A stretch of 64,000 nucleotides of DNA, from positions 428,256 to 492,255 of the forward strand of contig KV918767.1 in assembly GCA_002049455.2 (NCBI GenBank), read 5' to 3'. The stretch comes from Porphyra umbilicalis. Its lineage: Eukaryota > Rhodophyta > Bangiophyceae > Bangiales > Bangiaceae. Shown one piece after another: positions 1-64,000 of this stretch. The notes beneath the pieces are model-generated. The model was not told where the DNA came from. It saw only the letters and a program-made list of their open reading frames with translations, and searched no databases. Made by a program: the position numbers and the translations under genes. Position 1 is the first letter of the stretch; each line of letters begins with the position of its first letter.

Positions 1-467
1 TGGAGGGGTTGAGGGGCCGTGGGGCTGGAGGGGGGGAGGGGTGAAGACGCCGCTGGCTAGCCGGTGGCAGCCCCTACGGCGGCGGCGGCGGACCCTGCGC
101 CCGCGCCCCCTGTTGCGATAGGCTTGCTACTGGCAACAAGCCTAGCCATCATGGACGAGGGGGCGGGAGTGGCGTGGCGTTTGCCCCAGGGGGCGGGTGG
201 ACTGCGCGGTAGCGGCGGCGAAGGCGGACGTAGGTGTGAGGCCGGTGGGCTGGGGGGGGTGAGGCTGTCGGCGAGCCGTGCGTGGCTTGGGACTGTCGCA
301 AGCACGGCGTCGCCCGGGTGGGGGGCCGGCGCGCTCCGGGGCGGACGGCTCTGGCGCGCGCGCCTGCCCGTGGACGCCCGCAATGACATAAAAATAAAAA
401 CCAATGCAGTGCATGAAAAATATAACCACGTGCCAAGTGAAGCGCGACGCGGCATGCTTCAAGTCTA
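1..467. other. GC-rich flank, no gene recognised
   Basis: Both strands are open here, but only because the base composition is extreme. A minus-strand reading from an ATG at 455 down to a stop at 57 would start with a hydrophobic segment (WLYFSCTALVFIFMSL), followed by Pro/Arg/Ala-rich sequence without recognisable motifs. A short stem-loop (AGGCTTG...CAAGCCT) lies at about 120-143. Nothing here supports a gene firmly. Confidence 0.3.
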
Positions 468-702
468 TGGCGCGTCGCCAAAGAATGATCGGATCCGAGC
501 AAGTTCCACAGCAAGTTGCAGCATGCTGTGACCGTGCTGTGACTGTGCTTTGAAATAAAATTGCATGCTGAGGGCTCCTGGATGGCTCTGTGGGAGGCAA
601 GGACGATCACAGCCATTTTAATTCTGTGCTGTGAGCTGCTGTGAACTGCTGTGACTTGCTGTGAGCGTTTCTCAGATCCGATCATTCTTTGGCGACGCGC
701 CA
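468..702. mobile_element. MITE with about 32-bp terminal inverted repeats, TA-flanked
   Basis: The sequence starting TGGCGCGTCGCCAAAGAATG at 468 is repeated in inverse at 671-702 with one mismatch in about 32 bases. It is flanked by TA on both sides (466-467 and 703-704). The 170-bp centre carries several GCTGTGA-type short repeats that partly extend the inverted repeat. Size, TA duplication and lack of coding suggest a non-autonomous Tc1/mariner-like element. It lies about 240 bp upstream of the CWC27-like gene. Confidence 0.75.
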
Positions 703-909
703 TAAATAATGCTCCAGAACTTACTCGTATAGATTGTCTTCGATCACAGCACAACTCCAGGCCAGGGTGTTTTCGCGTACGCGCTTTCAGTCCAAAAGAG
801 CCTCTTAAGCACAGAATTAGTCGCTCGTCGGCGCACTCGGCTCTCGTCGCTGGCCTCCGACCCGACCCGCTGCCCCCCTCCCCCGTGGTTGTAGGCCTCG
901 GCGGTCGCG

Positions 910-938
910 CCCCCCCCCCCCCCCCCCCCCCCCCCCCC
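910..938 (+). repeat. Poly-C tract (29 C) in the 5' leader of the CWC27-like gene
   Basis: An uninterrupted run of 29 cytosines ends 4 bases before the ATG at 943 (run, GACC, ATG). Similar C tracts sit just 5' of the start codons at 6891 and, on the minus strand, 5522. Run length in such tracts is the least reliable part of any assembly. Confidence 0.8.
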
Positions 939-942
939 GACC

Positions 943-2884
943 ATGGACCTCACCCCCCCCCCACCGGCTTCGCCACCCTCCACACCACCGCCGGGGACAT
1001 CCCCCTGGCCCTCTTTTGCGCGGAAGCGCCGCTCGCGACGCGCTCCTTCCTCCGCCACGCCCTCGACGGCTACTATGACGGCACGCCCTTTCACCGCATC
1101 GCGGCGGCGCCCGCGGGCACCCCCCTCGGCCCCGACGGGTCGCCGACGCGCTTCCTCTATGGCGGCGACCCGAGCGGCACGGGCACCGGCGGCCACGCGG
1201 CGGGCACCACACCCACCGCCGACGGCGGGGCCGCCGGCCACGCCGACGAGCCGCACCCGCGGCTGTCGTTTCGGGTGCGCGGCGCGCTCGCGTCGGCGCG
1301 GCATGCGCCGGGGGACAACCGGTCCCAGTTTTTCTTGACGACGGGGCCCGCGGCGTGGCTCGACGGGCAGGGGCACACGCTGTACGGGCGCGTGGAGGGG
1401 GACGGGTGGTGGGCGCTCCGCGCGGCCGCGGGGGTGCCGACCGACGGCGAGACGCCGCTCGTGCCGCCCCGCGTGACGGCCGTGACGGTCGGGCGGCACC
1501 CGTTTGGGGACTTGGTCGCGGCGCCGCGGCCGCCGGCGGCGGTGGCAGCCGACGCGGCGGCGGCGCGCCGCCTGCCCCCGGCGCTCGGCGTGCGGAACCG
1601 GGCGGCGCTGTCGTTTGCGGGGGGGGGGGGGGCAGCGACGGGGAGGACGCGTCGGACGCGTCGGACGCGTCGGGGGGGGGGGGTTTGGGGGCGCCCAAGC
1701 GCCGCCGGGGCGGGATTAGCACCCACGAGCTGCTTGGGGGGCGGGGGGGGGCGCCGCCGCCGCCGCCGTCCCCATCGGCACCGCCGCCGTCGGCACCGCC
1801 GCCGTCGGCACCACCGCCGTCGGCACCACCGCCTCGGGCGCCGCCGCCTCCCACAACGGTGGCGGCGGCAGCGGTGTCGTCCGCCGCCGCGCCCGCGGCC
1901 GCCGCCGCGGCCCGATGCGCCCCCCCTGCCACCTCGCCGCCGGCGCGGTCGCCGTCCCCCTCCGCCGCCGCCGCGGCTGTGGACGACCCCCCCCCCCCTC
2001 CCGACGGCGGGGACCCGCCCCCCCTGTCGGCCGCCGACGCGTACGCGCAGCTGCGGTCGCGCCTCCTCGGGTCGGCCTCGACGGCGGCGGCCTCGACCGC
2101 GGCGGCGGCGGCGGCGGCGGCGGCGGCACCCCTCCCCCCCCCCCGCCGGCGCTGGCCACCCCCTACGCCCGCGGCGCGCGGCGGGGCAAAGCCGCCGCCC
2201 CACCCGCAGAGACGGCGTCTGCGCTCGCGTCGTGGGCGGCGACGCTCGCGTCGGCGGCGGCGGCAGACCCCGCGCGTGACGGCGGCAATGGCGGGGCGGC
2301 GGCGGGTGGTGGTGGCGGCGGCGGCGGTGGGGGCGGGGGCGGCGCCGACTGGGCGGCGGCGGCGCTCACGTTTGACACGGCGGGGCGGGCGGGGGAGGAG
2401 CGGGCGGGCGCGGCGGCCGACGATTACGCGGTGTTTGATCCGCGGGAGGGGGGGGGGGAGGCGGGGGTGGGGGGGGGGGGCGCGCCGCGACGGCCGGCAC
2501 GCGGCGGGCGGGCGGGAGCGGCGGGGGGCCGGCACCGGCGGGCGCCTGCGGGACGGGGGGGTACCCCCCGCCGGGGGGGAGGCCGATGCGACGGCGGCGG
2601 CGGTGCGGCGGCGGCGGCGGCAGAGGCGGCGGCGGCGGTGGCGACCAACGGGCCGCCGGCCGGGCGGCGGCGGCGGCGGTCGCGGGCGCGCCGGCCCGCG
2701 GGGGATGGTGACGGCGGTGGGGGGGCGGGCGCGGGGGGGGGGAGCGGGGGGGTGCCGACGCTGGGGGGGAGCCCCGCCACCGCCACCGCCGCACACGGCG
2801 GCGGGACGCAGAGGGGGGGGGGGGGGCGGCAGCCGCCGCCGCGGGGGGGTCGCCGCCGCCGCGGCAGAGGGGGGTGGCGCCTGA
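943..2884 (+). CDS. CWC27: CWC27-type peptidyl-prolyl isomerase (spliceosome-associated cyclophilin)
   Basis: Cyclophilin-fold protein of the Bact-stage spliceosome. The N-terminus matches the CWC27 pattern PPTxxxxLxTTxGDI, followed by FHRI, GGDPSGTGTGG, the core DNRSQFF, and the CWC27-specific exit strand HPFGDLV at about 1500. The expected Gln after FHRI is Tyr, with a roughly 10-residue insert before it. The active-site Trp region (WLDGQGH) is kept, unlike human CWC27. A Ser/Asp-rich stretch, Ala/Pro linkers, and then ADWAAAALTF...DDYAVFDPREGG at about 2345-2450 match the conserved CWC27 C-terminus (W..xLxF...F.xYDPRNP). The reading frame changes at C10 (953-962), G13 (1620-1632) and a C run near 2131-2142. 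The exact end is uncertain; the first plausible stop is at 2882-2884. Convergent with the next gene. Confidence 0.85.
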
Positions 2885-3242
2885 CGGCACCGGCGCGGTC
2901 CCATGGGCAGACGGCAGACGAGCCACGCTGCCCGGCGGTGCGGCAGGTGGGGTTACTGGCCGCGGCGGGCCGCCGCGTACCGGGCGGGCCGTGTGCGCGT
3001 CCCCTCACCGACCGCCGACGGCGCACACGCAACGGCGGCGAGCGTCTCGGCCACCGCCGACGCGGGCAGGCCCGTGCGGGCCTCGAGGGCGGCCAACACT
3101 TCCACGGGGCGCACTGCCCCCAACGCACCGACTCTTTACCGTCCCCGCCCTCACAACCCCAAAAAAAGCTCGACTCCTACTGCCCTGCCACGTCCAAACA
3201 CAAAAGAGCGCCGCACACCCCCACCCCCCTACACGGCCGCCG
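2885..3242. other. Convergent intergenic region between CWC27-like and ADCK1-like genes
   Basis: Both flanking genes end here, so this must hold the two 3' untranslated regions. No conserved motif, no clear polyadenylation signal and no ORF with recognisable content were seen. Confidence 0.5.
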
Positions 3243-5250
3243 TCACTGCCCCGCGGGCGCCCCCCCCCCCCCCCCCAACCCCCCCGCCCACCCCCCCACC
3301 GCCGCCCACACGCCCGCCGCCCACACCCCCCACGCGTACGCCCACACGCGCCAGAGGAGCTGCCACTTTGCCCACTTCCGGGCGAGCCACCCGCGCACCC
3401 CCCGGCGGCCGTCGGCCGCCTCGAGCACCCCCGCCACCGCCGCCGCAGACGCGAGGATGGTCGCCGACGGGGGCGCCGACAGCGACGCGGCGACCGCCCG
3501 CAGGTTGTCATTGACTTTGAGGACGAGGAGCAGCGGCCGGGGCACGCGGCCGAGCATCACCGACGCCGCCGACGCGACCGCCGACGTGCGCGCCGACGAG
3601 GAGAGGTGCGCGAGGGAGGCGGCCGTGGGGGGGTCGACAGCGCCGCCACATTGTTTTGGCGGGGGGGGGGGCGCCACCCGACGGCGGCTGCCGCTGCCGC
3701 CACTGCCCACGGCAGCGGCAGCGGCGGCGCCGTCACCGCCAGCCGCAGCCGCAGACGGCGCCGTCGGCGCGTCGCCAAGGGCGCCCGCCGCCGCGCCCGC
3801 CGGCTCGGCCTCCCCCGACAAGGACGCCCACGAGCGCATTGTGAGCATCGACGCAAAGAGCTTGTAGTGCTCGCCGACGCCCATCACCTCGGCCCCCCGC
3901 CGGAGGCCGTCCACGTCGGCGAGGAGGATGGCCCGCCACAGCCGCGCGTACTCGACCATAAACTCGGGGCTCAGCTGCTGGTACAGCCCGTGGTCGAGCA
4001 ACACGAGCTGCGGGGTCGGGCGCCGCCCCCCCCCCCGCCACCCGCCGCCGCCGCCGGCCGCACGAGCACGTTGGACGGGTGCGGGTCGCTGTGCACCCAC
4101 CCCGACCGAAAGACCATGTGCGCAAACGCGTCGGCGACGAGCGACCCGACCGCCCCCGCGTCGAGGCCCGCGGCGGCGACGCCCGCCGCGTCAGACAGGG
4201 GCACCCCCTCCTCCCAGCTCATGGTCAACACCCGCGGGCGCGTCAGCGGCCACACCACCGCCGGCGTGACGACCGCCGCGGCGAGCGCCGGGCGCGCCGC
4301 GAGCGACGCGGCGCACGCCTCATTGTTGGCCGCTTCGGCGACAAAGTTGAGCTCCCGCGGCAAGTTGCGCTCCGTCTCCTCGGCCAACCACGAGTAGTCA
4401 AAGGCGGGGAAGAGCGCGTGCACCGCGCCGACGAGCGCCTTGACGGTCGCGATATCCCCCGCCGCCGCGTCGCGCAAGCCCCGGTGCTGCACCTTGACGG
4501 CCACGGGGCGGCCGTCGCGGGTGACCGCGCGGTGCACTTGGGCGAGGCTCGCGCTCGCCACGGGCGCCCGCTCAAAGGACGCAAACACCGCCTCGGGGGC
4601 GCCGCCGAGCTCCTCCGCAACCGTCGCCGCCACTTGGGCGTACGGGCGCACGGGGCAGGCAGAGAGGAGGGGCGTCAGCCCCACACAATACTCGGGCGGC
4701 ACCAAAAAGTGCAGCTGCGCCGCGTGCTGCCCGAGCTTGATGTACAAGCCCCCATTCGCCTCGCAGAGGCGGCGGAGGCGGCCCGCGTTGCGCGCGTGCA
4801 CGGCGGCGAGCGCCGCGTCCGCGTCCGCGTCGCCCAGCCGGCGGTAGGTGGGGGAGAGCGACGTGGACGCTGCATAGTCGGCGGCCACGACGGCAACGGT
4901 GGCCACGGTGCGGGCGACGCGCGCGGCGCCGCCGACCGCCGCCGCCGACGCAGAGAGGTGGGCGAGGGACCAGCCGGGGGGGGGGGCGGGGGGGGGGGGG
5001 GGCACGGTGCCCGCCCGCCGCGGCCGCCGTCGCCGCGTCGACGCCGCCCGCGGGCACGTTGCTGGTGGCAAAGACGCCGTCGGCGGTGGCAGACGCCGGG
5101 GAGGGCGGGGGGGGGTCCCCGCCCCGTGGCGGGAGGCCCGCAAAGTAGACGCCCGCGGCGGTGGCGGCGGCGGCCGCCGACCAGCCGACCGCCGCGCCGC
5201 GCCGCCGCGGCCGCCGCCGCGCGGGGGGCGCCCCGCCGCCCGCCCGCGCC

Positions 5251-5296
<46 letters not shown>

Positions 5297-5522
5297 ACGC
5301 GCCCGCTGGTGGGAGGGAAAGGCCGGGCGTCAAGGGGGTCGCCGCGGGGGGGGGGAGCGACGGCGACCGCGTCGAGAGGGTGGGGGGGGGGGGGTGGCCG
5401 CCGCCGCCGCCGACGCCACCACCACCACCGCCCGACCGCGGCGGCGGCGGCGGCCGCCGCGGCAGGGTGCCGCGGGCGGCCGCTCGGCAGAGCGGCCGCA
5501 GCATGGCCGCCCCCGCCCACAT
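3243..5522 (-). CDS. ADCK1: ADCK1/ABC1K-type atypical kinase (UbiB family), mitochondrial
   Basis: UbiB/ABC1-family kinase-like ATPase. ADCK1 relatives act in mitochondria on lipid/coenzyme Q homeostasis. In order: an Arg-rich leader MLRPLCRAAARGTLPRR (second ATG at 5504), a membrane segment AAAAATAAGVYFAGL, the family helix RVARTVATVAVVAADY, the KxGQ motif (YIKLGQHAAQL), the Ala-rich loop ASASLAQVHRA, the lysine strand VAVKVQH, the catalytic HSDPHPSNVLV, and LLDHGLYQ in place of DFG. The ADCK1-specific tail is also present: ML...RSW, then VPRPLLLVLKVNDNLR. The frame changes at a C11 run (4026-4036) and in the G tract around 4976-5000; motifs continue on both sides. An alanine-rich insert of about 50 residues follows RSW. 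The start is chosen at 5522/5504 because the leader plus membrane segment mirrors the ADCK1 N-terminus. Confidence 0.87.
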
Positions 5523-6890
5523 CCGCACGCAGCGGGGGGGGGGGGCGGGGGGGGCGGGGGGGGGGGGTGCACCCGATCGATGCAAGGGGGGTAGGCGCGC
5601 GCGCCGGCGGCGCCGGCGCCGGCGGCACCGACGACGACGACGGCGCCGTCCTCTGTGGGGGCGTCCGTGGAAGCAGGCCATCCCGCCGCGCGGCCGCGCG
5701 GCGGTCAGACGGGCGGCCCGCAGCTGCAGCCACCGGTCGTGTGCCCTTCGGGCGGATGTGCAAAGTGCGCCCAGTCCACGGCCCGTCCGCACTTACATTG
5801 GGCAAGTCTGATTGTCTCGTCTTGTTGGCGACTCGAGAGCCGGGTTGTTCAAGCGTTCCTGGCGAGGGCGTTGTGCGTAGTTTTGTGAGGTATGTTCGCG
5901 GATATCGGATGTTCGGAACTTTGGGCACAAGAAATCTGCTCTTCCGGAAGCTCAGAAACAAAAAGTCGGACTGATTCTCATTTTCGCTCGCAGTCTATCA
6001 AGTCATGTACATTTAGTACCATGCGACCACCCAATCGCATGTATGGTCCACGCCTTGACCATCAAACGGGCGATGTCGGAAAATTACTGTCCATTCTGAG
6101 CTCTTCAGACCACCAATTGTATCACCATTAGTTCTTGAAGGCTAAATATTTCGTTACTCTTTTTATTCTACAGTACAGCATAAAGTCATTGTAGAACTTT
6201 ATTTTACAACCATCTTGTCGGTGATACTCTTGACGAAAACTGAAGGACCACTGTCCGAGGGTTCCTGGGGGGCCACTACCGCCCGGGCCCGCGGCTCTCT
6301 GAAACGACGAGCCGTGGAGCACCCCCGCAAACGCCCGTTTTCGAGGGGAGGCGTCGCCAACCCCGCTTGGGAGGCCCTGCCGCGGCTCGCCGGTGCAGAC
6401 GGCAGCCTGGCGCGCGCTGCCTCGGCCCGCCGCCGCCCCAGCGTCTGTGGCCGTGTGGGCGGGCGCGCCGGCCGAGCGGCGCGCCGCGGCGCCGCCCGCA
6501 GCCGCCTTCCGCCGCCAGCAGCGTCGCCCCGCCGGCCGGCGGCCCCGCCTCGCCCCCGCCAACGCGGCGCGTCCAGCGGGCGGGCGGTCAGACGGCCCGC
6601 GCGTGCCGGGCGGTCGGGAGCGCCGCCGACCGGCGGGCGTGCGCCCGACGTGGTGGTGGTGGCGGTTGCCCACTGCCGCGCCCGCGCGTTGCGCTTGCGC
6701 CTCGCTCCCGCCGCCGCACGCCGCCCCATCCCTGTGGCGCCTGCGGGTCCCCCCCGCCGCTGCTGCGTCCGTCTGTATTGGTGCGGTCGCCGCGAGCGGC
6801 CGTGCCCTCTTTTTTTTTTTCTTCTTTTGCGGCACCCATGCCGCCACGCGGCCGACCCGCCGCCCCCCCCCCCCCCCCCCCCCCCTTGCC
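5523..6890. promoter_or_regulatory. Divergent promoter interval between the ADCK1-like and RFPW-repeat genes
   Basis: The two genes point away from each other. 5530-5572 is a G tract (C tract on the coding strand) just 5' of the ADCK1-like start. 5800-6240 is a clear drop in GC with short A/T-rich stretches, the most likely core promoter zone. 6810-6830 is a T/C tract, and 6863-6885 a run of 23 C ending five bases before the ATG at 6891. No TATA box or other named motif can be asserted. Confidence 0.4.
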
Positions 6891-9522
6891 ATGGTGCCGA
6901 CACCACCCCCGCCGGCGGCGGCGCGCCCCCGCGGCGCCCGCTGCTTGGCGTTTGCGCACGCGGGCGGCGGCGCGGCGCCGTTTGTGGCCACGGGCCGCCC
7001 GCGGGTCGGGGTGGAGCGGGCGCGGCCGGCGGGCGCGCGCACGGGCGTTGCCGCCGCCAAGCGCCGGCGCGCGCGGCCGCCGGGCGACGACGCGCCGGCG
7101 CCGACGCGGACGTGCGTCGCGCAGGCGAATGATGGGGCGCCCCCGCCGGGGGAGGGGCCCCCCGTCGGCGAGCCGCCAACGGCGCGGCGGCTCGCGTGGC
7201 AGTGGCGGTGGCCAGTGGCGGCGGCGCAGCAACGCGCCGACGCGGGCGCGGACGCGGACGCGGACGCGGACGCCGACGCTGGCGGGGCTGCTGCTGGCGC
7301 AGACGCGCGCGGGACGCCGGCAACGGTGGCGTCGGATGGTGCATGGCACCACGACGGCGGATGGGACACGGCCGACGCAGACGATGCGGACGCGGGCGAT
7401 ACGGCAGCGGCGGGCGCCGTCTTGGCGGCCGCCGCCGCGGCGGCGTCGGGTCCCCACGGGGCGGCGACGGCGGCGGCGGGGGGCGCCCCCGCCGGCCCCC
7501 GCATGCCGTGGCCGTGGCGCCGCGTCGGCCACGGTGCCACTGACCGGGACGGCCCAGACGAGGCGGCGGCCATCCGTGGCGCCGCCCCCGCTGGGGAGGG
7601 CGTCGTTGCCGCGGTGGCCGACGCGGACTGGGACGGCGGCCACGGCGTGCACGGGGCGGTGGCGGCCGCGGACTGGGACGGCGCCGACGGTGCGGGCACG
7701 GATTTTGACGGCGCCATCCCGTGGGCGGGCGACATGGCCGCCGCGGGCTTTGTCGACACCCCGCTGGTGTGGGACGAGGCGGGCGGCGGGCGGCCGCCCG
7801 ACGCGCCGCCGCCGCCCGACTTTGTCGCCGTCGACCCGCTGGCGGCGGCGGTGCCCGCGGCGGCCCCCCCCCCCCCCCCCCGCGCTTCCCGTGGCAGCGG
7901 TGGCGGGGCCAAGCGGCAGCGTCGGCCGTGTCGCCGCCGAGCATCCTCGACGATGGGACGCTGTCGCCGCAGGCGGTCGTTGCCGTCGAGTCGGCGGCGG
8001 CGTGGGGTGGGGCGGACGCGGCTGCGGGCGAGCCACCCGCCGCGTCGCTGCCGCTGCCGCCGCCGCCGCCGCGCCGCTTTCCGTGGCAGCGCTGGCGGGA
8101 GGCGGCGGCGGGGGCGCCCGCCATCCTCGACGATGGGTCCCTGACGGACGAGGCGGCCGACGCCACGACGGCGGCGGTGGGGGCGGCCGCGAGGCGCTTT
8201 CCGTGGCACGGCTGGCGGGGGGAGGCGCCCACCGTCGCCGACGCGGTTGCCCCCGCGGAGGCGCCCGCGGCTGTAAGGGAGGAGGCTCTGGCAAAGGGGG
8301 TGGGGGGGACCCCGCCGCCCGTGGCGCCGGCGGCGGAGAGGGGTATTGGGGGTGACGCCCCGGCCGTCGCGGGCGCCGACGCGGCCGACCCACTGGGGGC
8401 CGACTCCCCGACGCCGACGCCGCCCGTCGCCGACGCGGTGGCGCCCGCGCGCGGCTTTGCGTGGCCGCGCTGGCTGGCCGACCGCGCCACGGCGGCGGCG
8501 ACGGCCGACGCGGTGCCGTCGGGCCGCTTCCCGTGGGACCAGTGGCGGGCGAGCCAGACGGCCGACGCGGCCGCGTCGGCGGCGGCGGCCGCCGCCGCTG
8601 CAGCCGCTGCCGCGTCGGCCGCCGCGTCGCCGGCCGCCGCGCCGCGCGTGCGCTTCCCGTGGCGGCGGGGCCCGCCACCGGCAGCGGCGGCGGCGGGCAG
8701 TGACGGCGACGCGGCGGCTGCCGCGGGTCCCGACGGGGGGACGCCGCCCGCTGCCCGCGTGCGCTTTCCGTGGGCGCGCCCGCCGTCGTCGATGGCGGCC
8801 GCCAGTGACGCGGGTGACGGCGGGGCGCGCAACGCCCCGTTCCGCTTCCCGTGGCAGGCCGCCCAAGCGCGTGGGGTGGGGGACGCGCGCGGCGGCGGTG
8901 CGGTTATGGCGCGCTTCCCCTTTCCGCTGCCGTGGCCGCGGCGGGGCGACGCGGCCACGGCGCCCGCCGCCAAGGACGCTGCGGCCGCTGTGGCCGATGA
9001 GGCCGCCACGGATTCGGCGGCGACCGCCGCCGCCACCGCCGTTGCGGCGGCCACCACAGTGGACGCGCCCGCCGCCCCCGCCGGCGGGCCCGTGACGGCG
9101 GGCACGGCCCCCCGGCTGTTCCTGGATCCCCCCCCCCCGGCGGGCGGCGCCGACACGGTGCCGCCGCCGCCCCTGTCGGACGCGGCCGCCGCCGAGGCGG
9201 CCGCCGCCGCGGCCGCGGCCGGCACCTTCCCCCGCACCCAACACCGGGTGCCGCTGCCGCTCCCCCGCCGGGAGCTCACCGTCACGGTCGTGCCCGTGGC
9301 GGCGCCCAAGCAGCTCAAGCGGTCGGCGGCGGCGGTCGTGGCGGCGTTTGGGCCGGCGGCCGCCGGGCTGCTCGCGCGGGCCCTCCGCGGGGGGGGCGGC
9401 GCCGGCGTGGCCGCCGCGCACGCGGCCACCACCGCGCCGGCGGTGGGTGCGGGCGGGTGCGTCGGGGCGGCGGCGGGCTGCGCGGCGGCGGCCGCCGGCG
9501 CGCCCCCCCGTCGGCGGCGGGG
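6891..9522 (+). CDS. Unrecognised low-complexity protein with repeated RFPWxRW tryptophan motifs
   Basis: Not a family I recognise. The ATG follows a C23 tract. The leader contains AFAHAGGGAAPFVATGRPR, which could be an organelle-targeting sequence. After an Ala/Asp-rich stretch come short tryptophan motifs spaced 24-86 residues apart: RRLAWQWRW (7185), RMPWPWRR (7499), two ADWDG units (about 7625, 7670), RFPWQRWRG (7882), RFPWQRWRE (8074), RFPWHGWRG (8194), GFAWPRWLA (8452), RFPWDQWRA (8524), RFPWRR (8653), RFPWARP (8764), RFPWQAA (8846) and RFPFPLPWPRR (8914). The first two RFPW units are followed by ILDDGTLS and ILDDGSLT. Linkers are almost pure Ala/Pro/Gly/Asp, so the chain looks disordered. 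The frame changes in the C run at about 7866-7881, exactly where the RFPW motifs start. A folded-looking end (RRELTVTVVPVAAPKQLKRS) precedes 9522. Function unknown. Confidence 0.6.
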
Positions 9523-9628
9523 GTGAGCGCAGGCGCCCTCTGGGCGTCTGCCGCCGCGCGCGTGCGCGCGGCGGTGGCCGCCCTCCCCCCTTCCCGCTGC
9601 TGTCTGTGCCGCCCGCGTCCCCCCCGAG
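9523..9628 (+). other. Candidate 106-nt GT-AG intron in the RFPW-repeat gene
   Basis: The sequence GGG|GTGAGC at 9520-9528 is a strong donor, and its TGA is the first stop after the RFPW ORF. A long pyrimidine tract follows and ends in CCCCCCCGAG|CGG at 9628. If the frame shifts by one at the C7 run (9503-9509), donor and acceptor are both in phase 0 and lead straight into the hydrophobic segment downstream. There is no ATG on the + strand between 9527 and 9965, so the downstream segment needs an upstream start. Inferred, not proven. Confidence 0.4.
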
Positions 9629-10117
9629 CGGGTGCTCGCGTTCGCCCTCTTCCTCCTCCTCCCCGAACTCGCGCGCGTCGTGTGGCGGGACCTCCACCAC
9701 GCGGATATCGCGTTGCGGACGGCCGCCGCGTCGCCGCCGCTGCTCGCGCGCATCACCGCCGCGGTGCACCGCCACACGGCGCTCGTTGGGGTGACGGGCG
9801 TGGCCTACCTGGCGGGCCTCTACGTCGCCGCCCTCTCGTCGGTGGTGGGGGGGGGTTGCTCGTCCTCGGCGCGGGGCTCGTCTTCAACGTGACCGCGCGG
9901 GTGCGCTTGGTCGGCGGCCGCGTGGAGGCGGTCGGCGTACGGCAGCGGGGGGACGTGCTCGTCGCTAATGCGCTCGCCGCGGCGCTCGTGGGGGGGGTCG
10001 GCCTCGTGGGGGGGGGGGGGGGATGGCCTGCGCGGGGGGGGGCTCGCGCTGGTCGTGGCCTACTGGGCGGCGCGCTACGTGTTTGTGCTCAGCCCGCGGG
10101 CGGCGTCGGCCAAGTGA
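9629..10117 (+). CDS. Multi-pass membrane segment, probable C-terminus of the RFPW-repeat gene
   Basis: It opens RVLAFALFLLLPELARVVW and continues with helices ALVGVTGVAYLAGLYVAAL, LLVLGAGLVF, VLVANALAAALVGGVGLV and LALVVAYWAARYVFVL, ending SPRAASAK and a TGA at 10115-10117. That is four to five membrane spans in about 160 residues. The frame changes at G runs near 9847-9855 and 10009-10041. No ATG is available in front of it, so it is best read as the last exon of the upstream gene rather than a separate gene. No family recognised. Confidence 0.5.
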
Positions 10118-11496
10118 GGTTGGGGGGGGGGGGGGGGGGGGGGGTGCGTGGGGGGGGGAGGGTGTGGTGGCAGCGTGGGTGCGTCCGCGGCGGGGTGCCG
10201 ACGGCGTGCGCGGTGTGCTGCGCGTGGGGCGCTGTGGTGGTGCGGGCTCCGGGGGGCTCGCGTTTTTCGTGTTGCGGTGGGCTTGCGTTTCTCTGCTTTT
10301 TTCCGGTAGTGGCAAGCAGTACAGGAGATGGCTTGAATCATGGACACTTTCGAGGATATGAATAGCTCGCTCTAAAGAAGCACAAACAAACGCTGCGTAC
10401 GAATGAAATGAACAGGAAGAGAGCTCCTGTATTGCTTGTTCATCTGTGACGGAAGGGAATGAAAAGAAGGCATTGGCTTGCCGCGATCGCCGATATCCGT
10501 CCCGCGATCTACTACTTGAGGTTGTGTAATGGTCTGTACTCTTGATGACGTAGTCTCACGGTGGGCGGCACCGTTGTGTATGCCCAGAACCAGCGAGGGC
10601 GTCGGCGGCGGTGGCGGCGGTCGCCTTGCTACGAGCAGAAGAAGAAAAATAGCAAGCCTTGCTGGACGTAGAAGAAAGGATCTCCGTCAAGGATGGGGCG
10701 GACAGTCCGCTGGTTCTGGCGAGCATCCACCACCACGCCACGTTTCTCGTATCCATAGACATGGATATTCAACACGGCCTTGTCCATCTCAGTTTCTCTT
10801 TCAACACGGATGCAACGACCGCTGAAGTGACCACGTATTGATACACGGATGCATTGACCGCTGTACAGTAGTGACCACGTACAGTGCAGCAAATCGGGAC
10901 GCAAGCTGCGTCCAGCCATCCTCTGAAGTGGTGACAAGTGACCTAATGACTTCTGTTTCTACCGTCGAAACTCTTGTCGGCTCAAATCGCATTCCCGCAT
11001 TCCCGGTCCACGCTGGGCGCGGGCGCCTGCGCAAGGACCTGTCGCGTTGCAGGCGTACAACTGTCCCGGCCTTGGCCGTGGCGCGCCGGAACCCACGCGC
11101 ACCGCCGCCTTTGGACGGTCGTGAGCGCCCGCCTCTGCCTACCGCGGCGACTGCACAAGAGAGAAGACGTCGGCGGCCAATGTACGCGGCAAGACGTCGC
11201 GCAGTTGGGACTATCGAGGACCAGTTGAGGGAGGGCCTCCGCGATTACGGGACGGACTTCGCTGTGCCGCGACCTCGACGGCGACGGCAACGGCGGCGGC
11301 GGCGGCAGCGGTAGCGGCGGTGGTGGTGAGGCGAGCCGGGTATTGACGCGGCGCTCCTTGGACCTGACCGTGTCGGCCGAATGGAGCCGACCAACGGACA
11401 TCCAAGCGCTGATCCCTCGTCGGCGGCGGCGGCCGCCCCCCCCCGGCGGACACAGTCGTGTCGGTTGGCGAGCTCCCGGACGAGAGTCCCGGCGAG
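10118..11496. other. Intergenic region with a short tandem duplication
   Basis: A G tract (10120-10142) follows the membrane ORF. 10804-10888 holds two imperfect copies of a roughly 45-bp unit (ACACGGATGCA...GACCGCTG...GTGACCACGTA). 11240-11330 is rich in CGG/CGA triplets. No gene was recognised. The last few hundred bases should include the acyltransferase promoter. Confidence 0.45.
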
Positions 11497-12630
11497 ATGC
11501 CGACCGGCATGGCAGCCATGCCGGCCACCGCCTGCCCCGACGACGTGCACGCCCACTTTCAACCGTTCCGCCGCATTTCCCCTGCGTGGACCCCGTACGA
11601 GGTTGTCAAAACCGCGCTGCTCACCTTTTTTGTCTTTCCCCTGCGGCTGCTCTCTTTTGTGGTGCTCGGCACCGGCATCTACCTGACCGCCGCTCTGGCC
11701 ATGGCGGGCGTGTCGGCGGCCGAGGATTACGCCTACCGGCCGCTGCCGCGGTGGCGCAAGACGCTGCTCGCGGGCATCTCTCCACTGGTGCGGGCGGTCG
11801 CCTTTTGCGCGTTTGGCGTCTACCGCATCCGGTGGACGCGCGCCGACGACACGCACGAAAAGGCGCTGGTCATTGTCGCCAACCACCTCGGCTACCTCGA
11901 CATTGTCGCCCTGCGCGCCGTGTACGCGGGCTCCTTTGTGGCCAAAGGGGACATTGCCAAGGTGCCCCTGCTCGGCAGCGTCGCGCGCGCGATCCAGTGC
12001 CTGTTTGTCGTGGATGGCAAGCCCCTCACCACGTCGCTGCTGCAGCGCGTCGACGCCACCTACGCCTGCCACCTGTCCAAGCGCGCGCGCCTGTCGACCG
12101 AAGCGCCGACCGGCGAAGCCCCCGCCGATTGCCCCGGCTGCGGCACGTGCCTCAACACGCTGACCATCTTTCCAGAGGGCACGACGTGCAACGGGACAGC
12201 CATGATCAAATTCCGCACGGGCGTCTTCCTCGCCGGCAAACCCGTCCGCCCGGTCGTCGTCAAGCTCCCCTACAAGCGGTGGAACACCTCGTGGGAGTCG
12301 GTGCCTTTCCGGTACCACATGTGGCGGACGATGACGCAGGTGTCCAACAGCGTGGAGCTGGTCGAACTCCCCATGTACGTGCCCGACGAGGCCGAGTCGG
12401 CCGACCCGCGGCTGTTTGCCGAGCGCGTGCAAACGGACATGCAGGCGGTGCTCGACGGGGTGCCCGTGTACGAGCTGTCGCGGAAACACAAGTTTGTGTA
12501 CCACGATTTCCTGCGGGGCAAAGTCGACGCGCCGGCCGCACTGGCCAAGGCGGAGGAGCTGCGGCGGGGGGACAAGCTGCTGCTGGCGGCGGCCACAGAG
12601 GGGGCTGAGGCGGCGGCGTCGCCGGCATGA
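11497..12630 (+). CDS. Lysophospholipid acyltransferase, LPCAT/LPEAT type
   Basis: Membrane PlsC-family enzyme that transfers an acyl group from acyl-CoA to a lysophospholipid; acts in membrane lipid remodelling, normally at the ER. The ORF is intact, 377 residues from the ATG at 11497 (MPTGMAAMPA). Residues 38-70 are strongly hydrophobic (membrane anchor). Motif I is NHLGYLD (129-135, HX4D), followed by AKGDIAKVPLLGSVAR, motif III FPEGTT (225-230), KFRTGVF (238-244), and motif IV KPVRPVVVKLPYK (248-260), an order typical of LPCAT1/LPEAT rather than bacterial PlsC. A Cys pair (CPGCGTC) precedes FPEGT. No EF hand is present. One of two island genes with a fully continuous frame. Confidence 0.88.
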   Translation: MPTGMAAMPATACPDDVHAHFQPFRRISPAWTPYEVVKTALLTFFVFPLRLLSFVVLGTGIYLTAALAMAGVSAAEDYAYRPLPRWRKTLLAGISPLVRAVAFCAFGVYRIRWTRADDTHEKALVIVANHLGYLDIVALRAVYAGSFVAKGDIAKVPLLGSVARAIQCLFVVDGKPLTTSLLQRVDATYACHLSKRARLSTEAPTGEAPADCPGCGTCLNTLTIFPEGTTCNGTAMIKFRTGVFLAGKPVRPVVVKLPYKRWNTSWESVPFRYHMWRTMTQVSNSVELVELPMYVPDEAESADPRLFAERVQTDMQAVLDGVPVYELSRKHKFVYHDFLRGKVDAPAALAKAEELRRGDKLLLAAATEGAEAAASPA

Positions 12631-13460
12631 GGGGCCATGCGCCTGTAACTCTTACTTATTGGGCAGGGGAGGACGGAGGAGACGGAAGGGGGGGGGAGCC
12701 CGTGTCGGGATGCCTGTCGAGGCGGGGGTGGCGGGGGCGGGTGGGGTTGCTCGGTGAGGGGCCGCTCGGCGCGCTCGCACCGTTGGGGTGCCCGCCTCGT
12801 CGCCCGCTCTCCACGTCCCGACTTCGCGGGATGGGCACTTGCGGGTGGCCAATGGCGGGTGACTTGCCCCGGGTGCAGTGTTTGACGGCGGCCTCTGTGG
12901 TGGTGACGGCCGCGGCGGAGCCGGTGCGCCCGCCCGTGCCACTCTGCCATGGAGTGGCAGGCACCTTTGCGGTGCTCGCCGCGTGCCCCGCCGCGAGTGT
13001 TGCTGTTGCTGTCGCCTATCTGTTGTTGGGCACGCTCACCCGAGCTGCGGTGGACCCCGGCGGGGCCTGTACAGTTTCCATGCGGACAGCAGCACCCCGT
13101 TTTGCTGCTGTACGGACAATATCATCGACTCGGTTGCTGGCAGAGCAATAATACGATGGTGGAGCGTACGCGGACAAATCCAATGAAGAGCCCGGCAGAG
13201 CCCATCCCAGCAACAGCATACCGTGCTGCACTGCCGTGGCACCGCCCTTTCCAGCCATGTCCCGACCAGTACTGGCGCGGGTGCCCTGTACACCGAGCAA
13301 GCACACACATGCGGCCTCGTCCCGTCGCCAACACCACCACGTACGTACGCGCGCGGGTGCGGCACACTCCTCACACGTTCGGCGCCCCGGCGCGTACACC
13401 GCCGACACCCCCCAACCCCTCAAAAAAAGCAAATAAGAAGCAGAAACAAGCCCACGCGCC
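12631..13460. other. Convergent intergenic region
   Basis: Sits between the ends of the acyltransferase (+) and hydrolase (-) genes. 12685-12750 is G-rich. No ORF with recognisable content; presumably 3' untranslated sequence for both genes. Confidence 0.5.
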
Positions 13461-15047
13461 TCACATGCCCCCAAAGTCCAGCTGCGAGATCTCGGGGTGG
13501 TCGACCATCGTTTGGAGGGACGAGGCCACAAACGCGGCCGCCACATTCTCCGCCATGAGCCGCTCGAGCCACCCCCGAGGGCGCCCCGTCAGCCGCCGCA
13601 CGGTGACGCCGTCAATGACCGCCACCTCCGTGTCGGGGCCGAGCGGTGGGGCGCCACCGCCGCCCCCCCCCCCCCCCCCCCCCCCGCCCCCATCACCGTC
13701 CGTGTCGTCGCCCGCCGCCGCGGCCGGCCGCGACGAGGCGTCGACTTCGCGCATCGGGAGGTCCCCCCCCGCTTCGACGGCGGCGAGCCACGCGCGCAAC
13801 ACCGCATTGACCGCCGCCGGCGCTTCGGCGTGCGGGCAGTGCCCCGCCGGGCTCAGCTCAAAGTAGGCCGTAGCCGGCGCGCGGCGCTTGACGCGGTGCC
13901 CCCACGCGGGCACCACCCACACGTCGTCCCGCCCGTTGATCATGGCGAGCGGGAGGCCGTGGGTGGTGGCCACCGCGTCGACGGCAGCGTCAAAAGTCTG
14001 CTCCCCGCGGCTCGACAGGAGCATTTGGGCAAAGCGGTCAAAGGCGCCGTCCTGCCGCGTCGGCGCCAAAATTTGGTTGACGAGCCGCTCTGTCACGCGG
14101 GCGGGGGTGGCGTAGACCAACTGCAGCAGCCGCGTGAGGGTGGGGGGGTGGCGGAGGTTGGCCCAAAAGCGGCGCAGCACCCACCGCGCGACGGCAGACG
14201 AGCGCAGCGGCACCGTAATCGCCGCGTGCAGGCGCGGGGAGGTGGTCGGGTGGGGGAGCGCGCCGAAAAAGGGGGCGGCGTTGAGGAGGACTACCCCGCG
14301 GGTCAAGTCGGGCCGCGCCGCGGCGGCGGTGATGGCGACGAGGCCGCCGAGGGAGTTGCCGGCCACGTAGACGGGCTCGCCGACAATGTGCTCGATAAAG
14401 GCCGCCACCTGCGCCGCCCAGAGGTCGACGCCGAGAGGGGGGAGGGCGGCCGCCGAGCCGTCCCCGTCGGTGGCACCGGCCGCGTCGGCTGCGTCGGCGG
14501 CGTCTGGAGGCGATGCGGGCGGCGCCGGCAGGGACCGCCCGAGCCCGAGCTTGTCCATACACCACACCCGATGGTCGGCGGCCAAGTCGGCCAGCGTCTC
14601 CTCCCAGTGAAAGGTGCCCACCCCAAAGCCGGGCAGTAGCAGCACCGGTGGCCCAGTCGTCCCTGCCGTCACATAATGCACCCGCCCGCCCGGCCAGTCC
14701 CAGTAGTGGCCCTCGGGGCACAAAAAGTCGACGGCGGCGTCGCCCCCATCGTCAGCCGCCGCGTCCACCGCAGGTTCTGGCGGCGCTGGCGCTGGCGACC
14801 GCGACCGGCCGGGCGCGTCATCCGTAAAAGCCGCTGCCGCGTCGCGGGCGCCTGCCCAGGCGGCCGGCGGCCGCGGCGGCGCGGGCGGCCCGTCGGGGTG
14901 GCGGTGGCCAGCCGCCGCGGCGCGGAGGCTCGCAACGCCGCACCGGGGGGGGCCAACCGACACGCCCGACGGGCGACAAGCGCGTGCGCGGCGCGCCACC
15001 GCCGAGCGGTGGCCGCACCCCAGCGGTGGGGGCGGGAGGAAGGCCAT
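13461..15047 (-). CDS. Plastid alpha/beta hydrolase, pheophytinase-like
   Basis: Alpha/beta-hydrolase whose closest recognisable pattern is plant pheophytinase (removes phytol from pheophytin) and its plastid relatives. The start at 15047 gives 528 residues beginning MAFLPPPPLG, a plastid-type leader rich in Ala/Arg; an ATG-less extension upstream remains open. Core motifs: WPGGRVHYVTAG, LLLPGFGVGTFHW (oxyanion hole), CMDKLGLGRS, the nucleophile elbow GNSLGG, the acid strand MINGRDDVWVV, and the catalytic His in SPAGHCPHAEAP, which parallels GHCPHDE of pheophytinase. A Ser/Asp/Ala insert lies before the nucleophile, and a poly-Gly stretch encoded by a C/G run near 13663-13686 lies before a conserved-looking tail ending QLDFGGM. 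The frame is intact throughout. Exact substrate not provable from sequence. Confidence 0.82.
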   Translation of the reverse strand: MAFLPPPPLGCGHRSAVARRARACRPSGVSVGPPRCGVASLRAAAAGHRHPDGPPAPPRPPAAWAGARDAAAAFTDDAPGRSRSPAPAPPEPAVDAAADDGGDAAVDFLCPEGHYWDWPGGRVHYVTAGTTGPPVLLLPGFGVGTFHWEETLADLAADHRVWCMDKLGLGRSLPAPPASPPDAADAADAAGATDGDGSAAALPPLGVDLWAAQVAAFIEHIVGEPVYVAGNSLGGLVAITAAAARPDLTRGVVLLNAAPFFGALPHPTTSPRLHAAITVPLRSSAVARWVLRRFWANLRHPPTLTRLLQLVYATPARVTERLVNQILAPTRQDGAFDRFAQMLLSSRGEQTFDAAVDAVATTHGLPLAMINGRDDVWVVPAWGHRVKRRAPATAYFELSPAGHCPHAEAPAAVNAVLRAWLAAVEAGGDLPMREVDASSRPAAAAGDDTDGDGGGGGGGGGGGGGAPPLGPDTEVAVIDGVTVRRLTGRPRGWLERLMAENVAAAFVASSLQTMVDHPEISQLDFGGM

Positions 15048-15905
15048 CGCGGCGCCCGTGACGCGGCGCTCGACCCCGTGGGCAGCCGCCGCAAGCCGGC
15101 CGTGACGTGCCAACCGTGCGGAGGTAACCGGTCTCGCCGCCGTTTTCGAGCGGGAAAGGGACACGCACAGACACCAGAGGTGAGGGGACGCCGCAGGGGG
15201 GCGAAGAGTGGACGGCACAGCGGGTGATGGCGACAGCGGCAGCACGCGGCAGTGTCGGCGCGAGCAGCGACGTCGCTCGCGCCGTCAAACCCCCGAGCGC
15301 GCTCGTGCGGCGAGGCGGAGGAGCCGGCGGGGGCCTTGCACATGGCTCCCAACAGGCTGCCGACAAATATCTGGGCGTCCCCGGGAGTGGAAACTGAGAC
15401 CCGGGAAGTGCAGCCAGATTCTCACACTTGCAGAAAGTACATCCATCGTTGACCCGGACGAGTGTATTTGGGCATCACTTGATTCCATCGGCAGCAGCCC
15501 GCGAAAAAGAGCGAGCATGTCGATGAAGTCACCAGACTGCCGTTGCCGCGGCTCGGGCACGCGGCCACCCACGGCGTCTGCGCCACCGCCGCCGCCACCC
15601 ACCTCGGCGACCGCGCCTGCGCCCTGTCCCCGTGTTGCTGGCGTCGCCCCAGCGGACCGTCGTGGGCCTTTGTTCCCATGTCTCTGCTCGTAGTATCATT
15701 TTGATTGGCCCGGCACGCCATCCCGGCCGCGCTCGCGCTCTCCCCCACTGTCGACCGCGCCGACGGGCGCCACGGTCGGCGACGGACCCCCCGCGTCGAG
15801 TATTGTGGTTGCCCGCCGGCGGCGGACGCCCGCAACTTTTACGCAACTGCCGTTGCACCTGCTGCTTGGGCTTTTTGTGCACTTCCCCCAGCCGGTCCCG
15901 TCACG
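15048..15905. promoter_or_regulatory. Divergent promoter region of the hydrolase and CDC73 genes
   Basis: Head-to-head genes share this 858-bp interval. An inverted CCAAT box (ATTGG within TTTGATTGGCCC) lies at about 15699-15704. Nothing else can be assigned. Several ORFs read through it, but they show no family motifs. Confidence 0.45.
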
Positions 15906-18118
15906 ATGGAGCCGCTGGCGGCGATGCGGGAGGCCATTGCGCGGAGTGAGGAAATCACGCTTACGGACGAGCACGTGGTGCTTGGGGGAAAGACGCTGCT
16001 GCCACGGGATGCCGAGACGGTACGTTGACGTGCCAAGAGTAGAGGGGCCACGCGCATGCCGTGCGTGCCGGACCGCGTGGACGGGATGGGTGGCGGGCGG
16101 CGTGCCACCACGACGATGGCCTCCATCGCCGGCTCCGGGCTCACCTCGCAGGCGCTGCCACTTGGCCGCGTCGGCAGCGTGGACGCCACCCACGCCGATT
16201 TCCGGGCGACCGCTCACCTCGCGCTCGCCTCGCTTCCTTTGCGTTTACTCTGCACGCGCCGACACGGTGCCGCCGCCTTTCCCCCCCCCCTTTCTCTACC
16301 CGCCGCAAACACCCCCACCCCTGCTCGGCTGATTGCCTTCCCCCCCTCCCCTCAGGCCTACCACAGCCGCCGCGGCACGGCCGAAGCCTACACCACCGCC
16401 ACCGCCGCCTTCCAGTGGCTCTCCCGCGCGTCCGACTTCCGCACCTACATCCGCGGCGCGGAAGGCGCGCGCGTCGGCCGCGTCGCGGTGCAGGATCGGC
16501 GCGACTTGGTCGCCTACCTCAGCGGTGAAGTCGAGACGGTCGCGGGGCTCCGCGTGTCGGGCGCCGCCGCGGGGGGTGCCGCCTCCGCGGCGGGCGGGGG
16601 CACGGCCGGACCGGCGGCGGCGGCGGCGGCGGCGGCTGCCGCCGCTGCCGCCGCCGCCTCGGCGGGCGCGTCGGCCACAGCCGCCGCGGCGGCGGCCGGC
16701 GCGGCGGCGGCGGCGGGCGCCGCGCCCGCCGCCGCCGCCACCGCCGCCGCCGCCGCCACACTCGCCGCCGGCGCGGCGGCGGCGGCGACTGCCGACCGGC
16801 CCGACCGGGGGGCGGGCGCGGCGGCCCGCCGCGACGGCGACGCGGCGGCCGCGGCCTTGGCCCCCCCGACGATGGCGGCGGCGGGGTGGCGATGGACACG
16901 GGCGACGATGGGGCCGCCGCCGCCGCCGCGGGCGGCGACGAGCCGCTGCGCCTCGCCACCGCCCCCGCCGCCGCCGCCACCCTGTGCCTCCCCGACGGGC
17001 CCCTCGACGCGCTCGCCGCCGCGTCCCTGCCGCGGCCGCCGGCGCGCGCGGCGGCGGCGGTCCCCCCCCCCCGCCCCCACGTGCGGCGGCGGGACGCTGG
17101 GTTGATTGCCAAAAAGGCGTTTCGGCCCGCGCTCGCCGCCCTCATCGCCGCCCGCAAGGACGTGCGGGCGGCGGAGGAGGCGGCGCGCCGCGGGGACGCG
17201 GGGGGGGGGGTCCCCGGCGGTCTGGGCGGTGCCGCCGGCGCGGGGGGGGCGGGGGGGGGGGGGGGGGGACCGTCGACCCCCGCGGCGACCGCTACAAGGT
17301 GTCGGAGGAGCGGGTGTGGCGGGAGCAGCTCGGCATGGATTTTGGGGCGCTCGGCATTGACGCGGCGGGGTCCTTCCGCTCGGCGGGCGCCGCCGGTGCC
17401 GCCGCCGCCGCCGTGCCGCCGCCGCCGACGGCGGTGGCGCGGGCGGCGCCCCCCCCCCCGCCCCCGGCGGTGGCGGTGCCCCGGCGGCGCCCCGCCGGGG
17501 TGCTCCCCCCCCCCCCCCCCCGGGGGTGCGCCCCCCCCCCCCCCGGGCGACCGCACGCCCATCATCCTCCTGTCGGCGAGCCCCCGCGCGCTCCTGACCA
17601 TGGCCAACGCGCCGGCGCTGCTCGGCGCCGGCCGCTTCACCACCACCGCCGAAGCGCGGGCGGCGCGCAAGGCGGCGGGCGCGCCGCCGCCGGGCGGCAC
17701 CACCAAAATCATCCGCCCGTTTGGGGGGCGCTCGGGCGGCCCGACGCCGTACGTGCTCGTGTCCAACGCGGCGCGGCTGGCGGCGGCGGATTGGGCGCGC
17801 GTCCTCGCCGTCGTCGTGACGGGGGAGGAGTGGCAGTTTCAGGGGTGGCCGATGGTCACCGCGTCGCTGCGGGGAGGGGGGGGGGGAGGGGGCGGCATCA
17901 AGGCCGTCCCGGGGGGGGTGCTCGAAGCGCTGCGCGCCGTGCACGGCGTCTACTTTCACTACCTCGACGAGCCGGTGCGGGGGGGGGTCGGCCACTGGCC
18001 GATCACGCGCGTCGCGCTCGCGCGGGAGAAGCGGCACGAGGACCCGCGGGCGGTGGAAGCGTTTTGGCGGTCGATCGACGATTGGGCGCGTGCCAAGGCG
18101 CCCCACTTGGAGTACTGA
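15906..18118 (+). CDS. CDC73: CDC73/parafibromin, PAF1 complex subunit
   Basis: Nuclear PAF1 complex subunit that travels with RNA polymerase II during elongation. Exon 1 (15906-16019, 38 codons) has MEPLAAMREAI..ITLTDEHVVLGGK, the CDC73 N-terminal pattern. The intron is 16020-16355 (GTACGT...CCCCTCAG), phase 0. Exon 2 opens AYHSRRGTAEAYTTATAAF and contains VQDRRDLVAYLSGEV, matching the parafibromin DRKDLLGYLNGE. Then come a poly-Ala region, DPRGDRYKVSEERVW with LGIDAAGSF (about 17276-17370), and a clear C-terminal Ras-like domain from TPIILLSASPRALLTMANAP through WARVLAVVVTGEEWQFQGWP to REKRHEDPRAVEAFW, stop at 18116-18118. The frame changes at C7 (about 16861), in the G tract 17238-17268 and in the C tracts 17450-17545. 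A poly-Gly insert sits inside the Ras-like domain. Confidence 0.9.
16020..16355 (+). other. Spliceosomal intron of CDC73
   Basis: 336-nt intron between ...RDAET and AYHSRR. Donor ACG|GTACGT, pyrimidine-rich 3' end CCCCCCTCCCCTCAG|GCC. It is the clearest intron in the window, because conserved CDC73 sequence lies on both sides in matching phase. Confidence 0.85.
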
Positions 18119-18501
18119 GCGGTACGGGGGCGGGGGGGGGGGGCGCAACGGGAGGAAGGGCGGTGGATGGGCTGAGCAGGCGAGACGGGGTAGGGGGGGA
18201 CAGGCAACTACTCTTGGTTGTGGGCGCCACCCGGTAGGACCGCGTGGCAGGGAGCGTATGCGTGGCCGTGCGTGGTGGTGGCGGCAGTGTGGGCGTGTAA
18301 CAAGCGGCGGGGCCAGCCCGGTGGGCGACGCGCCCGACCAATCCATTCGCGGTGTGCGCACCGCACCGCCAGTCGCTGGGTGGCCAGCAGACGGCGGTCG
18401 CGCTCCACACCCCGTTTCCAGACTCACACTGCATGGTGTCTCGTGCGGTCGTGTCCCCCCGGCGGCGGGCCGCGCCCGCCGCCCCCAGCCCCGCCGCCCC
18501 G
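18119..18501. other. Convergent intergenic region between CDC73 and the bZIP gene
   Basis: 383 bp between two 3' ends. G tracts at 18130-18145; otherwise no recognisable feature. Confidence 0.5.
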
Positions 18502-19068
18502 TCAGCGGGGCGCGCACCCCGGCGGACCGGCGGCGGCGCCCCCCCCCCCCCCCCCGGCGCCGCGGCGCCCGCCCCCGGGCGCGCCTCGGCCTTGACCTCT
18601 GTGGCGTCTCCCCCCCCCGCGGGGCCGCCGGCCGCGGGGGGGCGCCCCCCCCCCCCCCCCCCGCCGGCCGCCGGCGCTGGTTGCTCCGCTTGGCCGCCTC
18701 GCGGTTGCGGAGGATGCGGATGCGCGTCCGCTCGTCGGCCACGTCGGCCAAGTTGACTTTGCGGCGGCGGGGGCGGCGGCCCCGCCCGCCGCCCGCAAGC
18801 ACCAGCTCCGCGCCGGGCGGGCCCGCCCCCGTCGCGGCCGCCACGGCGGCGCGCATGGCGGCGCCGGCGGCACTCGCAGCGACCGCCGCGGCGGCGGCGT
18901 CGGCGGTGGCGCCGCCGCCGCCGGGGCCGCTGCCACGCCACGGGTCGGCGGGCAGCGGCCGCGCGACGCGCGGCGGCGCAAACGTGGCAACGGCGCGCGC
19001 GCGGAGCCGAAAGGTGCTCGCCGCGCCGCACGGGGTGACGGAGAGGAACATGGGGACGGCCGCCCCCA

Positions 19069-19122
<54 letters not shown>

Positions 19123-20583
19123 TGCCCGTCGCCACCGTTGCCGGCGCGTAGCCGCAGCCGTACGAGCCGCGCCACATTTGACCCGCGACGGCGAGGCTGG
19201 CGGGGCCCCCGCCGCCCGCCGCGGCGGCGGCGGCGGCCGAGCGCCACGACCCACCGGGGCCGTCGACGCGGGAGCAGTAGGCCGACATGCGGGCGAGGAG
19301 GGTGATTTCGGGTGCGCCGCCGCCGCCGGGGGGGGGGGGCGCCGCAACACGGACGTGAGCGTCGCCATCCCGCCGCCGATCGCCATGTCGGGCACAAAGT
19401 GCTCAATGTTGATGACTTCACCGCTGATGGCGTCGCTGTCGGCGGTCGATGGGGGGGAGGGGGGGGGGGGGGGGGGTTGGCCCGTGGCGCCGGCGCCGGC
19501 GGTGGCGGCCCCGCCGCCGCTGCCGCCACTGCCGCTGCCGCTGCCGCTGCCACCGCTGCCGCTGCCGCTGCCGCTGCCGCCCACCGCCGCCGTCGGCGAC
19601 GTTGCCCCCGCCGACGGTGGCCGTACCGTCGCGGCACACGACAAGACGGTCACCATCTCTTGGGTGCGGACGTTCAACACGCCGCGGCACATCGGCGCGC
19701 AAAAGAAGCGGCCGCCCGACACGAGCGGACTATAATCCCGCTCAATGTCCGCCACGATCGACACACACACGAGGTCCGCTTCGAGGCCGCTGCCGTCGCC
19801 GAGCAGCACGCCCGGCGAGCCGCCCGGCCCGACCGCCGCCGTCGCCGCCGCCAGCGGCGGCACGGGTACGGCCAAATACGAAGCGGCGTTGATGGTCGGG
19901 CCCGCCGCGCCGTCGACCGACGGCCCCTCGTCGTCCGCCGCCGCCCCGTCGGCGCCGCCCCCATCGTCGGCCGACGCGACGAGGCTGACGACCCGCTCCC
20001 ACGCAATCGCCCCGTCCAGCCCCGCGGGCGTCAGCGCCGGCGTGCCCGCGTCGCCGTCCCGCCCGCCGGCGGCGGCAGACGCGGCGCTGCCGCCCGGCGG
20101 GGGCGTCAGCCACGCCCGCACCAGGTGGGAGGAGGTAAGGAGCGCAAATTCGGGGAGGCGCGCCGTCATTTCGGGTGTGAGGGGCGTGCCGGCGAGCACC
20201 TCGGCCGTGCGGCTGGCGCGGGGGCGGCGGTCCGCGCCGGGTGGCTTGCCGCGGGGCCGGCGCGGCGACGCTCCGCCGCCGCTATGGCCGCCGCCTGGAT
20301 GGCACCCGCCTTGGGGTGTTGATGCGGCGGCAGACGCGGACGCCGCCGCCGCCGCCGACACCAAGTCGGAGCTCGGCGCCGACGCTGACGGCGACGCCGT
20401 CACCGACGAGGCCTGCGGGGAGCTCCTGTCCGACGAGCACGCGGAGGACGGCCCGAGGGAGGGAACCGCCGCGGACGCTGCAACTGCCGAGCGGATGCGC
20501 GCGACTTGATGGCTAATCGTCGGCCGCGGGCTGGGGAGGGGGGACGGGCGCCGCGGCGCCCCCGCCGGCGACGCGCTCGCCAT
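18502..20583 (-). CDS. bZIP-type transcription factor with unusual N-terminal region
   Basis: Start at 20583 (MASASPAGAPRR). A Ser/Ala-rich lead is followed by conserved-looking segments I cannot assign: TPLTPEMTARLPEFALLTSS, AIAWERVVSLVAS, LVCVSIVADIERDYSPLVS, FFCAPMCRGVLNVRTQEM and VINIEHFVPDMAIGGGMATL, with a Gly-Ser repeat between them. After a frame change at C11 (coding strand; 19329-19339) the chain continues ARMSAYCSRV, then a poly-Gly run, then the bZIP basic region ERTRIRILRNREAAKRSNQR (18672-18745), which has the invariant N-x7-R (NREAAKRSNQR). Directly after RRR the sequence turns into G/C tracts, and no heptad leucines can be read in any frame. Likely a nuclear DNA-binding regulator. 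The end at 18502 is uncertain. Confidence 0.7.
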
Positions 20584-21212
20584 CACGGAGCGGCTTGCGC
20601 GTCGACGGCGGGGAAGCGGGGGGGCCGGATAGACGACGCAACGACGGGGAAGAAGCGTGCAGGGTGGCCTGTCGCCGACGGTCGCGTTGCTGGCGCGTCC
20701 CACTGGCCGGTGGGGGGCTCCCCGTCAAGGCCACGCCGTGCTCAAGGAGCACACGCACGGCCACGCGGCTCCGACGCACAAGGGGTGCGCCTCGCGCAGA
20801 GGTCGCGCTCCACGTGGTGTACGTGCTGTCGCGCAAGGCCCTCACAGGGGCAGCCAAGCGGGCCGGTCCTTTGCGGGGGGTTCGGTGACCAGATTTGGTC
20901 TTGATGACCCCCGACCCGCCGCGTAGGGCCAGTGTGGGCCGTGGCGCACGAACAAGTGGCCCACTATTGGCGGCTTCAGCACGGCAACACAGTGAACAAA
21001 GGCCGGCTGCGCCGCCTGGACAGGCCGACCGGTGATGTCGCAACGCGAGAGGTCGATGCTAAACGTGCAAGCGCCCTGCCCGTGGTGGTCAAGCAGAGGG
21101 CGTGTCATGGGGGCATCTCGAATGGCGGGCCGGGATCGGGCGGTCCTCGCCTGGCCACGTTGACGGCGCTCGGCAAGCACTACTGTACAGTCAATACAGT
21201 CGATGCAGTCAA
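20584..21212. other. Edge of the host gene island, no gene recognised
   Basis: Upstream of the bZIP gene and therefore its likely promoter. GC content falls toward 21 kb. From about 21180 short repeats of CAGTCAATAC/CAGTCGATGC lead into the first inverted-repeat element. No coding content recognised. Confidence 0.4.
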
Positions 21213-22134
21213 TATCCGGTTATATGCGCTCCAGTTATATGTCACGTGCTATATAACTGGGAGGATCGCGATCGGCAACTTCCACGGGAACCATCGACAA
21301 ATCTCGCGATCGTCTTCTGGAATGCAGTCCAGACAGGGGGAATTGGAAAAACGTGACGGATTTGTCGCACACTGCACCCATCGATGTGAACATACCGTCA
21401 TCCGTCCTTCCACCGATGACGCTGACAATCGTCCTAGGCCCCACCGTCGCCGACGCCACCGTCATCGACTCCACCGTCTTCCTCCCCACAGCGGTTGTCC
21501 AGCCACGTAGGGCCAGACTGGGTTGCACGAGGGCAAGGGAGGCCATGCCACTGAAGGCGACGGGAGTGACGCCTCGTCCAGCCGGGAGAGCGACGCCTCG
21601 GACAGCGGAAGGAGTGGCGTGTTGGACGATGGAGGAAGTAAATGAGTGGACTGCGGGGACAGTGCCGACTTGGACGGCGAGGGGCCTGACGGCTCGGACG
21701 GCGGGGGTCGTAATGGGCCCGAAAAGGAAGCGAGTGAGGACTCGTCGGACAGCAACGATGAATGATCTTCATAAACCCCTCGTCGTATCCTTCTTATTCT
21801 TTTTCTCAGAAAAGAAACTGATCATACTCCAGTCCCGTTTGAAGTCTGGTGGTTGCCAGCTTGAGGATGCTCAGAGTTGGTGTCGGATCGTGTCGCTGGA
21901 GGACGCGCGTGTGGAACTCGAAGTCATAGCAAATTCGTAATTGTACGCCCCCTCATGCGATCGACCAACTGAATCGGTCCTTAAATCCTGTGATCATGAG
22001 CCCCAGCAGCCCCTTTCTCGGTCAGAATGGCAGCGATCAGAAGTGAAACGAGAACGCCTCGCCGTGGTGCGCCGTGAGAATGCATTGCTGGCACGGGGGC
22101 TACAAAGTGCTCAAGGGTGCCATATAACCGGATA
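21213..22134. mobile_element. 922-bp element with perfect 14-bp TATCCGG inverted termini
   Basis: Begins TATCCGGTTATATG and ends with its exact reverse complement at 22121-22134. The left end carries a degenerate copy of the subterminal palindrome seen in the short relatives at 22142, 22369 and 63362. The interior is unlike those copies. A stretch at about 21550-21765 encodes acidic Ser/Asp clusters (SDASSSRESDASD, PEKEASEDSSDSND) with an internal stop between them, resembling the acidic region of a transposase. The CAGTCAA to the left and GTGACTG to the right suggest the true terminal repeat is about 21 bp. Confidence 0.65.
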
Positions 22135-22141
22135 GTGACTG

Positions 22142-22361
22142 TATCCGGTTATATGCGCTCCAGTTATATGACATGTCATATAACTGGGGGATTTTCCTTA
22201 CCCGAGGGCGCACGAGAACGCAGTATTCAACAGTTTGCAGACGACCGAGTCTCCCGAGGGCATCTCATTGGTCAGATCCTGCAGATGTGGCGATGCAGTC
22301 AGCAACAATCCAGCAACCTGGACCGTTGACCAAGTGCGCAAGGGTGTCACATAAGCGGATA
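22142..22361. mobile_element. 220-bp TATCCGG MITE, copy 1
   Basis: Starts TATCCGGTTATATG and ends CACATAAGCGGATA. Positions 22160-22187 form a perfect 28-bp palindrome (half-site CCAGTTATATGACA). Separated from the element before it by the 7-mer GTGACTG. Very similar to the copy at 63362-63581, with only about ten differences by eye. Confidence 0.8.
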
Positions 22362-22368
22362 CTGACTG

Positions 22369-22588
22369 TATCCGGTCATATGCGCTCCAGTTATATGACA
22401 TGTCATATAACTGGGAGATTTTCCTTACCCGAGGGCGCACGAGATCGCAGTTTTCAACTGTCTGCAGATGACCAAGTCGCCAGAGGGCATCTAATTGGTC
22501 CAATCCTGCAGATGTGGCAACGCAGTCAGCAACAATGCAGCGACCTGGCCAGTTGACCAAGTGCGTAAGGGTGTTATTTAAGCAGATA
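22369..22588. mobile_element. 220-bp TATCCGG MITE, copy 2
   Basis: Head-to-tail with copy 1 after the 7-mer CTGACTG. Starts TATCCGGTCATATG and contains the same palindromic core near 22387-22414. More diverged than the others, ending in AAGCAGATA. It abuts the Harbinger-like fragment that follows. Confidence 0.8.
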
Positions 22589-22599
22589 TTGAGAAGGGT

Positions 22600-22896
22600 G
22601 TGTGGCCGCCCAAGTCATTCTCTTTCTGTGACAATGGTCGTACTCGCCGTTTGTCGTATTATCTTACTTTCAACCGGCTCCAGGAAGCGCTGTGTAAGGA
22701 CGTTGAGCGGCTCTACGGGGTCCTGACCGCGAGGTTCCACATTCTTCTGCACCCTGGCCGCTTTGGCTCAGTTGAGCAGATGGTGCTTGCCGGTAAGGCG
22801 GCCGCCATTTCGCATGACATTGTCGTGGGGCAGAGGCGTGGCGGGTTTGTTGGTCAAGAGGGTATGGCAGTGGCGGCGGCCGCAAGAGATGGGTAA
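22600..22896 (+). pseudogene. PIF/Harbinger transposase, C-terminal fragment
   Basis: A plain DNA-transposon remnant. The sequence FNRLQEALCKDVERLYGVL, then TARFHILLHPGRFG..EQMVLAGKAAAISHDIVV, follows the C-terminal signature of PIF/Harbinger DDE transposases (RKDVERxFGVLxxRFxIL, P.R, M, ILHNMIVE). Only about 80 residues remain. The catalytic N-terminal part is missing because the fragment begins right after a MITE copy. The usual Asn in LHNMIV is Asp (SHDIVV). Confidence 0.65.
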
Positions 22897-23340
22897 CCTG
22901 CGGCCGCCGCCGGTGATGGCCATGCCGGTGGTGCAGGCGACGTCGGCGAGGCTGGCGATGCGGAATCTGGTGCGGCGGCCGCCGGCGGTGGATCGCCAGC
23001 GGGCGTGGGTGACGGCGGAGGAGCTGATGGTGCGGGCGCCGCCGCCACGGCCGCCGAATTTGGTGGCGCGGCGGCGGCCGCCGGGGGTAGCTCGCCAGCA
23101 GGCATTGGTGGTGGCAGCGGAGATGATGGTGCGGGCGCCACCGCCGCGGCCGCCGGCCTTGTCGGTCCGCCTGGGGCCGCGGGCAGTGGCTCCACAGCCG
23201 CTGGACCGGCCGCTGATGCAGCCGCCATGGCGGCCTCAGCTCCCCGCTGGGCGTCATTGCCGCATGCTCCCGTAGTCTTGGGCGGCGCGGACCCCCCGCC
23301 AGGTTTTTTTCTGTTGCAGTTGCGCGCAAGTTAGATTACC
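22897..23340. repeat. GC-rich tandem repeat, about 99-bp unit
   Basis: Roughly two copies of a GCGGCGGCCGCC...GATGGTGCGGGCGCC unit at about 22958-23157, with partial copies around it. Both strands can be read as Ala/Pro/Gly-rich protein, the usual shadow of such repeats. Confidence 0.5.
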
Positions 23341-23829
23341 ACGGATAGAGCTGAGTTCTTCTACCTCCGCGGCGACCTGGCGGCCCATATATGGGCTGAC
23401 CGCGGGTCCCTTCTGAAGCCGTACCTATAGCCTGCAACGGATTTTTTTTGCCATCATGGCTTTCTTTTTCCTCACACACTTGCACGTCGGCCGCGGCTAC
23501 CACGCTGACCCAGGATATCAAAGACCCGTGGGCGACCTCCACTTTGTCGCAGAAGACGGGCGAGGCCGCAGCTCCGTCCGGCGTGGGCGGATGCCCGCAA
23601 GTGTCTTATAGTTTTTCATGCTGCAGTATGACTGGTGTACAAGGAGACCCTGCCGTGCTTGCTTCTCGGACGGAGTCGCTGGGTCGGACAGAGTCGGTGT
23701 GTGGAAAAAAAAAACCGGCGAGAGGGAAATAAAAACCGTGTACGATTGTCGAGCAATGGTCGATGCAGTTGTCGAACACTCCACACGGGCAGAGACAACC
23801 ACCTTTACAAAAGACAAAAGAGATACAAC

Positions 23830-24648
23830 TCAAGTCGAGTCACCATCCGCGAAATCCCTGCCACTAGTACACCAGGCAGCGTCCTCCTCGTCATCGCCCG
23901 ACGCGCCAGCGGCTGCATGATGCGGCCGCGGGGTTATGGAACGGCTTGGACCCAAGAAGTAGTTCCCGGCTGCCGTGAAGCGGGCCTGCTTGGTCTGCCA
24001 CGAGTTCAAACCTCGCCCCTTAGGGCGCTTGACCGAGCCGAAACTGGCCGAGGCCGCAGCGCGGCGGGCAACGGCGGCGCTTGCGGCCGCGGCTGGTGAT
24101 GCGCCGGCACGCTGCAGCGCGATGACGCCGCCACAGGGAGAAGATGCAGACGGAGACAAAGCGGCCGCACTCGCGGCCGCGCCTGACGCCGGGGACCCGA
24201 CCGTGCGGCCAACGGCCGGCGCCAACGCGGCCGGTTCGCCGCCGTTCGCAGCCGCGCCGCAGGGAGTAGCAGGCGCTCCGTCAGACCCGGGAGGCGCTGC
24301 CGCACCGCCACTTGGAGAAACCGCAGATGCTGGCGATGCGGCCGCACTTGGAGCCCTTCCTGCGGCCGCACCCGCCGCCGTCTCAGCGGCGGAAGTAGCG
24401 ACCGAAAAGGTGCCTGACATAGACGGCGCCGTTGTCCTCTTGCGGGGAGCGAGCCGCGACTCCGCTGCCTTGGCCTTGCGCAGTCTTGCGTTGAAGAGCA
24501 GTAGCCGCCGCTCCATGTCATTCTTGCGCCACAGCTCCGCCTCACCCGTCTCACGTACGTCCTTGGCCCTCCAAAAGTAGATGTCAGCGCGCTCAATGGC
24601 CGTCTCGGACAAGAATTTCAGGGCGGCCGCCGTCCTGGCGGCCTTCCT
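23830..24648 (-). CDS. Hypothetical ORF with a charged helical N-terminus, possibly transposon-derived
   Basis: The open frame runs from just after a TAA near 24650. It begins RKAARTAAALKFLSETAIERAD and continues VYFWRAKDV-like and NDMERRLLLFNARLRKAKAAE, a charged amphipathic helix. An Ala/Pro-rich middle follows, then KRPKGRGLNSWQTKQARFTAAGNYF and an acidic end (SGDDEEDAAW). There is no ATG before the conserved-looking start. CTATCTAAAG directly upstream could be a splice acceptor, making this a 3' exon. Its place beside a Harbinger fragment suggests an accessory transposon protein, but no family is recognised. Confidence 0.4.
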   Translation of the reverse strand, partial: RKAARTAAALKFLSETAIERADIYFWRAKDVRETGEAELWRKNDMERRLLLFNARLRKAKAAESRLAPRKRTTAPSMSGTFSVATSAAETAAGAAAGRAPSAAASPASAVSPSGGAAAPPGSDGAPATPCGAAANGGEPAALAPAVGRTVGSPASGAAASAAALSPSASSPCGGVIALQRAGASPAAAASAAVARRAAASASFGSVKRPKGRGLNSWQTKQARFTAAGNYFLGPSRSITPRPHHAAAGASGDDEEDAAWCTSGRDFADGDST

Positions 24649-27436
24649 TTAGATAGAAATGTCAGTCGAGGCCGCTGCTTTGGTGGCATTCGTACCGAAA
24701 GGCCGTTCTTGGAAGAAGCCGTGCCGTTTGCCCACCGTGGAGCTCGAGTCTTTATCCGAAATGTCCTAGACGCTTCCGTCTGGCGCAGGACTGCGGCCGC
24801 GAGCGGGGGCCGTCGTGGCGGCCGCCCCCGACGCGCTGCTGAACTTGTTCAACTTGCGCATGACCTTCCAACACCTGACCCAATCGGCTCCTCGGGAAGC
24901 ATTTCGAGCGACAACTGAAAATTGATGTTGAAATAAGAACTTACTTCAAAAAGAAGAAGTTACATTCGAAAACAAAAGTACAGCTTGTGTTCTTGTTCCT
25001 GTTCGGATCTGCCAAAATTGGGCATCCTGCAATAGATGGCATATTCGCATTTTAGAGCAACAGTACGCGGCCAGCACGGTTCTGACACTGTTCAACGACA
25101 TGTCCGGGAGCCCCCCCCCCCCCCCTCACAGCTCCAATTGGGAGCATCACCGCACCTGCTGAGACAAGTCACTTGGCCCCCCTTGGCGTCACGATTGCGA
25201 GCGTGCCTGGGCTGGATTCGTATTCAATCAGCGGTCTGATACGTGATGCCAGCTGGAGAGCTGTCGTACAGGGCCGCACCAGCTGAATACGTTGCAGAAA
25301 ACAGAAGCGTCTTCTATGGTTCTGTAGCGCCCTCTGGCTGGGGGGAGAACACCCTCTTCCTACCTCCTCGCGCTCTTCCCCCGCAACTCGCCACCCGACT
25401 CGAACCGCACATAAAAATCCAGAACGAAGCAAGGACAGGAAGATTAGCACATGCAGCGCCCCACCACCTCGCCGTCCGCATCCGCGCCGTCCGCAACGAC
25501 TATAGGGGTAGCAGGGACCGTAGGATGAAATGAGACTGTATAAATACATGGTACAGTAGGAGAACAATGGGCAGTAGGACTAAAAGGGGAAGCATTGGGA
25601 AAGGAGGCAGCGGAGGGAAAAGAGCAGTGGGCAGGAAACAGGCAGTAGGAGAAGAGCGGCAGCAGGGGAAGAGGTGGCGGCAAAGGCCACATGGACAGAG
25701 AGAGAAGAAGCACATCACTGGACGGGTGCACATTTACGGAGGGAGAACGGCGGACCAAACAATACGCAGTGCACACATCATTCCACTCTCCTTTTGGTCT
25801 ACTAGTCCTCACGACACTGAACGTTCTTGATAACTAAAAATACAAGACGGGCGAGGGGGGTGTTAACGACGCGCTGCTCGGGCGTGACAGGATCCGTACG
25901 CGGTAGAGGAAGCCTTGACGCCGGCGTGACTCCCGGCCCCTCCTTCATGCGCGACGACGGCGGTTGCCGTCAGCGGTAGCTGTACCGCGTCCAAAAGCCT
26001 TTAAGGCGCATGGGGAGCGGGGGGGCGGGGGTTCGCGGGGGCTGCCGGAGGGTGGGGGGCACGGCCAGGTGGTACCATTGAGGGCCAATAGCCCACTGGA
26101 CGCCGTTCCCCGGGGAGCTTCCAAGTCGGCTGACCCTCCGAAGAGCGACATACGCTGCACCAATCGATGATCGCCCGAAGAAACGGGTAGTCAAAATGCG
26201 GCCACTAAGGATCCGATCCCAGCTCATGTCTGTGAGAACAGATGACCATGGACCGCCCAGTAAGGCTCACAGTGTCAACAAATGAGGGTCGAGATCCCCG
26301 CCTAAGGCGTGCCGCCCTCCACACAACTGATGGTGAGGAGTGCTGGGTCCACACACGAGGCTTGCAGCTCTCCACATGGCGGATGGTTGACAGAACAGCA
26401 CACTGAAGTATGACACCTCGGCTGACAAGTAACTTCTACACCCGATTTAGGGGCGTTCTTAAGAGAGTTACTTTACTGTTAACTAGTTGGATGGGTGGCC
26501 GAGGGCGCAGTCTGCAAGCCGGTGACGTCAGTTACTACGAGATGTGACCGGCCGAATGATTGCTGGCGGTGAATGTGTGTAGGGCATTGACGGAGTGGGG
26601 GCATGGGCGCCCGTGAGCAACTGCGGCCGGTGTGGGGGGGGGGTGCGTATCAGGCGTCGATGGAGAGTCCGTCGACGTTGGCATCGACGAAGCGGAGGCG
26701 TTGGCGTGGCGGCAGCCTTGTATGCAGATGCAGTCTTTACGGTGAGATTTGACCTGGGGTATCATCGGGGGTTCAGTGAGGGGCACGTAGAGCGCAGCGC
26801 AGCGTTCCAGAAATCCAGCGATGAACCGCCGGAGTTGATCCGTGACCGGTCTCGTCCAGGCCTTGCATAGAGGCATTGAATCGTCTCAATCACGAAAGAT
26901 CCCTCTCGACCCGGTGAGGCTACATTAGCGATCCGGCGAGGCTACATGATGGGGAATCCCTCCGAATCCCACCGCCGTCGGCGGGGACAACACCAGGACT
27001 GAGGGCGCCACTTGTAGCCTGCGTTTCCACGAGCTGGTGAGAGGCCAGTGGAGCCCGCGTCACCCCAGCATTGATTTCACTTTCTGGGTACAAATTCTAG
27101 GCCGCAGTACGCCCCAGTACACCCTTTGCGCACCCCAGTAGTGTGGTGCGTAATCGAGACGATAGAGAATGAAAAACGTTGAACGTTCTTGAACACTGAG
27201 TAGCACGTTTCGTGGTCGATGGCGGCGTCCGGCCATTACGGGCTGCATCCGATTTGAGACATCAACATGTTGGGCGGACTTACTTCTCAACAAGTACTTC
27301 ATGGAGGACCAAATGCGGTCAGCTGTCAGGCGCACAAGAGTTCAAGAATCGGATGAGAATGTCCGCTCCAATCTCTCGGCCTCAAGCTCTGATCGTCTGG
27401 CAACCGCAATAAAAATATAGAACTTGCAGCACCGTA
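24649..27436. other. Intergenic repeat-poor stretch, no gene recognised
   Basis: Moderate GC. A few ORFs of 60-130 codons occur on both strands without family motifs. A C tract (25112-25124) and a G tract (26635-26643) are present. The direct repeat CGGCGAGGCTACAT-like occurs near 26915-26950. I see no RNA gene and no element ends. Confidence 0.4.
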
Positions 27437-27567
27437 CAGTGCGTTCTCGTTATAAGAGACAGCTGATTCGGCTCAATATGAAGAAAACGTGGCCCACACG
27501 GACTGGAATGGAAGATTCGCGACCCACATTCTTTTGTAAACTATTCTCTTTTAACGAGAACGCACTG
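27437..27567. mobile_element. 131-bp pogo/Tc1-like MITE
   Basis: Begins CAGTGCGTTCTCGTTATAA and ends TTAACGAGAACGCACTG, flanked by TA at 27435-27436 and 27568-27569. The CAGTG...CTCGTTATAA terminus and TA duplication are typical of pogo/Tigger-like elements. Shares its terminus with the longer element at 54649-55141. Confidence 0.8.
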
Positions 27568-27569
27568 TA

Positions 27570-28889
27570 CAGTCATTCTCCATTCCTGTGACGCCCTTTC
27601 TTGGGCAACGGTGCCTAGTAACGAATGTAGGTCGACCGGGCTCTACGGTGCGATCAAGGCCGCTCTTGAGCAGCGATCGTCCTCTTCGACACGAAAAACC
27701 GGGGCCACTTGCACTCACTTGTGGATTGAATGGCTGCCACAAAAGGTGCCTTCGAGTGGAGAAAGACTGTACTCGGTTTCATATAGCTGACCGGATCCGT
27801 GGCTCGTGGCACACAGAGCTTGCCCACGAAATATTCCCAGAGACGTTCAGCGCAAGACAGCTGGACCTTGTCAGCAGAGGCCGTGCAAGCTTGCGACTCG
27901 ACACATCGCCGAGCTCGGGTGCCAAGCTCGACGAGAGATGGCGTGGCCGAGGCCTTAAAGGCTGGGCACCAGAAGCCGTACTGAGCTTCATCGACAGAGC
28001 TCGTCACAGGTAGCAAACCATACCTTGGCCGAGCTCGTGAACCAGACCTCTTTGGGGGTCGACCAGCAGACATATGGTCGGCTTTCTTGCCAGAGCCTTT
28101 GCGGGACTGGGCCAGAAATTGTAACGAAGCTATGGATTGCGCTACGCTGACGTTCGTGGCGCCCCCCCCCGCGGTCCTCCACGCCTTGCCCTCCCTCCAC
28201 CCCGTGCCGCCCCCCCACGCCGCCACCCGTCTCCCCCACACCGGCCTCTTCTACCACCTTCCGCAGCCACCGTGTGCTGCACTCATTTTCGCGCGTCTTG
28301 CGTCCCTGTCCCCTCCGGCCCGCCGCCGCCGCCACCGCCGACGCGGCCCGGTCCAGCCGTGCCCAGTCATCCCACGTCACTTCAGTGAGTGCCCGCCCAG
28401 CCGGGTGGCTGCCGCCCGCGAGCCTCACGGCGAGGGTGGCGTAAAAGAGGTTTTCCTCAGCCTCGGTGATCGCGTAGCAGCACCTTCGCCGCGTCTTCGT
28501 CGACGGTGCGGGCCGCACGGCCGGCCGAGTCGGTCGTTTTGCACTTGGCGGCCGTGGCGGCGGCGGCGAGCTGCGCTGCCGCCTCGTCGATGACTGACGC
28601 TGTCACTGGGGTGGTACTGAGCCGGCGCCGAGAGGCGCTGTTGAGGCGCTGTCGGGCGGCGAGGAAGCCGAGGGGGGGGTTGCCGTCCGGAACGCCGGCG
28701 ATCAGGGCCGAGGCGGCGATGCCTCCGGCCGCCACCGCTGCTCACGCCGCCCCCATCGCCGACCGTTGGGGTCGCCCCACTTGTCATGGCGCGCCCTCCC
28801 CACCGTCGCACGCAGGACGGCGTAGGGCCGCCGCCGCGCCGTCGCGGTGTAGTCCCACAAGCGCCCGACCGTCACGGCCGGCCGAGGAG
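27570..28889. other. Region with weak minus-strand coding remnants
   Basis: Between about 28735 and 28000 the minus strand reads VIDEAAAQLAAAATAAK and TVDEDAAKVLLRDH, then in another frame EAEENLFYATLAVRL and ALTEVTWDDWARLDRA. These stretches look protein-like rather than compositional. The frames are broken and no family is recognised; treat as a decayed gene at best. Confidence 0.3.
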
Positions 28890-29420
28890 TACAGCCATTG
28901 ACTTTTCAGACAGTCGGAGACAGGATGCGTGTTCGTACTGCACACAGGAAGAAAAACCAGTAGCCAAAAAACAACAGGCAACCGAGGCACACCATCGCAA
29001 GACGGGGTACGAGGCAGACCAGTTAGAACCGAACTGCGCCGCCGACACAGGGCGCCCCCTACAACCATGGCGTCGGGCTCTCCGAGGAGGGCGGCGATTT
29101 GTACCCGCGCGCCTCTCTGCGTCTGCGCTCCCCGACCAGAGCACCCGCCTAGGCGTACAGCCATTGACGTCTGAGACACTCGGAGACAGGATGCGTCTGC
29201 TTATGTCAAACGAGAAGCAAAATCAGTAGCCAAAAAACAACAGGCAACCGAAGCACACCATCGAAGGACGATGTTAGAGACAGACCAGTTAGAACCGAAC
29301 TGTGTCGCCCACACAGGGCGCCCCCTGCAACCGTGGCGTCGAGCTCTCCGAGGAGGGCGGAGATTTGTACCCGCACGCTCCTCTGCGTCCGCGCTCACCG
29401 ACAAGAGAACCCCACACTCC
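28890..29420. repeat. Tandem duplication, 266-bp unit
   Basis: The unit starting TACAGCCATTGAC at 28890 recurs at 29156. Both copies contain the same landmarks in order: GGAGACAGGATGCGT, AGTAGCCAAAAAACAACAGG, CAGACCAGTTAGAACCGAAC, ACACAGGGCGCCCCCT and GCTCTCCGAGGAGGGCGG. Divergence is modest, consistent with a fairly recent local duplication. No gene inside. Confidence 0.75.
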
Positions 29421-30453
29421 CCCAGAAACCTCACCGCATTCAACAGACCGACCCGCACGTACATCCGAGCACAGCGCGCAACAAATGACATGTATGGAAG
29501 AAGAGATATGTAAAGAGAAGAAGAAAAACAATAACTAGTCACGGAGAGCGTCGCTGTCAGCGTCGTGTTCGCACCAGTCACATGCCCGCCCTGGGCCATT
29601 CTAACAAGGGCAAATGACTACGATCCCCGCCAAGTTGACAGACACGCATACGAGCCCGACACGCACACAGGAAAGTAAACAGGGGCGCACAGAGGCGCAT
29701 CGAGAAATGTTTACCCAAGCCGTCGAAGTTCGAAGATAGGACAGCACCACGGGCGCTTTGCCGTCCACGAGTAGTCATCGAGGTAAAAAGGGCGGGCGGG
29801 CCGGTGGTGTCGGCAACTTGAAGGATGTCGGTTGGCTGCTGGTGGCGGGGGGGGGCTGAGAAACATCGATCGTTCGGCAAAAAGATACAATGGCAGGGCG
29901 TCGGCCACGGGAGTAGAAGCGAGCTTATGAAGTATGGGACGAGCGTCGCCCGGGTGTGGCAGAGACGGGAGAAAGCAGGTCCCGAACGGCACGTGATGGG
30001 GGCGAGCACAGGCAAAGGCATCGGCGCCTTTGGCAAACGCGCGAGGGCGCGATGTGGCCTGCGCGCCGCGTGCACTTGAAACCACTGAAAACCGCCACCT
30101 TGGCACGAAACCCAGTAAAACGGTGGGTGTCAGCCGAAATTCCAGCGGAGCTACAAGCCTAGTACCACTGTAAAGGTAGTAGCCCCAGGTCCAGTCGTCC
30201 TCCCGCCGTCACTTGGCCCCCGTCTTCATCGCACCAGACGTTGCCTCACGGACCATCGTCTGCGGAAGAGCTCTTCTCTCAGGCCTTGACTCGCCTTCAC
30301 CGCCTGCGGTCTTCCACTGCCGCGTTTCTCCAAAGACGTTCTTTTTGTACTGTTTGGTGTTGTGCCGCTCTTCTTCTGCTTTATTCCTGCCGAGAGTCGC
30401 TAACGACGTCGCCCTGTGAGCCCACCGACCACTGCAGCGACGACAGGGACGCC
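29421..30453. other. No gene recognised
   Basis: ORFs of 80-165 codons on the minus strand (29578-30106) lack motifs and overlap in two frames. A G tract at 29848-29855. Nothing else seen. Confidence 0.35.
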
Positions 30454-31437
30454 ATGGAAACTGCGCCTGCCGGTTCGGCCGCACCTGTAGCCGTGGCGCT
30501 CCCGCTCGACACCCCCCCCCCCCCCGCCTCTCCAGCATAGCCTGCTCCCCCCGCTTCCCCGGCTCCACCCGCAGCGTCTTGCACGCGGCCCGCGGCAGCT
30601 ATGGACCGCGTCATCAAATAGTTGCAAGAGCTGGCGGAAAGAAGTGATGCGCCGGTGAAGAATATGGCTGCATGTACAGATCAGTTAGCGGCGTCGCGAC
30701 TATCTCTCAATGGCATCCGGGCGCTGCAAGCCGTGGCACAGCAGGAGCACTACCCGCTGGGGAGCGCGCTGCAGCGTTGGTGGTCGTGTCGCCTAGTGGA
30801 GCGGCTCAAGATGTGCCCTCCGTCCGAGCTGAACAAGGCGCGGGGATTGGCCAGCCAGGCAGAGAGCCGCACAAAGGTCACCCTCACCATTGACATGTTA
30901 ACGGACAAGGGGGGCCTTCGACGAGCTCGTCCAGATGCAATCGTTGGCGTATGACGTTCCTGCAACCCCCAGTCGCGGAAAGGCGCTGCCTACAGTACAG
31001 TTCCACTCCCCCGACCTCCTGCTTCAAGCGCTGGGAATGGCGGCTCCGCTTCGCAACTGGTGCTTTTCTCGGCGGTGTTCTCGCAAGCACGGGTCTACAC
31101 CCGCGCGGGTCCTGCTTGAGTGGCTTTGCGACGACCAAGGCAGCACGTGGTATGTACTGAGACGCCACCCAACTGGCGAGCTCGTCAACGTGGCTGTGCG
31201 GGAGGATGAGGTGTTTGATCTACTTTGCCATGCTTACGCACACCCGCTCGTACGCACGACGATTACTGCGGCCTCGTTGCTCCGCCTGATGCCCGCATGT
31301 CCGGCTTCTCTTCGATGGTGTCCGGCCGGCGTGACGGACATTTTTGATTTTGAAGAGCGCCATACGTGCAGCAAGCTCACTCTCACCTTGCCGTGTTGTG
31401 TTATGAGCTTGTACCCAATGGAGAGCTTGGACTAGTA
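30454..31437 (+). pseudogene. Decayed hypothetical gene
   Basis: An ATG at 30454 opens METAPAGSAAPVAVALP and soon meets a stop in Pro-rich sequence. The same frame resumes with MDRVIK, a stop, then LQELAERSDAPVKNM, SLNGIRALQAVAQQEH, LGSALQRWWSCRLVERLKM and VTLTIDMLTDKGG. After a frame change near 30910 it continues DELVQMQSLAYDVPA, ALGMAAPLRNWCF, VLLEWLCDDQGSTWYVLRRH, VREDEVFDLLCHAYAHPLVR and DIFDFEERHTCSKLTLTLP, ending at 31435. Codon choice and residue mix are protein-like, so this is a real but broken gene. I do not recognise the family; a transposon accessory protein is likely from context. Confidence 0.5.
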
Positions 31438-32022
31438 GAAGCGGCGGTTGACGTGCCCGTGGAGGGTGCCCCAGACGCTGATGTGAGTGGAGTCGTGCGT
31501 GGTGGACAGTGACTTGTGGCACTCTGTGTGTGGGGTAGTCATATAGATATGATCATGCTGATACAGTTCATTGCTCGCGGGTGTTGCCCGTCAGCAGACA
31601 TGTTCATGCACTTTCCCCCGCCTCCCTTCTCACTCCGACGTCGCAACGTTAGCCGCCGCCACGGCCTCCTGGTCCTTGAGTGCCGCCGAAATCCAGGCGG
31701 CGACGCTCGCGCAGCGGACAGTCGGCGGTGGCTGTCGGCGACTCCACCGGCGCCACGCACGGCGACCGTCGGCGCCACGCACGCGGCCGCCGGCGCAGTG
31801 CACGTCGGCCGCCGGCGAGACGCACGCCGGTCGTTGGCGCCACGCAGTAGGCATTAAGCAGGATGGCCGTCGACGTCACTGGGTTTTATCGCACGCTGGA
31901 GGGAAGGGTGCCGACGACAGCGAGTAAAGACACGCGGCGAGGGTGACGTGGCAGGACGCAATTAATACAGTGGAAAAAGACGACCCCTAGAATCATTTTA
32001 CATATTCGGCTTGAATTACAGT
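31438..32022. other. No gene recognised; short CGGCGCCACGCAC repeats
   Basis: 31730-31845 contains several copies of GGCGCCACGCA(C/G). No ORF with recognisable content. Confidence 0.35.
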
Positions 32023-32620
32023 GCAGAAACGGGCTCAAAGACCCAACCTGACGCTGAAAGACATAGGGGAAGCTTCTGACTATGCGAGCTGAAGCGGTCT
32101 CACCGACCGATGGAGCAGTTGTAACCGGACGCTTCCCGTAAGCAGATGAAAATCGGATATAACTTTGGTCACACAAATGCGTTTGGACTGTTCTTGTGCG
32201 CGTTTGATAGGTCTCATTGAGAGTAACGTTGTGGGCATGTCAAAGTTTGAAGCTCCGTTTTCACAAAACCAGCAGGTGGCCTTTTGAATTCTGTAGCAGT
32301 TCACGAATGCACATGGCCACTTGTGCTCTGGACGTGCTCGGCTTCTGTTTTTGACTGCAGAAACGGGCTGACGGACCACATAACACCCTAAAAAACATAG
32401 GGGAAGCTTCTGCCAATGCGAGTTGAAGCGGTCTCACCGGCCGACGGAGCAATTGAAGCTGGACGCCTCCCGTAAGCAGATGAAAATCGGACATAACTTT
32501 GGTCACACAAATGCGTTTGGAGTGTTTTTGTGCGCGTTTGATAGGTCTCATTGAGAGCAACGTTGCAGGCATGTCAAAATTTAACGCCCCGTTTTCACAA
32601 AAGCAGCAAGTCGCCGCTTC
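32023..32620. repeat. Direct duplication of a roughly 265-bp unit
   Basis: Copies at about 32023-32283 and 32355-32620 share CAGAAACGGGCT, CATAGGGGAAGCTTCTG, AGTAACGTTG/AGCAACGTTG, GTAAGCAGATGAAAATCGGA, CACACAAATGCGTTTGGA and CCGTTTTCACAAAA(C/G)CAGCA. About 85% alike by eye, separated by about 70 bp. May be two copies of a repeat family that tends to insert near itself. Confidence 0.75.
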
Positions 32621-33434
32621 AATGATACGCCCGCGCGGGGTGACCGCAGCGCCACCGCGCGATTGCCGTCGCCGCCGCCGCCGCATTCGTCGCCTGAAAG
32701 CATCGGCTCGGCGGCGTCGACGCGGGCGGTTCGGCGTCGGTGACGGCGGCGTCGACGACGGCGACGGCGAGGGCGGAAAGTCTTCGGCCAAGTCGGCCCT
32801 GTCGGCGGCGGCGCGCGGCGGCCGCAAGGGTTCATCGCCGGCGTGGGGGGGAGGGGGAGGCGATGGTGGCGTCTCTGATGGCGGCATTGCCGGTTGTCGC
32901 TGGGAGTTGAGCACCCTCGCGGCCATCGCACGGGAATGAAGACCCCCGAGATGTTGGGGCGCGGCGGACATGGCGCCGCTCGCGCGGGGCGAGCTGCAGT
33001 AACGGTGGTGCGTCCCCGGGGGGGGGGGGGGAGCGCGCGGTTCGCGGGTGAGGCGGCAGCACGGGCGGGGGCCGCTGGGAGTGGAGCACCCCCGCGGCCA
33101 CCGCGGGGGGATGGCGACCCCCGCGGTGGTGCGGGGAGTCGGGATCGGCGCTGCGCCGTCAGCGGCCGCGCCAACAGCCATGGTGCCGTCCGCGCGGCAT
33201 CAATGGCAGCGGCAAGGGCGGGGAGCAGTCGGCGCCCTCGGCGGCGCGGCGCGGCGGAGACAAGTTTGTACTGTCGGTGGGGGGGGGGATCGTACGCGCG
33301 GTCATTGGGAGGGTCGGCGGCACGTGCGGCAACGTCGGCGACGGCGGCAGTACCAGGGCGTCAGTGGGCGTCCGTCGCGTATTAGTGCGGGCTCCGTGCG
33401 GGGAAACAAACAACAGGTGTGTAAAAATCTATTT
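32621..33434. repeat. GC-rich region with an imperfect 168-bp duplication
   Basis: GCTGGGAGTTGAGCACCCTC at about 32899 is matched by GCTGGGAGTGGAGCACCCCC at about 33067, and the similarity runs on loosely. Low-complexity ORFs on both strands carry no motifs. Confidence 0.4.
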
Positions 33435-34442
33435 CTAGTCAATTTTCTCCTTGGCCGGGTAGGTCTTGTCGCGCCACTCGGTGCTGATGGGCTCATCAGC
33501 CAGCTGTAAGTAGGCATGCACGCGGCGGTCGAGGTCGTCTGCGGACATGTTCTTCACGCTGCAGTGGATTGCGTCCCCTCGAAAAAGGATGATACGCCCC
33601 TTCTTGACGTGCACACGCTCCACCTCAGACCGATACACCATAGTCATCAGCTCCCCGTTAGTCGAATTATCACAAAACGTCCTCGGCCAGGTGTCTTGGA
33701 AGGCGGTGTCGTCAATCGCCATGACGACGCCCAGCGTGCGCGGGGGGGTGCCGACATCCTTCTTTTCCGTATCGTCGCCATGCGGCATTTGTCGTTCCGC
33801 GCCTGGCAATGAGACCAGAATCGTTGGCTCGGATGCGACATACCGCCGACCGTACACCTAAAATATCAGGTCAAACAGCCGCTCAATGCTGGCCACTAAG
33901 ACTCGTGTAGCCGCCCAGGTAGCCTTCATCACCGCCTGGCGCCGCTTGAGGTCTGCGACTGGCCCTTGCATCTCGGATACGGGCTGCGTGTTGAAGATGG
34001 CCACTGTGTTCTCCTCGCTGAAGCGCTCAGCGGCCTTCTCCGTCAGACCGGCATCATGGTCGTTGATAAAGTTGGCCAGCGTCAGGACGCCTGCGCCTCC
34101 CGGCCTGGCCAGGCTGGCCTCGACCTCCGAATGGAGCACTTTTGCGGACGACCCGAGGAAGTCGATGTGCGGCACGCCGACACACCCCTCCATCAATATC
34201 TCAACTGCTGTCTCGAGAATCTCGGTCGCGTCCACGGGCGGCGGCGCAACCGGCGTCGTCGCGAAAGGCAAAGTAGCCTCCCCCTCCGGCATCGTATGTT
34301 GAGCGGCCATAGCGACCGTGCCATCTTCCGGCGGCGACGCCGCTGCCGCCGCCGGCGCCCCCGCTGCCGCCTTTGCCGCTGCCACCTTCTTCCGCTGCAG
34401 GCTACGCAGCTTCTTGGAGCGTGTTCCCCGTTTGAAAGGCAT
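33435..34442 (-). pseudogene. 2OG-Fe(II) oxygenase-like protein, one in-frame stop
   Basis: ATG at 34442 gives MPFKRGTRSKKLRSLQRKK, a basic start, then an Ala-rich spacer and DATEILETAVEILMEGCVGV. The C-terminal 140 residues read as a jelly-roll dioxygenase: HxD in MPHGDD, a VVMAIDDTAF strand, KKGRIILFRGDAIHCSVKN carrying the distal His, and RRVHAYLQL with the Arg expected to bind 2-oxoglutarate. A TAG at 33858-33860 interrupts the otherwise continuous frame between DLIF and YGRRYVASEP. Such proteins occur as passengers of algal and fungal DNA transposons. Substrate unknown; nucleic acid is a guess from context. No transposase is fused to it. Confidence 0.5.
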
Positions 34443-36012
34443 GAGGATTGGGTTGTGTGGTAACGGGGAATGGATGAGAAGGGTTGAGGGAGGACGGGAT
34501 GGGGGACACCCGATCAACGGGGGGTGCGATTGGGAGCATGCGACGACGACGGTGGGGAAGAGGAGCAGTGGCTCCGACGCGTCGACGGCGCCACCGTCTC
34601 AATCGGATCGGATCCATCCACCGTTGCGCAATTGACAATGTGACAAGCGGTTGAATGCAGGCGGACCCCAGTCAAGTCGACACGCGTCAAAATCTGGGGA
34701 GGTTCGAATGCCGCCATTTATACTTCAGGCCGTCGCTCCGATGTAGTTGCCAAACAGTCGTGGATCTTCCGGCGCCACATTTTCGACGCGCAGTGTTCCA
34801 ATGTGTCCGTCGTCGCAGCTTTATTGCTGCCATCACCGTGCTTGACGAGTTCGTTCGTGCGCGGCTGCCGACTGCTCTGCGCGCCCGAAAGGGCGCTGGA
34901 TGCGTACGCTGCCGCACACGACCGCACTGATCTGTTTGAATGCGCTGCGCGCCGGCCAGGGCGCTGAATGAGTGAGCTGTCGCATACGAGTGGATTTCTA
35001 TGGGTCTCCCTAAGGTCCTGATGCGTGTGTGGCTCACCGTGGTGGGGAGAGATGTGATGTGGACCATTTTGTTTTATGCTGACCTCACCACATGTTTCGC
35101 ACCTGCTGCGCCACGAGCCCTCCTTTCTGCTGCTCTTTGATTTTAATGGACTCGTACTTTCTCTATTCCTAACCCGTTTTTACCCATCATCACGCGGCCG
35201 ACGTGCACGCCGGCGGCGACGCGGCGTCCGACGTGGCGGAAGCAGCTGCAGCGGCGGTAGCGGCGGCGGCTTCCGCCGTCGGTGCCACCGCTGCGGCGGG
35301 CGGCGACGTGGCGGTGGCGTCGACGATGCAATCGGCGGCGGTCGCCAAGGCGGCCGCCGGGGCCGACGCGGACGCTGCCGGGTCGGCGGCAGCAGCTTCG
35401 GCCGACGCGACGACCGCCCACTGGGAGATGCACGCGGCGGCGGCGGCGGCGCCGGCCGCTGCCGCCGCGATGTCGCCCGCCGCGGCCGCGGCCGAGGCGC
35501 CCAAGATGCACGCGCTCGGCAGCGGTCCAGAGGTGAAGGCTGCGGCTGGGGGGTAGGCGGAGCGAACGCTGGAGGGAGGGGGGATCGATATGGAGAGCGA
35601 ATCGGGGGTGACAAAGGTAGCGGTAGCCCACCGCCATCGATCAAGTCAGCCTCCCAGCCCATGCCGTCGCCGTCGTAGTGTGTAGCCGCTCCCCCCCCCA
35701 CCAGAAGAACCGTGGATAGTGCACCTCTAGAGGCTCGCTCAACTACTGGTAACGGCGTAGAACGATGAGCACGCCACGTCTCTCGCGCGATGCGCGCGTC
35801 GGCGCCCGTCGAGAGTGCCAGCCACCCTATTAACCGGCTACCTGTAATCGGGCGCGCGAGCCGCCCAGCGGCGCGGCCGCGCGGCGACCTCCCCGGCGGC
35901 CTTGTGGACCGCCACGATCTTGCCGCCATCACAAATCGCCCCTGCCGTAGGTCGCGTCAGGGCTGGGCCGCCACCTCTGTCGGCCGACCCGACCACGTCA
36001 CTGGCACGGGCA
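34443..36012. other. Spacer with an Ala-rich coding-like stretch
   Basis: Upstream of the oxygenase-like gene (-) and the unknown gene (+), so it may hold divergent promoters. 35200-35556 can be read as an Ala/Asp/Gly-rich chain in several frames on both strands, with no motif. Nothing else recognised. Confidence 0.35.
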
Positions 36013-37492
36013 ATGGCTACGGGCCACACGGCGGTTGAGCTGTGCCCACAGCGCCGGGGGTCTGGAGCGCACGCAGGAACAACAATCGCGGACGTACTAT
36101 GCGCGCAACAGCTGAGTCAACCTGAGATTGACGCAATCGCCAGGGCCATGCTGGCCGCCAAGAAGCCCGATCTTGAGGAGATTTTCGCGCGTGCGCGGGT
36201 GGCGGCGGCGCCAGTCGACGGAAGTGCGGCATCTTCGGGCGGTGGCTTGGCGGCACTGGTGGCGTTGGAGGCACCCGCCAACGGCACATCTGTGGAGGAC
36301 GTGGAGACAGCCGTCAAGGGGTGCTTCCACGCATTTGAGGAGCGCATTGTGAAGCTTGAGAAAATGGGCGGCACCGTGATTGGCGAACTGACCAAGCAGT
36401 TTGACGCTTCGCTCAAGAAGTTTCTGCATGAGCGGCCGGTGACGCAAATGACGGACAACGAGCTCATCACGGCACTAAAGCAGGCCTTCCTGACCCCTGC
36501 CATCCGCAAGGAGCACGATCACGTGTTGACCAACATGATGCTGTCTTTCATTGAAGACGTTCCCAACGACCAGGGCGACACCGTGACGGTATCGTTCCCG
36601 CCGGCGAGCATTTTGTTGCAGACCTTCCCATATGTCAACTTCAAAAGACTGTGCCTCTGTGTCGCCAAGCGTGTGCTGCAGGCAAGCGCCAGGAGGCCCC
36701 GGCAGCAGCAGCCGCATGTCGCCCGCGGCATTAGCGGCGTCTATCCCGAAGCCATGGATCGGGTTGACCGTGTTACCGACACCATCATCCGAGGCACCTT
36801 TCATGACCCGAGGTGCTGGGCGCGCAAGCTCTTCTACATCCTGTTCGCGTATTTCCTGATCAAGGAGTTGGCCGCCATGGAGCTCACAGACCCTGAAGCC
36901 GCCAAGCCATCTGCCCACGACAGCGCCGACGCCTACTACTTCTCCGTCACCTGTACGCTCACGGCAACATGCTGGAGGTATACCGCGGTCGGTTTCCTGC
37001 CGGCACCAGTGCACAAGACTGACGCCGAGCCTGCGTCAGCGCTGGCAGGCAAGCACACTATCACCCGCACCGACAACCTGCACAATAATGCGCTGAGGAT
37101 CCTGCAGGCCGTGGTGCGGACGGCCAACAAGTTTGACAACCGCGCCGTTTTCTCGTTTGCGATGACGCTTCGGGGGCTGCTCGTGTCGCCCGATCGCACA
37201 TGGCTGACCAAGCCCCACAGGGAGGCAGAGGAGGGGGTTACGCCGGGCAATTGGACGCTGCTGATGCCGCGGACAGACGGGAGGCAAGACCTGGACCTGA
37301 CAGCGCAGCGGCTGACCGCCGCCGCGAAAGGACGTCATCCTGACCAAGTACAGCGCCGACAACAGCTCGAACCCCAGCGGCGACGCCACCATTGGTGGTG
37401 AATCCTCCTCCGGGGGAAGCCAGGTGCCCTCTGGTGGAATTGGATCGCAAACGCGGCCTTCCCCCGCACAGTGGCTCAGGAACCTGAGTTGA
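36013..37492 (+). CDS. Unknown 490-residue protein, one frame change near its end
   Basis: ATG at 36013 (MATGHTAVELC). The frame is continuous for about 435 codons with normal amino acid use: ALSQPEIDAIARAML-like helices, DVETAVKGCFHAFEERIVKL, TQMTDNELITALKQAFLTP, SILLQTFPYVNFKRLCLCVAKRV, RVDRVTDTIIRGTFHDPRCW, KLFYILFAYFLIKELAAME and NALRILQAVVRTANKFDNRA. Near 37325 the frame must shift by one to read KDVILTKYSADNSSN to the stop at 37490-37492; otherwise it runs out in Arg/Gln-rich sequence. Mostly helical, no signal peptide, no family recognised. Convergent with the TNP-like ORF 94 bp away, so the two probably belong to one mobile element. Confidence 0.6.
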
Positions 37493-37585
37493 TAGAAGGG
37501 CGTGCATGAACATGAAAAAGAAAGAGCAAGTATTATCAATGATTCCCCCTAGCCCAGCCGTGTCTACCGCTGCAAACCTACCGTG

Positions 37586-39001
37586 TCACCCGCTCCGTGA
37601 CGGAAATCCGTCTGGCCGACCAAACACTCTCCAACGGTTGACATAAGAGTGGCCACTTCCGGACCGCTGCAGGGAGAACGAGCAGCAGCAGCTGTACAAT
37701 AGCAGCGCAAGGCGCACACCAGGAACCGAAGGCAAATAAAGAAAGCGCTCAGAGTCGACACGCACGTCGTCCGAGTCTGGAATGGGGACGAACGGTTGGA
37801 CCACAGCTGCGAGGAGCCCGCTGGGGTTGTCGAGAAAAGCAACAGTGCGAAAGTACGCCGTGCGGTAAAGGGGCTCGCGCGCCTCCTCCCGGCGCGCAAC
37901 GCACATCTCGCTTCGCGCAGCAACCGGCACGACTAGGACACCGACACAATCGCCAACCACCAGCCGCACGTCTTTACCACGCGTGGCGCGGCCCTTCCAC
38001 TTGGCAACGAAGGACTGGTGCCAGCGGGCCTGAATGAGTGGGTGCGCAGCAATCGATACTTGGCTGCCAAACCTCCTTCCGCCAGAGCACCGCCAGTCCC
38101 CGCTTGGCTGGCTCCACAGCGGCTTCGAGGTGCGCAAGTGGGCTATCACCCCAGCGTGCTTCAGCCACTCGGGGTCGATGCCAAAGTACGCGGGTTGGAG
38201 GGCGATGCTGGACGCCAGTTCCCCCTTCTGCATGCGGTGCGCGGCTCGCAACGCGTCGTTGCGGCCGTTTCCCGTCGTGATAGCGCGCTTGAGCGGTTGG
38301 TGGGCGCTTTCAAAAAGAAGCTCCTGCAAATGCCGCACATGGAGGAGCAGGCGGATGACGGCGTGCAGCAGCTCCCGCAACCGATGCAGGTTGGGCACGT
38401 CGGTATTACGCCCAAAGGCCGCGGTGTCCCTGCGGAGCCAGGCGGCGCACACGAGCCTGTATAAGCGGTCAGAAAGCGCCAGCAGCTCGGCCGCGGTGGG
38501 CGGTGACAGGCAAGCCGCCTCGCCGTCGACGTCCGCCCGTCGAATGTACTACGGCGCGTTGATCAGCGCGGTGTACCCATCGACCACCTTAAGAGTCGCC
38601 TGCAGCGGCGTGCGGGTGGCGCCGGCGGTGGCCTTGGCGCTCTGTAGCACGCGACGGAACACGAAGCAGGCCACAGTCAGCGTCGCCACCCACTCCGAGA
38701 TGCAGACCGACACCACAGCGTCCGTCTTCACCTTGAAGATGGTCGTGCTGGAGTAGTAGCTGCGCGCCAGCGCGTTCTTGAGCGACAAGCCGACGCGCCG
38801 ATGCTGGTCCTTGGCGAGAAGCGTAAAAAAGCTGGTCACCAGTCGCTTTGGAAGGCCGTGGAAGGTCAGGTGATCCGGCGCGGAATGCGCACTCTGGTGG
38901 CCGTCAAACATCTCGCGGGGTAGGCTTCGTGCCCTCAAATGCAGGACGCTCTGGTGAGAGTCCGCGAGTAGCCCGAGCTCGACAAGGCCACGCTCGACAT
39001 A
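37586..39001 (-). pseudogene. Transposase-like ORF (CACTA/TNP2-like C-terminal half?)
   Basis: One frame is open from 39001 to 37586 except for a TAG at 38549-38551, with a TGA at 39002-39004 closing it upstream. Segments: FHGLPKRLVTSFFTLLAKDQ, EWVATLTVACFVFRRVLQ, LKVVDGYTALINAP, LHRLRELLHAVIRLLLHVRH and LQELLFESAHQPLKRAI. The pattern of a His-rich helix followed by FExxHQPLK resembles the region after the catalytic core of TNP2/CACTA-type transposases. The N-terminal catalytic part is not seen, and upstream sequence is Pro/Arg low complexity. A DNA-transposon origin is likely; the superfamily call is tentative. Confidence 0.45.
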
Positions 39002-39009
39002 TCAGGCTT

Positions 39010-40349
39010 CGCTGAGCTTGGCGAGCGCCCCCACCGATGTCGGCTCACCGGCCATGGGGGCTGCGACGCTCCTCGTCGGGGGGGGGGGCGGGGGGCGCCG
39101 AAACGGGGGACATGTTGTTGGTTGGGGGCAGGCGAAGCATCCACGGAGGGCAGGAGCCCACCGCCGACGTGTCGATTGCGTCCGGCGTCCGCAACCAGCG
39201 ACTGCCCGACTGCCCCCGACGGTCACGGAGACGGCTCCGGCAGGCGGCAGCCACGGACCCGGACCCCTGGGGACGGGCGCTTGCGGGGCGCTAGCCGCAG
39301 CCACGCCGGTCGACCCGGTCGGCTGGGGTGCGACGGCGGCAGCCACGGCGGCGGCGCCGCGGCACCCGCCCGTGGCCGCGCCGGCGGGGTAACCTTCGCA
39401 GCCGGACCTCCTCGGGCCGCGCCGACCCGGTGGGACGCCACAAGCGGGGGGAAACCTAGTCAGTGCCGACGGGGAAATTGCGGGAGAGAGGCTCCGTAGC
39501 ACGTGGGGGGGTGGTGGCGGTCGGTTGATGGGCGGTTGGCGTAGCGAGGGGGTGAAGTGGGCTTAGCAGAGGGCGCCCGACAGATCAGCGGCTTTGCGCC
39601 AGTCACGGGGCGGGCGCGACAGAGATCTGTCAGCCAAGCCTTTCTCGGATTGCCGATCCAACAAACTGACCAGAGCCTGTCCACCAGAGATTGTTTGTCA
39701 TTGGCGACTGCGTAGTCTGAAACAAGGCCTGTCAAGATAGGACCCAGAGGCCATACAAGCTATTTTGGCCTCTGCTCCCAGAAAAATCTTGTATCGGCTC
39801 TTTTGCCCGGAATTTGAACTGCTGTGCGGCGTCAAGCAAAGAGGCGTGTTGGAACGTCATGCTCAACGCCGCTGTCAGCCCTGCTACTGTAAGCGCAAAT
39901 CTCTACAAACCAGGTGTGGGCAGGGGTTCGACCCCCCGACTCCCGGAAGCGACCCGAAAGTTCTTCCTCTCCGGAAAGGTCCCCCCTGGTTCCAATTAGG
40001 CCCCGTAGTTAGTCCTAACCAACCGAACCCACTCCAAGTGCCTCTGAGGGGGGATTCTCAGGAACACGTGCGCCATTAGTGCTCTCTCTCAGTCTCCCCG
40101 GGGAACCTTTCCCCGAAGACAATTACTGGTAGGAACCACGGCGTGAAAGGTCCCACCAACCCCCCTGGGTAAGGTCGTCTGCCCATAACATACCTGATGC
40201 TTCTCAACCGGCAGTGGCCTGCAGCAGATGGGTTTTCTAGCAATGCGGAAGCCCACGTTTCGCGCTCCCCGGTAGATTCAAATTGGAATCGTCGACAATA
40301 TTAGATTTGATGGCTGCCTGAGACAACGGCTGTCTGGATACGCGTGCGT
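39010..40349. other. No gene recognised
   Basis: 39060-39430 is GC-rich low complexity. 39890-40200 has short stretches that resemble tRNA T-arms (GGTTCGACCCCCC) but no complete cloverleaf. Nothing supportable. Confidence 0.35.
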
Positions 40350-40560
40350 GATCGAGCGCAAGCGCGCTCTAGGTGCGCCGAGCGCCACTTCACGCACCGC
40401 GATGGTCTGTCACCGATAACGGGTGGGGGGAGGGCGCCGGGAGGTCCATTTTTGGCGCTGGCGCGCCTCCCGGCGCCCTCCCCCCACCCGATATCGGCGA
40501 CTGACCATCTCGGCGCGCGAAATGGCGCTCGGCGCTCCTAGGGCGCGCTGGCGCTCGATC
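40350..40560. mobile_element. Fold-back element with arms of about 95 bp
   Basis: The left arm (40350-40443, starting GATCGAGCGCAAGCGCG) is mirrored by the right arm (40465-40560, ending GCGCTCGATC) at about 85-90% identity, leaving a loop of about 20 bases. The transcript would make a long, GC-rich hairpin. Size and structure fit a fold-back MITE. No coding content. Confidence 0.75.
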
Positions 40561-43500
40561 GTTGGCTAATGTTGGACATGGGCATGTGATTGGCCAAAGA
40601 GGCTTCCGTAACTTGATCCGCGGTTCGGGCTTGGGAAAGGTCGCGGTCGGGCCAGAAATTGGAGACCTGCGCGATTAAGGTCGTTAGGGCACCTCTTAAC
40701 TATTTTTGCCTAATCCTTCAAGCCCAACCTTTCCCGGGGCACAATAACCTGTAGGTCTCGCCCAATGAGAGTGGAAGTCTTCTTCCCACTGGGCCACCCA
40801 TGCGACTCCCTCGCGGTTTTGTGCCCGCTGGGGCATGCGAGATTCGTACCCGTGCTATTTTGAGTGAAACCTTAGAGATTTCACTTTTTCTGTTCTTGCG
40901 CTTCTGATAGTTTGTGCGTACTCTTTGCTTCGATCCCCGATGCTTTGATTTGGTGAGCGTTTTTATTTAGAGTGTGGGCGGGTGCGTGCGCGGGTGGGCT
41001 GCTCGGGCTGAGTGGCGGGCTTGAGTGGTCCGAATTGGACCACTGGAGGAGGGCCCTTGATGGGAGGAGGGGCACTTCGGAGAGACAACCAACACAGGAC
41101 GTTCGCACACATACACAAAAGCTCAAGCCGCTCAACCACTTCACCGTGGTCGCCCATCCCCTATCCCCACTGCGCATCAACATGGCTGCGGTGGAGGGCA
41201 GTGCGACCAGAGCGAGAAACGCGCGTCGATGGCGACTGGGAGCTGCCGCCTGTCATCAACTAGCACAGCCAGTAACGTGGCAGAGGACATGTTTTTGGGT
41301 CGCAATGGCAGCGAGCAGTGAGGTAGTCAGCAGAGAGGGGGGATGGGGGCGACGCGAGCAGTGTGAACATGACGACTAGCAGTGAGGGTGCCCGCGCATG
41401 TGCCGAGTGGGGTGTGCAATGGCCAGCGCGCAGCGCGGGAACCATAAGAGTTGCGGAAGCGAGCCCCCATTGGCGGCGCGTGCGGCGGATGCGCAGAGCT
41501 GCTAGTTCGGGAGGCCAGTGGGTTTCAACAAGCGCTGTGACTCCGTGTGGCGCCGGGAAGGAAAGAGACGTGCACGCGGGCTGCCGGCCGTGACATCCCG
41601 AGAGGGGTCGGTCTTTGGGCGCGACGGATCAGGAGAGGTGACAATGCCAGAGCTCAACGAGCGGCACGCAGCCTTGAGCCAGGTCGGTGCCACCCGGTGT
41701 TGTTGGCGTCTCGTGGACGGCGGGAATTTCGACAGCCTGACCCAATCTGCTTGTCGTTTAGCGGATTCAAGTTAGCTCCAACCACGTCTGGCTTCGCGGC
41801 CCGCATCCTGCGCCGCATGGTGTCTTGATCGAGACCTGCGCTTGATGCGACAACAACGAAGGTCACCCAGTCATCGAGAAGGCGGCTTCGATAAGACTCC
41901 TGAAGAACCGGACGATGTCGCTCGAATGCAAAACAGACACGTGGTACACACGTGTCACATGGTCCATAAACTGCACAATTATAATCGCTGGTGCCCTGAT
42001 ATTCGTTGGAATTAAGTGCCTTCTCAACGGTTTTTCGTGGCGTGCCTGCAGCTTTTTCGGCTACCCCGCCGCTGGCGGCCCGACCTCGACGTCAACCTAC
42101 CTACCCTGTTTCAGTCCCCCACACCCCGACGCTCGCCGCCCCCCCCCCCCCCCTGCCTCCCCCTACCCCACGCCTCCCCGTCCCATCGCCTCCCCCCCCA
42201 CTCGCCTCCCGCGCACCTCTGGCCTAGGTCCCCCCGCGGCCACGCCGGACACTATAGCCGTAAAACAAAGCTTTTGCCACAGTCATCCTTCTCCTCTGCG
42301 TCCGAAAGGCCGGCGTGGTCGGCATTGTCGTCCGCGGGGGTGTAATATCTCTCTGTCGCAGCCACCTCGGCAATTGCGCCTTTCCCGTCCCCCCCATCAA
42401 GCCCACCGATTCCGCCCAGAACTCCAGCGACCAAGTCAGCCTGCCCTTCCCCCCCCCGTAGGCCACGTCGCTGTTCTCCCCCCTTCCTTCCCTGCGCCCT
42501 GCTGCCGCGCCCATCTCCACAGCCTTGGTTCGGCGTTGGGCTCCAGCAGTGCGATTGGGAACGGCGCGCGCCAGAAGAGCGCACGCCGCCCAACAGTGCT
42601 TTGCTTGCGCGATGCAGCGCACATCCCGCCCCACGTCGGCGACGGCTTTGGCCACCTCGCCAGTGCCTTCGAGGCAAAACGTTTGGCCGAGGTTGAAGTG
42701 GTTGACCGCCACGCGCCGCACGACAGATCGGATCTGTTGCGTGTTCCTGTAGTACACGCCGTAGAAGCCGGGCCCGAGCACGTTGAAGTGCGCGAGGATG
42801 AGCTTGCGCGGCCTTCAGAAGCGACGAGCGCCACCTCTGACGACGGGTACGTCATCGATTACTCCTCGGGTGGCGCGGGTGCGGGTTAGGCCGGCGGTAG
42901 CGACATGATCGTGGGCCAATTGCAGCAGTGTAGTGCCAGCGCGAAAACCGTTGTCCTTCGACGGGATGCGGGGGGCCTAAGAACAGGTTGCCAACACGCC
43001 GTCGGCGGCTGCCTGCACCTTCGCAGCCATCACCTCCGGCAGAGTGGAAGTAGTGCGTGGGGCAGGCGGGAGGGAAGAGAAAGAGGAAGCCAATGTCAGA
43101 GACGCAGCCAGGAAAGTAGCCGGAGCCAAAGACGTGGGCGGAGGAGCAGCAGTGGCGGGGTGGGGGGCTAAACGCGGGTGATGTGGGGGGGGTCAAGCCA
43201 ACAGGATCGTAGGTGTGGGCTGGCCGCGTGGCAGCCAAGTAGGCGTGTGTCTGGGGGACCCGTCGGGGAAGACGAACCCGCTTCACAGCGGGCAGCATCC
43301 AAGACGCGAGCGTATGTCGTGGCATCCGTTGTAGGTGGAAGGGTGGTTGTGTTGGCTGCGGGTGACATGGTGGGTGGAGAGGAAGCGGAAACGGGCGATA
43401 GTGGAGGTGACGGGGACGGCAAACAAAAAATAGAAAGCATTAGTTCCAGAGGAGTAGGTTGTATCGCTATTGAGATGCCGTCGGTAGAACAGCGGAGCAG

Positions 43501-44640
43501 ATTAGGTATGCTGGTAGGAGAGAAAGACGTGGACGTGTTGGCAGTGGCAGGGACTGGGCGAGCAGACGGCGTGGCCGGCGCGGGGGCCGTCGTTGGAAGT
43601 GAAAAACAGAAAGATGGTTACAAAATGGAGCTGAAATGCGTAAAGTGTGATGTATTGACGGCTACTTTGGAACATGTTATGCAGTCCGAGGAGGATGTGC
43701 AGGCGAATGGTCTGCGCGAGGAGGCAGCTGTCCAGCGAAAAAGTAAATATCCTGTTGTTGAATATAGTCGTAAAAATGGTTCAGGTAAGCTTCTAAGTTC
43801 CGAAAGACCGTTTTGTGGTACTGCATGGCAGGTTTTCCATCTCATGATGTGTAGTTGCCCTCTATAATTGTTTCTGTGTCTTTCGCCTATCTTGTTTGTC
43901 TGTTCCGGCTGAGTCTATTCCTGCTACTGACGGACAGCTGATAGTATCTGCTGACTTGAAAGCTGTGGGTGGGTAAGGCATACATGGTCCGTGCAGAATG
44001 GCGCGTTAGGTCTACGAAAGCTGGCCACGAAACCAATATTATCATAGTTTGCCACGATACCAAGAGGTCTTCGGAGAGCGTAGTGAGCAGAACCAAGAGG
44101 TCGGCGGAGAGCGTTGTGAGCAGGTAAAACCATCGCGCCTTCATGCCTTCCGCATCCCTGCGTACACTTACCCGCCGTCATGCAACCCACTTCACATCAG
44201 CTCAGAACCTACTCAACATCCACTCAATAAAGGCTCAGAGACGCATCCCGCGTACACCCACATGCGACACGGCTCGCCTTCGAAGTCCACCCCCACCTCC
44301 TCGTCCCTAGCTTTCTACCAGAGGGAATGGAATCCACGAATACAGTACAATTTGCCATGTGCCTCACTGCAGCGTTTAGGTCGCGCAGTCCAGCGCGCAC
44401 ACGTCGACATACCGGAAATCTCCAAAAAAGCTGCGAAATCTCAGCATGCCTCGTTGCTGCGACTTCAAGCGATACCGGCTGCTCATATACGCATCCCACT
44501 TGACGCACTCCATGAAGGCATACAAGATGCTCTTCCTGGAAACGGGGGGACAGCGTAGTGTAGTGCTCCACGAAAAGCAACATTTTCTAAATGCTCCTCC
44601 GTGCGATCGCGGCCACGTCTTCGGTCCATACTGCACACCC
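40561..44640. other. Long stretch with weak ORFs only
   Basis: 42860-42520 on the minus strand reads LILAHFNVLGPGFYGVYY, RVAVNHFNLGQTF and DVGRDVRCIAQAKH, which looks like real but decayed protein of unknown type, perhaps from a transposon. 43178-43867 (+) is open but compositionally odd and ends KCVKCDV...CGTAWQVFH. 44064-44120 holds a 27-bp tandem repeat (GAGCAGAACCAAGAGGTC). No family recognised. Confidence 0.3.
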
Positions 44641-45370
44641 CTAGTTTCTATTCTACCGACCGCATCATTTGATGCGATTCGCATTAATTGATGCAGGTTT
44701 TCTGTCCTCTGCTACGAGAGAATGGCTGCTCCGTTTTCCGTTCTGACGGCAGGAAAGCGTCCTGCTTAGGATTTTTATCCTTGGGGTAGAAGGAGGCTGC
44801 CCAGAACATATTTTTTCCTTCCCATACAGGCGATGTCGCTGAACCACTCAGCAGACCATCCTGTCATGTCCCTCCCTCCCTCCGCCCCATACGAAGCAGA
44901 GCTCTTCATGGGTTGTCCGGCTCCAGGAGACTCCACGTACTCTTTCTATGTGACACGGAGGTGTCCCGAGGCAGAAGCAACACGTTCGGACAGCCTCCGC
45001 ACGTCAAGCAAGACGAGCACGCGGGGCCCCCACAGTGGCTGTTGCAAGTTCAAATCGACGTATTTGGGGGTTCTGGAGGGGGGGAGGGGGGGGGGGCGAT
45101 GCTCGGCCCCGCCGGCAGATGCCCTCTGAGTGGGCTTTCATACTTTTTTTTCATACGAGGGTCATCCTCAACTGGTCTTCTTTACGCTGGGCTGACAAGG
45201 CGATCACCAACCTCAATATTGCCGACGAGAACAGCAACAACGTGAGCTCATAGGTTCCAAAAGGGCCGATTTCCCACTCAGAAGCCCCGGAAACCGCGAT
45301 TCCGACACCGCATCATTGGATGCGCAGGACCGCATCATTTGATGCGATTCTGCGGTAGAAAAGACACTAG
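44641..45370. mobile_element. 730-bp non-autonomous element with subterminal GCATCATTTGATGC motifs
   Basis: Begins CTAGTTTCTATTCTACCG and ends with a 15/18 inverted match (reverse complement CTAGTGTCTTTTCTACCG). Just inside both ends sits ACCGCATCATTTGATGCG, itself palindromic; the right end has two copies. The interior has no coding content. Looks like a DNA transposon derivative of unassigned superfamily. Confidence 0.55.
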
Positions 45371-47800
45371 AACGCAGTCTCGGCGTCCTGCGCTGCGGTT
45401 GTCGGACGATAGACGCCATGTACCGGCCGTCGCCCTGCAGCTGAGCACGGCACGGAAATATTTCTTCGCCCACAATATCGTTAGAAGGCCTTGTACGCCC
45501 TCGTCTTGGAGCTCTTTTCAAAGAACCGCTCCGTATTATCTTGCTCGACGGTTATTATACCACGGGTGTCGACTTACGCGGGTTGGGGCGAAGAAATTAG
45601 CAACGTGCCCGGGATTGAGCTAGTTCCCAATTCCCACGGGGGATTGTCGGAGAAAATCGGAATCCTGCCGGAGATCCGTGTCCGGCGGCGCCCAGCTGCC
45701 TCGAGCAGCCCCCCCACCCGTGGCCACACGGGCGGGCTGTCCGGACTGACCTCACAGCCGCGTAAGGGCGACGCGCCCGCGTCACCCCCTGCTTCCTCTG
45801 GCTCCGCACGTCTGCTGTTTTTCCGCCCTGGCGGAAAAACGGCGTCCACACGCTCAGGGTGGGCGTGACGAAGATTCGGACCTTATGGTCTACACCGCAT
45901 TTGGCGAGCGGCTTCTTTGAGTTTTGTCTCGCCGCGCCGGCCTTTCAGGCTACCGCTACAACTGGGGCGATCACCCAAACCCCTGTCCTCCTGCTCTTTC
46001 TCCTGCTCCTTGGTGTGGGCCTGGCGCTGCCCGCGCCGAGGTGCCCCCCAGTACCGTCGGCCGTCACGCCGTGGTCGGGGAGTGGGGATGGCCGGCGGGG
46101 TGTGCGCCCGCCCCCGTCGTCGGCGACGCCGCCAAGGCCGTCCTCGTGGCCGCGATTAGTGTCGCAGCGGCCCCCAGCTCAGCCCAAATCGACACACGCT
46201 AAGACGACAAGGCTGCCACCCGGCCCAACACCCGCGCCCGAAACGCACCGAACGAGATCACAGAGGCCGTAGGGTCAGAAGGGGGGGCGTTTGGGGGGGG
46301 GAGAACGAGCGAGGGCGACGCGACGGCCATGGACGGCGTAGGGTCGGTTGACGGCGAGCACGTCGAGGTCTACGACTCGACGGGCCCGTCGTCGCGTTGG
46401 CGCTGACACGCCGCCCTTCGGGACGCCTTCCAACCCGCCACCATCCGTGCCGTGCGGGCCACCAGGCTCGCCATCTTCGGCTGCTAGCTCCCGCCCTAGC
46501 ACTGGGCCTTCCTAGCTCCCTTTGAGGTGGTTGGGGACACTGGATTTGCGGGCATGGTCGCGCTTTGCGGCGACACGGCGTCGGCGGAGCTGTCCTTTGT
46601 CTACAACTTGGCCGCCTGGTTGCAGCAGTTGCACAACAGGCAGCGGTCGCGCGAATGCGTCGACGAGAGGGCGGGGCGGGCCGTCTCGTCTTTTGACATG
46701 CGCACACGGGTGGCTTTGCACCAACTGGTCACGCTTGTGAGCACAAAGTACAAAGCGCTCACCCTGGCCACTTACGAGAAGTCGGCGGCCGCGTTGCTGC
46801 ACTGCTCGACGTGTGGGGCGATGGAACCGCAACGGTCTGTGCCGCGCGCGGGACTCTCCCAAAGAGGCTTGAACGACCTGCCACGTCCGCACCGCCGTCT
46901 GGCGGCACGGTGCGCGGCGCGCCGCCTCCATCGTGAAAGGGGCGGTGGAGGGCGAGGGCAACGAGGAGGACCGAAACAAGGGCAAGAACACGGCGGACCG
47001 GCCGCGCCAGGGAAGGCGCAACAGGGCGGCCTAGCGCAGGCGGCCAACGGCGCCTCCAACCCCTCGCCACCCCGGGGGCCGGGCCTGTCCCCTTGCCTGC
47101 CGGGGGATAGAGCCGCATCCTTGGCAAGCACCCGCCGCCGTCGGCGGTCAGACGCGGTGGCTCAGCGGGGCGCGCGGCTCACTCGGTTGTCGGGGGCGGG
47201 TGGGCACCGCCCTCACCCACACGCCGCGGCGGCCTCGCGTCCCAACCTGCGCGGCCCACGGCTTGCCCACTGCCGCGCTCGAGGGTCCTTTGTGTTTTGA
47301 TCGGGTCTTTGGCACCCGCCTTCGTGCCTCGGCCGACGGCGGGTGTACTCTATCTGTTGGCATACACGGACTCCCGTCCTTTCCGTAGAAACCTTAGTGA
47401 TTGCCTCAGTTTATCTCCGACCAGCACCTCCGCCATTTTGCGACGACAGAGTGCGGTAACTTTCCGGTCTTCTGTCTATGGGAACGTCAGTGAAGACTTT
47501 GTAAAACAGGAGAGGGTGCCCGCAGGAGCAGTCCTCGACACCGACACCCGCAGTTCCGGACGAAAGGAAGACTCATAGGTCGCGATCAGCTCCGCCCGGT
47601 ACTTTTTGGCAATGCTGTTCATCACAGCAGCATGTGGGGACGAGTGGGACTTGATCAGAGGTGGAAGAGTGCCAATGTCTCGTTCCATAACAAACTGCCA
47701 GTAGCTGCATATAGGCCCGCACGCCGTGATGTTGCGCTTGACTTCAAGAAGACCAACGATGGTAGGCCTGCAAAGAGCGAGGTATTTGATATATTGCTGA
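45371..47800. other. Weak coding remnants only
   Basis: 46527-46760 (+) reads GMVALCGDTASAELSFVYNL and RVALHQLVTLVSTKYKALTL, plausible decayed protein of unknown type, before Arg/Pro-rich sequence. 47476-47688 (-) reads MNSIAKKYRAELIATYES-like residues. No family recognised and no element ends found. Confidence 0.3.
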
Positions 47801-47838
47801 CCTCCAAAATGGCGGTTGCAGAGTAAGCGGTTGCAGAG
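47801..47838. mobile_element. Solitary terminus of the CACTC-type element family
   Basis: The sequence CCTCCAAAATGGCGGTTGCA followed by GAGTAAGCGGTTGCAGAGTG matches the right end of the element at 51738-54568. No matching left end was found upstream, so this is a fragment or an end whose partner has diverged. Confidence 0.5.
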
Positions 47839-48333
47839 TGTAATCGAGATACACGAATTTCCTAATGAAAGTTGAATCGCTTTCAGGTCTTTTCGGGCTC
47901 GTCAAATGCAGGCATTCACACGCAAGTCCGCCTTGGTCAGCTCAATGGCATCCCAATTCCGATGGGGCCTTATTCAACCTGCACCACAGGCAATGCGGTC
48001 GCTGACAGAAGCGACGAGATCCACGCCGATCCGTCGTCGTCCGCACATGCCAGGACCCGGTTCGCGATGCGTCGTCCATGCCCGACCACGAGGCGTGCTC
48101 GTAGCGACTGCCACCACTTTTTGCACGTATCCAGCACATCCTATTGTGATGGAGTCTCCAGCCCACGAAGGTGTGTGACGGCGGATCCTATTGCACTCTC
48201 TCACTGTGCGGCTGGCTGGCCCGATCTGCCGTACCGACACGTCGGTCACCTTGAGCAGTCCTGTGCCTTGTTTGTTCTCTCGCCCGTCACCTGGCTTCGT
48301 GTTCTCGGATGCTAATCGTTTTTTTGCCGTTCA

Positions 48334-49374
48334 GTTGACGCGTCGGTGTCTCGTCAGTGTCGTGGATGCGCGTTGACGGATCATGACGCCCGGCGATGCC
48401 CCAACATCAAGAGTCCCGAGCACCCGTGCGTGTGGCAACAGACGATTTGCACAACGTGCAGCAAAGAGTGCTCCAAGTGCGGCAACAAAGGCCACACCGA
48501 GTTTTCCGTAACGGCCCCCATCCCCGAGAAGGACTCCCCGACTTTTGCGTGCCCAATGCTGGATATGGACGAGCAGCAAGCTCATGTGCGCGTCCTCATG
48601 AAGGAGCTGCCGCTCACAGCCGCGCAGCAAAAGAACCTGCGCTCGTCCGCCAAGCGGCGTCTGGCGGCGATGCGCTCCTCTGGCACCTCCAACGGCACGC
48701 AATTCGCGACGCACGCCGCACAGGCCGACCTAGTGGACCTGGCGGGGCTGGGCGGCGCGTCGTCGTCCCCGAGCACCCGGACGGCGGAGGCGGGAGCCGC
48801 CGCGGCCATGGATGAGGATGCATCGCGCGCTGCGGCGCGCGTTGTGAGTGCCTACGTGTCCGACACGACCCACTCTTCCGCCGCAGCGTCCGTGAATCCC
48901 CTTCCGGGTGTTATTGCCGACGGCGTGCTTGCCGCAGACCGGGCGTCAACCTACACGCTCATCGTTGCGGCGCTGTCGACAAAACGAAATTACTCGCCTA
49001 TGCTGAACGCGGCGGTGCGTCGCGCGCTGAAAAAGGTCGGCGTGTCGCGGGGCGGCGGCGCGACGACAGATGTTCCTGGGTCCGCCAACCCGTTCTTCAA
49101 ACGGAGCGAGGTGCAGCTGCGTACGGCCGCGACCAGGTACACGCAGCAGCTAGACCCAGCTATTCTGACACAGGTACGTGACGCACTGACATTGTTCGCC
49201 ATCAAGCGATTTTTCAACAGGGCAGGCATGACGTCGGGCGCTCTGACCTGCGGTGAGGTCGAAGAGAATTTGGTGCAGTGTGCGCGGGAGTCGGGGCTCG
49301 AGGCTCTACCTGTTATTGTCGTGCTGACGCAGTTTGTGCGAGAGCTGCGCATGGGGACTGTCAACGTGGAGTGA
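48334..49374 (+). CDS. CCHC zinc-knuckle protein, probably from a mobile element
   Basis: Open for about 340 codons to TGA at 49372. It starts DASVSRQCRGCALTDHDARRC, a CX2CX4HX4C knuckle, and then has a second Cys cluster CTTCSKECSKCGNKGH. The rest is Ala/Ser-rich with helical segments: LPLTAAQQKNLRSSAKRRL, YTLIVAALSTKRNYSPMLNA, RTAATRYTQQLDPAILTQV, ALTLFAIKRFFNRAG and VIVVLTQFVRELRMG. No ATG is at the front. TTTTTTTTGCCGTTCAG just upstream is a good splice acceptor, so a 5' exon is possible. The knuckle suits a nucleic-acid-binding protein of a transposable element, including Gag-type origins. No polymerase or integrase was found nearby. Confidence 0.5.
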   Translation, partial: VDASVSRQCRGCALTDHDARRCPNIKSPEHPCVWQQTICTTCSKECSKCGNKGHTEFSVTAPIPEKDSPTFACPMLDMDEQQAHVRVLMKELPLTAAQQKNLRSSAKRRLAAMRSSGTSNGTQFATHAAQADLVDLAGLGGASSSPSTRTAEAGAAAAMDEDASRAAARVVSAYVSDTTHSSAAASVNPLPGVIADGVLAADRASTYTLIVAALSTKRNYSPMLNAAVRRALKKVGVSRGGGATTDVPGSANPFFKRSEVQLRTAATRYTQQLDPAILTQVRDALTLFAIKRFFNRAGMTSGALTCGEVEENLVQCARESGLEALPVIVVLTQFVRELRMGTVNVE

Positions 49375-50239
49375 CGGACAGGGGCTTCGGAATGATGATT
49401 CGGATAAAGCACCGTTCTGTAAGCAGCAGCTTCCTGCCCGCAGCAACATCTTATGTTCATCAGTCTTTTCACGAGGAGACTGAGCATGAGGTGAGCTTTC
49501 CAGCAGTGTCTTCCGTTTTTCTCTCACATTGGATGGCGAGATGATTCCAACGGATGCATCCGGATATATCTGGATATATCCCAGATTCTGCTGAAAATCC
49601 CGGATTCTGAAAGGCCCTGGTGACGGATGCATCTGGGTTTTTGACTCCCAGTGTTCACATGAATTATGGTGCACACGCCAAACAGACACACAGCCACACA
49701 GGTCGAACACGAGATATCGTTGCGGCGATCCACCTCTGCGGTCACCTCGCGGCACCCTCGGGCAGGCCAAGTACGACCGAGCGGACCCATTGAGACAGAC
49801 AGGTGACCACACTTCACTCTGCCGCGCGCGTGTCGTGCGGAACGCGCCGCCACCGGAACCACCACACGCGCACGGCCGAGCGTCTTCACTCGACGAGGAG
49901 CACCGCGTCATCCCCTAGCCCGCAACCCCCCCCCCCCCCCGCGCCGCATCGCGGGAACTATGACACCGACCTCCCTCCGTGCAGTGGAGGGTAGCCGTGC
50001 GGCGGCGCCGCTGTGGTGCGCCGCCGCCGCCGCCGCCACGAGGTGGGCGGCGACGCCGCGGGCGGCGAGCGGCGGGTGGCAGCGGGCGGCGGCAAGGTCG
50101 GCGCTGCGGCGGTGGTGGCGGTTGCGCGGCCGGCGGGCCGCGCCAGGACGCGCGTGTCAGCGGGGGGGGGCGGGGGCAGGGTGCTGTCGTTTCAATGATT
50201 TGTCACTTTTTGGGTCTGTCGATTTTGCTGTCATGTTGT
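49375..50239. other. No gene recognised
   Basis: 49550-49620 has short direct and inverted repeats (CCGGATATATCTGGATATATCC). 49930-50180 is GC-rich low complexity with C and G tracts. Confidence 0.4.
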
Positions 50240-51262
50240 TTATTGCGGCACATAGGCTGTGTAGCGGCGAACGACGGCCTTCACAAAGGCAGCGCACATG
50301 TCATTTTTCACGTGGAGAAGCATGGCTGTGAGTGCTGTGAATGTCCAGGCCGAGAATTGGTCGGACGTCACATTGCGTCGCAGCCAGCTACTCCCGACGG
50401 AAAAGACATCCTCCACCGGATTAAAGTCTGGACTGTACGGGGGCAAGAAGCGCACCCTCATCCTAGCTGCCTCCACGACTGCGACCGCGAGATTGTCGTG
50501 CACGCGGGCGCTGTGGAGGATCAGCACGCAATTCGGCACTAGCTCGTCCCAAGGGAGGGCGGGGTTGTACTCGTTCTTGGAACGCAGGACCGAGTTGATC
50601 AAATACAGCAAAGTGTCAACGGAGGACTGTCCAGGGGGCGTCTTCGTCAGCTTCCAGTCCACCAGCCCGCCGTGCGCCATGGCCACGATGAAACTCATTG
50701 CGACGCCCCTGGAAGCGTCAATGTAGGTCTCTGCCCGGGCGCCACGCAACGCCCACGCCCACCTGCGGTTGGCCGCCCGTCCGCGGCGGTGCGCCTCATC
50801 GACGTACACGCGATATTCCAACGGGATGACCCACTGGGCAGCCAGCCATGCGGCCCGCGCGGCCTCATTTCGTTGCCGAAAGTTCATCTGGATGACCTTG
50901 CGCGTGATGCCATTGGACGCGAGGATACGCCGCACAGACTCAGGCGACACTCGCACGTCGTCCGCCATCAGGGCCTGCACCTCATTGACGACGACGGTCG
51001 CCTCATCGAGGAGGGCCTCCGGGTACGCCTCGACGGCGGAACATACGGCACCGCCAATGCCCTCGTGATTGCGCAGGTTGTCCTCGTAGACTACGCGGGT
51101 ATCCATGTTGCGGTGGATGTCCCCGTGAACGCGCTCGTACAACAGAAAGCGCTCTGCCGAGCGCAAAGAGATATGCAGCTCGGCGGCCGCGACAGCGACT
51201 GGCTTGTGAAGCTCAACCACTTGGTAGACAAGTTCCCGCCGCATGTCGTCTGGAATCGTCAT
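50240..51262 (-). pseudogene. IS630/Tc1-mariner-type transposase, full length but catalytic Asp replaced
   Basis: Plain DNA transposon gene. A continuous ORF of 340 codons from the ATG at 51262 (MTIPDDMRRELVYQVVEL). An N-terminal helix-turn-helix (VAVAAAELHISLRSAERFL) is followed by a second (RVSPESVRRILASNGITRKV). DDE core: first Asp in YVDEAH (residue 155), and the Glu in SPDFNPVEDVFS (284). The second catalytic position, normally LDNARIH, is LHSARVH, so Asp 250 is His (CAC for GAC). The frame is otherwise intact. The closest type is the IS630-Tc1-mariner superfamily (DDE_3) rather than animal mariner. Terminal inverted repeats were not found by eye. Confidence 0.85.
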
Positions 51263-51264
51263 CG

Positions 51265-51340
51265 TGGGGGGTCAAAGGGAGGACAGGGGGTCAAGGGGGG
51301 GGCAGGGGGTCAAAGGCGCGACGGGGGGTCGAAAGGGATG
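51265..51340. repeat. G-rich tandem repeat directly upstream of the transposase start
   Basis: Four imperfect units of 18-20 bp built on GGGGGGTCAAAGG, beginning two bases before the ATG on the coding strand's upstream side. The four G runs could form a G-quadruplex. Position suggests leader or promoter sequence of the transposase, but may be coincidence. Confidence 0.6.
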
Positions 51341-51737
51341 GGCCACGCGAGAGGGAACAGAGGCTGACGAAAAATGCGATGGTGACTTGCATCTGCCAAG
51401 ACAGAGGCGTGATGAAAGACTGTATCGCAGCTCGAGAAATCTTCCGTTTTCTGAATATCTCTGTGTTTTTGTGTGGGCTTCGCCGCGATCGGCATCCTTT
51501 TCCAGGAAGGACGGGTTCGGAGGCGCGAGAATCTCACGGAATCTCCAAGAGGTTGCAGAGCGCCGCCTCACGAAGCACAACCGACAGCTGAGCAGCACAG
51601 AGCACGGATTTCAAAGTTTATCGGAGGAGCAGTGCACTGACAAAAACATTTAGACAGTGGAGCAAGTCGTTTCATCACTCTTTTTGTCAAAACTGCAGCG
51701 CCTCACAAAAGTTTACGGATTTCCGGACACATGCTCG
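51341..51737. other. Spacer between two transposons, no feature seen
   Basis: No ORF with motifs. Some A/T-rich sequence near 51640-51720. Confidence 0.4.
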
Positions 51738-54568
51738 CACTCTGCAACCACACTGCAACCGCCAATTTTTGGAGGTTAGCAATAGTAACCGTACGCCTTG
51801 AGGTAGAACAGCCGGCAGAACTCCCGCAGCTCCTTATCCATATTGCGAAAATCCTCTTTGGTCTTCCTTAGGGGAGCGAAAATGACCCGAAATGCCCTGG
51901 GAGGCTCATGAAAATCGCGTAGGCTTCGTTAGGGATGCGGCCAGCAAGAACAGCCGGCCATGTGCTCAGAGTTTAAAACATCCAGTCCATTGCCTTGTAC
52001 GACTTGTAGTGTGTTGCGATGCTCCAAAAGCAGCGGGCCTGCTCCAGTGCTACTGTTGCACGTGCGGCGGCTACAATAAGCCCAGCAGCCGTCACAATGG
52101 CCTCACTTATCGCCCATTGGTGCGCTGACCCGTCAGAGGTCTTGCGCTTCCCGGACAAGAGACGCCAGAGGTTGGGCACGACATTCAGGAGGGTAAGGGG
52201 TATGACATCGTACGTTGATACCATGGGTCCCAAGCCTCAGAAGTACTTCATGTTCGGGTACATGGTGCGACGGCGATAGCTGGGGCAGAAAACCATGGCG
52301 TAGCCGTTGAAGCCGGTCTTCCAGCAGATCTCTTCCACTAGTGCCTTCCTCCTCTTTTGCCGCCCGGCTTTCTCGATCTTCTCCACGGCTTCGGTGATCG
52401 TCTCGATGACCCTCAGTTCTGCTGCTGCGTCTTCAAGCGGGAAAACAATTCTCACCGGTGACAGGATGTAGATAAGGGAAGTAGTAGTGCCGGTGCTGGG
52501 GGCTCCACTACCCACATAAGGGGTGGAAGCGGCCGGGTGACATCCCGTTGGACCCATTGGCGTTGCACAACTTGTCGCCGGCCCGAATGTCGGCAGTGAC
52601 TTGAAGCTGGAGGACACGCAGCTCATGAGCGGCGTCACTCCCATGCACCTTGAGCCCGCTGATGCCATTTTCCAGAACGTTAATGTCTTCCATGATGGGA
52701 TGTAGGAGCAAGTCAAGGTATTTGGGCTTCCTGGGGCCCGAAGTTACAGTCACAAGTAGCTGAAAGGCCGTCTTCAATTGAGAGGAGATTGACATGCTTA
52801 GAATGGTGCCGATAAATGGCCACCCCTGGAAGCCTCCTAGGCGCTACGCCTCGAACCCGTGTGCCGAGATGCTTAGGGCGACGTCGGTGTCGGAATAAGT
52901 CTTGCCCATAGCCAGAAGGATGCGACAGATATCTGATTCGCACCAATCGTCACGCGACGTTGACCTAGAAGCCACGGCAAGTCGAGGTTGCCGCATCATG
53001 TCCATCATGTCATGTCCAATGTCCGGGTTCGCCAGCATGGTGGTCATTCACGCCGCAATGCTGATGAATTGAGTGGTCCTAGCCACCTTCTGGTCGGCGT
53101 AGAACCGATCTGACTTGAAAAATCTCGAAGACCGTCTGCTGGGAGCGCTTGCTCGTGTATGCGAGACGACCCTTGCGACAGCAGTCCACTACCGTCTCTT
53201 CCAGATGTACAGACTTGTGGATGTATTGGTTGAGCAGGAACGGTGACCTACGCTTCAGCGAGGAGTGCATCCTCTGCTTGAGGAAGGCTCCGGAACCCGA
53301 CCGTGAGACGCCGTTATCTGTTAAAAAGCGGAATGCCGAAATTTCGTCCACGTGCGACTCAAACATATCCGCGGGCAATTTCACCTCGTTCGTCTTACGG
53401 GATCCTTGCTTCACTGGGCCTTGTGGTGTAGGAGGCGCACTTCCCCCACCGACGAAACCCCCTGGCTCCTCAGCTACGGGGGCTTCTTCCTCGTCGGCGT
53501 TTTCGTTGTTCCAGTTCTCCTCGGCGTCCCCCGCGCCCGACCTTTCTTCATCATTCTCATGCTCGCCTTCGTCAGCATCAAGCACTTCGTTGTCATAAAG
53601 GTTGAAAGGTAGATCGTCAAGGCAGAGTCCAGTGCCACGGACAGTATCACTGCAGTATTACTTTGTATATTCGTCCGACAATTCGGACTCCTCTTCTGCT
53701 TCATACGCAGCTGCTGCAGTAACTTGTTGAACGCCTGCTGTCCAACATGGAGCATCATGCGCAATGCCATGATTCCTGTGACTTCCTCGAGACCCCTGGT
53801 TGGGACCTGCTGCACCTCGTCGGCCCCATACAGCCACGATAATGCTTCCAGCGCCAGCGATGCTGCCATCGACAGCATTGCGAGGAGGATTCTCGGTAGA
53901 CGAGACGGTGATGAGGCCAATCCCAAACCATCGGGGCCACCGACGTCAGGACCAGCATGCAGATTGCGCTGTTTGGAAGATCTACGCCGGTTGTTGCCGT
54001 GCCGGAACGAGGCTACCCGGCTCACCAACTCATATCCTGCGTTAGCTTTCCGGCAGTCGTGGCAGTAGCACTTCAGCTTTCCATCCATGGTAGGCTGGAG
54101 GTAGTCCGCAGATGATGGTCGCGTCGTGGCCTCTGGGGGAAACGCTTGCCAATCCCGAAGTCCCTGGGATTGGAAGTCACCGCCTGGTAAGGATGGTGGG
54201 GATGATGGTGATTGTGCGACTGGTGGGGATGGCGGTGGCAAAAGGGTGTTGGGTGCGATGACCGAGCAGAGACGATGCCAGTGGCGGTCAGGTGGTAGTG
54301 GCCGATCGCCTGCGGTCGCCGATTAGAAGCGACTGTGGGTGCCGGGCACGACGGCGGCGACGGTTTTGAATTCGTATGGCACTGGATCACCTGATGTTTC
54401 TCGAAGACTACTTTGACAAGTGCACTTCCAAGAGCCCACCGTCATGGGCTACATCAAAATAGATCTGACGTCTGAACAGCCGACAGTTTACAGCTGATAC
54501 TTTGGCCATTTACGGTTAAGTGTGTTGCGGTGTATTGCTAACCACCAAAAAATGGCGGTTGCAGAGTG
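51738..54568. mobile_element. CACTA-like DNA transposon, about 2.8 kb
   Basis: Left end CACTCTGCAACCACACTGCA... with GCCAATTTTTGGAGGTTAGC at 51761-51780. The right end at about 54531-54568 is its inverse (GCTAACCACC...TTTTGG-type core, ending GCAGAGTG), about 35 bp with few mismatches. The left end shows a small duplication of the CACTCTGCAAC tip. The interior carries minus-strand TNP2-like remnants. A CACTC terminus with a TNP2-like gene points to the CACTA/EnSpm superfamily. A 3-bp target duplication could not be fixed. Confidence 0.6.
52237..54241 (-). pseudogene. TNP2-like transposase remnant (CACTA superfamily)
   Basis: From 54241 the frame reads KLKCYCHDCRKANAGYELVS and RVASFRHGNNRR, the Cys-rich head common in TNP2 proteins. 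Then, after a frame change near 53585, an acidic stretch is followed by HVDEISAFRFLTDNGVSRSG and VVDCCRKGRLAYTSKRS, matching the YDCCxxGCxAFTG region of TNP2. The remainder (53047-52237) is split among three frames and ends KTGFNGYAMVFCPSYRRR. At least four frame breaks, so inactive. The catalytic core is mostly unreadable. Confidence 0.55.
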
Positions 54569-54648
54569 GTTTCAGTCATTCAACAGCGTACGTGGACCAA
54601 TAGAAAAACTAGGAATCATCTGAGCTCATTACAAAGTCTCCCCATGTA

Positions 54649-55141
54649 CAGTGCATTCTCGTTATAACGTCCACGCTGGTTCACATAAATCTGCCAGATT
54701 GAAGTTTGAAGTCGCTTGTATCCGATTCGCTGAAGAGATTTAAAGCCTTCGAACTACGCTGCGGCGGCTCGGTTTTTGAGGCTTCCTTTCAGTCTTGTCG
54801 CGTGCGATTGAAGCGTGAAGGGCGTTGTCACGATCATAATTAATTATCTGGCAGCGTCCCCCACTGCCCCAGCGCCTTTTCTCGGTCAGAATCCTGAGAC
54901 CGTTACCTGTCGGCTCACTCCGTCCTCACATTGTCTGATATGGAGCCCAACTGTCCCACACCACCAGGCCCCGCACCACCAAATTTGGAAGTGTCAGAGG
55001 CGGTCCGATCCAGAAGCCATGGCTTTTGAACAGCATCTGGCGCCTCAATTCGTTACCCAGCGCGCATATGATTCACGCCAACTTCGGTTTTGTTTCGCAT
55101 AAGTCTCTTGTATCCGTGGACGTTATACCGAGAATGCACTG
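54649..55141. mobile_element. 493-bp pogo/Tc1-like MITE with 27-bp inverted repeats
   Basis: Begins CAGTGCATTCTCGTTATAAC and ends with the inverse of the same 27 bases with one mismatch. TA flanks at 54647-54648 and 55142-55143. Shares its first 17 bases (one difference) with the 131-bp element at 27437. The interior has no coding motif. Confidence 0.85.
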
Positions 55142-55395
55142 TAGCTCTTCGCACTGGAATCGCACATCAGGATCTCAAGAAATCTACAGAAGTTTGTTGA
55201 TCTCATGCGAAATGACAGGCCTGGCCCAGAACCCTCTCCATGCCAGGAATGGGGGGAGTATAATGATAGTTTGATCATTATCGAGTAAATTTAGCATGCT
55301 TTTGCTCGTGCCTCAACGGACCGTTGATAAGAACTCAAAACAAGCTAGCAAGCTACCAACGTACGAACAAGGAAAAAGAGGTCCCAGCCTAGCAA

Positions 55396-57521
55396 TCAAT
55401 GAGAGGCCGAGAACTGGGTACCAGGCGGGGAGTCATCATCGGCGCTATGGTCGGCGCTTGTCAACTCACCTACCGGTCCTCCTTCCACATCCGCCGCCAC
55501 TGCGCCTACTGCATCAGAGGCGTCCAGGCACCCATCCGGGTCATCGGCGCCGTATTCCACCCCATCGAGCTCCACCGTGTGCATGCGGCTGTCCAAAGGC
55601 GCCGTCAGGCTGGGCAGCACCGAAGCCGGCACATCCGGCACCACGCGAGAGTTGTAGTACACATGCAGGAGCATGTGCAGCGTGGTGTGCGACAGACGTG
55701 TCCGCAGCAGGCTCTGGATGTGAAAGGCATTTGAGAAGGAGCGCTCGCCGGCCGCAAAACGGACCAGTAGCTTCATGACCGGAGCAGCAACTTCGCGCAG
55801 GTGCGGCACGAGCTTGGCCCACAAAGTCCACCAGTTCAGCGGATCCCGCACGGTGCCTGCCTCCCACGTCATGGGCAGTGCGAAGAAACTGCCGGCCTTG
55901 GACTTAAACGTCGTGTACTCCGCCATGATCTCCTTCTCAGTCTCGCGACTGTAGTCTTCCGGCAACTTGTTGGCCGGGCACTAGTGCTCCTTCGGTCCCA
56001 TTTTGATGTCGTGAGCACGGGCCATCGACCTTAGCAGGTCGATGGCCGCGGACAGTTCGTCCGCAGCCAGCTGCTCCTTCTTGTTGACGTAGCGCGCTTC
56101 CAGCAGGTAGACTAGGGAGTGGATGGGACGCAGGGTGTACTTCCTACGCTTTTCGACGGCCCGCAGCACGTGCTGCGGCAGGCCTGTGCCCTCGATCGTT
56201 GGCGGATAGGAGAAGGCCACCAAGTGCTCGTGGAGCGTGAACAGCGCGCGACGCGCGGCCCCCAATCCCCGCCCATTTCTCTGCCCCACGTCATGAGCCA
56301 CGCCCAATGGTTGAAGAAACTCGTCGACAAAAGCAATATTGTCCCGATTGGTCTGGTTCTGCGCAGCCGTGCACGCCTTCAGCACTGCCGCCCTCTGCTT
56401 CGCGGTGCCGCCGGAGAGGCACTCACTCTTGAATACCGCGTCAACAACAGCTTTTTCCATCGCACACTGCGTCTTGAGCAGCGCCTTGGTCTCTATCAGC
56501 TGGGACTGCCACCGAGTGTCGCCGGGATGCTGCAGCTGGACCGTCTTTCCGTACTCGGAGAGCTGGGACCGGTTGAGAATGGCGTTGGCCATGCTGGTGG
56601 CGCGGCAGTAGTGCGTCGAGCTGGAGCAAAAGTCCAGCGCACTCGCCATGTAGGGGTGCTTGCAGATGTCGCCGAAGAGGAGGTCGAGGCAGTGCGCAGC
56701 GCATGGGATTGCTAGCATCCACGGGTACTTTTTCTGCAGCAGCGCCCACATCGCTTGCATCTTGTTCTCTGTGTCCGTCACGATGGCCACCACGTTGCGC
56801 GCGCCCAATGACTCGATGCGGTGGGAGAGGAGCTCGCGGTGTTCTCGGCCGAGTTGCGCGCTTCCCCCCAAACCTTGGTCTCGACGTACAATGGGTCGGG
56901 CGTGAAAATCATGACGGTACAGATGCTGTTGTTCAATCGGTCCCCCCAGAGGTCGCCCCCAATCACGACGTCTCCTTCGTTAACACAGCGGCGCACGAAA
57001 CAGACCATCATCCGCTGCTGGATGTAAAACTCTCTTGTAAGGAGCGTCCCGGCCATGGAGTACCGCGACGGGGGGTTGTACGTCGCGTTGAGCGCTTTGG
57101 AAAAGTTGATAAAGTCGGGCCACTCGGTGGTGCTCAGCGGAAGAGCCCAGCGGTAATTCCACCTGGCGCACTTAGTGTCGATCGCCTTAACCTCGTCTGT
57201 GGTGAGTCGGTTGATAAAGGATACGATGGAAGAGCCCGTGCACGTGCCAGAGGCAGGTGCCGCTTGTCGCTTGGCGGCCGGCGCGTCCGTTGACACGTGC
57301 CAGGCCACGTCCATGGCGTTGAGCGCGCACTGGTAAGGACATTCATCACGGGGGTTCTTGCGCTTGTTCTCCGTCAGGCGCTTCAGAGTCTTGTACCGCA
57401 CGTCCGCCGGGGGCATGCAGTTTTTGGAGGCAATGTGCTTCTTGAGAACCGTCGGGCTGCCGAATAGCTGAGAGGAGCAAAACTTGCACTTCAATTAGTT
57501 GGGCTTGATGCCGACCTCCAT
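55396..57521 (-). pseudogene. hAT-superfamily transposase, nearly complete
   Basis: Plain DNA transposon gene. MEVGIKPN (ATG at 57521) leads into a BED-type finger LKCKFCSSQLFGSPTVLKKH. Then FINRLTTDEVKAIDTKCARW, a DUF659-like block GGDLWGDRLNNSICTVMIF, VVAIVTDTENKMQAMWALL with IPCAAHCLDLLFGDI, the hAT signature HPGDTRWQSQL, and the C-terminal dimerisation block WWTLWAKLVPHL...VRFAAGERSFSNAFHIQS...RLSHTTLHMLLHVYYNS. Breaks: a TAA just before LKCKFC (57495-57497), one frame change near 56870, and a TAG at 55981-55983. With only three lesions it is the youngest-looking transposase here apart from the IS630-type one. Terminal repeats were not located. Confidence 0.85.
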
Positions 57522-57599
57522 ATAGTCCCATACCAAGTCCTTGGGGGCGCCAATCCTTAACGCCGGCACGTGGTAGAACGCCTAGTCAACACGACACGC

Positions 57600-59192
57600 A
57601 CGCAAGCCACCCGTGAGGGCGAAGTTGTGCGAGGGCACAGCGACGGCTGGTGACCCAGAGGGAGGAGTAGTCGCACAGCAGGAGGCGGTGGTGGTGTTGC
57701 GGGGTGCGGCGGTGGTGTCGTGGTGGGAGGCGGGAGAGACTCTCATCTTTGTACGATAGGGAGTGCCGACAGGCCACACAAGATGAGGCCCGCAGGCAGT
57801 CCACCTGTGCACCACGCGGACAATCTGCAGACGGCGGGCGAAAGCAGCGAGAGGAGACACTGTATCGTAAGAAATCTGTTAATGGGGTAGCAGGGCCTGC
57901 TCAGAGGAAAAGTCAAGCGCCCAGTCCCACGCATCGGCCCTCGCGCTACTCTCTTACGCGACGCGCACGCCAGGCCACGCACGTTCTCAGACACTCTGGT
58001 GCCCACGGTCAGGAGCGGCTACGAACTTCGGCGTGTGCAACGTAGCGCGCTTGCGCGCACGCCCTTCTTCTCCAGCGACGCAGCCAGCAGACCAGCGTGT
58101 CACTCCCTGATTCTCTGGAGGGAACCCGCTTGGTAGCTGGGTCCAGCTCGTCGCGGCACAGTAAGGCTCGGCGTCCGTGGCAGGCGTAACAATAATTATC
58201 AGTGGACAGTTTTGATAAATATACATGAAATGGTTTGGAAAAAGTTTATTACAGACAGTAAAACCTACCATCCCTGCTCCGTGCCCTCTTCAGGACCACG
58301 CAAGCGACCCAAAAATCTCAGGAAATCTCATTGTGGGTTGCAATGGCTCTGCGTGACTCTTGCAAGACACAGGGATTGGCTTGCAAGATTCCTGGCGCCA
58401 ACTCTCAGCCAATAGTTCGATCGTGGCTTGTCGAACAGCCAATTCGACTTCATTTCTACGCCCTGTCGTCGGCTCCGCCTCCCTTCTCTCTGCAACCGCC
58501 ATTGTTGCAATAACACCCTTTAATCCGAGTCAGGTCTTCAACTCCATCCGAGGTGACCCCAGTTCGGTCGCAGGAGCAATTACGGGAGTCTGCTTGGCCC
58601 GTTTTTAGGATGTTGAGCTTTTTCAATCCGGCATGTCCCGCAGGGTCGAGTGTGGCCACGATACAAAGATGAAAAACAGAACAAACTGTGAGCCTTTTAG
58701 TTCCTGAATAGCGGTCAAAGAGCAACGCGGGCGTACTCGCAGCCTTTTACATGTGCGCGCCGTAAGGGCTCTGTGTTGCACGGAAAGAAATCATGTGGCA
58801 TGGGTGCTTGGTGTCCATGCAGTCGTGAAACGAACAGGAGATTATGCTTTTTTGTTGGCTGCCCGTGACGGCGCCGTCCGGCAGCATGGTCGCAAGAAGG
58901 GGGTGCCCGTTTGGGCTCAGGCGTCACGCTGGGAGGGCCGGGCGGTCAGTGGACGCCTCATGCAGGCGAGCAAATTAGGATTGTGTGCACCAGGTGCCTT
59001 ATGGAAATGAGGAGCGGAGAAGATGAAATCGTATTTCAAAACAACGAAGAGAAGAATAAAAAGGAGCTATAAAATGCTGTGAAGATGGATTGAAAACGGA
59101 TGAGCCCTGAAAGATTTTATGCCTCGCCCGAAGCGGATGATCATGGGGCTCAGAGCGGTCCCCCGTGCACGTGCCGTGTCTAACGATCGGCT
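57600..59192. other. No gene recognised
   Basis: Contains the presumed upstream end of the hAT element, but no inverted terminus was found. Short ORFs only. Confidence 0.35.
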
Positions 59193-60086
59193 GCGCAGTG
59201 GGGCTTAGACCGTGTACCTTACAGATCTACGAATCCTCTGCAATGGCGTGTTGCAGACTGCTTGCAGGTCTGGAAAAGTGGCCGCGTGAGCCACGAGCAG
59301 CATGATATTCTGCAGCAGAGATCTGCGGAGCAGCTCATTGTCGTGCATTTATGCACAAAAAAAACGGAGGACCGGTGGTTTTCATTCATGGAAAGCACCG
59401 TGACGGTGCGGAGATCTTGTGCCAAAAAGGTCCAGCGTGGTCCCCCGTTTTTTTCTGCCCACGACAAGCCTTTGTTGTTTTTGACATGCAGGAAATCTGC
59501 TGGTACAATGTTGCAGGTCGCTGCCGGACCCCTGTTGCAGCGCACAATTTCTGCACCGGATCTGTGGAATCTTGCTACTGGACTGCACTTGCAGCGCATG
59601 TCTTCATCATCAAGTCTGCTGCAGAATGACGATAACGGCTTCCTATTGGTGAAAACGAGATAACTCCGCGCCTCCTAGGAGTTATACTACCGTACAGCAG
59701 AAGAACAGCACGAGCTGAGCATCGTCTCAGCATTTGGATGATCGAGACAAGCAGCGAAAGAGCACAAAACATGCGTGCCGATCTGCCAGATATCTGTTGA
59801 GCCAGCAGGCTGCCAGCACAAAATGGCCCGACCTGCAGCCATTTGGCAGACTGTGGAGATCCTGCAACAGCCTGCAACACGGAATCAGCAGATCCGTAAG
59901 GTACAGTACAGTTGTTACGCGTTTTCATGGCAGGGGTGCGCCACAAAAGTAGCATCCTCTTTCAGCCCGAGATCGCGAGAGATCACGGTCCTGAGGCTCT
60001 AGGGGCCATTCACTTGTAGAGCATGCTCTCCAAGTGAATGGCACAAAAGCGAATAATGACTGTACACGGTCTAAGCCGCACTGCGC
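59193..60086. mobile_element. 894-bp non-autonomous element with 25-bp inverted repeats
   Basis: GCGCAGTGGGGCTTAGACCG...TAC at 59193-59217 is mirrored at 60062-60086 with one mismatch in 25. The interior is rich in short palindromes (CTGCAGCAG, AGAGATCT) and holds a 38-bp near-palindrome near the right end. No ORF with motifs. Superfamily unassigned; the outer bases CAGTG recall hAT or pogo termini. Confidence 0.65.
60005..60042. repeat. Near-perfect 38-bp palindrome
   Basis: GCCATTCACTTG at 60005 and CAAGTGAATGGC at the other end surround a TAGAGCATGCTCTC centre, with one mismatched pair. Sits just inside the right end of the 894-bp element, where transposase-binding palindromes are often found. 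Confidence 0.75.
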
Positions 60087-60391
60087 TGTCATCGTGTATA
60101 TAGAAAGACACTCCGTCGACCGTGGCCGCTCTACCCCTCTCCACGGGCTGGAATCGGGTGAGAGCGTAGAGCGCTCCAATCGGAGCCAAGGGGGGGTGTC
60201 AGCCTAGAGTGTGGCCCATGTAGACCTTGATTGCCGAGCTCCCTAGTCATATAAATTTACCAACCAGAGTCCATCACCGATCTTCAGATGGTGACCACTT
60301 GACCACTCACAGCTCCCGCGTTCCGACGGCCTGGCAGGACGAGCACGAGGTAACCTGACAGTAGGTCACGGAGTTCAAATCTCGTCTCGTA

Positions 60392-60832
60392 TTGCTGATC
60401 CCCCAATTCTGTCCTCATCGCCCCGGAACGGTAGTGGAACGGCAATGAATGTAGATCTCTCATTGGTCGAGCAGTCCGACAGCAGTGCATGTCCGGCCCG
60501 ATCTTTACAGAATGTGCCCGTACGGCCCCCAATCGCACAATCGACGCCTTCGTTTTTCTGCACTTTTCTGCGTATCTCCCAGAAAATCTCGATATCCCCA
60601 CGATTGCGGGCCGGTTGCTCCCTTGACACGGAAGGGATCGGAAGAAAATCTCAAGAAAAAGAAGGATCTCGGTTCTGCACGGAAGTGGCGGTGGGAGAGC
60701 CAATCGGACGTCTCAGATTCGTGCTGAGCAGCTGTTTACCGCTGCGTTTAACCAATAGATGGCCAGTTCCACAAGAACCGTACCGCCAGGAACCGTTCCT
60801 GGTCGATGAGGACAGAATTGGGGGATCAGCAA
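60392..60832. mobile_element. 441-bp MITE with about 40-bp inverted repeats, TA-flanked
   Basis: The left end TTGCTGATCCCCCAATTCTG...GTCCTCATCG is mirrored at 60803-60832, perfect for about 29 bases and then continuing with mismatches through GGAACGGT. TA on both sides (60390-60391, 60833-60834). Typical Tc1/mariner-like MITE. Confidence 0.82.
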
Positions 60833-60834
60833 TA

Positions 60835-63361
60835 CTTTACTTGATGACAGCTAACACCAGTAGTCGCTCCCATAGGAATACCGAGCAGTCCTATAGAACA
60901 GGCTCATAGTCAAACAATGGGATGTGGGAAACGAAAACATCAGTACTCCATTGTAGCTTGAGTGTCAAATGTGGCGTCTGGCATGCCCTTCCCTCGTGAT
61001 ACGCTGGCAGTGGCGGGGCAAGTACAGGCAGGTTGCCAGTCGCTCTGCACCCGGTAACTGACGTTGGGGTCCACTGAATGCAACAGGGGACCGGGGATGT
61101 ATGGGCAGTGCCAGACAAGCTCTGCGAAGCGTGGGTAGTGCGGTAAACGGTACTGGCGAGGTGGGGATACAACAGAACCGCAGTGGCGTGGCAGCCAGCG
61201 TAGCGGCGGGTATGCGGAGGAGGGAGGTGAGGGGGGTGCAAACAGGTACAACAAAAAGAGTATGGGGCCCTCACAAGAATACAAGACGAGCCAACGGTTC
61301 GCACGGGGGGAGAGGGTGGGACACAGCCCCAGCAGAGCGGGGGGGTGGTGTCGGTCAGAGTCGAGCACGCCGCGGCGGCAGCTGCGCGCGAAACAGCAGA
61401 GTGTCGATCCGGAGGGGGGGCGGAGGGGGAGGGGGGGGGGGGGAGCAGGGGGGGGGCGTTGAATCCGACGGTGGGGGCGGGCGAAGAGGCCTCGAGGAAG
61501 CCGAAGGTCGAAGCAGAGGTGGATGGGGCCGAAGCCAGAGCGCGCTTCGGCCCCAGGGCGGTGGCTGATCCAAAAGTCCGCGCTTTGTGCACAATCCGTG
61601 CGCCATGTCTTCTCCAATCAGCGTGCAGATTATCATCGGTGGCGACCAAATTTCATATTTAACCAATCACAGCGCAGGTGTTGGGGTGCTGATCCTCGTC
61701 ACTTGCCCGCCCAAACTGAGTCGTTCGCGGCGAGGGAACGCCCTCTCAGGCCTGCAGGCCTCTGCAGGCCTCTGTAGGAGAGATTCCGTGATCGACATCG
61801 GCCTGCCTTCGTCCTGCCTCGGACGTCATCACCGGACGTCATCGACGGCTACTCCATTCCACCATGGGCACAGCCCCCCCCCCTTGGTACCCGCCTCGCA
61901 TTGCCTGCCATGCCGCCTTCTCCTCCGCACGCGTCCACTGTTAGCAAGCATCCGCACGTGCCCCCCCCTGCCCCATGTGCTGCCCCCCCCTGGCCTCCGC
62001 CCCGCCCTCCTCCTCCCCCGTGACCGGCCGCCTCCTCTTCTGTGTTCTTTTCTGTGTTTTCTTTACTTGATGTATTTCTTTCCCTGGACCCTTCTCATCG
62101 CCTCCCCCCCGTCCCACCTCCGCCCCTTGTCGTGGAGTAGTCAGCTCGGCCCTTCGTGGCCGGTGACTCAAGCGCCGCGTCCGCCGCAGTACCGTCGCTC
62201 CCCCTCCCCCTCCCCACTCCACGCTCCCCCCTCCCTGCTCACCGCTCTCTGCTCCCCTCTCGCCGCTTCCCCCTCCCCCCTCCGCCCCCCCCCCTTCAGC
62301 ACCTCATTCCCCGCGCACCATGGTCCTCACCATGCTGTCCATCCACCAGTCCCTGTCGCCGTTGAGCAGCACCCTCGCGGCCGTCATTGCCATAAAGTCC
62401 TCGTTCCGGTTTTCCTTTTGACCTCGTGGATATCGATGAATGATACGGTGTAGCGTTTGCTGCACGTCGCTTGGGATATCCTATAGGGTGACTCGGATAG
62501 GCAGAGCTGTTGAAGACTTGGGGTTGCTCGTCAGTCCTGAGGTGCGGTAACTCCAAGCCTGGACTCTCGAGCCTGGGATCATGTGTCCGGGGGGGGGTTG
62601 GTGTGGCCTGAATGGCCCTGTGGAGGTGAGAGCACGTGTGCGATTGCAGGTCATACAGGCAGGTCTACGTAGAGCACCCCTCAAGCCCCATTACAGAGGG
62701 TAGAGCAGTGGAGTGTCATTTCGCACTCTCATCGTTCCAGGCGGTCAACGACAGCCTATCGTTAGTCATTCGGTGCACGTGACTGTCACTAAATATTGGA
62801 CAGGAATTCTTCCCGATTTCCGAAACGAGGTGCGTGCATGGCATGGGGGCCGACCTCTCTGATGCATACGCCGGCGGACACGAACGCAGCGCGTAGGCAG
62901 CACCGTCAAGATAAACATGCGGTGTCGTCCGGCTCTGCTGTTGTGCCCCGACGTCAACAATGTCAACGGGCCAAGCTAGCTTCTCGGCGGCCACACGCAA
63001 GAGACTGGAGTATCGCGCCCCAGCTGTAGGAGAAACTCTTGTCATCTCGCTTTTGCTCCCGTGAAAGGTGGAGTATGCTACGTAGGATGGCGTCGGCGGC
63101 CCACCCGACTCTTGTGTACTTGGAGCTGGTCACTCCACCGCCCTTGACCTGGGCTCTTTGAAGCCGGCAACTAACAGTACATGGTGAGAGAGAGCCTTGA
63201 CGCATTGACAGCCATGCGAGATGAGCCTGAAAGACCGAGGACGCTGACCTGGGGTAACCTTTCCTGACAGAGGACTGATTGGGGTCGACTGCCAGTCACT
63301 TTCGAGAAGAAAAAAACGTTAGACCCTTTGTTTTGGGTCTGCCTTGTTCCTCTACAGTCAA
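60835..63361. other. No gene recognised
   Basis: 61200-61500 is G-rich with several long G tracts. A short tandem AGGCCTCTGC repeat lies at about 61745-61775, and 61950-62300 is C-rich. ORFs exist on both strands but are compositional. Confidence 0.35.
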
Positions 63362-63581
63362 TATCCGGTTATATGCGCTCCAGTTATATGACATGTCATA
63401 TAACTGGGGGATTTTCCTTGCCCGAGGGCGCACAAGAACGCAGTATTCAACTGTTTGCAGACGACCGAGTCGCCCGAGGGCATCTCATTGGTCAGATCCT
63501 GCAGATGTGGCGACGCAGTCAGCAACAATCCAGCAACCTGGACAGCTGACCAAGTGCGCAAGGGTGTCATATAAGCGGATA
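63362..63581. mobile_element. 220-bp TATCCGG MITE, copy 3
   Basis: Same length, same termini (TATCCGGTTATATG...CATATAAGCGGATA) and same 28-bp palindrome (63380-63407) as copy 1, about 41 kb away, and roughly 95% identical by eye. The high identity implies recent movement of this family. Confidence 0.85.
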
Positions 63582-64000
63582 CAGACCTGTATCTTCTTCC
63601 CGACCCAAGTGTCATCTGCGCGTCTCCAAACCAGCAAGGGTACGGTCCGTTGACGGACCAAGGAGGTGAGAGCTGACAGATGCCGCACTGGTCCCGTCTC
63701 TCCCGCCCGCTCTTCCGCGGCAGTTTCGCCCACTTCGCCCCGTCGGCACGTCGCCCTGCCCGAGAGCCGCCGAGGACAACGTAGCGCCGCGTGGAAGCCA
63801 GCAGTTGGCACGATCATCGTGCCAACTGGCGGATGATCCGCCATTCGGCCCAGGATCAGAGTTACGGTCCCTGGCAGCGGGCTTCCCGCGTGTTTCACGT
63901 AGAACCCCCAAATCTGGGCGTGAGTGAGAGCGACCCAAGCGGCGCCCTTACAGGGTTCCACCCCCTTCAAGGGGGTGGAACAAGTTGCTGGGCTCCACGC
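63582..64000. other. Window end with small palindromes, no gene recognised
   Basis: TTGGCACGATCATCGTGCCAA at about 63806-63826 and TTCCACCCCCTTCAAGGGGG-type inverted repeat at about 63956-63979 are small perfect hairpins. An ORF on the minus strand reads FYVKHAGSPLPGTVTLILG without a known family. Confidence 0.35.

What the first reader, a model, noticed from the sequence alone, without database searches (positions are those of the whole stretch)
6891..10117. Undescribed multivalent tryptophan-motif protein (RFPWxRW) with a possible membrane anchor
Seen: nine or more short RFPW/FPW-type motifs and two earlier W motifs, 24-86 residues apart, in linkers made almost only of Ala, Pro, Gly and Asp. 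Two of the motifs are followed by ILDDG(T/S)L. A hydrophobic multi-span segment follows. Known: short Arg/Trp stickers in disordered linkers are how EPYC1 (green algae) and PYCO1 (diatoms, KWSP motifs) gather Rubisco into pyrenoids, and membrane proteins with the same stickers tether it to thylakoid tubules. Inferred: if the host is a red alga, this could be an analogous scaffold or tether for a plastid client. The client is unknown and the Rubisco link is only a hypothesis.
Basis: partly seen in the sequence, partly recalled or inferred. Interest (0 to 1): 0.75.

Follow-up and report, generated by a model that had tools for sequence, protein, structure and literature searches.

The report
Red algal membrane protein, tryptophan-studded tail
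A seaweed gene encodes an uncharacterised membrane protein with a long, probably floppy tail carrying eleven similar tryptophan motifs, a layout that recalls proteins that gather the carbon-fixing enzyme Rubisco in other algae, but nothing here shows what it binds.

Summary
Window 6891-10117 (+) encodes one protein of about 1,070 residues, read across homopolymer runs where the assembly loses frame. Codon-phase composition switches where the frame does, and the neighbouring ABC1 kinase gene is broken at a homopolymer too, so the breaks look like assembly errors. There are eleven [FLM][PA]W motifs, eight of them [RG]F[PA]W (shuffled mean 0.05), in Ala-rich divergent linkers, followed by a multi-span membrane domain. 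That domain is single copy in the genome and 84% identical, over 69% of the query, in the one relative found. No relative of the motif part was found, so motif conservation is untested. The host is a red alga, probably Bangiales (65% GC window, red-type Rubisco, phycobiliproteins, chlL). Best reading: a multivalent short-motif tail on a membrane anchor that docks or concentrates a partner, perhaps in the plastid. Rubisco is the leading candidate but unproven (about 0.2). The EPYC1-type and PYCO1 signatures are absent and the tail is acidic overall, so it is filed in no known linker family. In layout it is closest to Chlamydomonas BST4/RBMP1, whose authors now reject a tether role. Interest rests on no red-algal pyrenoid linker appearing in the open papers searched.

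The parts
6891..10117 (+). whole gene as read here, about 1,072 residues, apparently one exon, with homopolymer frame breaks
6891..7085 (+). N-terminal 65 residues: 13 K/R, 1 D/E, Ala/Arg/Pro-rich; transit-peptide-like by composition only
   Evidence: no targeting predictor available
7086..7880 (+). acidic segment (pI 4.05) with two Trp motifs and several Trp in acidic settings
7185..7217 (+). motif 1, RRLAWQWRWPV
7497..7529 (+). motif 2, PRMPWPWRRVG
7864..7881 (+). C18 run where the frame changes
7883..7906 (+). motif 3, RFPWQRWR
7943..7963 (+). ILDDGTL
8072..8104 (+). motif 4, RRFPWQRWREA
8123..8143 (+). ILDDGSL
8192..8224 (+). motif 5, RRFPWHGWRGE
8450..8482 (+). motif 6, RGFAWPRWLAD
8522..8554 (+). 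motif 7, GRFPWDQWRAS
8648..8680 (+). motif 8, VRFPWRRGPPP
8759..8791 (+). motif 9, VRFPWARPPSS
8840..8872 (+). motif 10, FRFPWQAAQAR
8924..8956 (+). motif 11, PLPWPRRGDAA
9503..9625 (+). stretch with three short C-runs (9503-9509, 9585-9590, 9619-9625) where the frame changes; from about 9562 it is coding in the relative, which argues against an intron here
9626..10114 (+). membrane domain: 19-residue hydropathy above 1.6 at residues 913-931, 963-985, 981-1008 (overlapping windows) and 1023-1041; a last hydrophobic stretch from residue 1049 peaks at 1.53, under that threshold

Best explanation
A nuclear-encoded multi-span membrane protein whose roughly 850-residue N-terminal tail, probably disordered, works as a string of weak stickers. 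Each basic Trp motif ([R]FPWx(R)W) binds one copy of a repeated site on a partner, and flexible spacers of 24-127 residues let one tail engage many partner molecules, so that the membrane becomes coated by, or docked to, a dense assembly of that partner. Shown: the gene, the motifs, their spacing, the divergence of the linkers, the membrane domain and its conservation in one relative. Inferred: disorder, sticker action, plastid location (about 0.55) and Rubisco in the pyrenoid as partner (about 0.2).
For: Eight [RG]F[PA]W against a mean of 0.047 on shuffling. Seven of the eight cores encode RFPW with only silent TTC/TTT variation (the eighth is GFAW), while the 60 bases after the eight motifs are no more alike than random in-frame pairs of the region: 28 pairs, mean 0.40, range 0.27-0.52, against null mean 0.39, sd 0.07. 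So the motif is kept and the spacers are not, as expected of stickers and spacers. Nine of ten intervals lie within the 20-120 residues that the FLIPPer authors take as feasible for cross-linking Rubisco (PMC11570498, passages). The model of the motif region has mean pLDDT 48, compatible with disorder; four of its short low-confidence helices (residues 4-12, 68-76, 197-208, 218-248 of that piece) begin at or just after a motif. The membrane domain is 84% identical to P0001 over 69% of the query. The host is a red alga with rbcL/rbcS of red type and phycobiliproteins, and the 65.0% GC of the window fits Bangiales (genomes 64-68%, other red algae 37-57%; PMC7423979, passages).
Against: No relative of the motif part was found, so motif conservation is unshown. 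The tail is acidic overall (pI 4.66 for residues 66-860). No other ORF with several RFPWxxW motifs was found by exact pattern: of 50 matches 42 share one near-identical 21-mer taken as a dispersed repeat, 4 are here, 4 are single motifs in ORFs of 375, 26, 74 and 30 residues. No targeting, expression or binding evidence. The membrane domain has no family or PDB sequence match, no usable fold match and no convincing match in 12 cyanobacterial genomes.
Confidence: 0.45

Rival explanations
1. The specific Rubisco version of the best explanation (a subset of it): a pyrenoid matrix-to-thylakoid linker or a pyrenoid-addressed membrane protein of red algae, the stickers binding red-type Rubisco.
For: Host has red-type Rubisco. 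Layout resembles BST4/RBMP1, a multi-span protein whose disordered tail with two Rubisco-binding motifs is needed for its place in the pyrenoid tubules (PMC11638005, passages). Linkers differ in sequence between lineages (PMC11570498, passages; PMC13159521, passages).
Against: No PYCO1 or Volvocales motif; acidic tail; no targeting or binding evidence; that Bangiales plastids have pyrenoids is recalled, the passages read do not show it for this order.
Confidence: 0.2
2. The Trp/Arg motifs are membrane-interface anchors rather than protein stickers: the tail zips along its own membrane or onto a facing one, setting membrane spacing or curvature.
For: Arg/Trp/Pro-rich motifs recall Trp/Arg-rich cathelicidin peptides such as tritrpticin and indolicidin (recalled, no call). 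By Wimley-White values (recalled scale) the motifs are the most interface-prone parts of the tail: of the 30 lowest 11-mers of residues 66-860 (-3.7 to -0.9 kcal/mol, overall mean +2.6), 26 overlap a motif.
Against: The eleven motif segments themselves range from -2.4 to +2.1 kcal/mol, six of eleven below zero, so most would bind only weakly without charge attraction. No PDB sequence match for a 70-residue motif piece at E up to 10 (chains under 20 residues are not in that library).
Confidence: 0.2
3. A sticker protein of another compartment or client (secretory pathway, plastid division, phycobilisome, nucleoid).
For: The plastid location rests only on N-terminal composition; no family ties the membrane domain to the plastid.
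Against: No strongly hydrophobic N-terminal signal: best 15-residue mean 1.27. None of the tested adaptor motifs DPW/DPF, WxxF, PPxY (motif forms recalled).
Confidence: 0.2
4. Five motifs hold WxxW, a site for C-mannosylation (recalled); the tail would be a glycosylated lumenal domain.
For: WxxW at residues 334, 398, 438, 524, 548.
Against: Six of eleven motifs lack WxxW, so the shared core is F-P-W, not WxxW. Whether the genome holds the transferase could not be tested (searches did not complete).
Confidence: 0.04
5. A pseudogene, or a chance low-complexity ORF of a GC-rich genome.
For: Several frame breaks and long antisense ORFs.
Against: The proposed breaks sit at homopolymers. The neighbouring ABC1 kinase is broken at C11 4026-4036 between its DPHPSNVL and VLLDHG blocks. 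Codon phase holds in all seven segments tested. The membrane domain is 84% identical to a relative over 69% of the query.
Confidence: 0.05

Closest known systems
BST4/RBMP1 of Chlamydomonas (PMC11638005, passages)
   Same: multi-span membrane protein with a long disordered tail carrying short Rubisco-binding motifs
   Different: bestrophin domain, C-terminal tail, two motifs of another sequence; here no Pfam domain, N-terminal tail, eleven motifs, no known client. The authors conclude BST4 is not a tether but most likely an ion channel; its tail is needed for its place in the pyrenoid
PYCO1 of the diatom Phaeodactylum (PMC10288592, passages)
   Same: repeated, unevenly spaced Trp stickers; red-type Rubisco in both hosts
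   Different: KWSP and GTGYNP motifs absent here; no membrane domain is mentioned in the passages read
EPYC1 and CsLinker, green algal linkers (PMC10473226, PMC11570498, passages)
   Same: disordered, repeated elements at 20-120 residue spacing; little conservation between lineages
   Different: EPYC1-type motif absent here (CsLinker's sequence was not compared); no membrane anchor in those (recalled); tail here is acidic overall
Trp/Arg-rich cathelicidin peptides (recalled)
   Same: Arg-, Pro- and Trp-rich composition of the motif
   Different: short secreted peptides; no homology shown, a PDB sequence search with a motif piece had no hits

Membership tests
Volvocales Rubisco-binding-motif proteins (EPYC1, RBMP1/2, SAGA) | motif [D/N]W[R/K]xx[L/I/V/A] (form recalled) | tested here: not met
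   0 matches; the relaxed W[RK]xx[LIVA] gives 4. [quoted passage not shown]
PYCO1 | KWSP and GTGYNP repeats; large-subunit motif of the form EWxSM | tested here: not met
   0 matches of each (motifs)
Pyrenoid linkers in the FLIPPer sense | repeated elements 20-120 residues apart | tested here: met
   9 of 10 intervals inside, one of 127 outside (criterion); the FLIPPer program itself was not run
Pyrenoid linkers in the FLIPPer sense | largely disordered, with structured (helical) repeats | tested here: inconclusive
   composition, and an AlphaFold2 model without alignment: mean pLDDT 48, short low-confidence helices at some motifs; no disorder predictor run
Pyrenoid linkers in the FLIPPer sense | binds and condenses Rubisco in the pyrenoid | not testable with these tools
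   needs experiment
Bestrophin-like RBMP1/BST4 | bestrophin domain | tested here: not met
   no Pfam match of the membrane domain at E up to 10
Plastid-targeted red algal proteins | transit peptide | tested here: inconclusive
   basic, Ala/Arg-rich first 65 residues; no predictor; start codon uncertain next to C23 6863-6885
Cyanobacteria-derived membrane families | homologue in cyanobacteria | tested here: inconclusive
   two-row profile against 12 cyanobacterial genomes: two weak matches (E 0.07 and 0.8), none at E below 0.05; pattern-based scan of genome contigs confirmed none of 119 candidate stretches. Sensitivity to distant relatives is low

The most novel reading that the evidence does not exclude
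The first Rubisco linker or docking protein known from a red alga, built on a membrane anchor rather than as a soluble matrix protein, so that the thylakoid surface itself nucleates the pyrenoid matrix.
Probability: 0.18. Interest if true: 0.85.

Novelty: new variant of a known kind. Interest (0 to 1): 0.5.

Why it matters
No pyrenoid linker from red algae turned up in the open-licence papers searched (listings; passages; preprints and most subscription papers are not held), although red algae are the source of the plastids of diatoms and many other marine algae (recalled). A gene with a single-copy membrane domain and eleven kept Trp motifs is a concrete, cheap candidate to test. Even if the client is not Rubisco, it would be a multivalent-motif membrane scaffold with no described relatives in the libraries searched.

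Tried and rejected
Intron in place of frame breaks: a GTGAGC donor at 9523 and an AG ending at 9628 exist, but the phases do not fit and the relative is coding from about 9562 on. Antisense gene: no Pfam match for the longest antisense frame, and the phase switches follow the + strand frames. Repeat expansion as the source of the motifs: flanks are no more alike than background. Other RFPWxxW proteins in the genome: the four single matches outside the repeat lie in ORFs with one motif each, looked at in their own frame only. A VRFPW pattern gave 106 matches (control 11); of the 100 listed 79 by my count are one identical 15-mer, 2 are in this gene, and of the remaining 19 only one (C87) was looked at, so single-motif partners are not excluded. 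A 54-residue motif piece matched four further places (E 0.009 to 0.94) whose 3.1 kb loci hold no [FLM][PA]W in any of three frames. Fold of the membrane domain: P0001 model has mean pLDDT 54 and no Foldseek match at E below 0.001. Relatives by DNA pattern: none confirmed in viral contigs or genome contigs, two short peptide patterns each. Host species: allophycocyanin comparison with PDB chains did not settle it; chain 1kn1, recalled as Porphyra yezoensis, was not the nearest. chlL in the plastid contig fits Bangiales, but the taxonomic value of that gene is recalled.

Full report
What is there. Window 6891-10117 on the + strand holds one long coding region, broken into pieces. From ATG 6891 the frame is open to the C18 run at 7864-7881. 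There it changes, and the new frame stays open to a TGA at 9524. After three short C-runs and a G9 run the reading continues in changing frames to a stop at 10115-10117. In the seven segments tested, GC content by codon phase is lowest at the second and highest at the third position of the frame proposed for the + strand, and it switches where the frame switches (two of the seven are short). The neighbouring ABC1 kinase gene (Pfam PF03109, E 4.9e-56) is split between its DPHPSNVL and VLLDHG blocks with a C11 run between them (4026-4036), so homopolymer length errors are likely in this assembly. The joined protein has 1,072 residues.

A relative fixes much of the C-terminal part. P0001 (175 aa; source code lgn, one contig of 4,202 bases) was the only hit at E up to 10 among 7,996 scored candidates from 5.8 billion proteins: E 3.2e-60, 84% identity over 69% of the query; over the longer MAFFT alignment with the joined 200-residue piece identity is 75%. 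It runs without a break from the residue matching about 9562 to that matching about 10007, a stretch the window reads in four frame segments. Its last 22 residues resemble a different frame of the window (10 matches to frame 0, 4 to each other frame), so that sequence appears to slip at the same G-run. In the window, codon phase there favours the hydrophobic frame LALVVAYWAARYVFVLSPRAASAK, whose 19-residue hydropathy peaks at 1.53.

The motifs. Eleven [FLM][PA]W sites were found, eight of them [RG]F[PA]W; shuffling gives a mean of 0.047 for the latter. Seven of the eight cores are RFPW with silent change only (TTC or TTT), and the following 60 bases are no more alike than random in-frame pairs of the region (mean 0.40 against 0.39). 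Motif surroundings carry net charge +1 to +4 in a tail that is acidic (pI 4.66 for residues 66-860). In the window the best stop-to-stop ORF has nine such sites; the only other ORF with two or more is the first part of the same gene. In the 83.8 Mb genome CGCTTYCCGTGG occurs 109 times, not above its reversed control of 119; 7 of the 109 lie here, and among the 100 listed no other 10 kb holds more than two. Of 50 places of the wider RFPWxxW pattern (control 3), 42 share one near-identical 21-mer and are taken as a dispersed repeat (one copy translated), 4 are here, and 4 are single motifs. A VRFPW search was not fully followed up (see Tried and rejected). The membrane domain is single copy: two of the four matches are this locus, the other two have E 0.7 and 1.8.

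The host. The genome includes a plastid contig with rbcL and rbcS whose best PDB matches (8bdb, 1bwv, 7yk5, 4f0h and others, 925 bits or more for rbcL) are red-type enzymes, well above the rest (856 bits or less); the organisms behind those codes are recalled. It also has phycobiliproteins and chlL. Window GC is 65.0%. The Pyropia yezoensis genome paper gives 64-68% for Bangiales genomes and 37-57% for other red algae (PMC7423979, passages); one window is a small sample of a genome. Bangiales is therefore likely; the species is not known. That Bangiales plastids hold a pyrenoid is recalled; the passages read do not describe it.

What it is not. The membrane domain has no Pfam match, one NCBIfam match far under its cut-off, and no significant PDB sequence match, no convincing match in 12 cyanobacterial genomes, and a model too poor to compare. 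The EPYC1-type motif and the PYCO1 motifs are absent. Two searches with the motif part found no relative at E up to 10; the first drew on residues 325-1072 of the full protein, the second on a 357-residue piece. Both scored only the candidates sharing most words and only proteins within the length limits, so absence is not proof. Rapid divergence of the tail would look the same; linker proteins show little conservation between species (PMC11570498, abstract as listed).

How it probably works. A flexible tail with many weak, similar basic Trp motifs on a membrane anchor is best explained as a multivalent docking or scaffolding device. The closest layout is BST4/RBMP1 of Chlamydomonas: its tail with two motifs is needed for its place in the pyrenoid tubules, but the mutant forms normal tubules, and the authors conclude it is not a tether but most likely an ion channel (PMC11638005, passages). 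The same caution applies here: stickers on a membrane protein may only address it to a condensate. Rubisco is the obvious client by analogy, but nothing measured here points to it over others. The main alternative is that the Trp/Arg motifs bind membrane interfaces; interfacial free energies computed with recalled scale values leave this open.

Verdict. It is a new variant of a known kind (multivalent motif tail plus membrane anchor), filed under no known family.

Noticed in passing
window 4026-4036: C11 run between the two halves of a conserved ABC1 atypical kinase on the minus strand, where its frame breaks; a sign of homopolymer errors in this assembly.
   Followed up: yes
window, 21 places, e.g. 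910, 6863, 10122, 13663: G or C homopolymers of 14 to 29 bases at 21 places in 64 kb.
   Followed up: no
window 6838 and 6863-6885: C23 run just before the ATG at 6891; an upstream ATG at 6838 in another frame could be the true start if the run length is wrong.
   Followed up: no
window 7086-7880: Acidic part of the tail holds Trp in acidic settings (ADWDG twice, GGWDTA, LVWDEA), which might pair with the basic Trp motifs.
   Followed up: no
joined residues 813-831 (window about 9330-9385): An Ala-rich stretch ahead of the membrane domain also passes the 1.6 hydropathy threshold (1.68); possible extra helix.
   Followed up: no
42 places in G000, e.g. C5:190222: A dispersed repeat containing CGCTTCCCGTGGCGATTCTGG and close variants; in the one copy translated a short ORF happens to read ERFPWRFW. 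Family not identified.
   Followed up: partly
G000, 79 of the 100 listed places (counted by eye): A second dispersed repeat containing GTTCGATTTCCATGG.
   Followed up: no
window 11413-12630 (+) and 13461-15284 (-): Neighbours: an acyltransferase (PF01553) and an alpha/beta hydrolase (PF00561), the latter with a segment starting MAFLPPPP that looks like a red-algal transit peptide.
   Followed up: partly
window 6128-9883 (-): Antisense open frame of 1,251 codons without any Pfam match, probably a by-product of the GC-rich sequence.
   Followed up: yes
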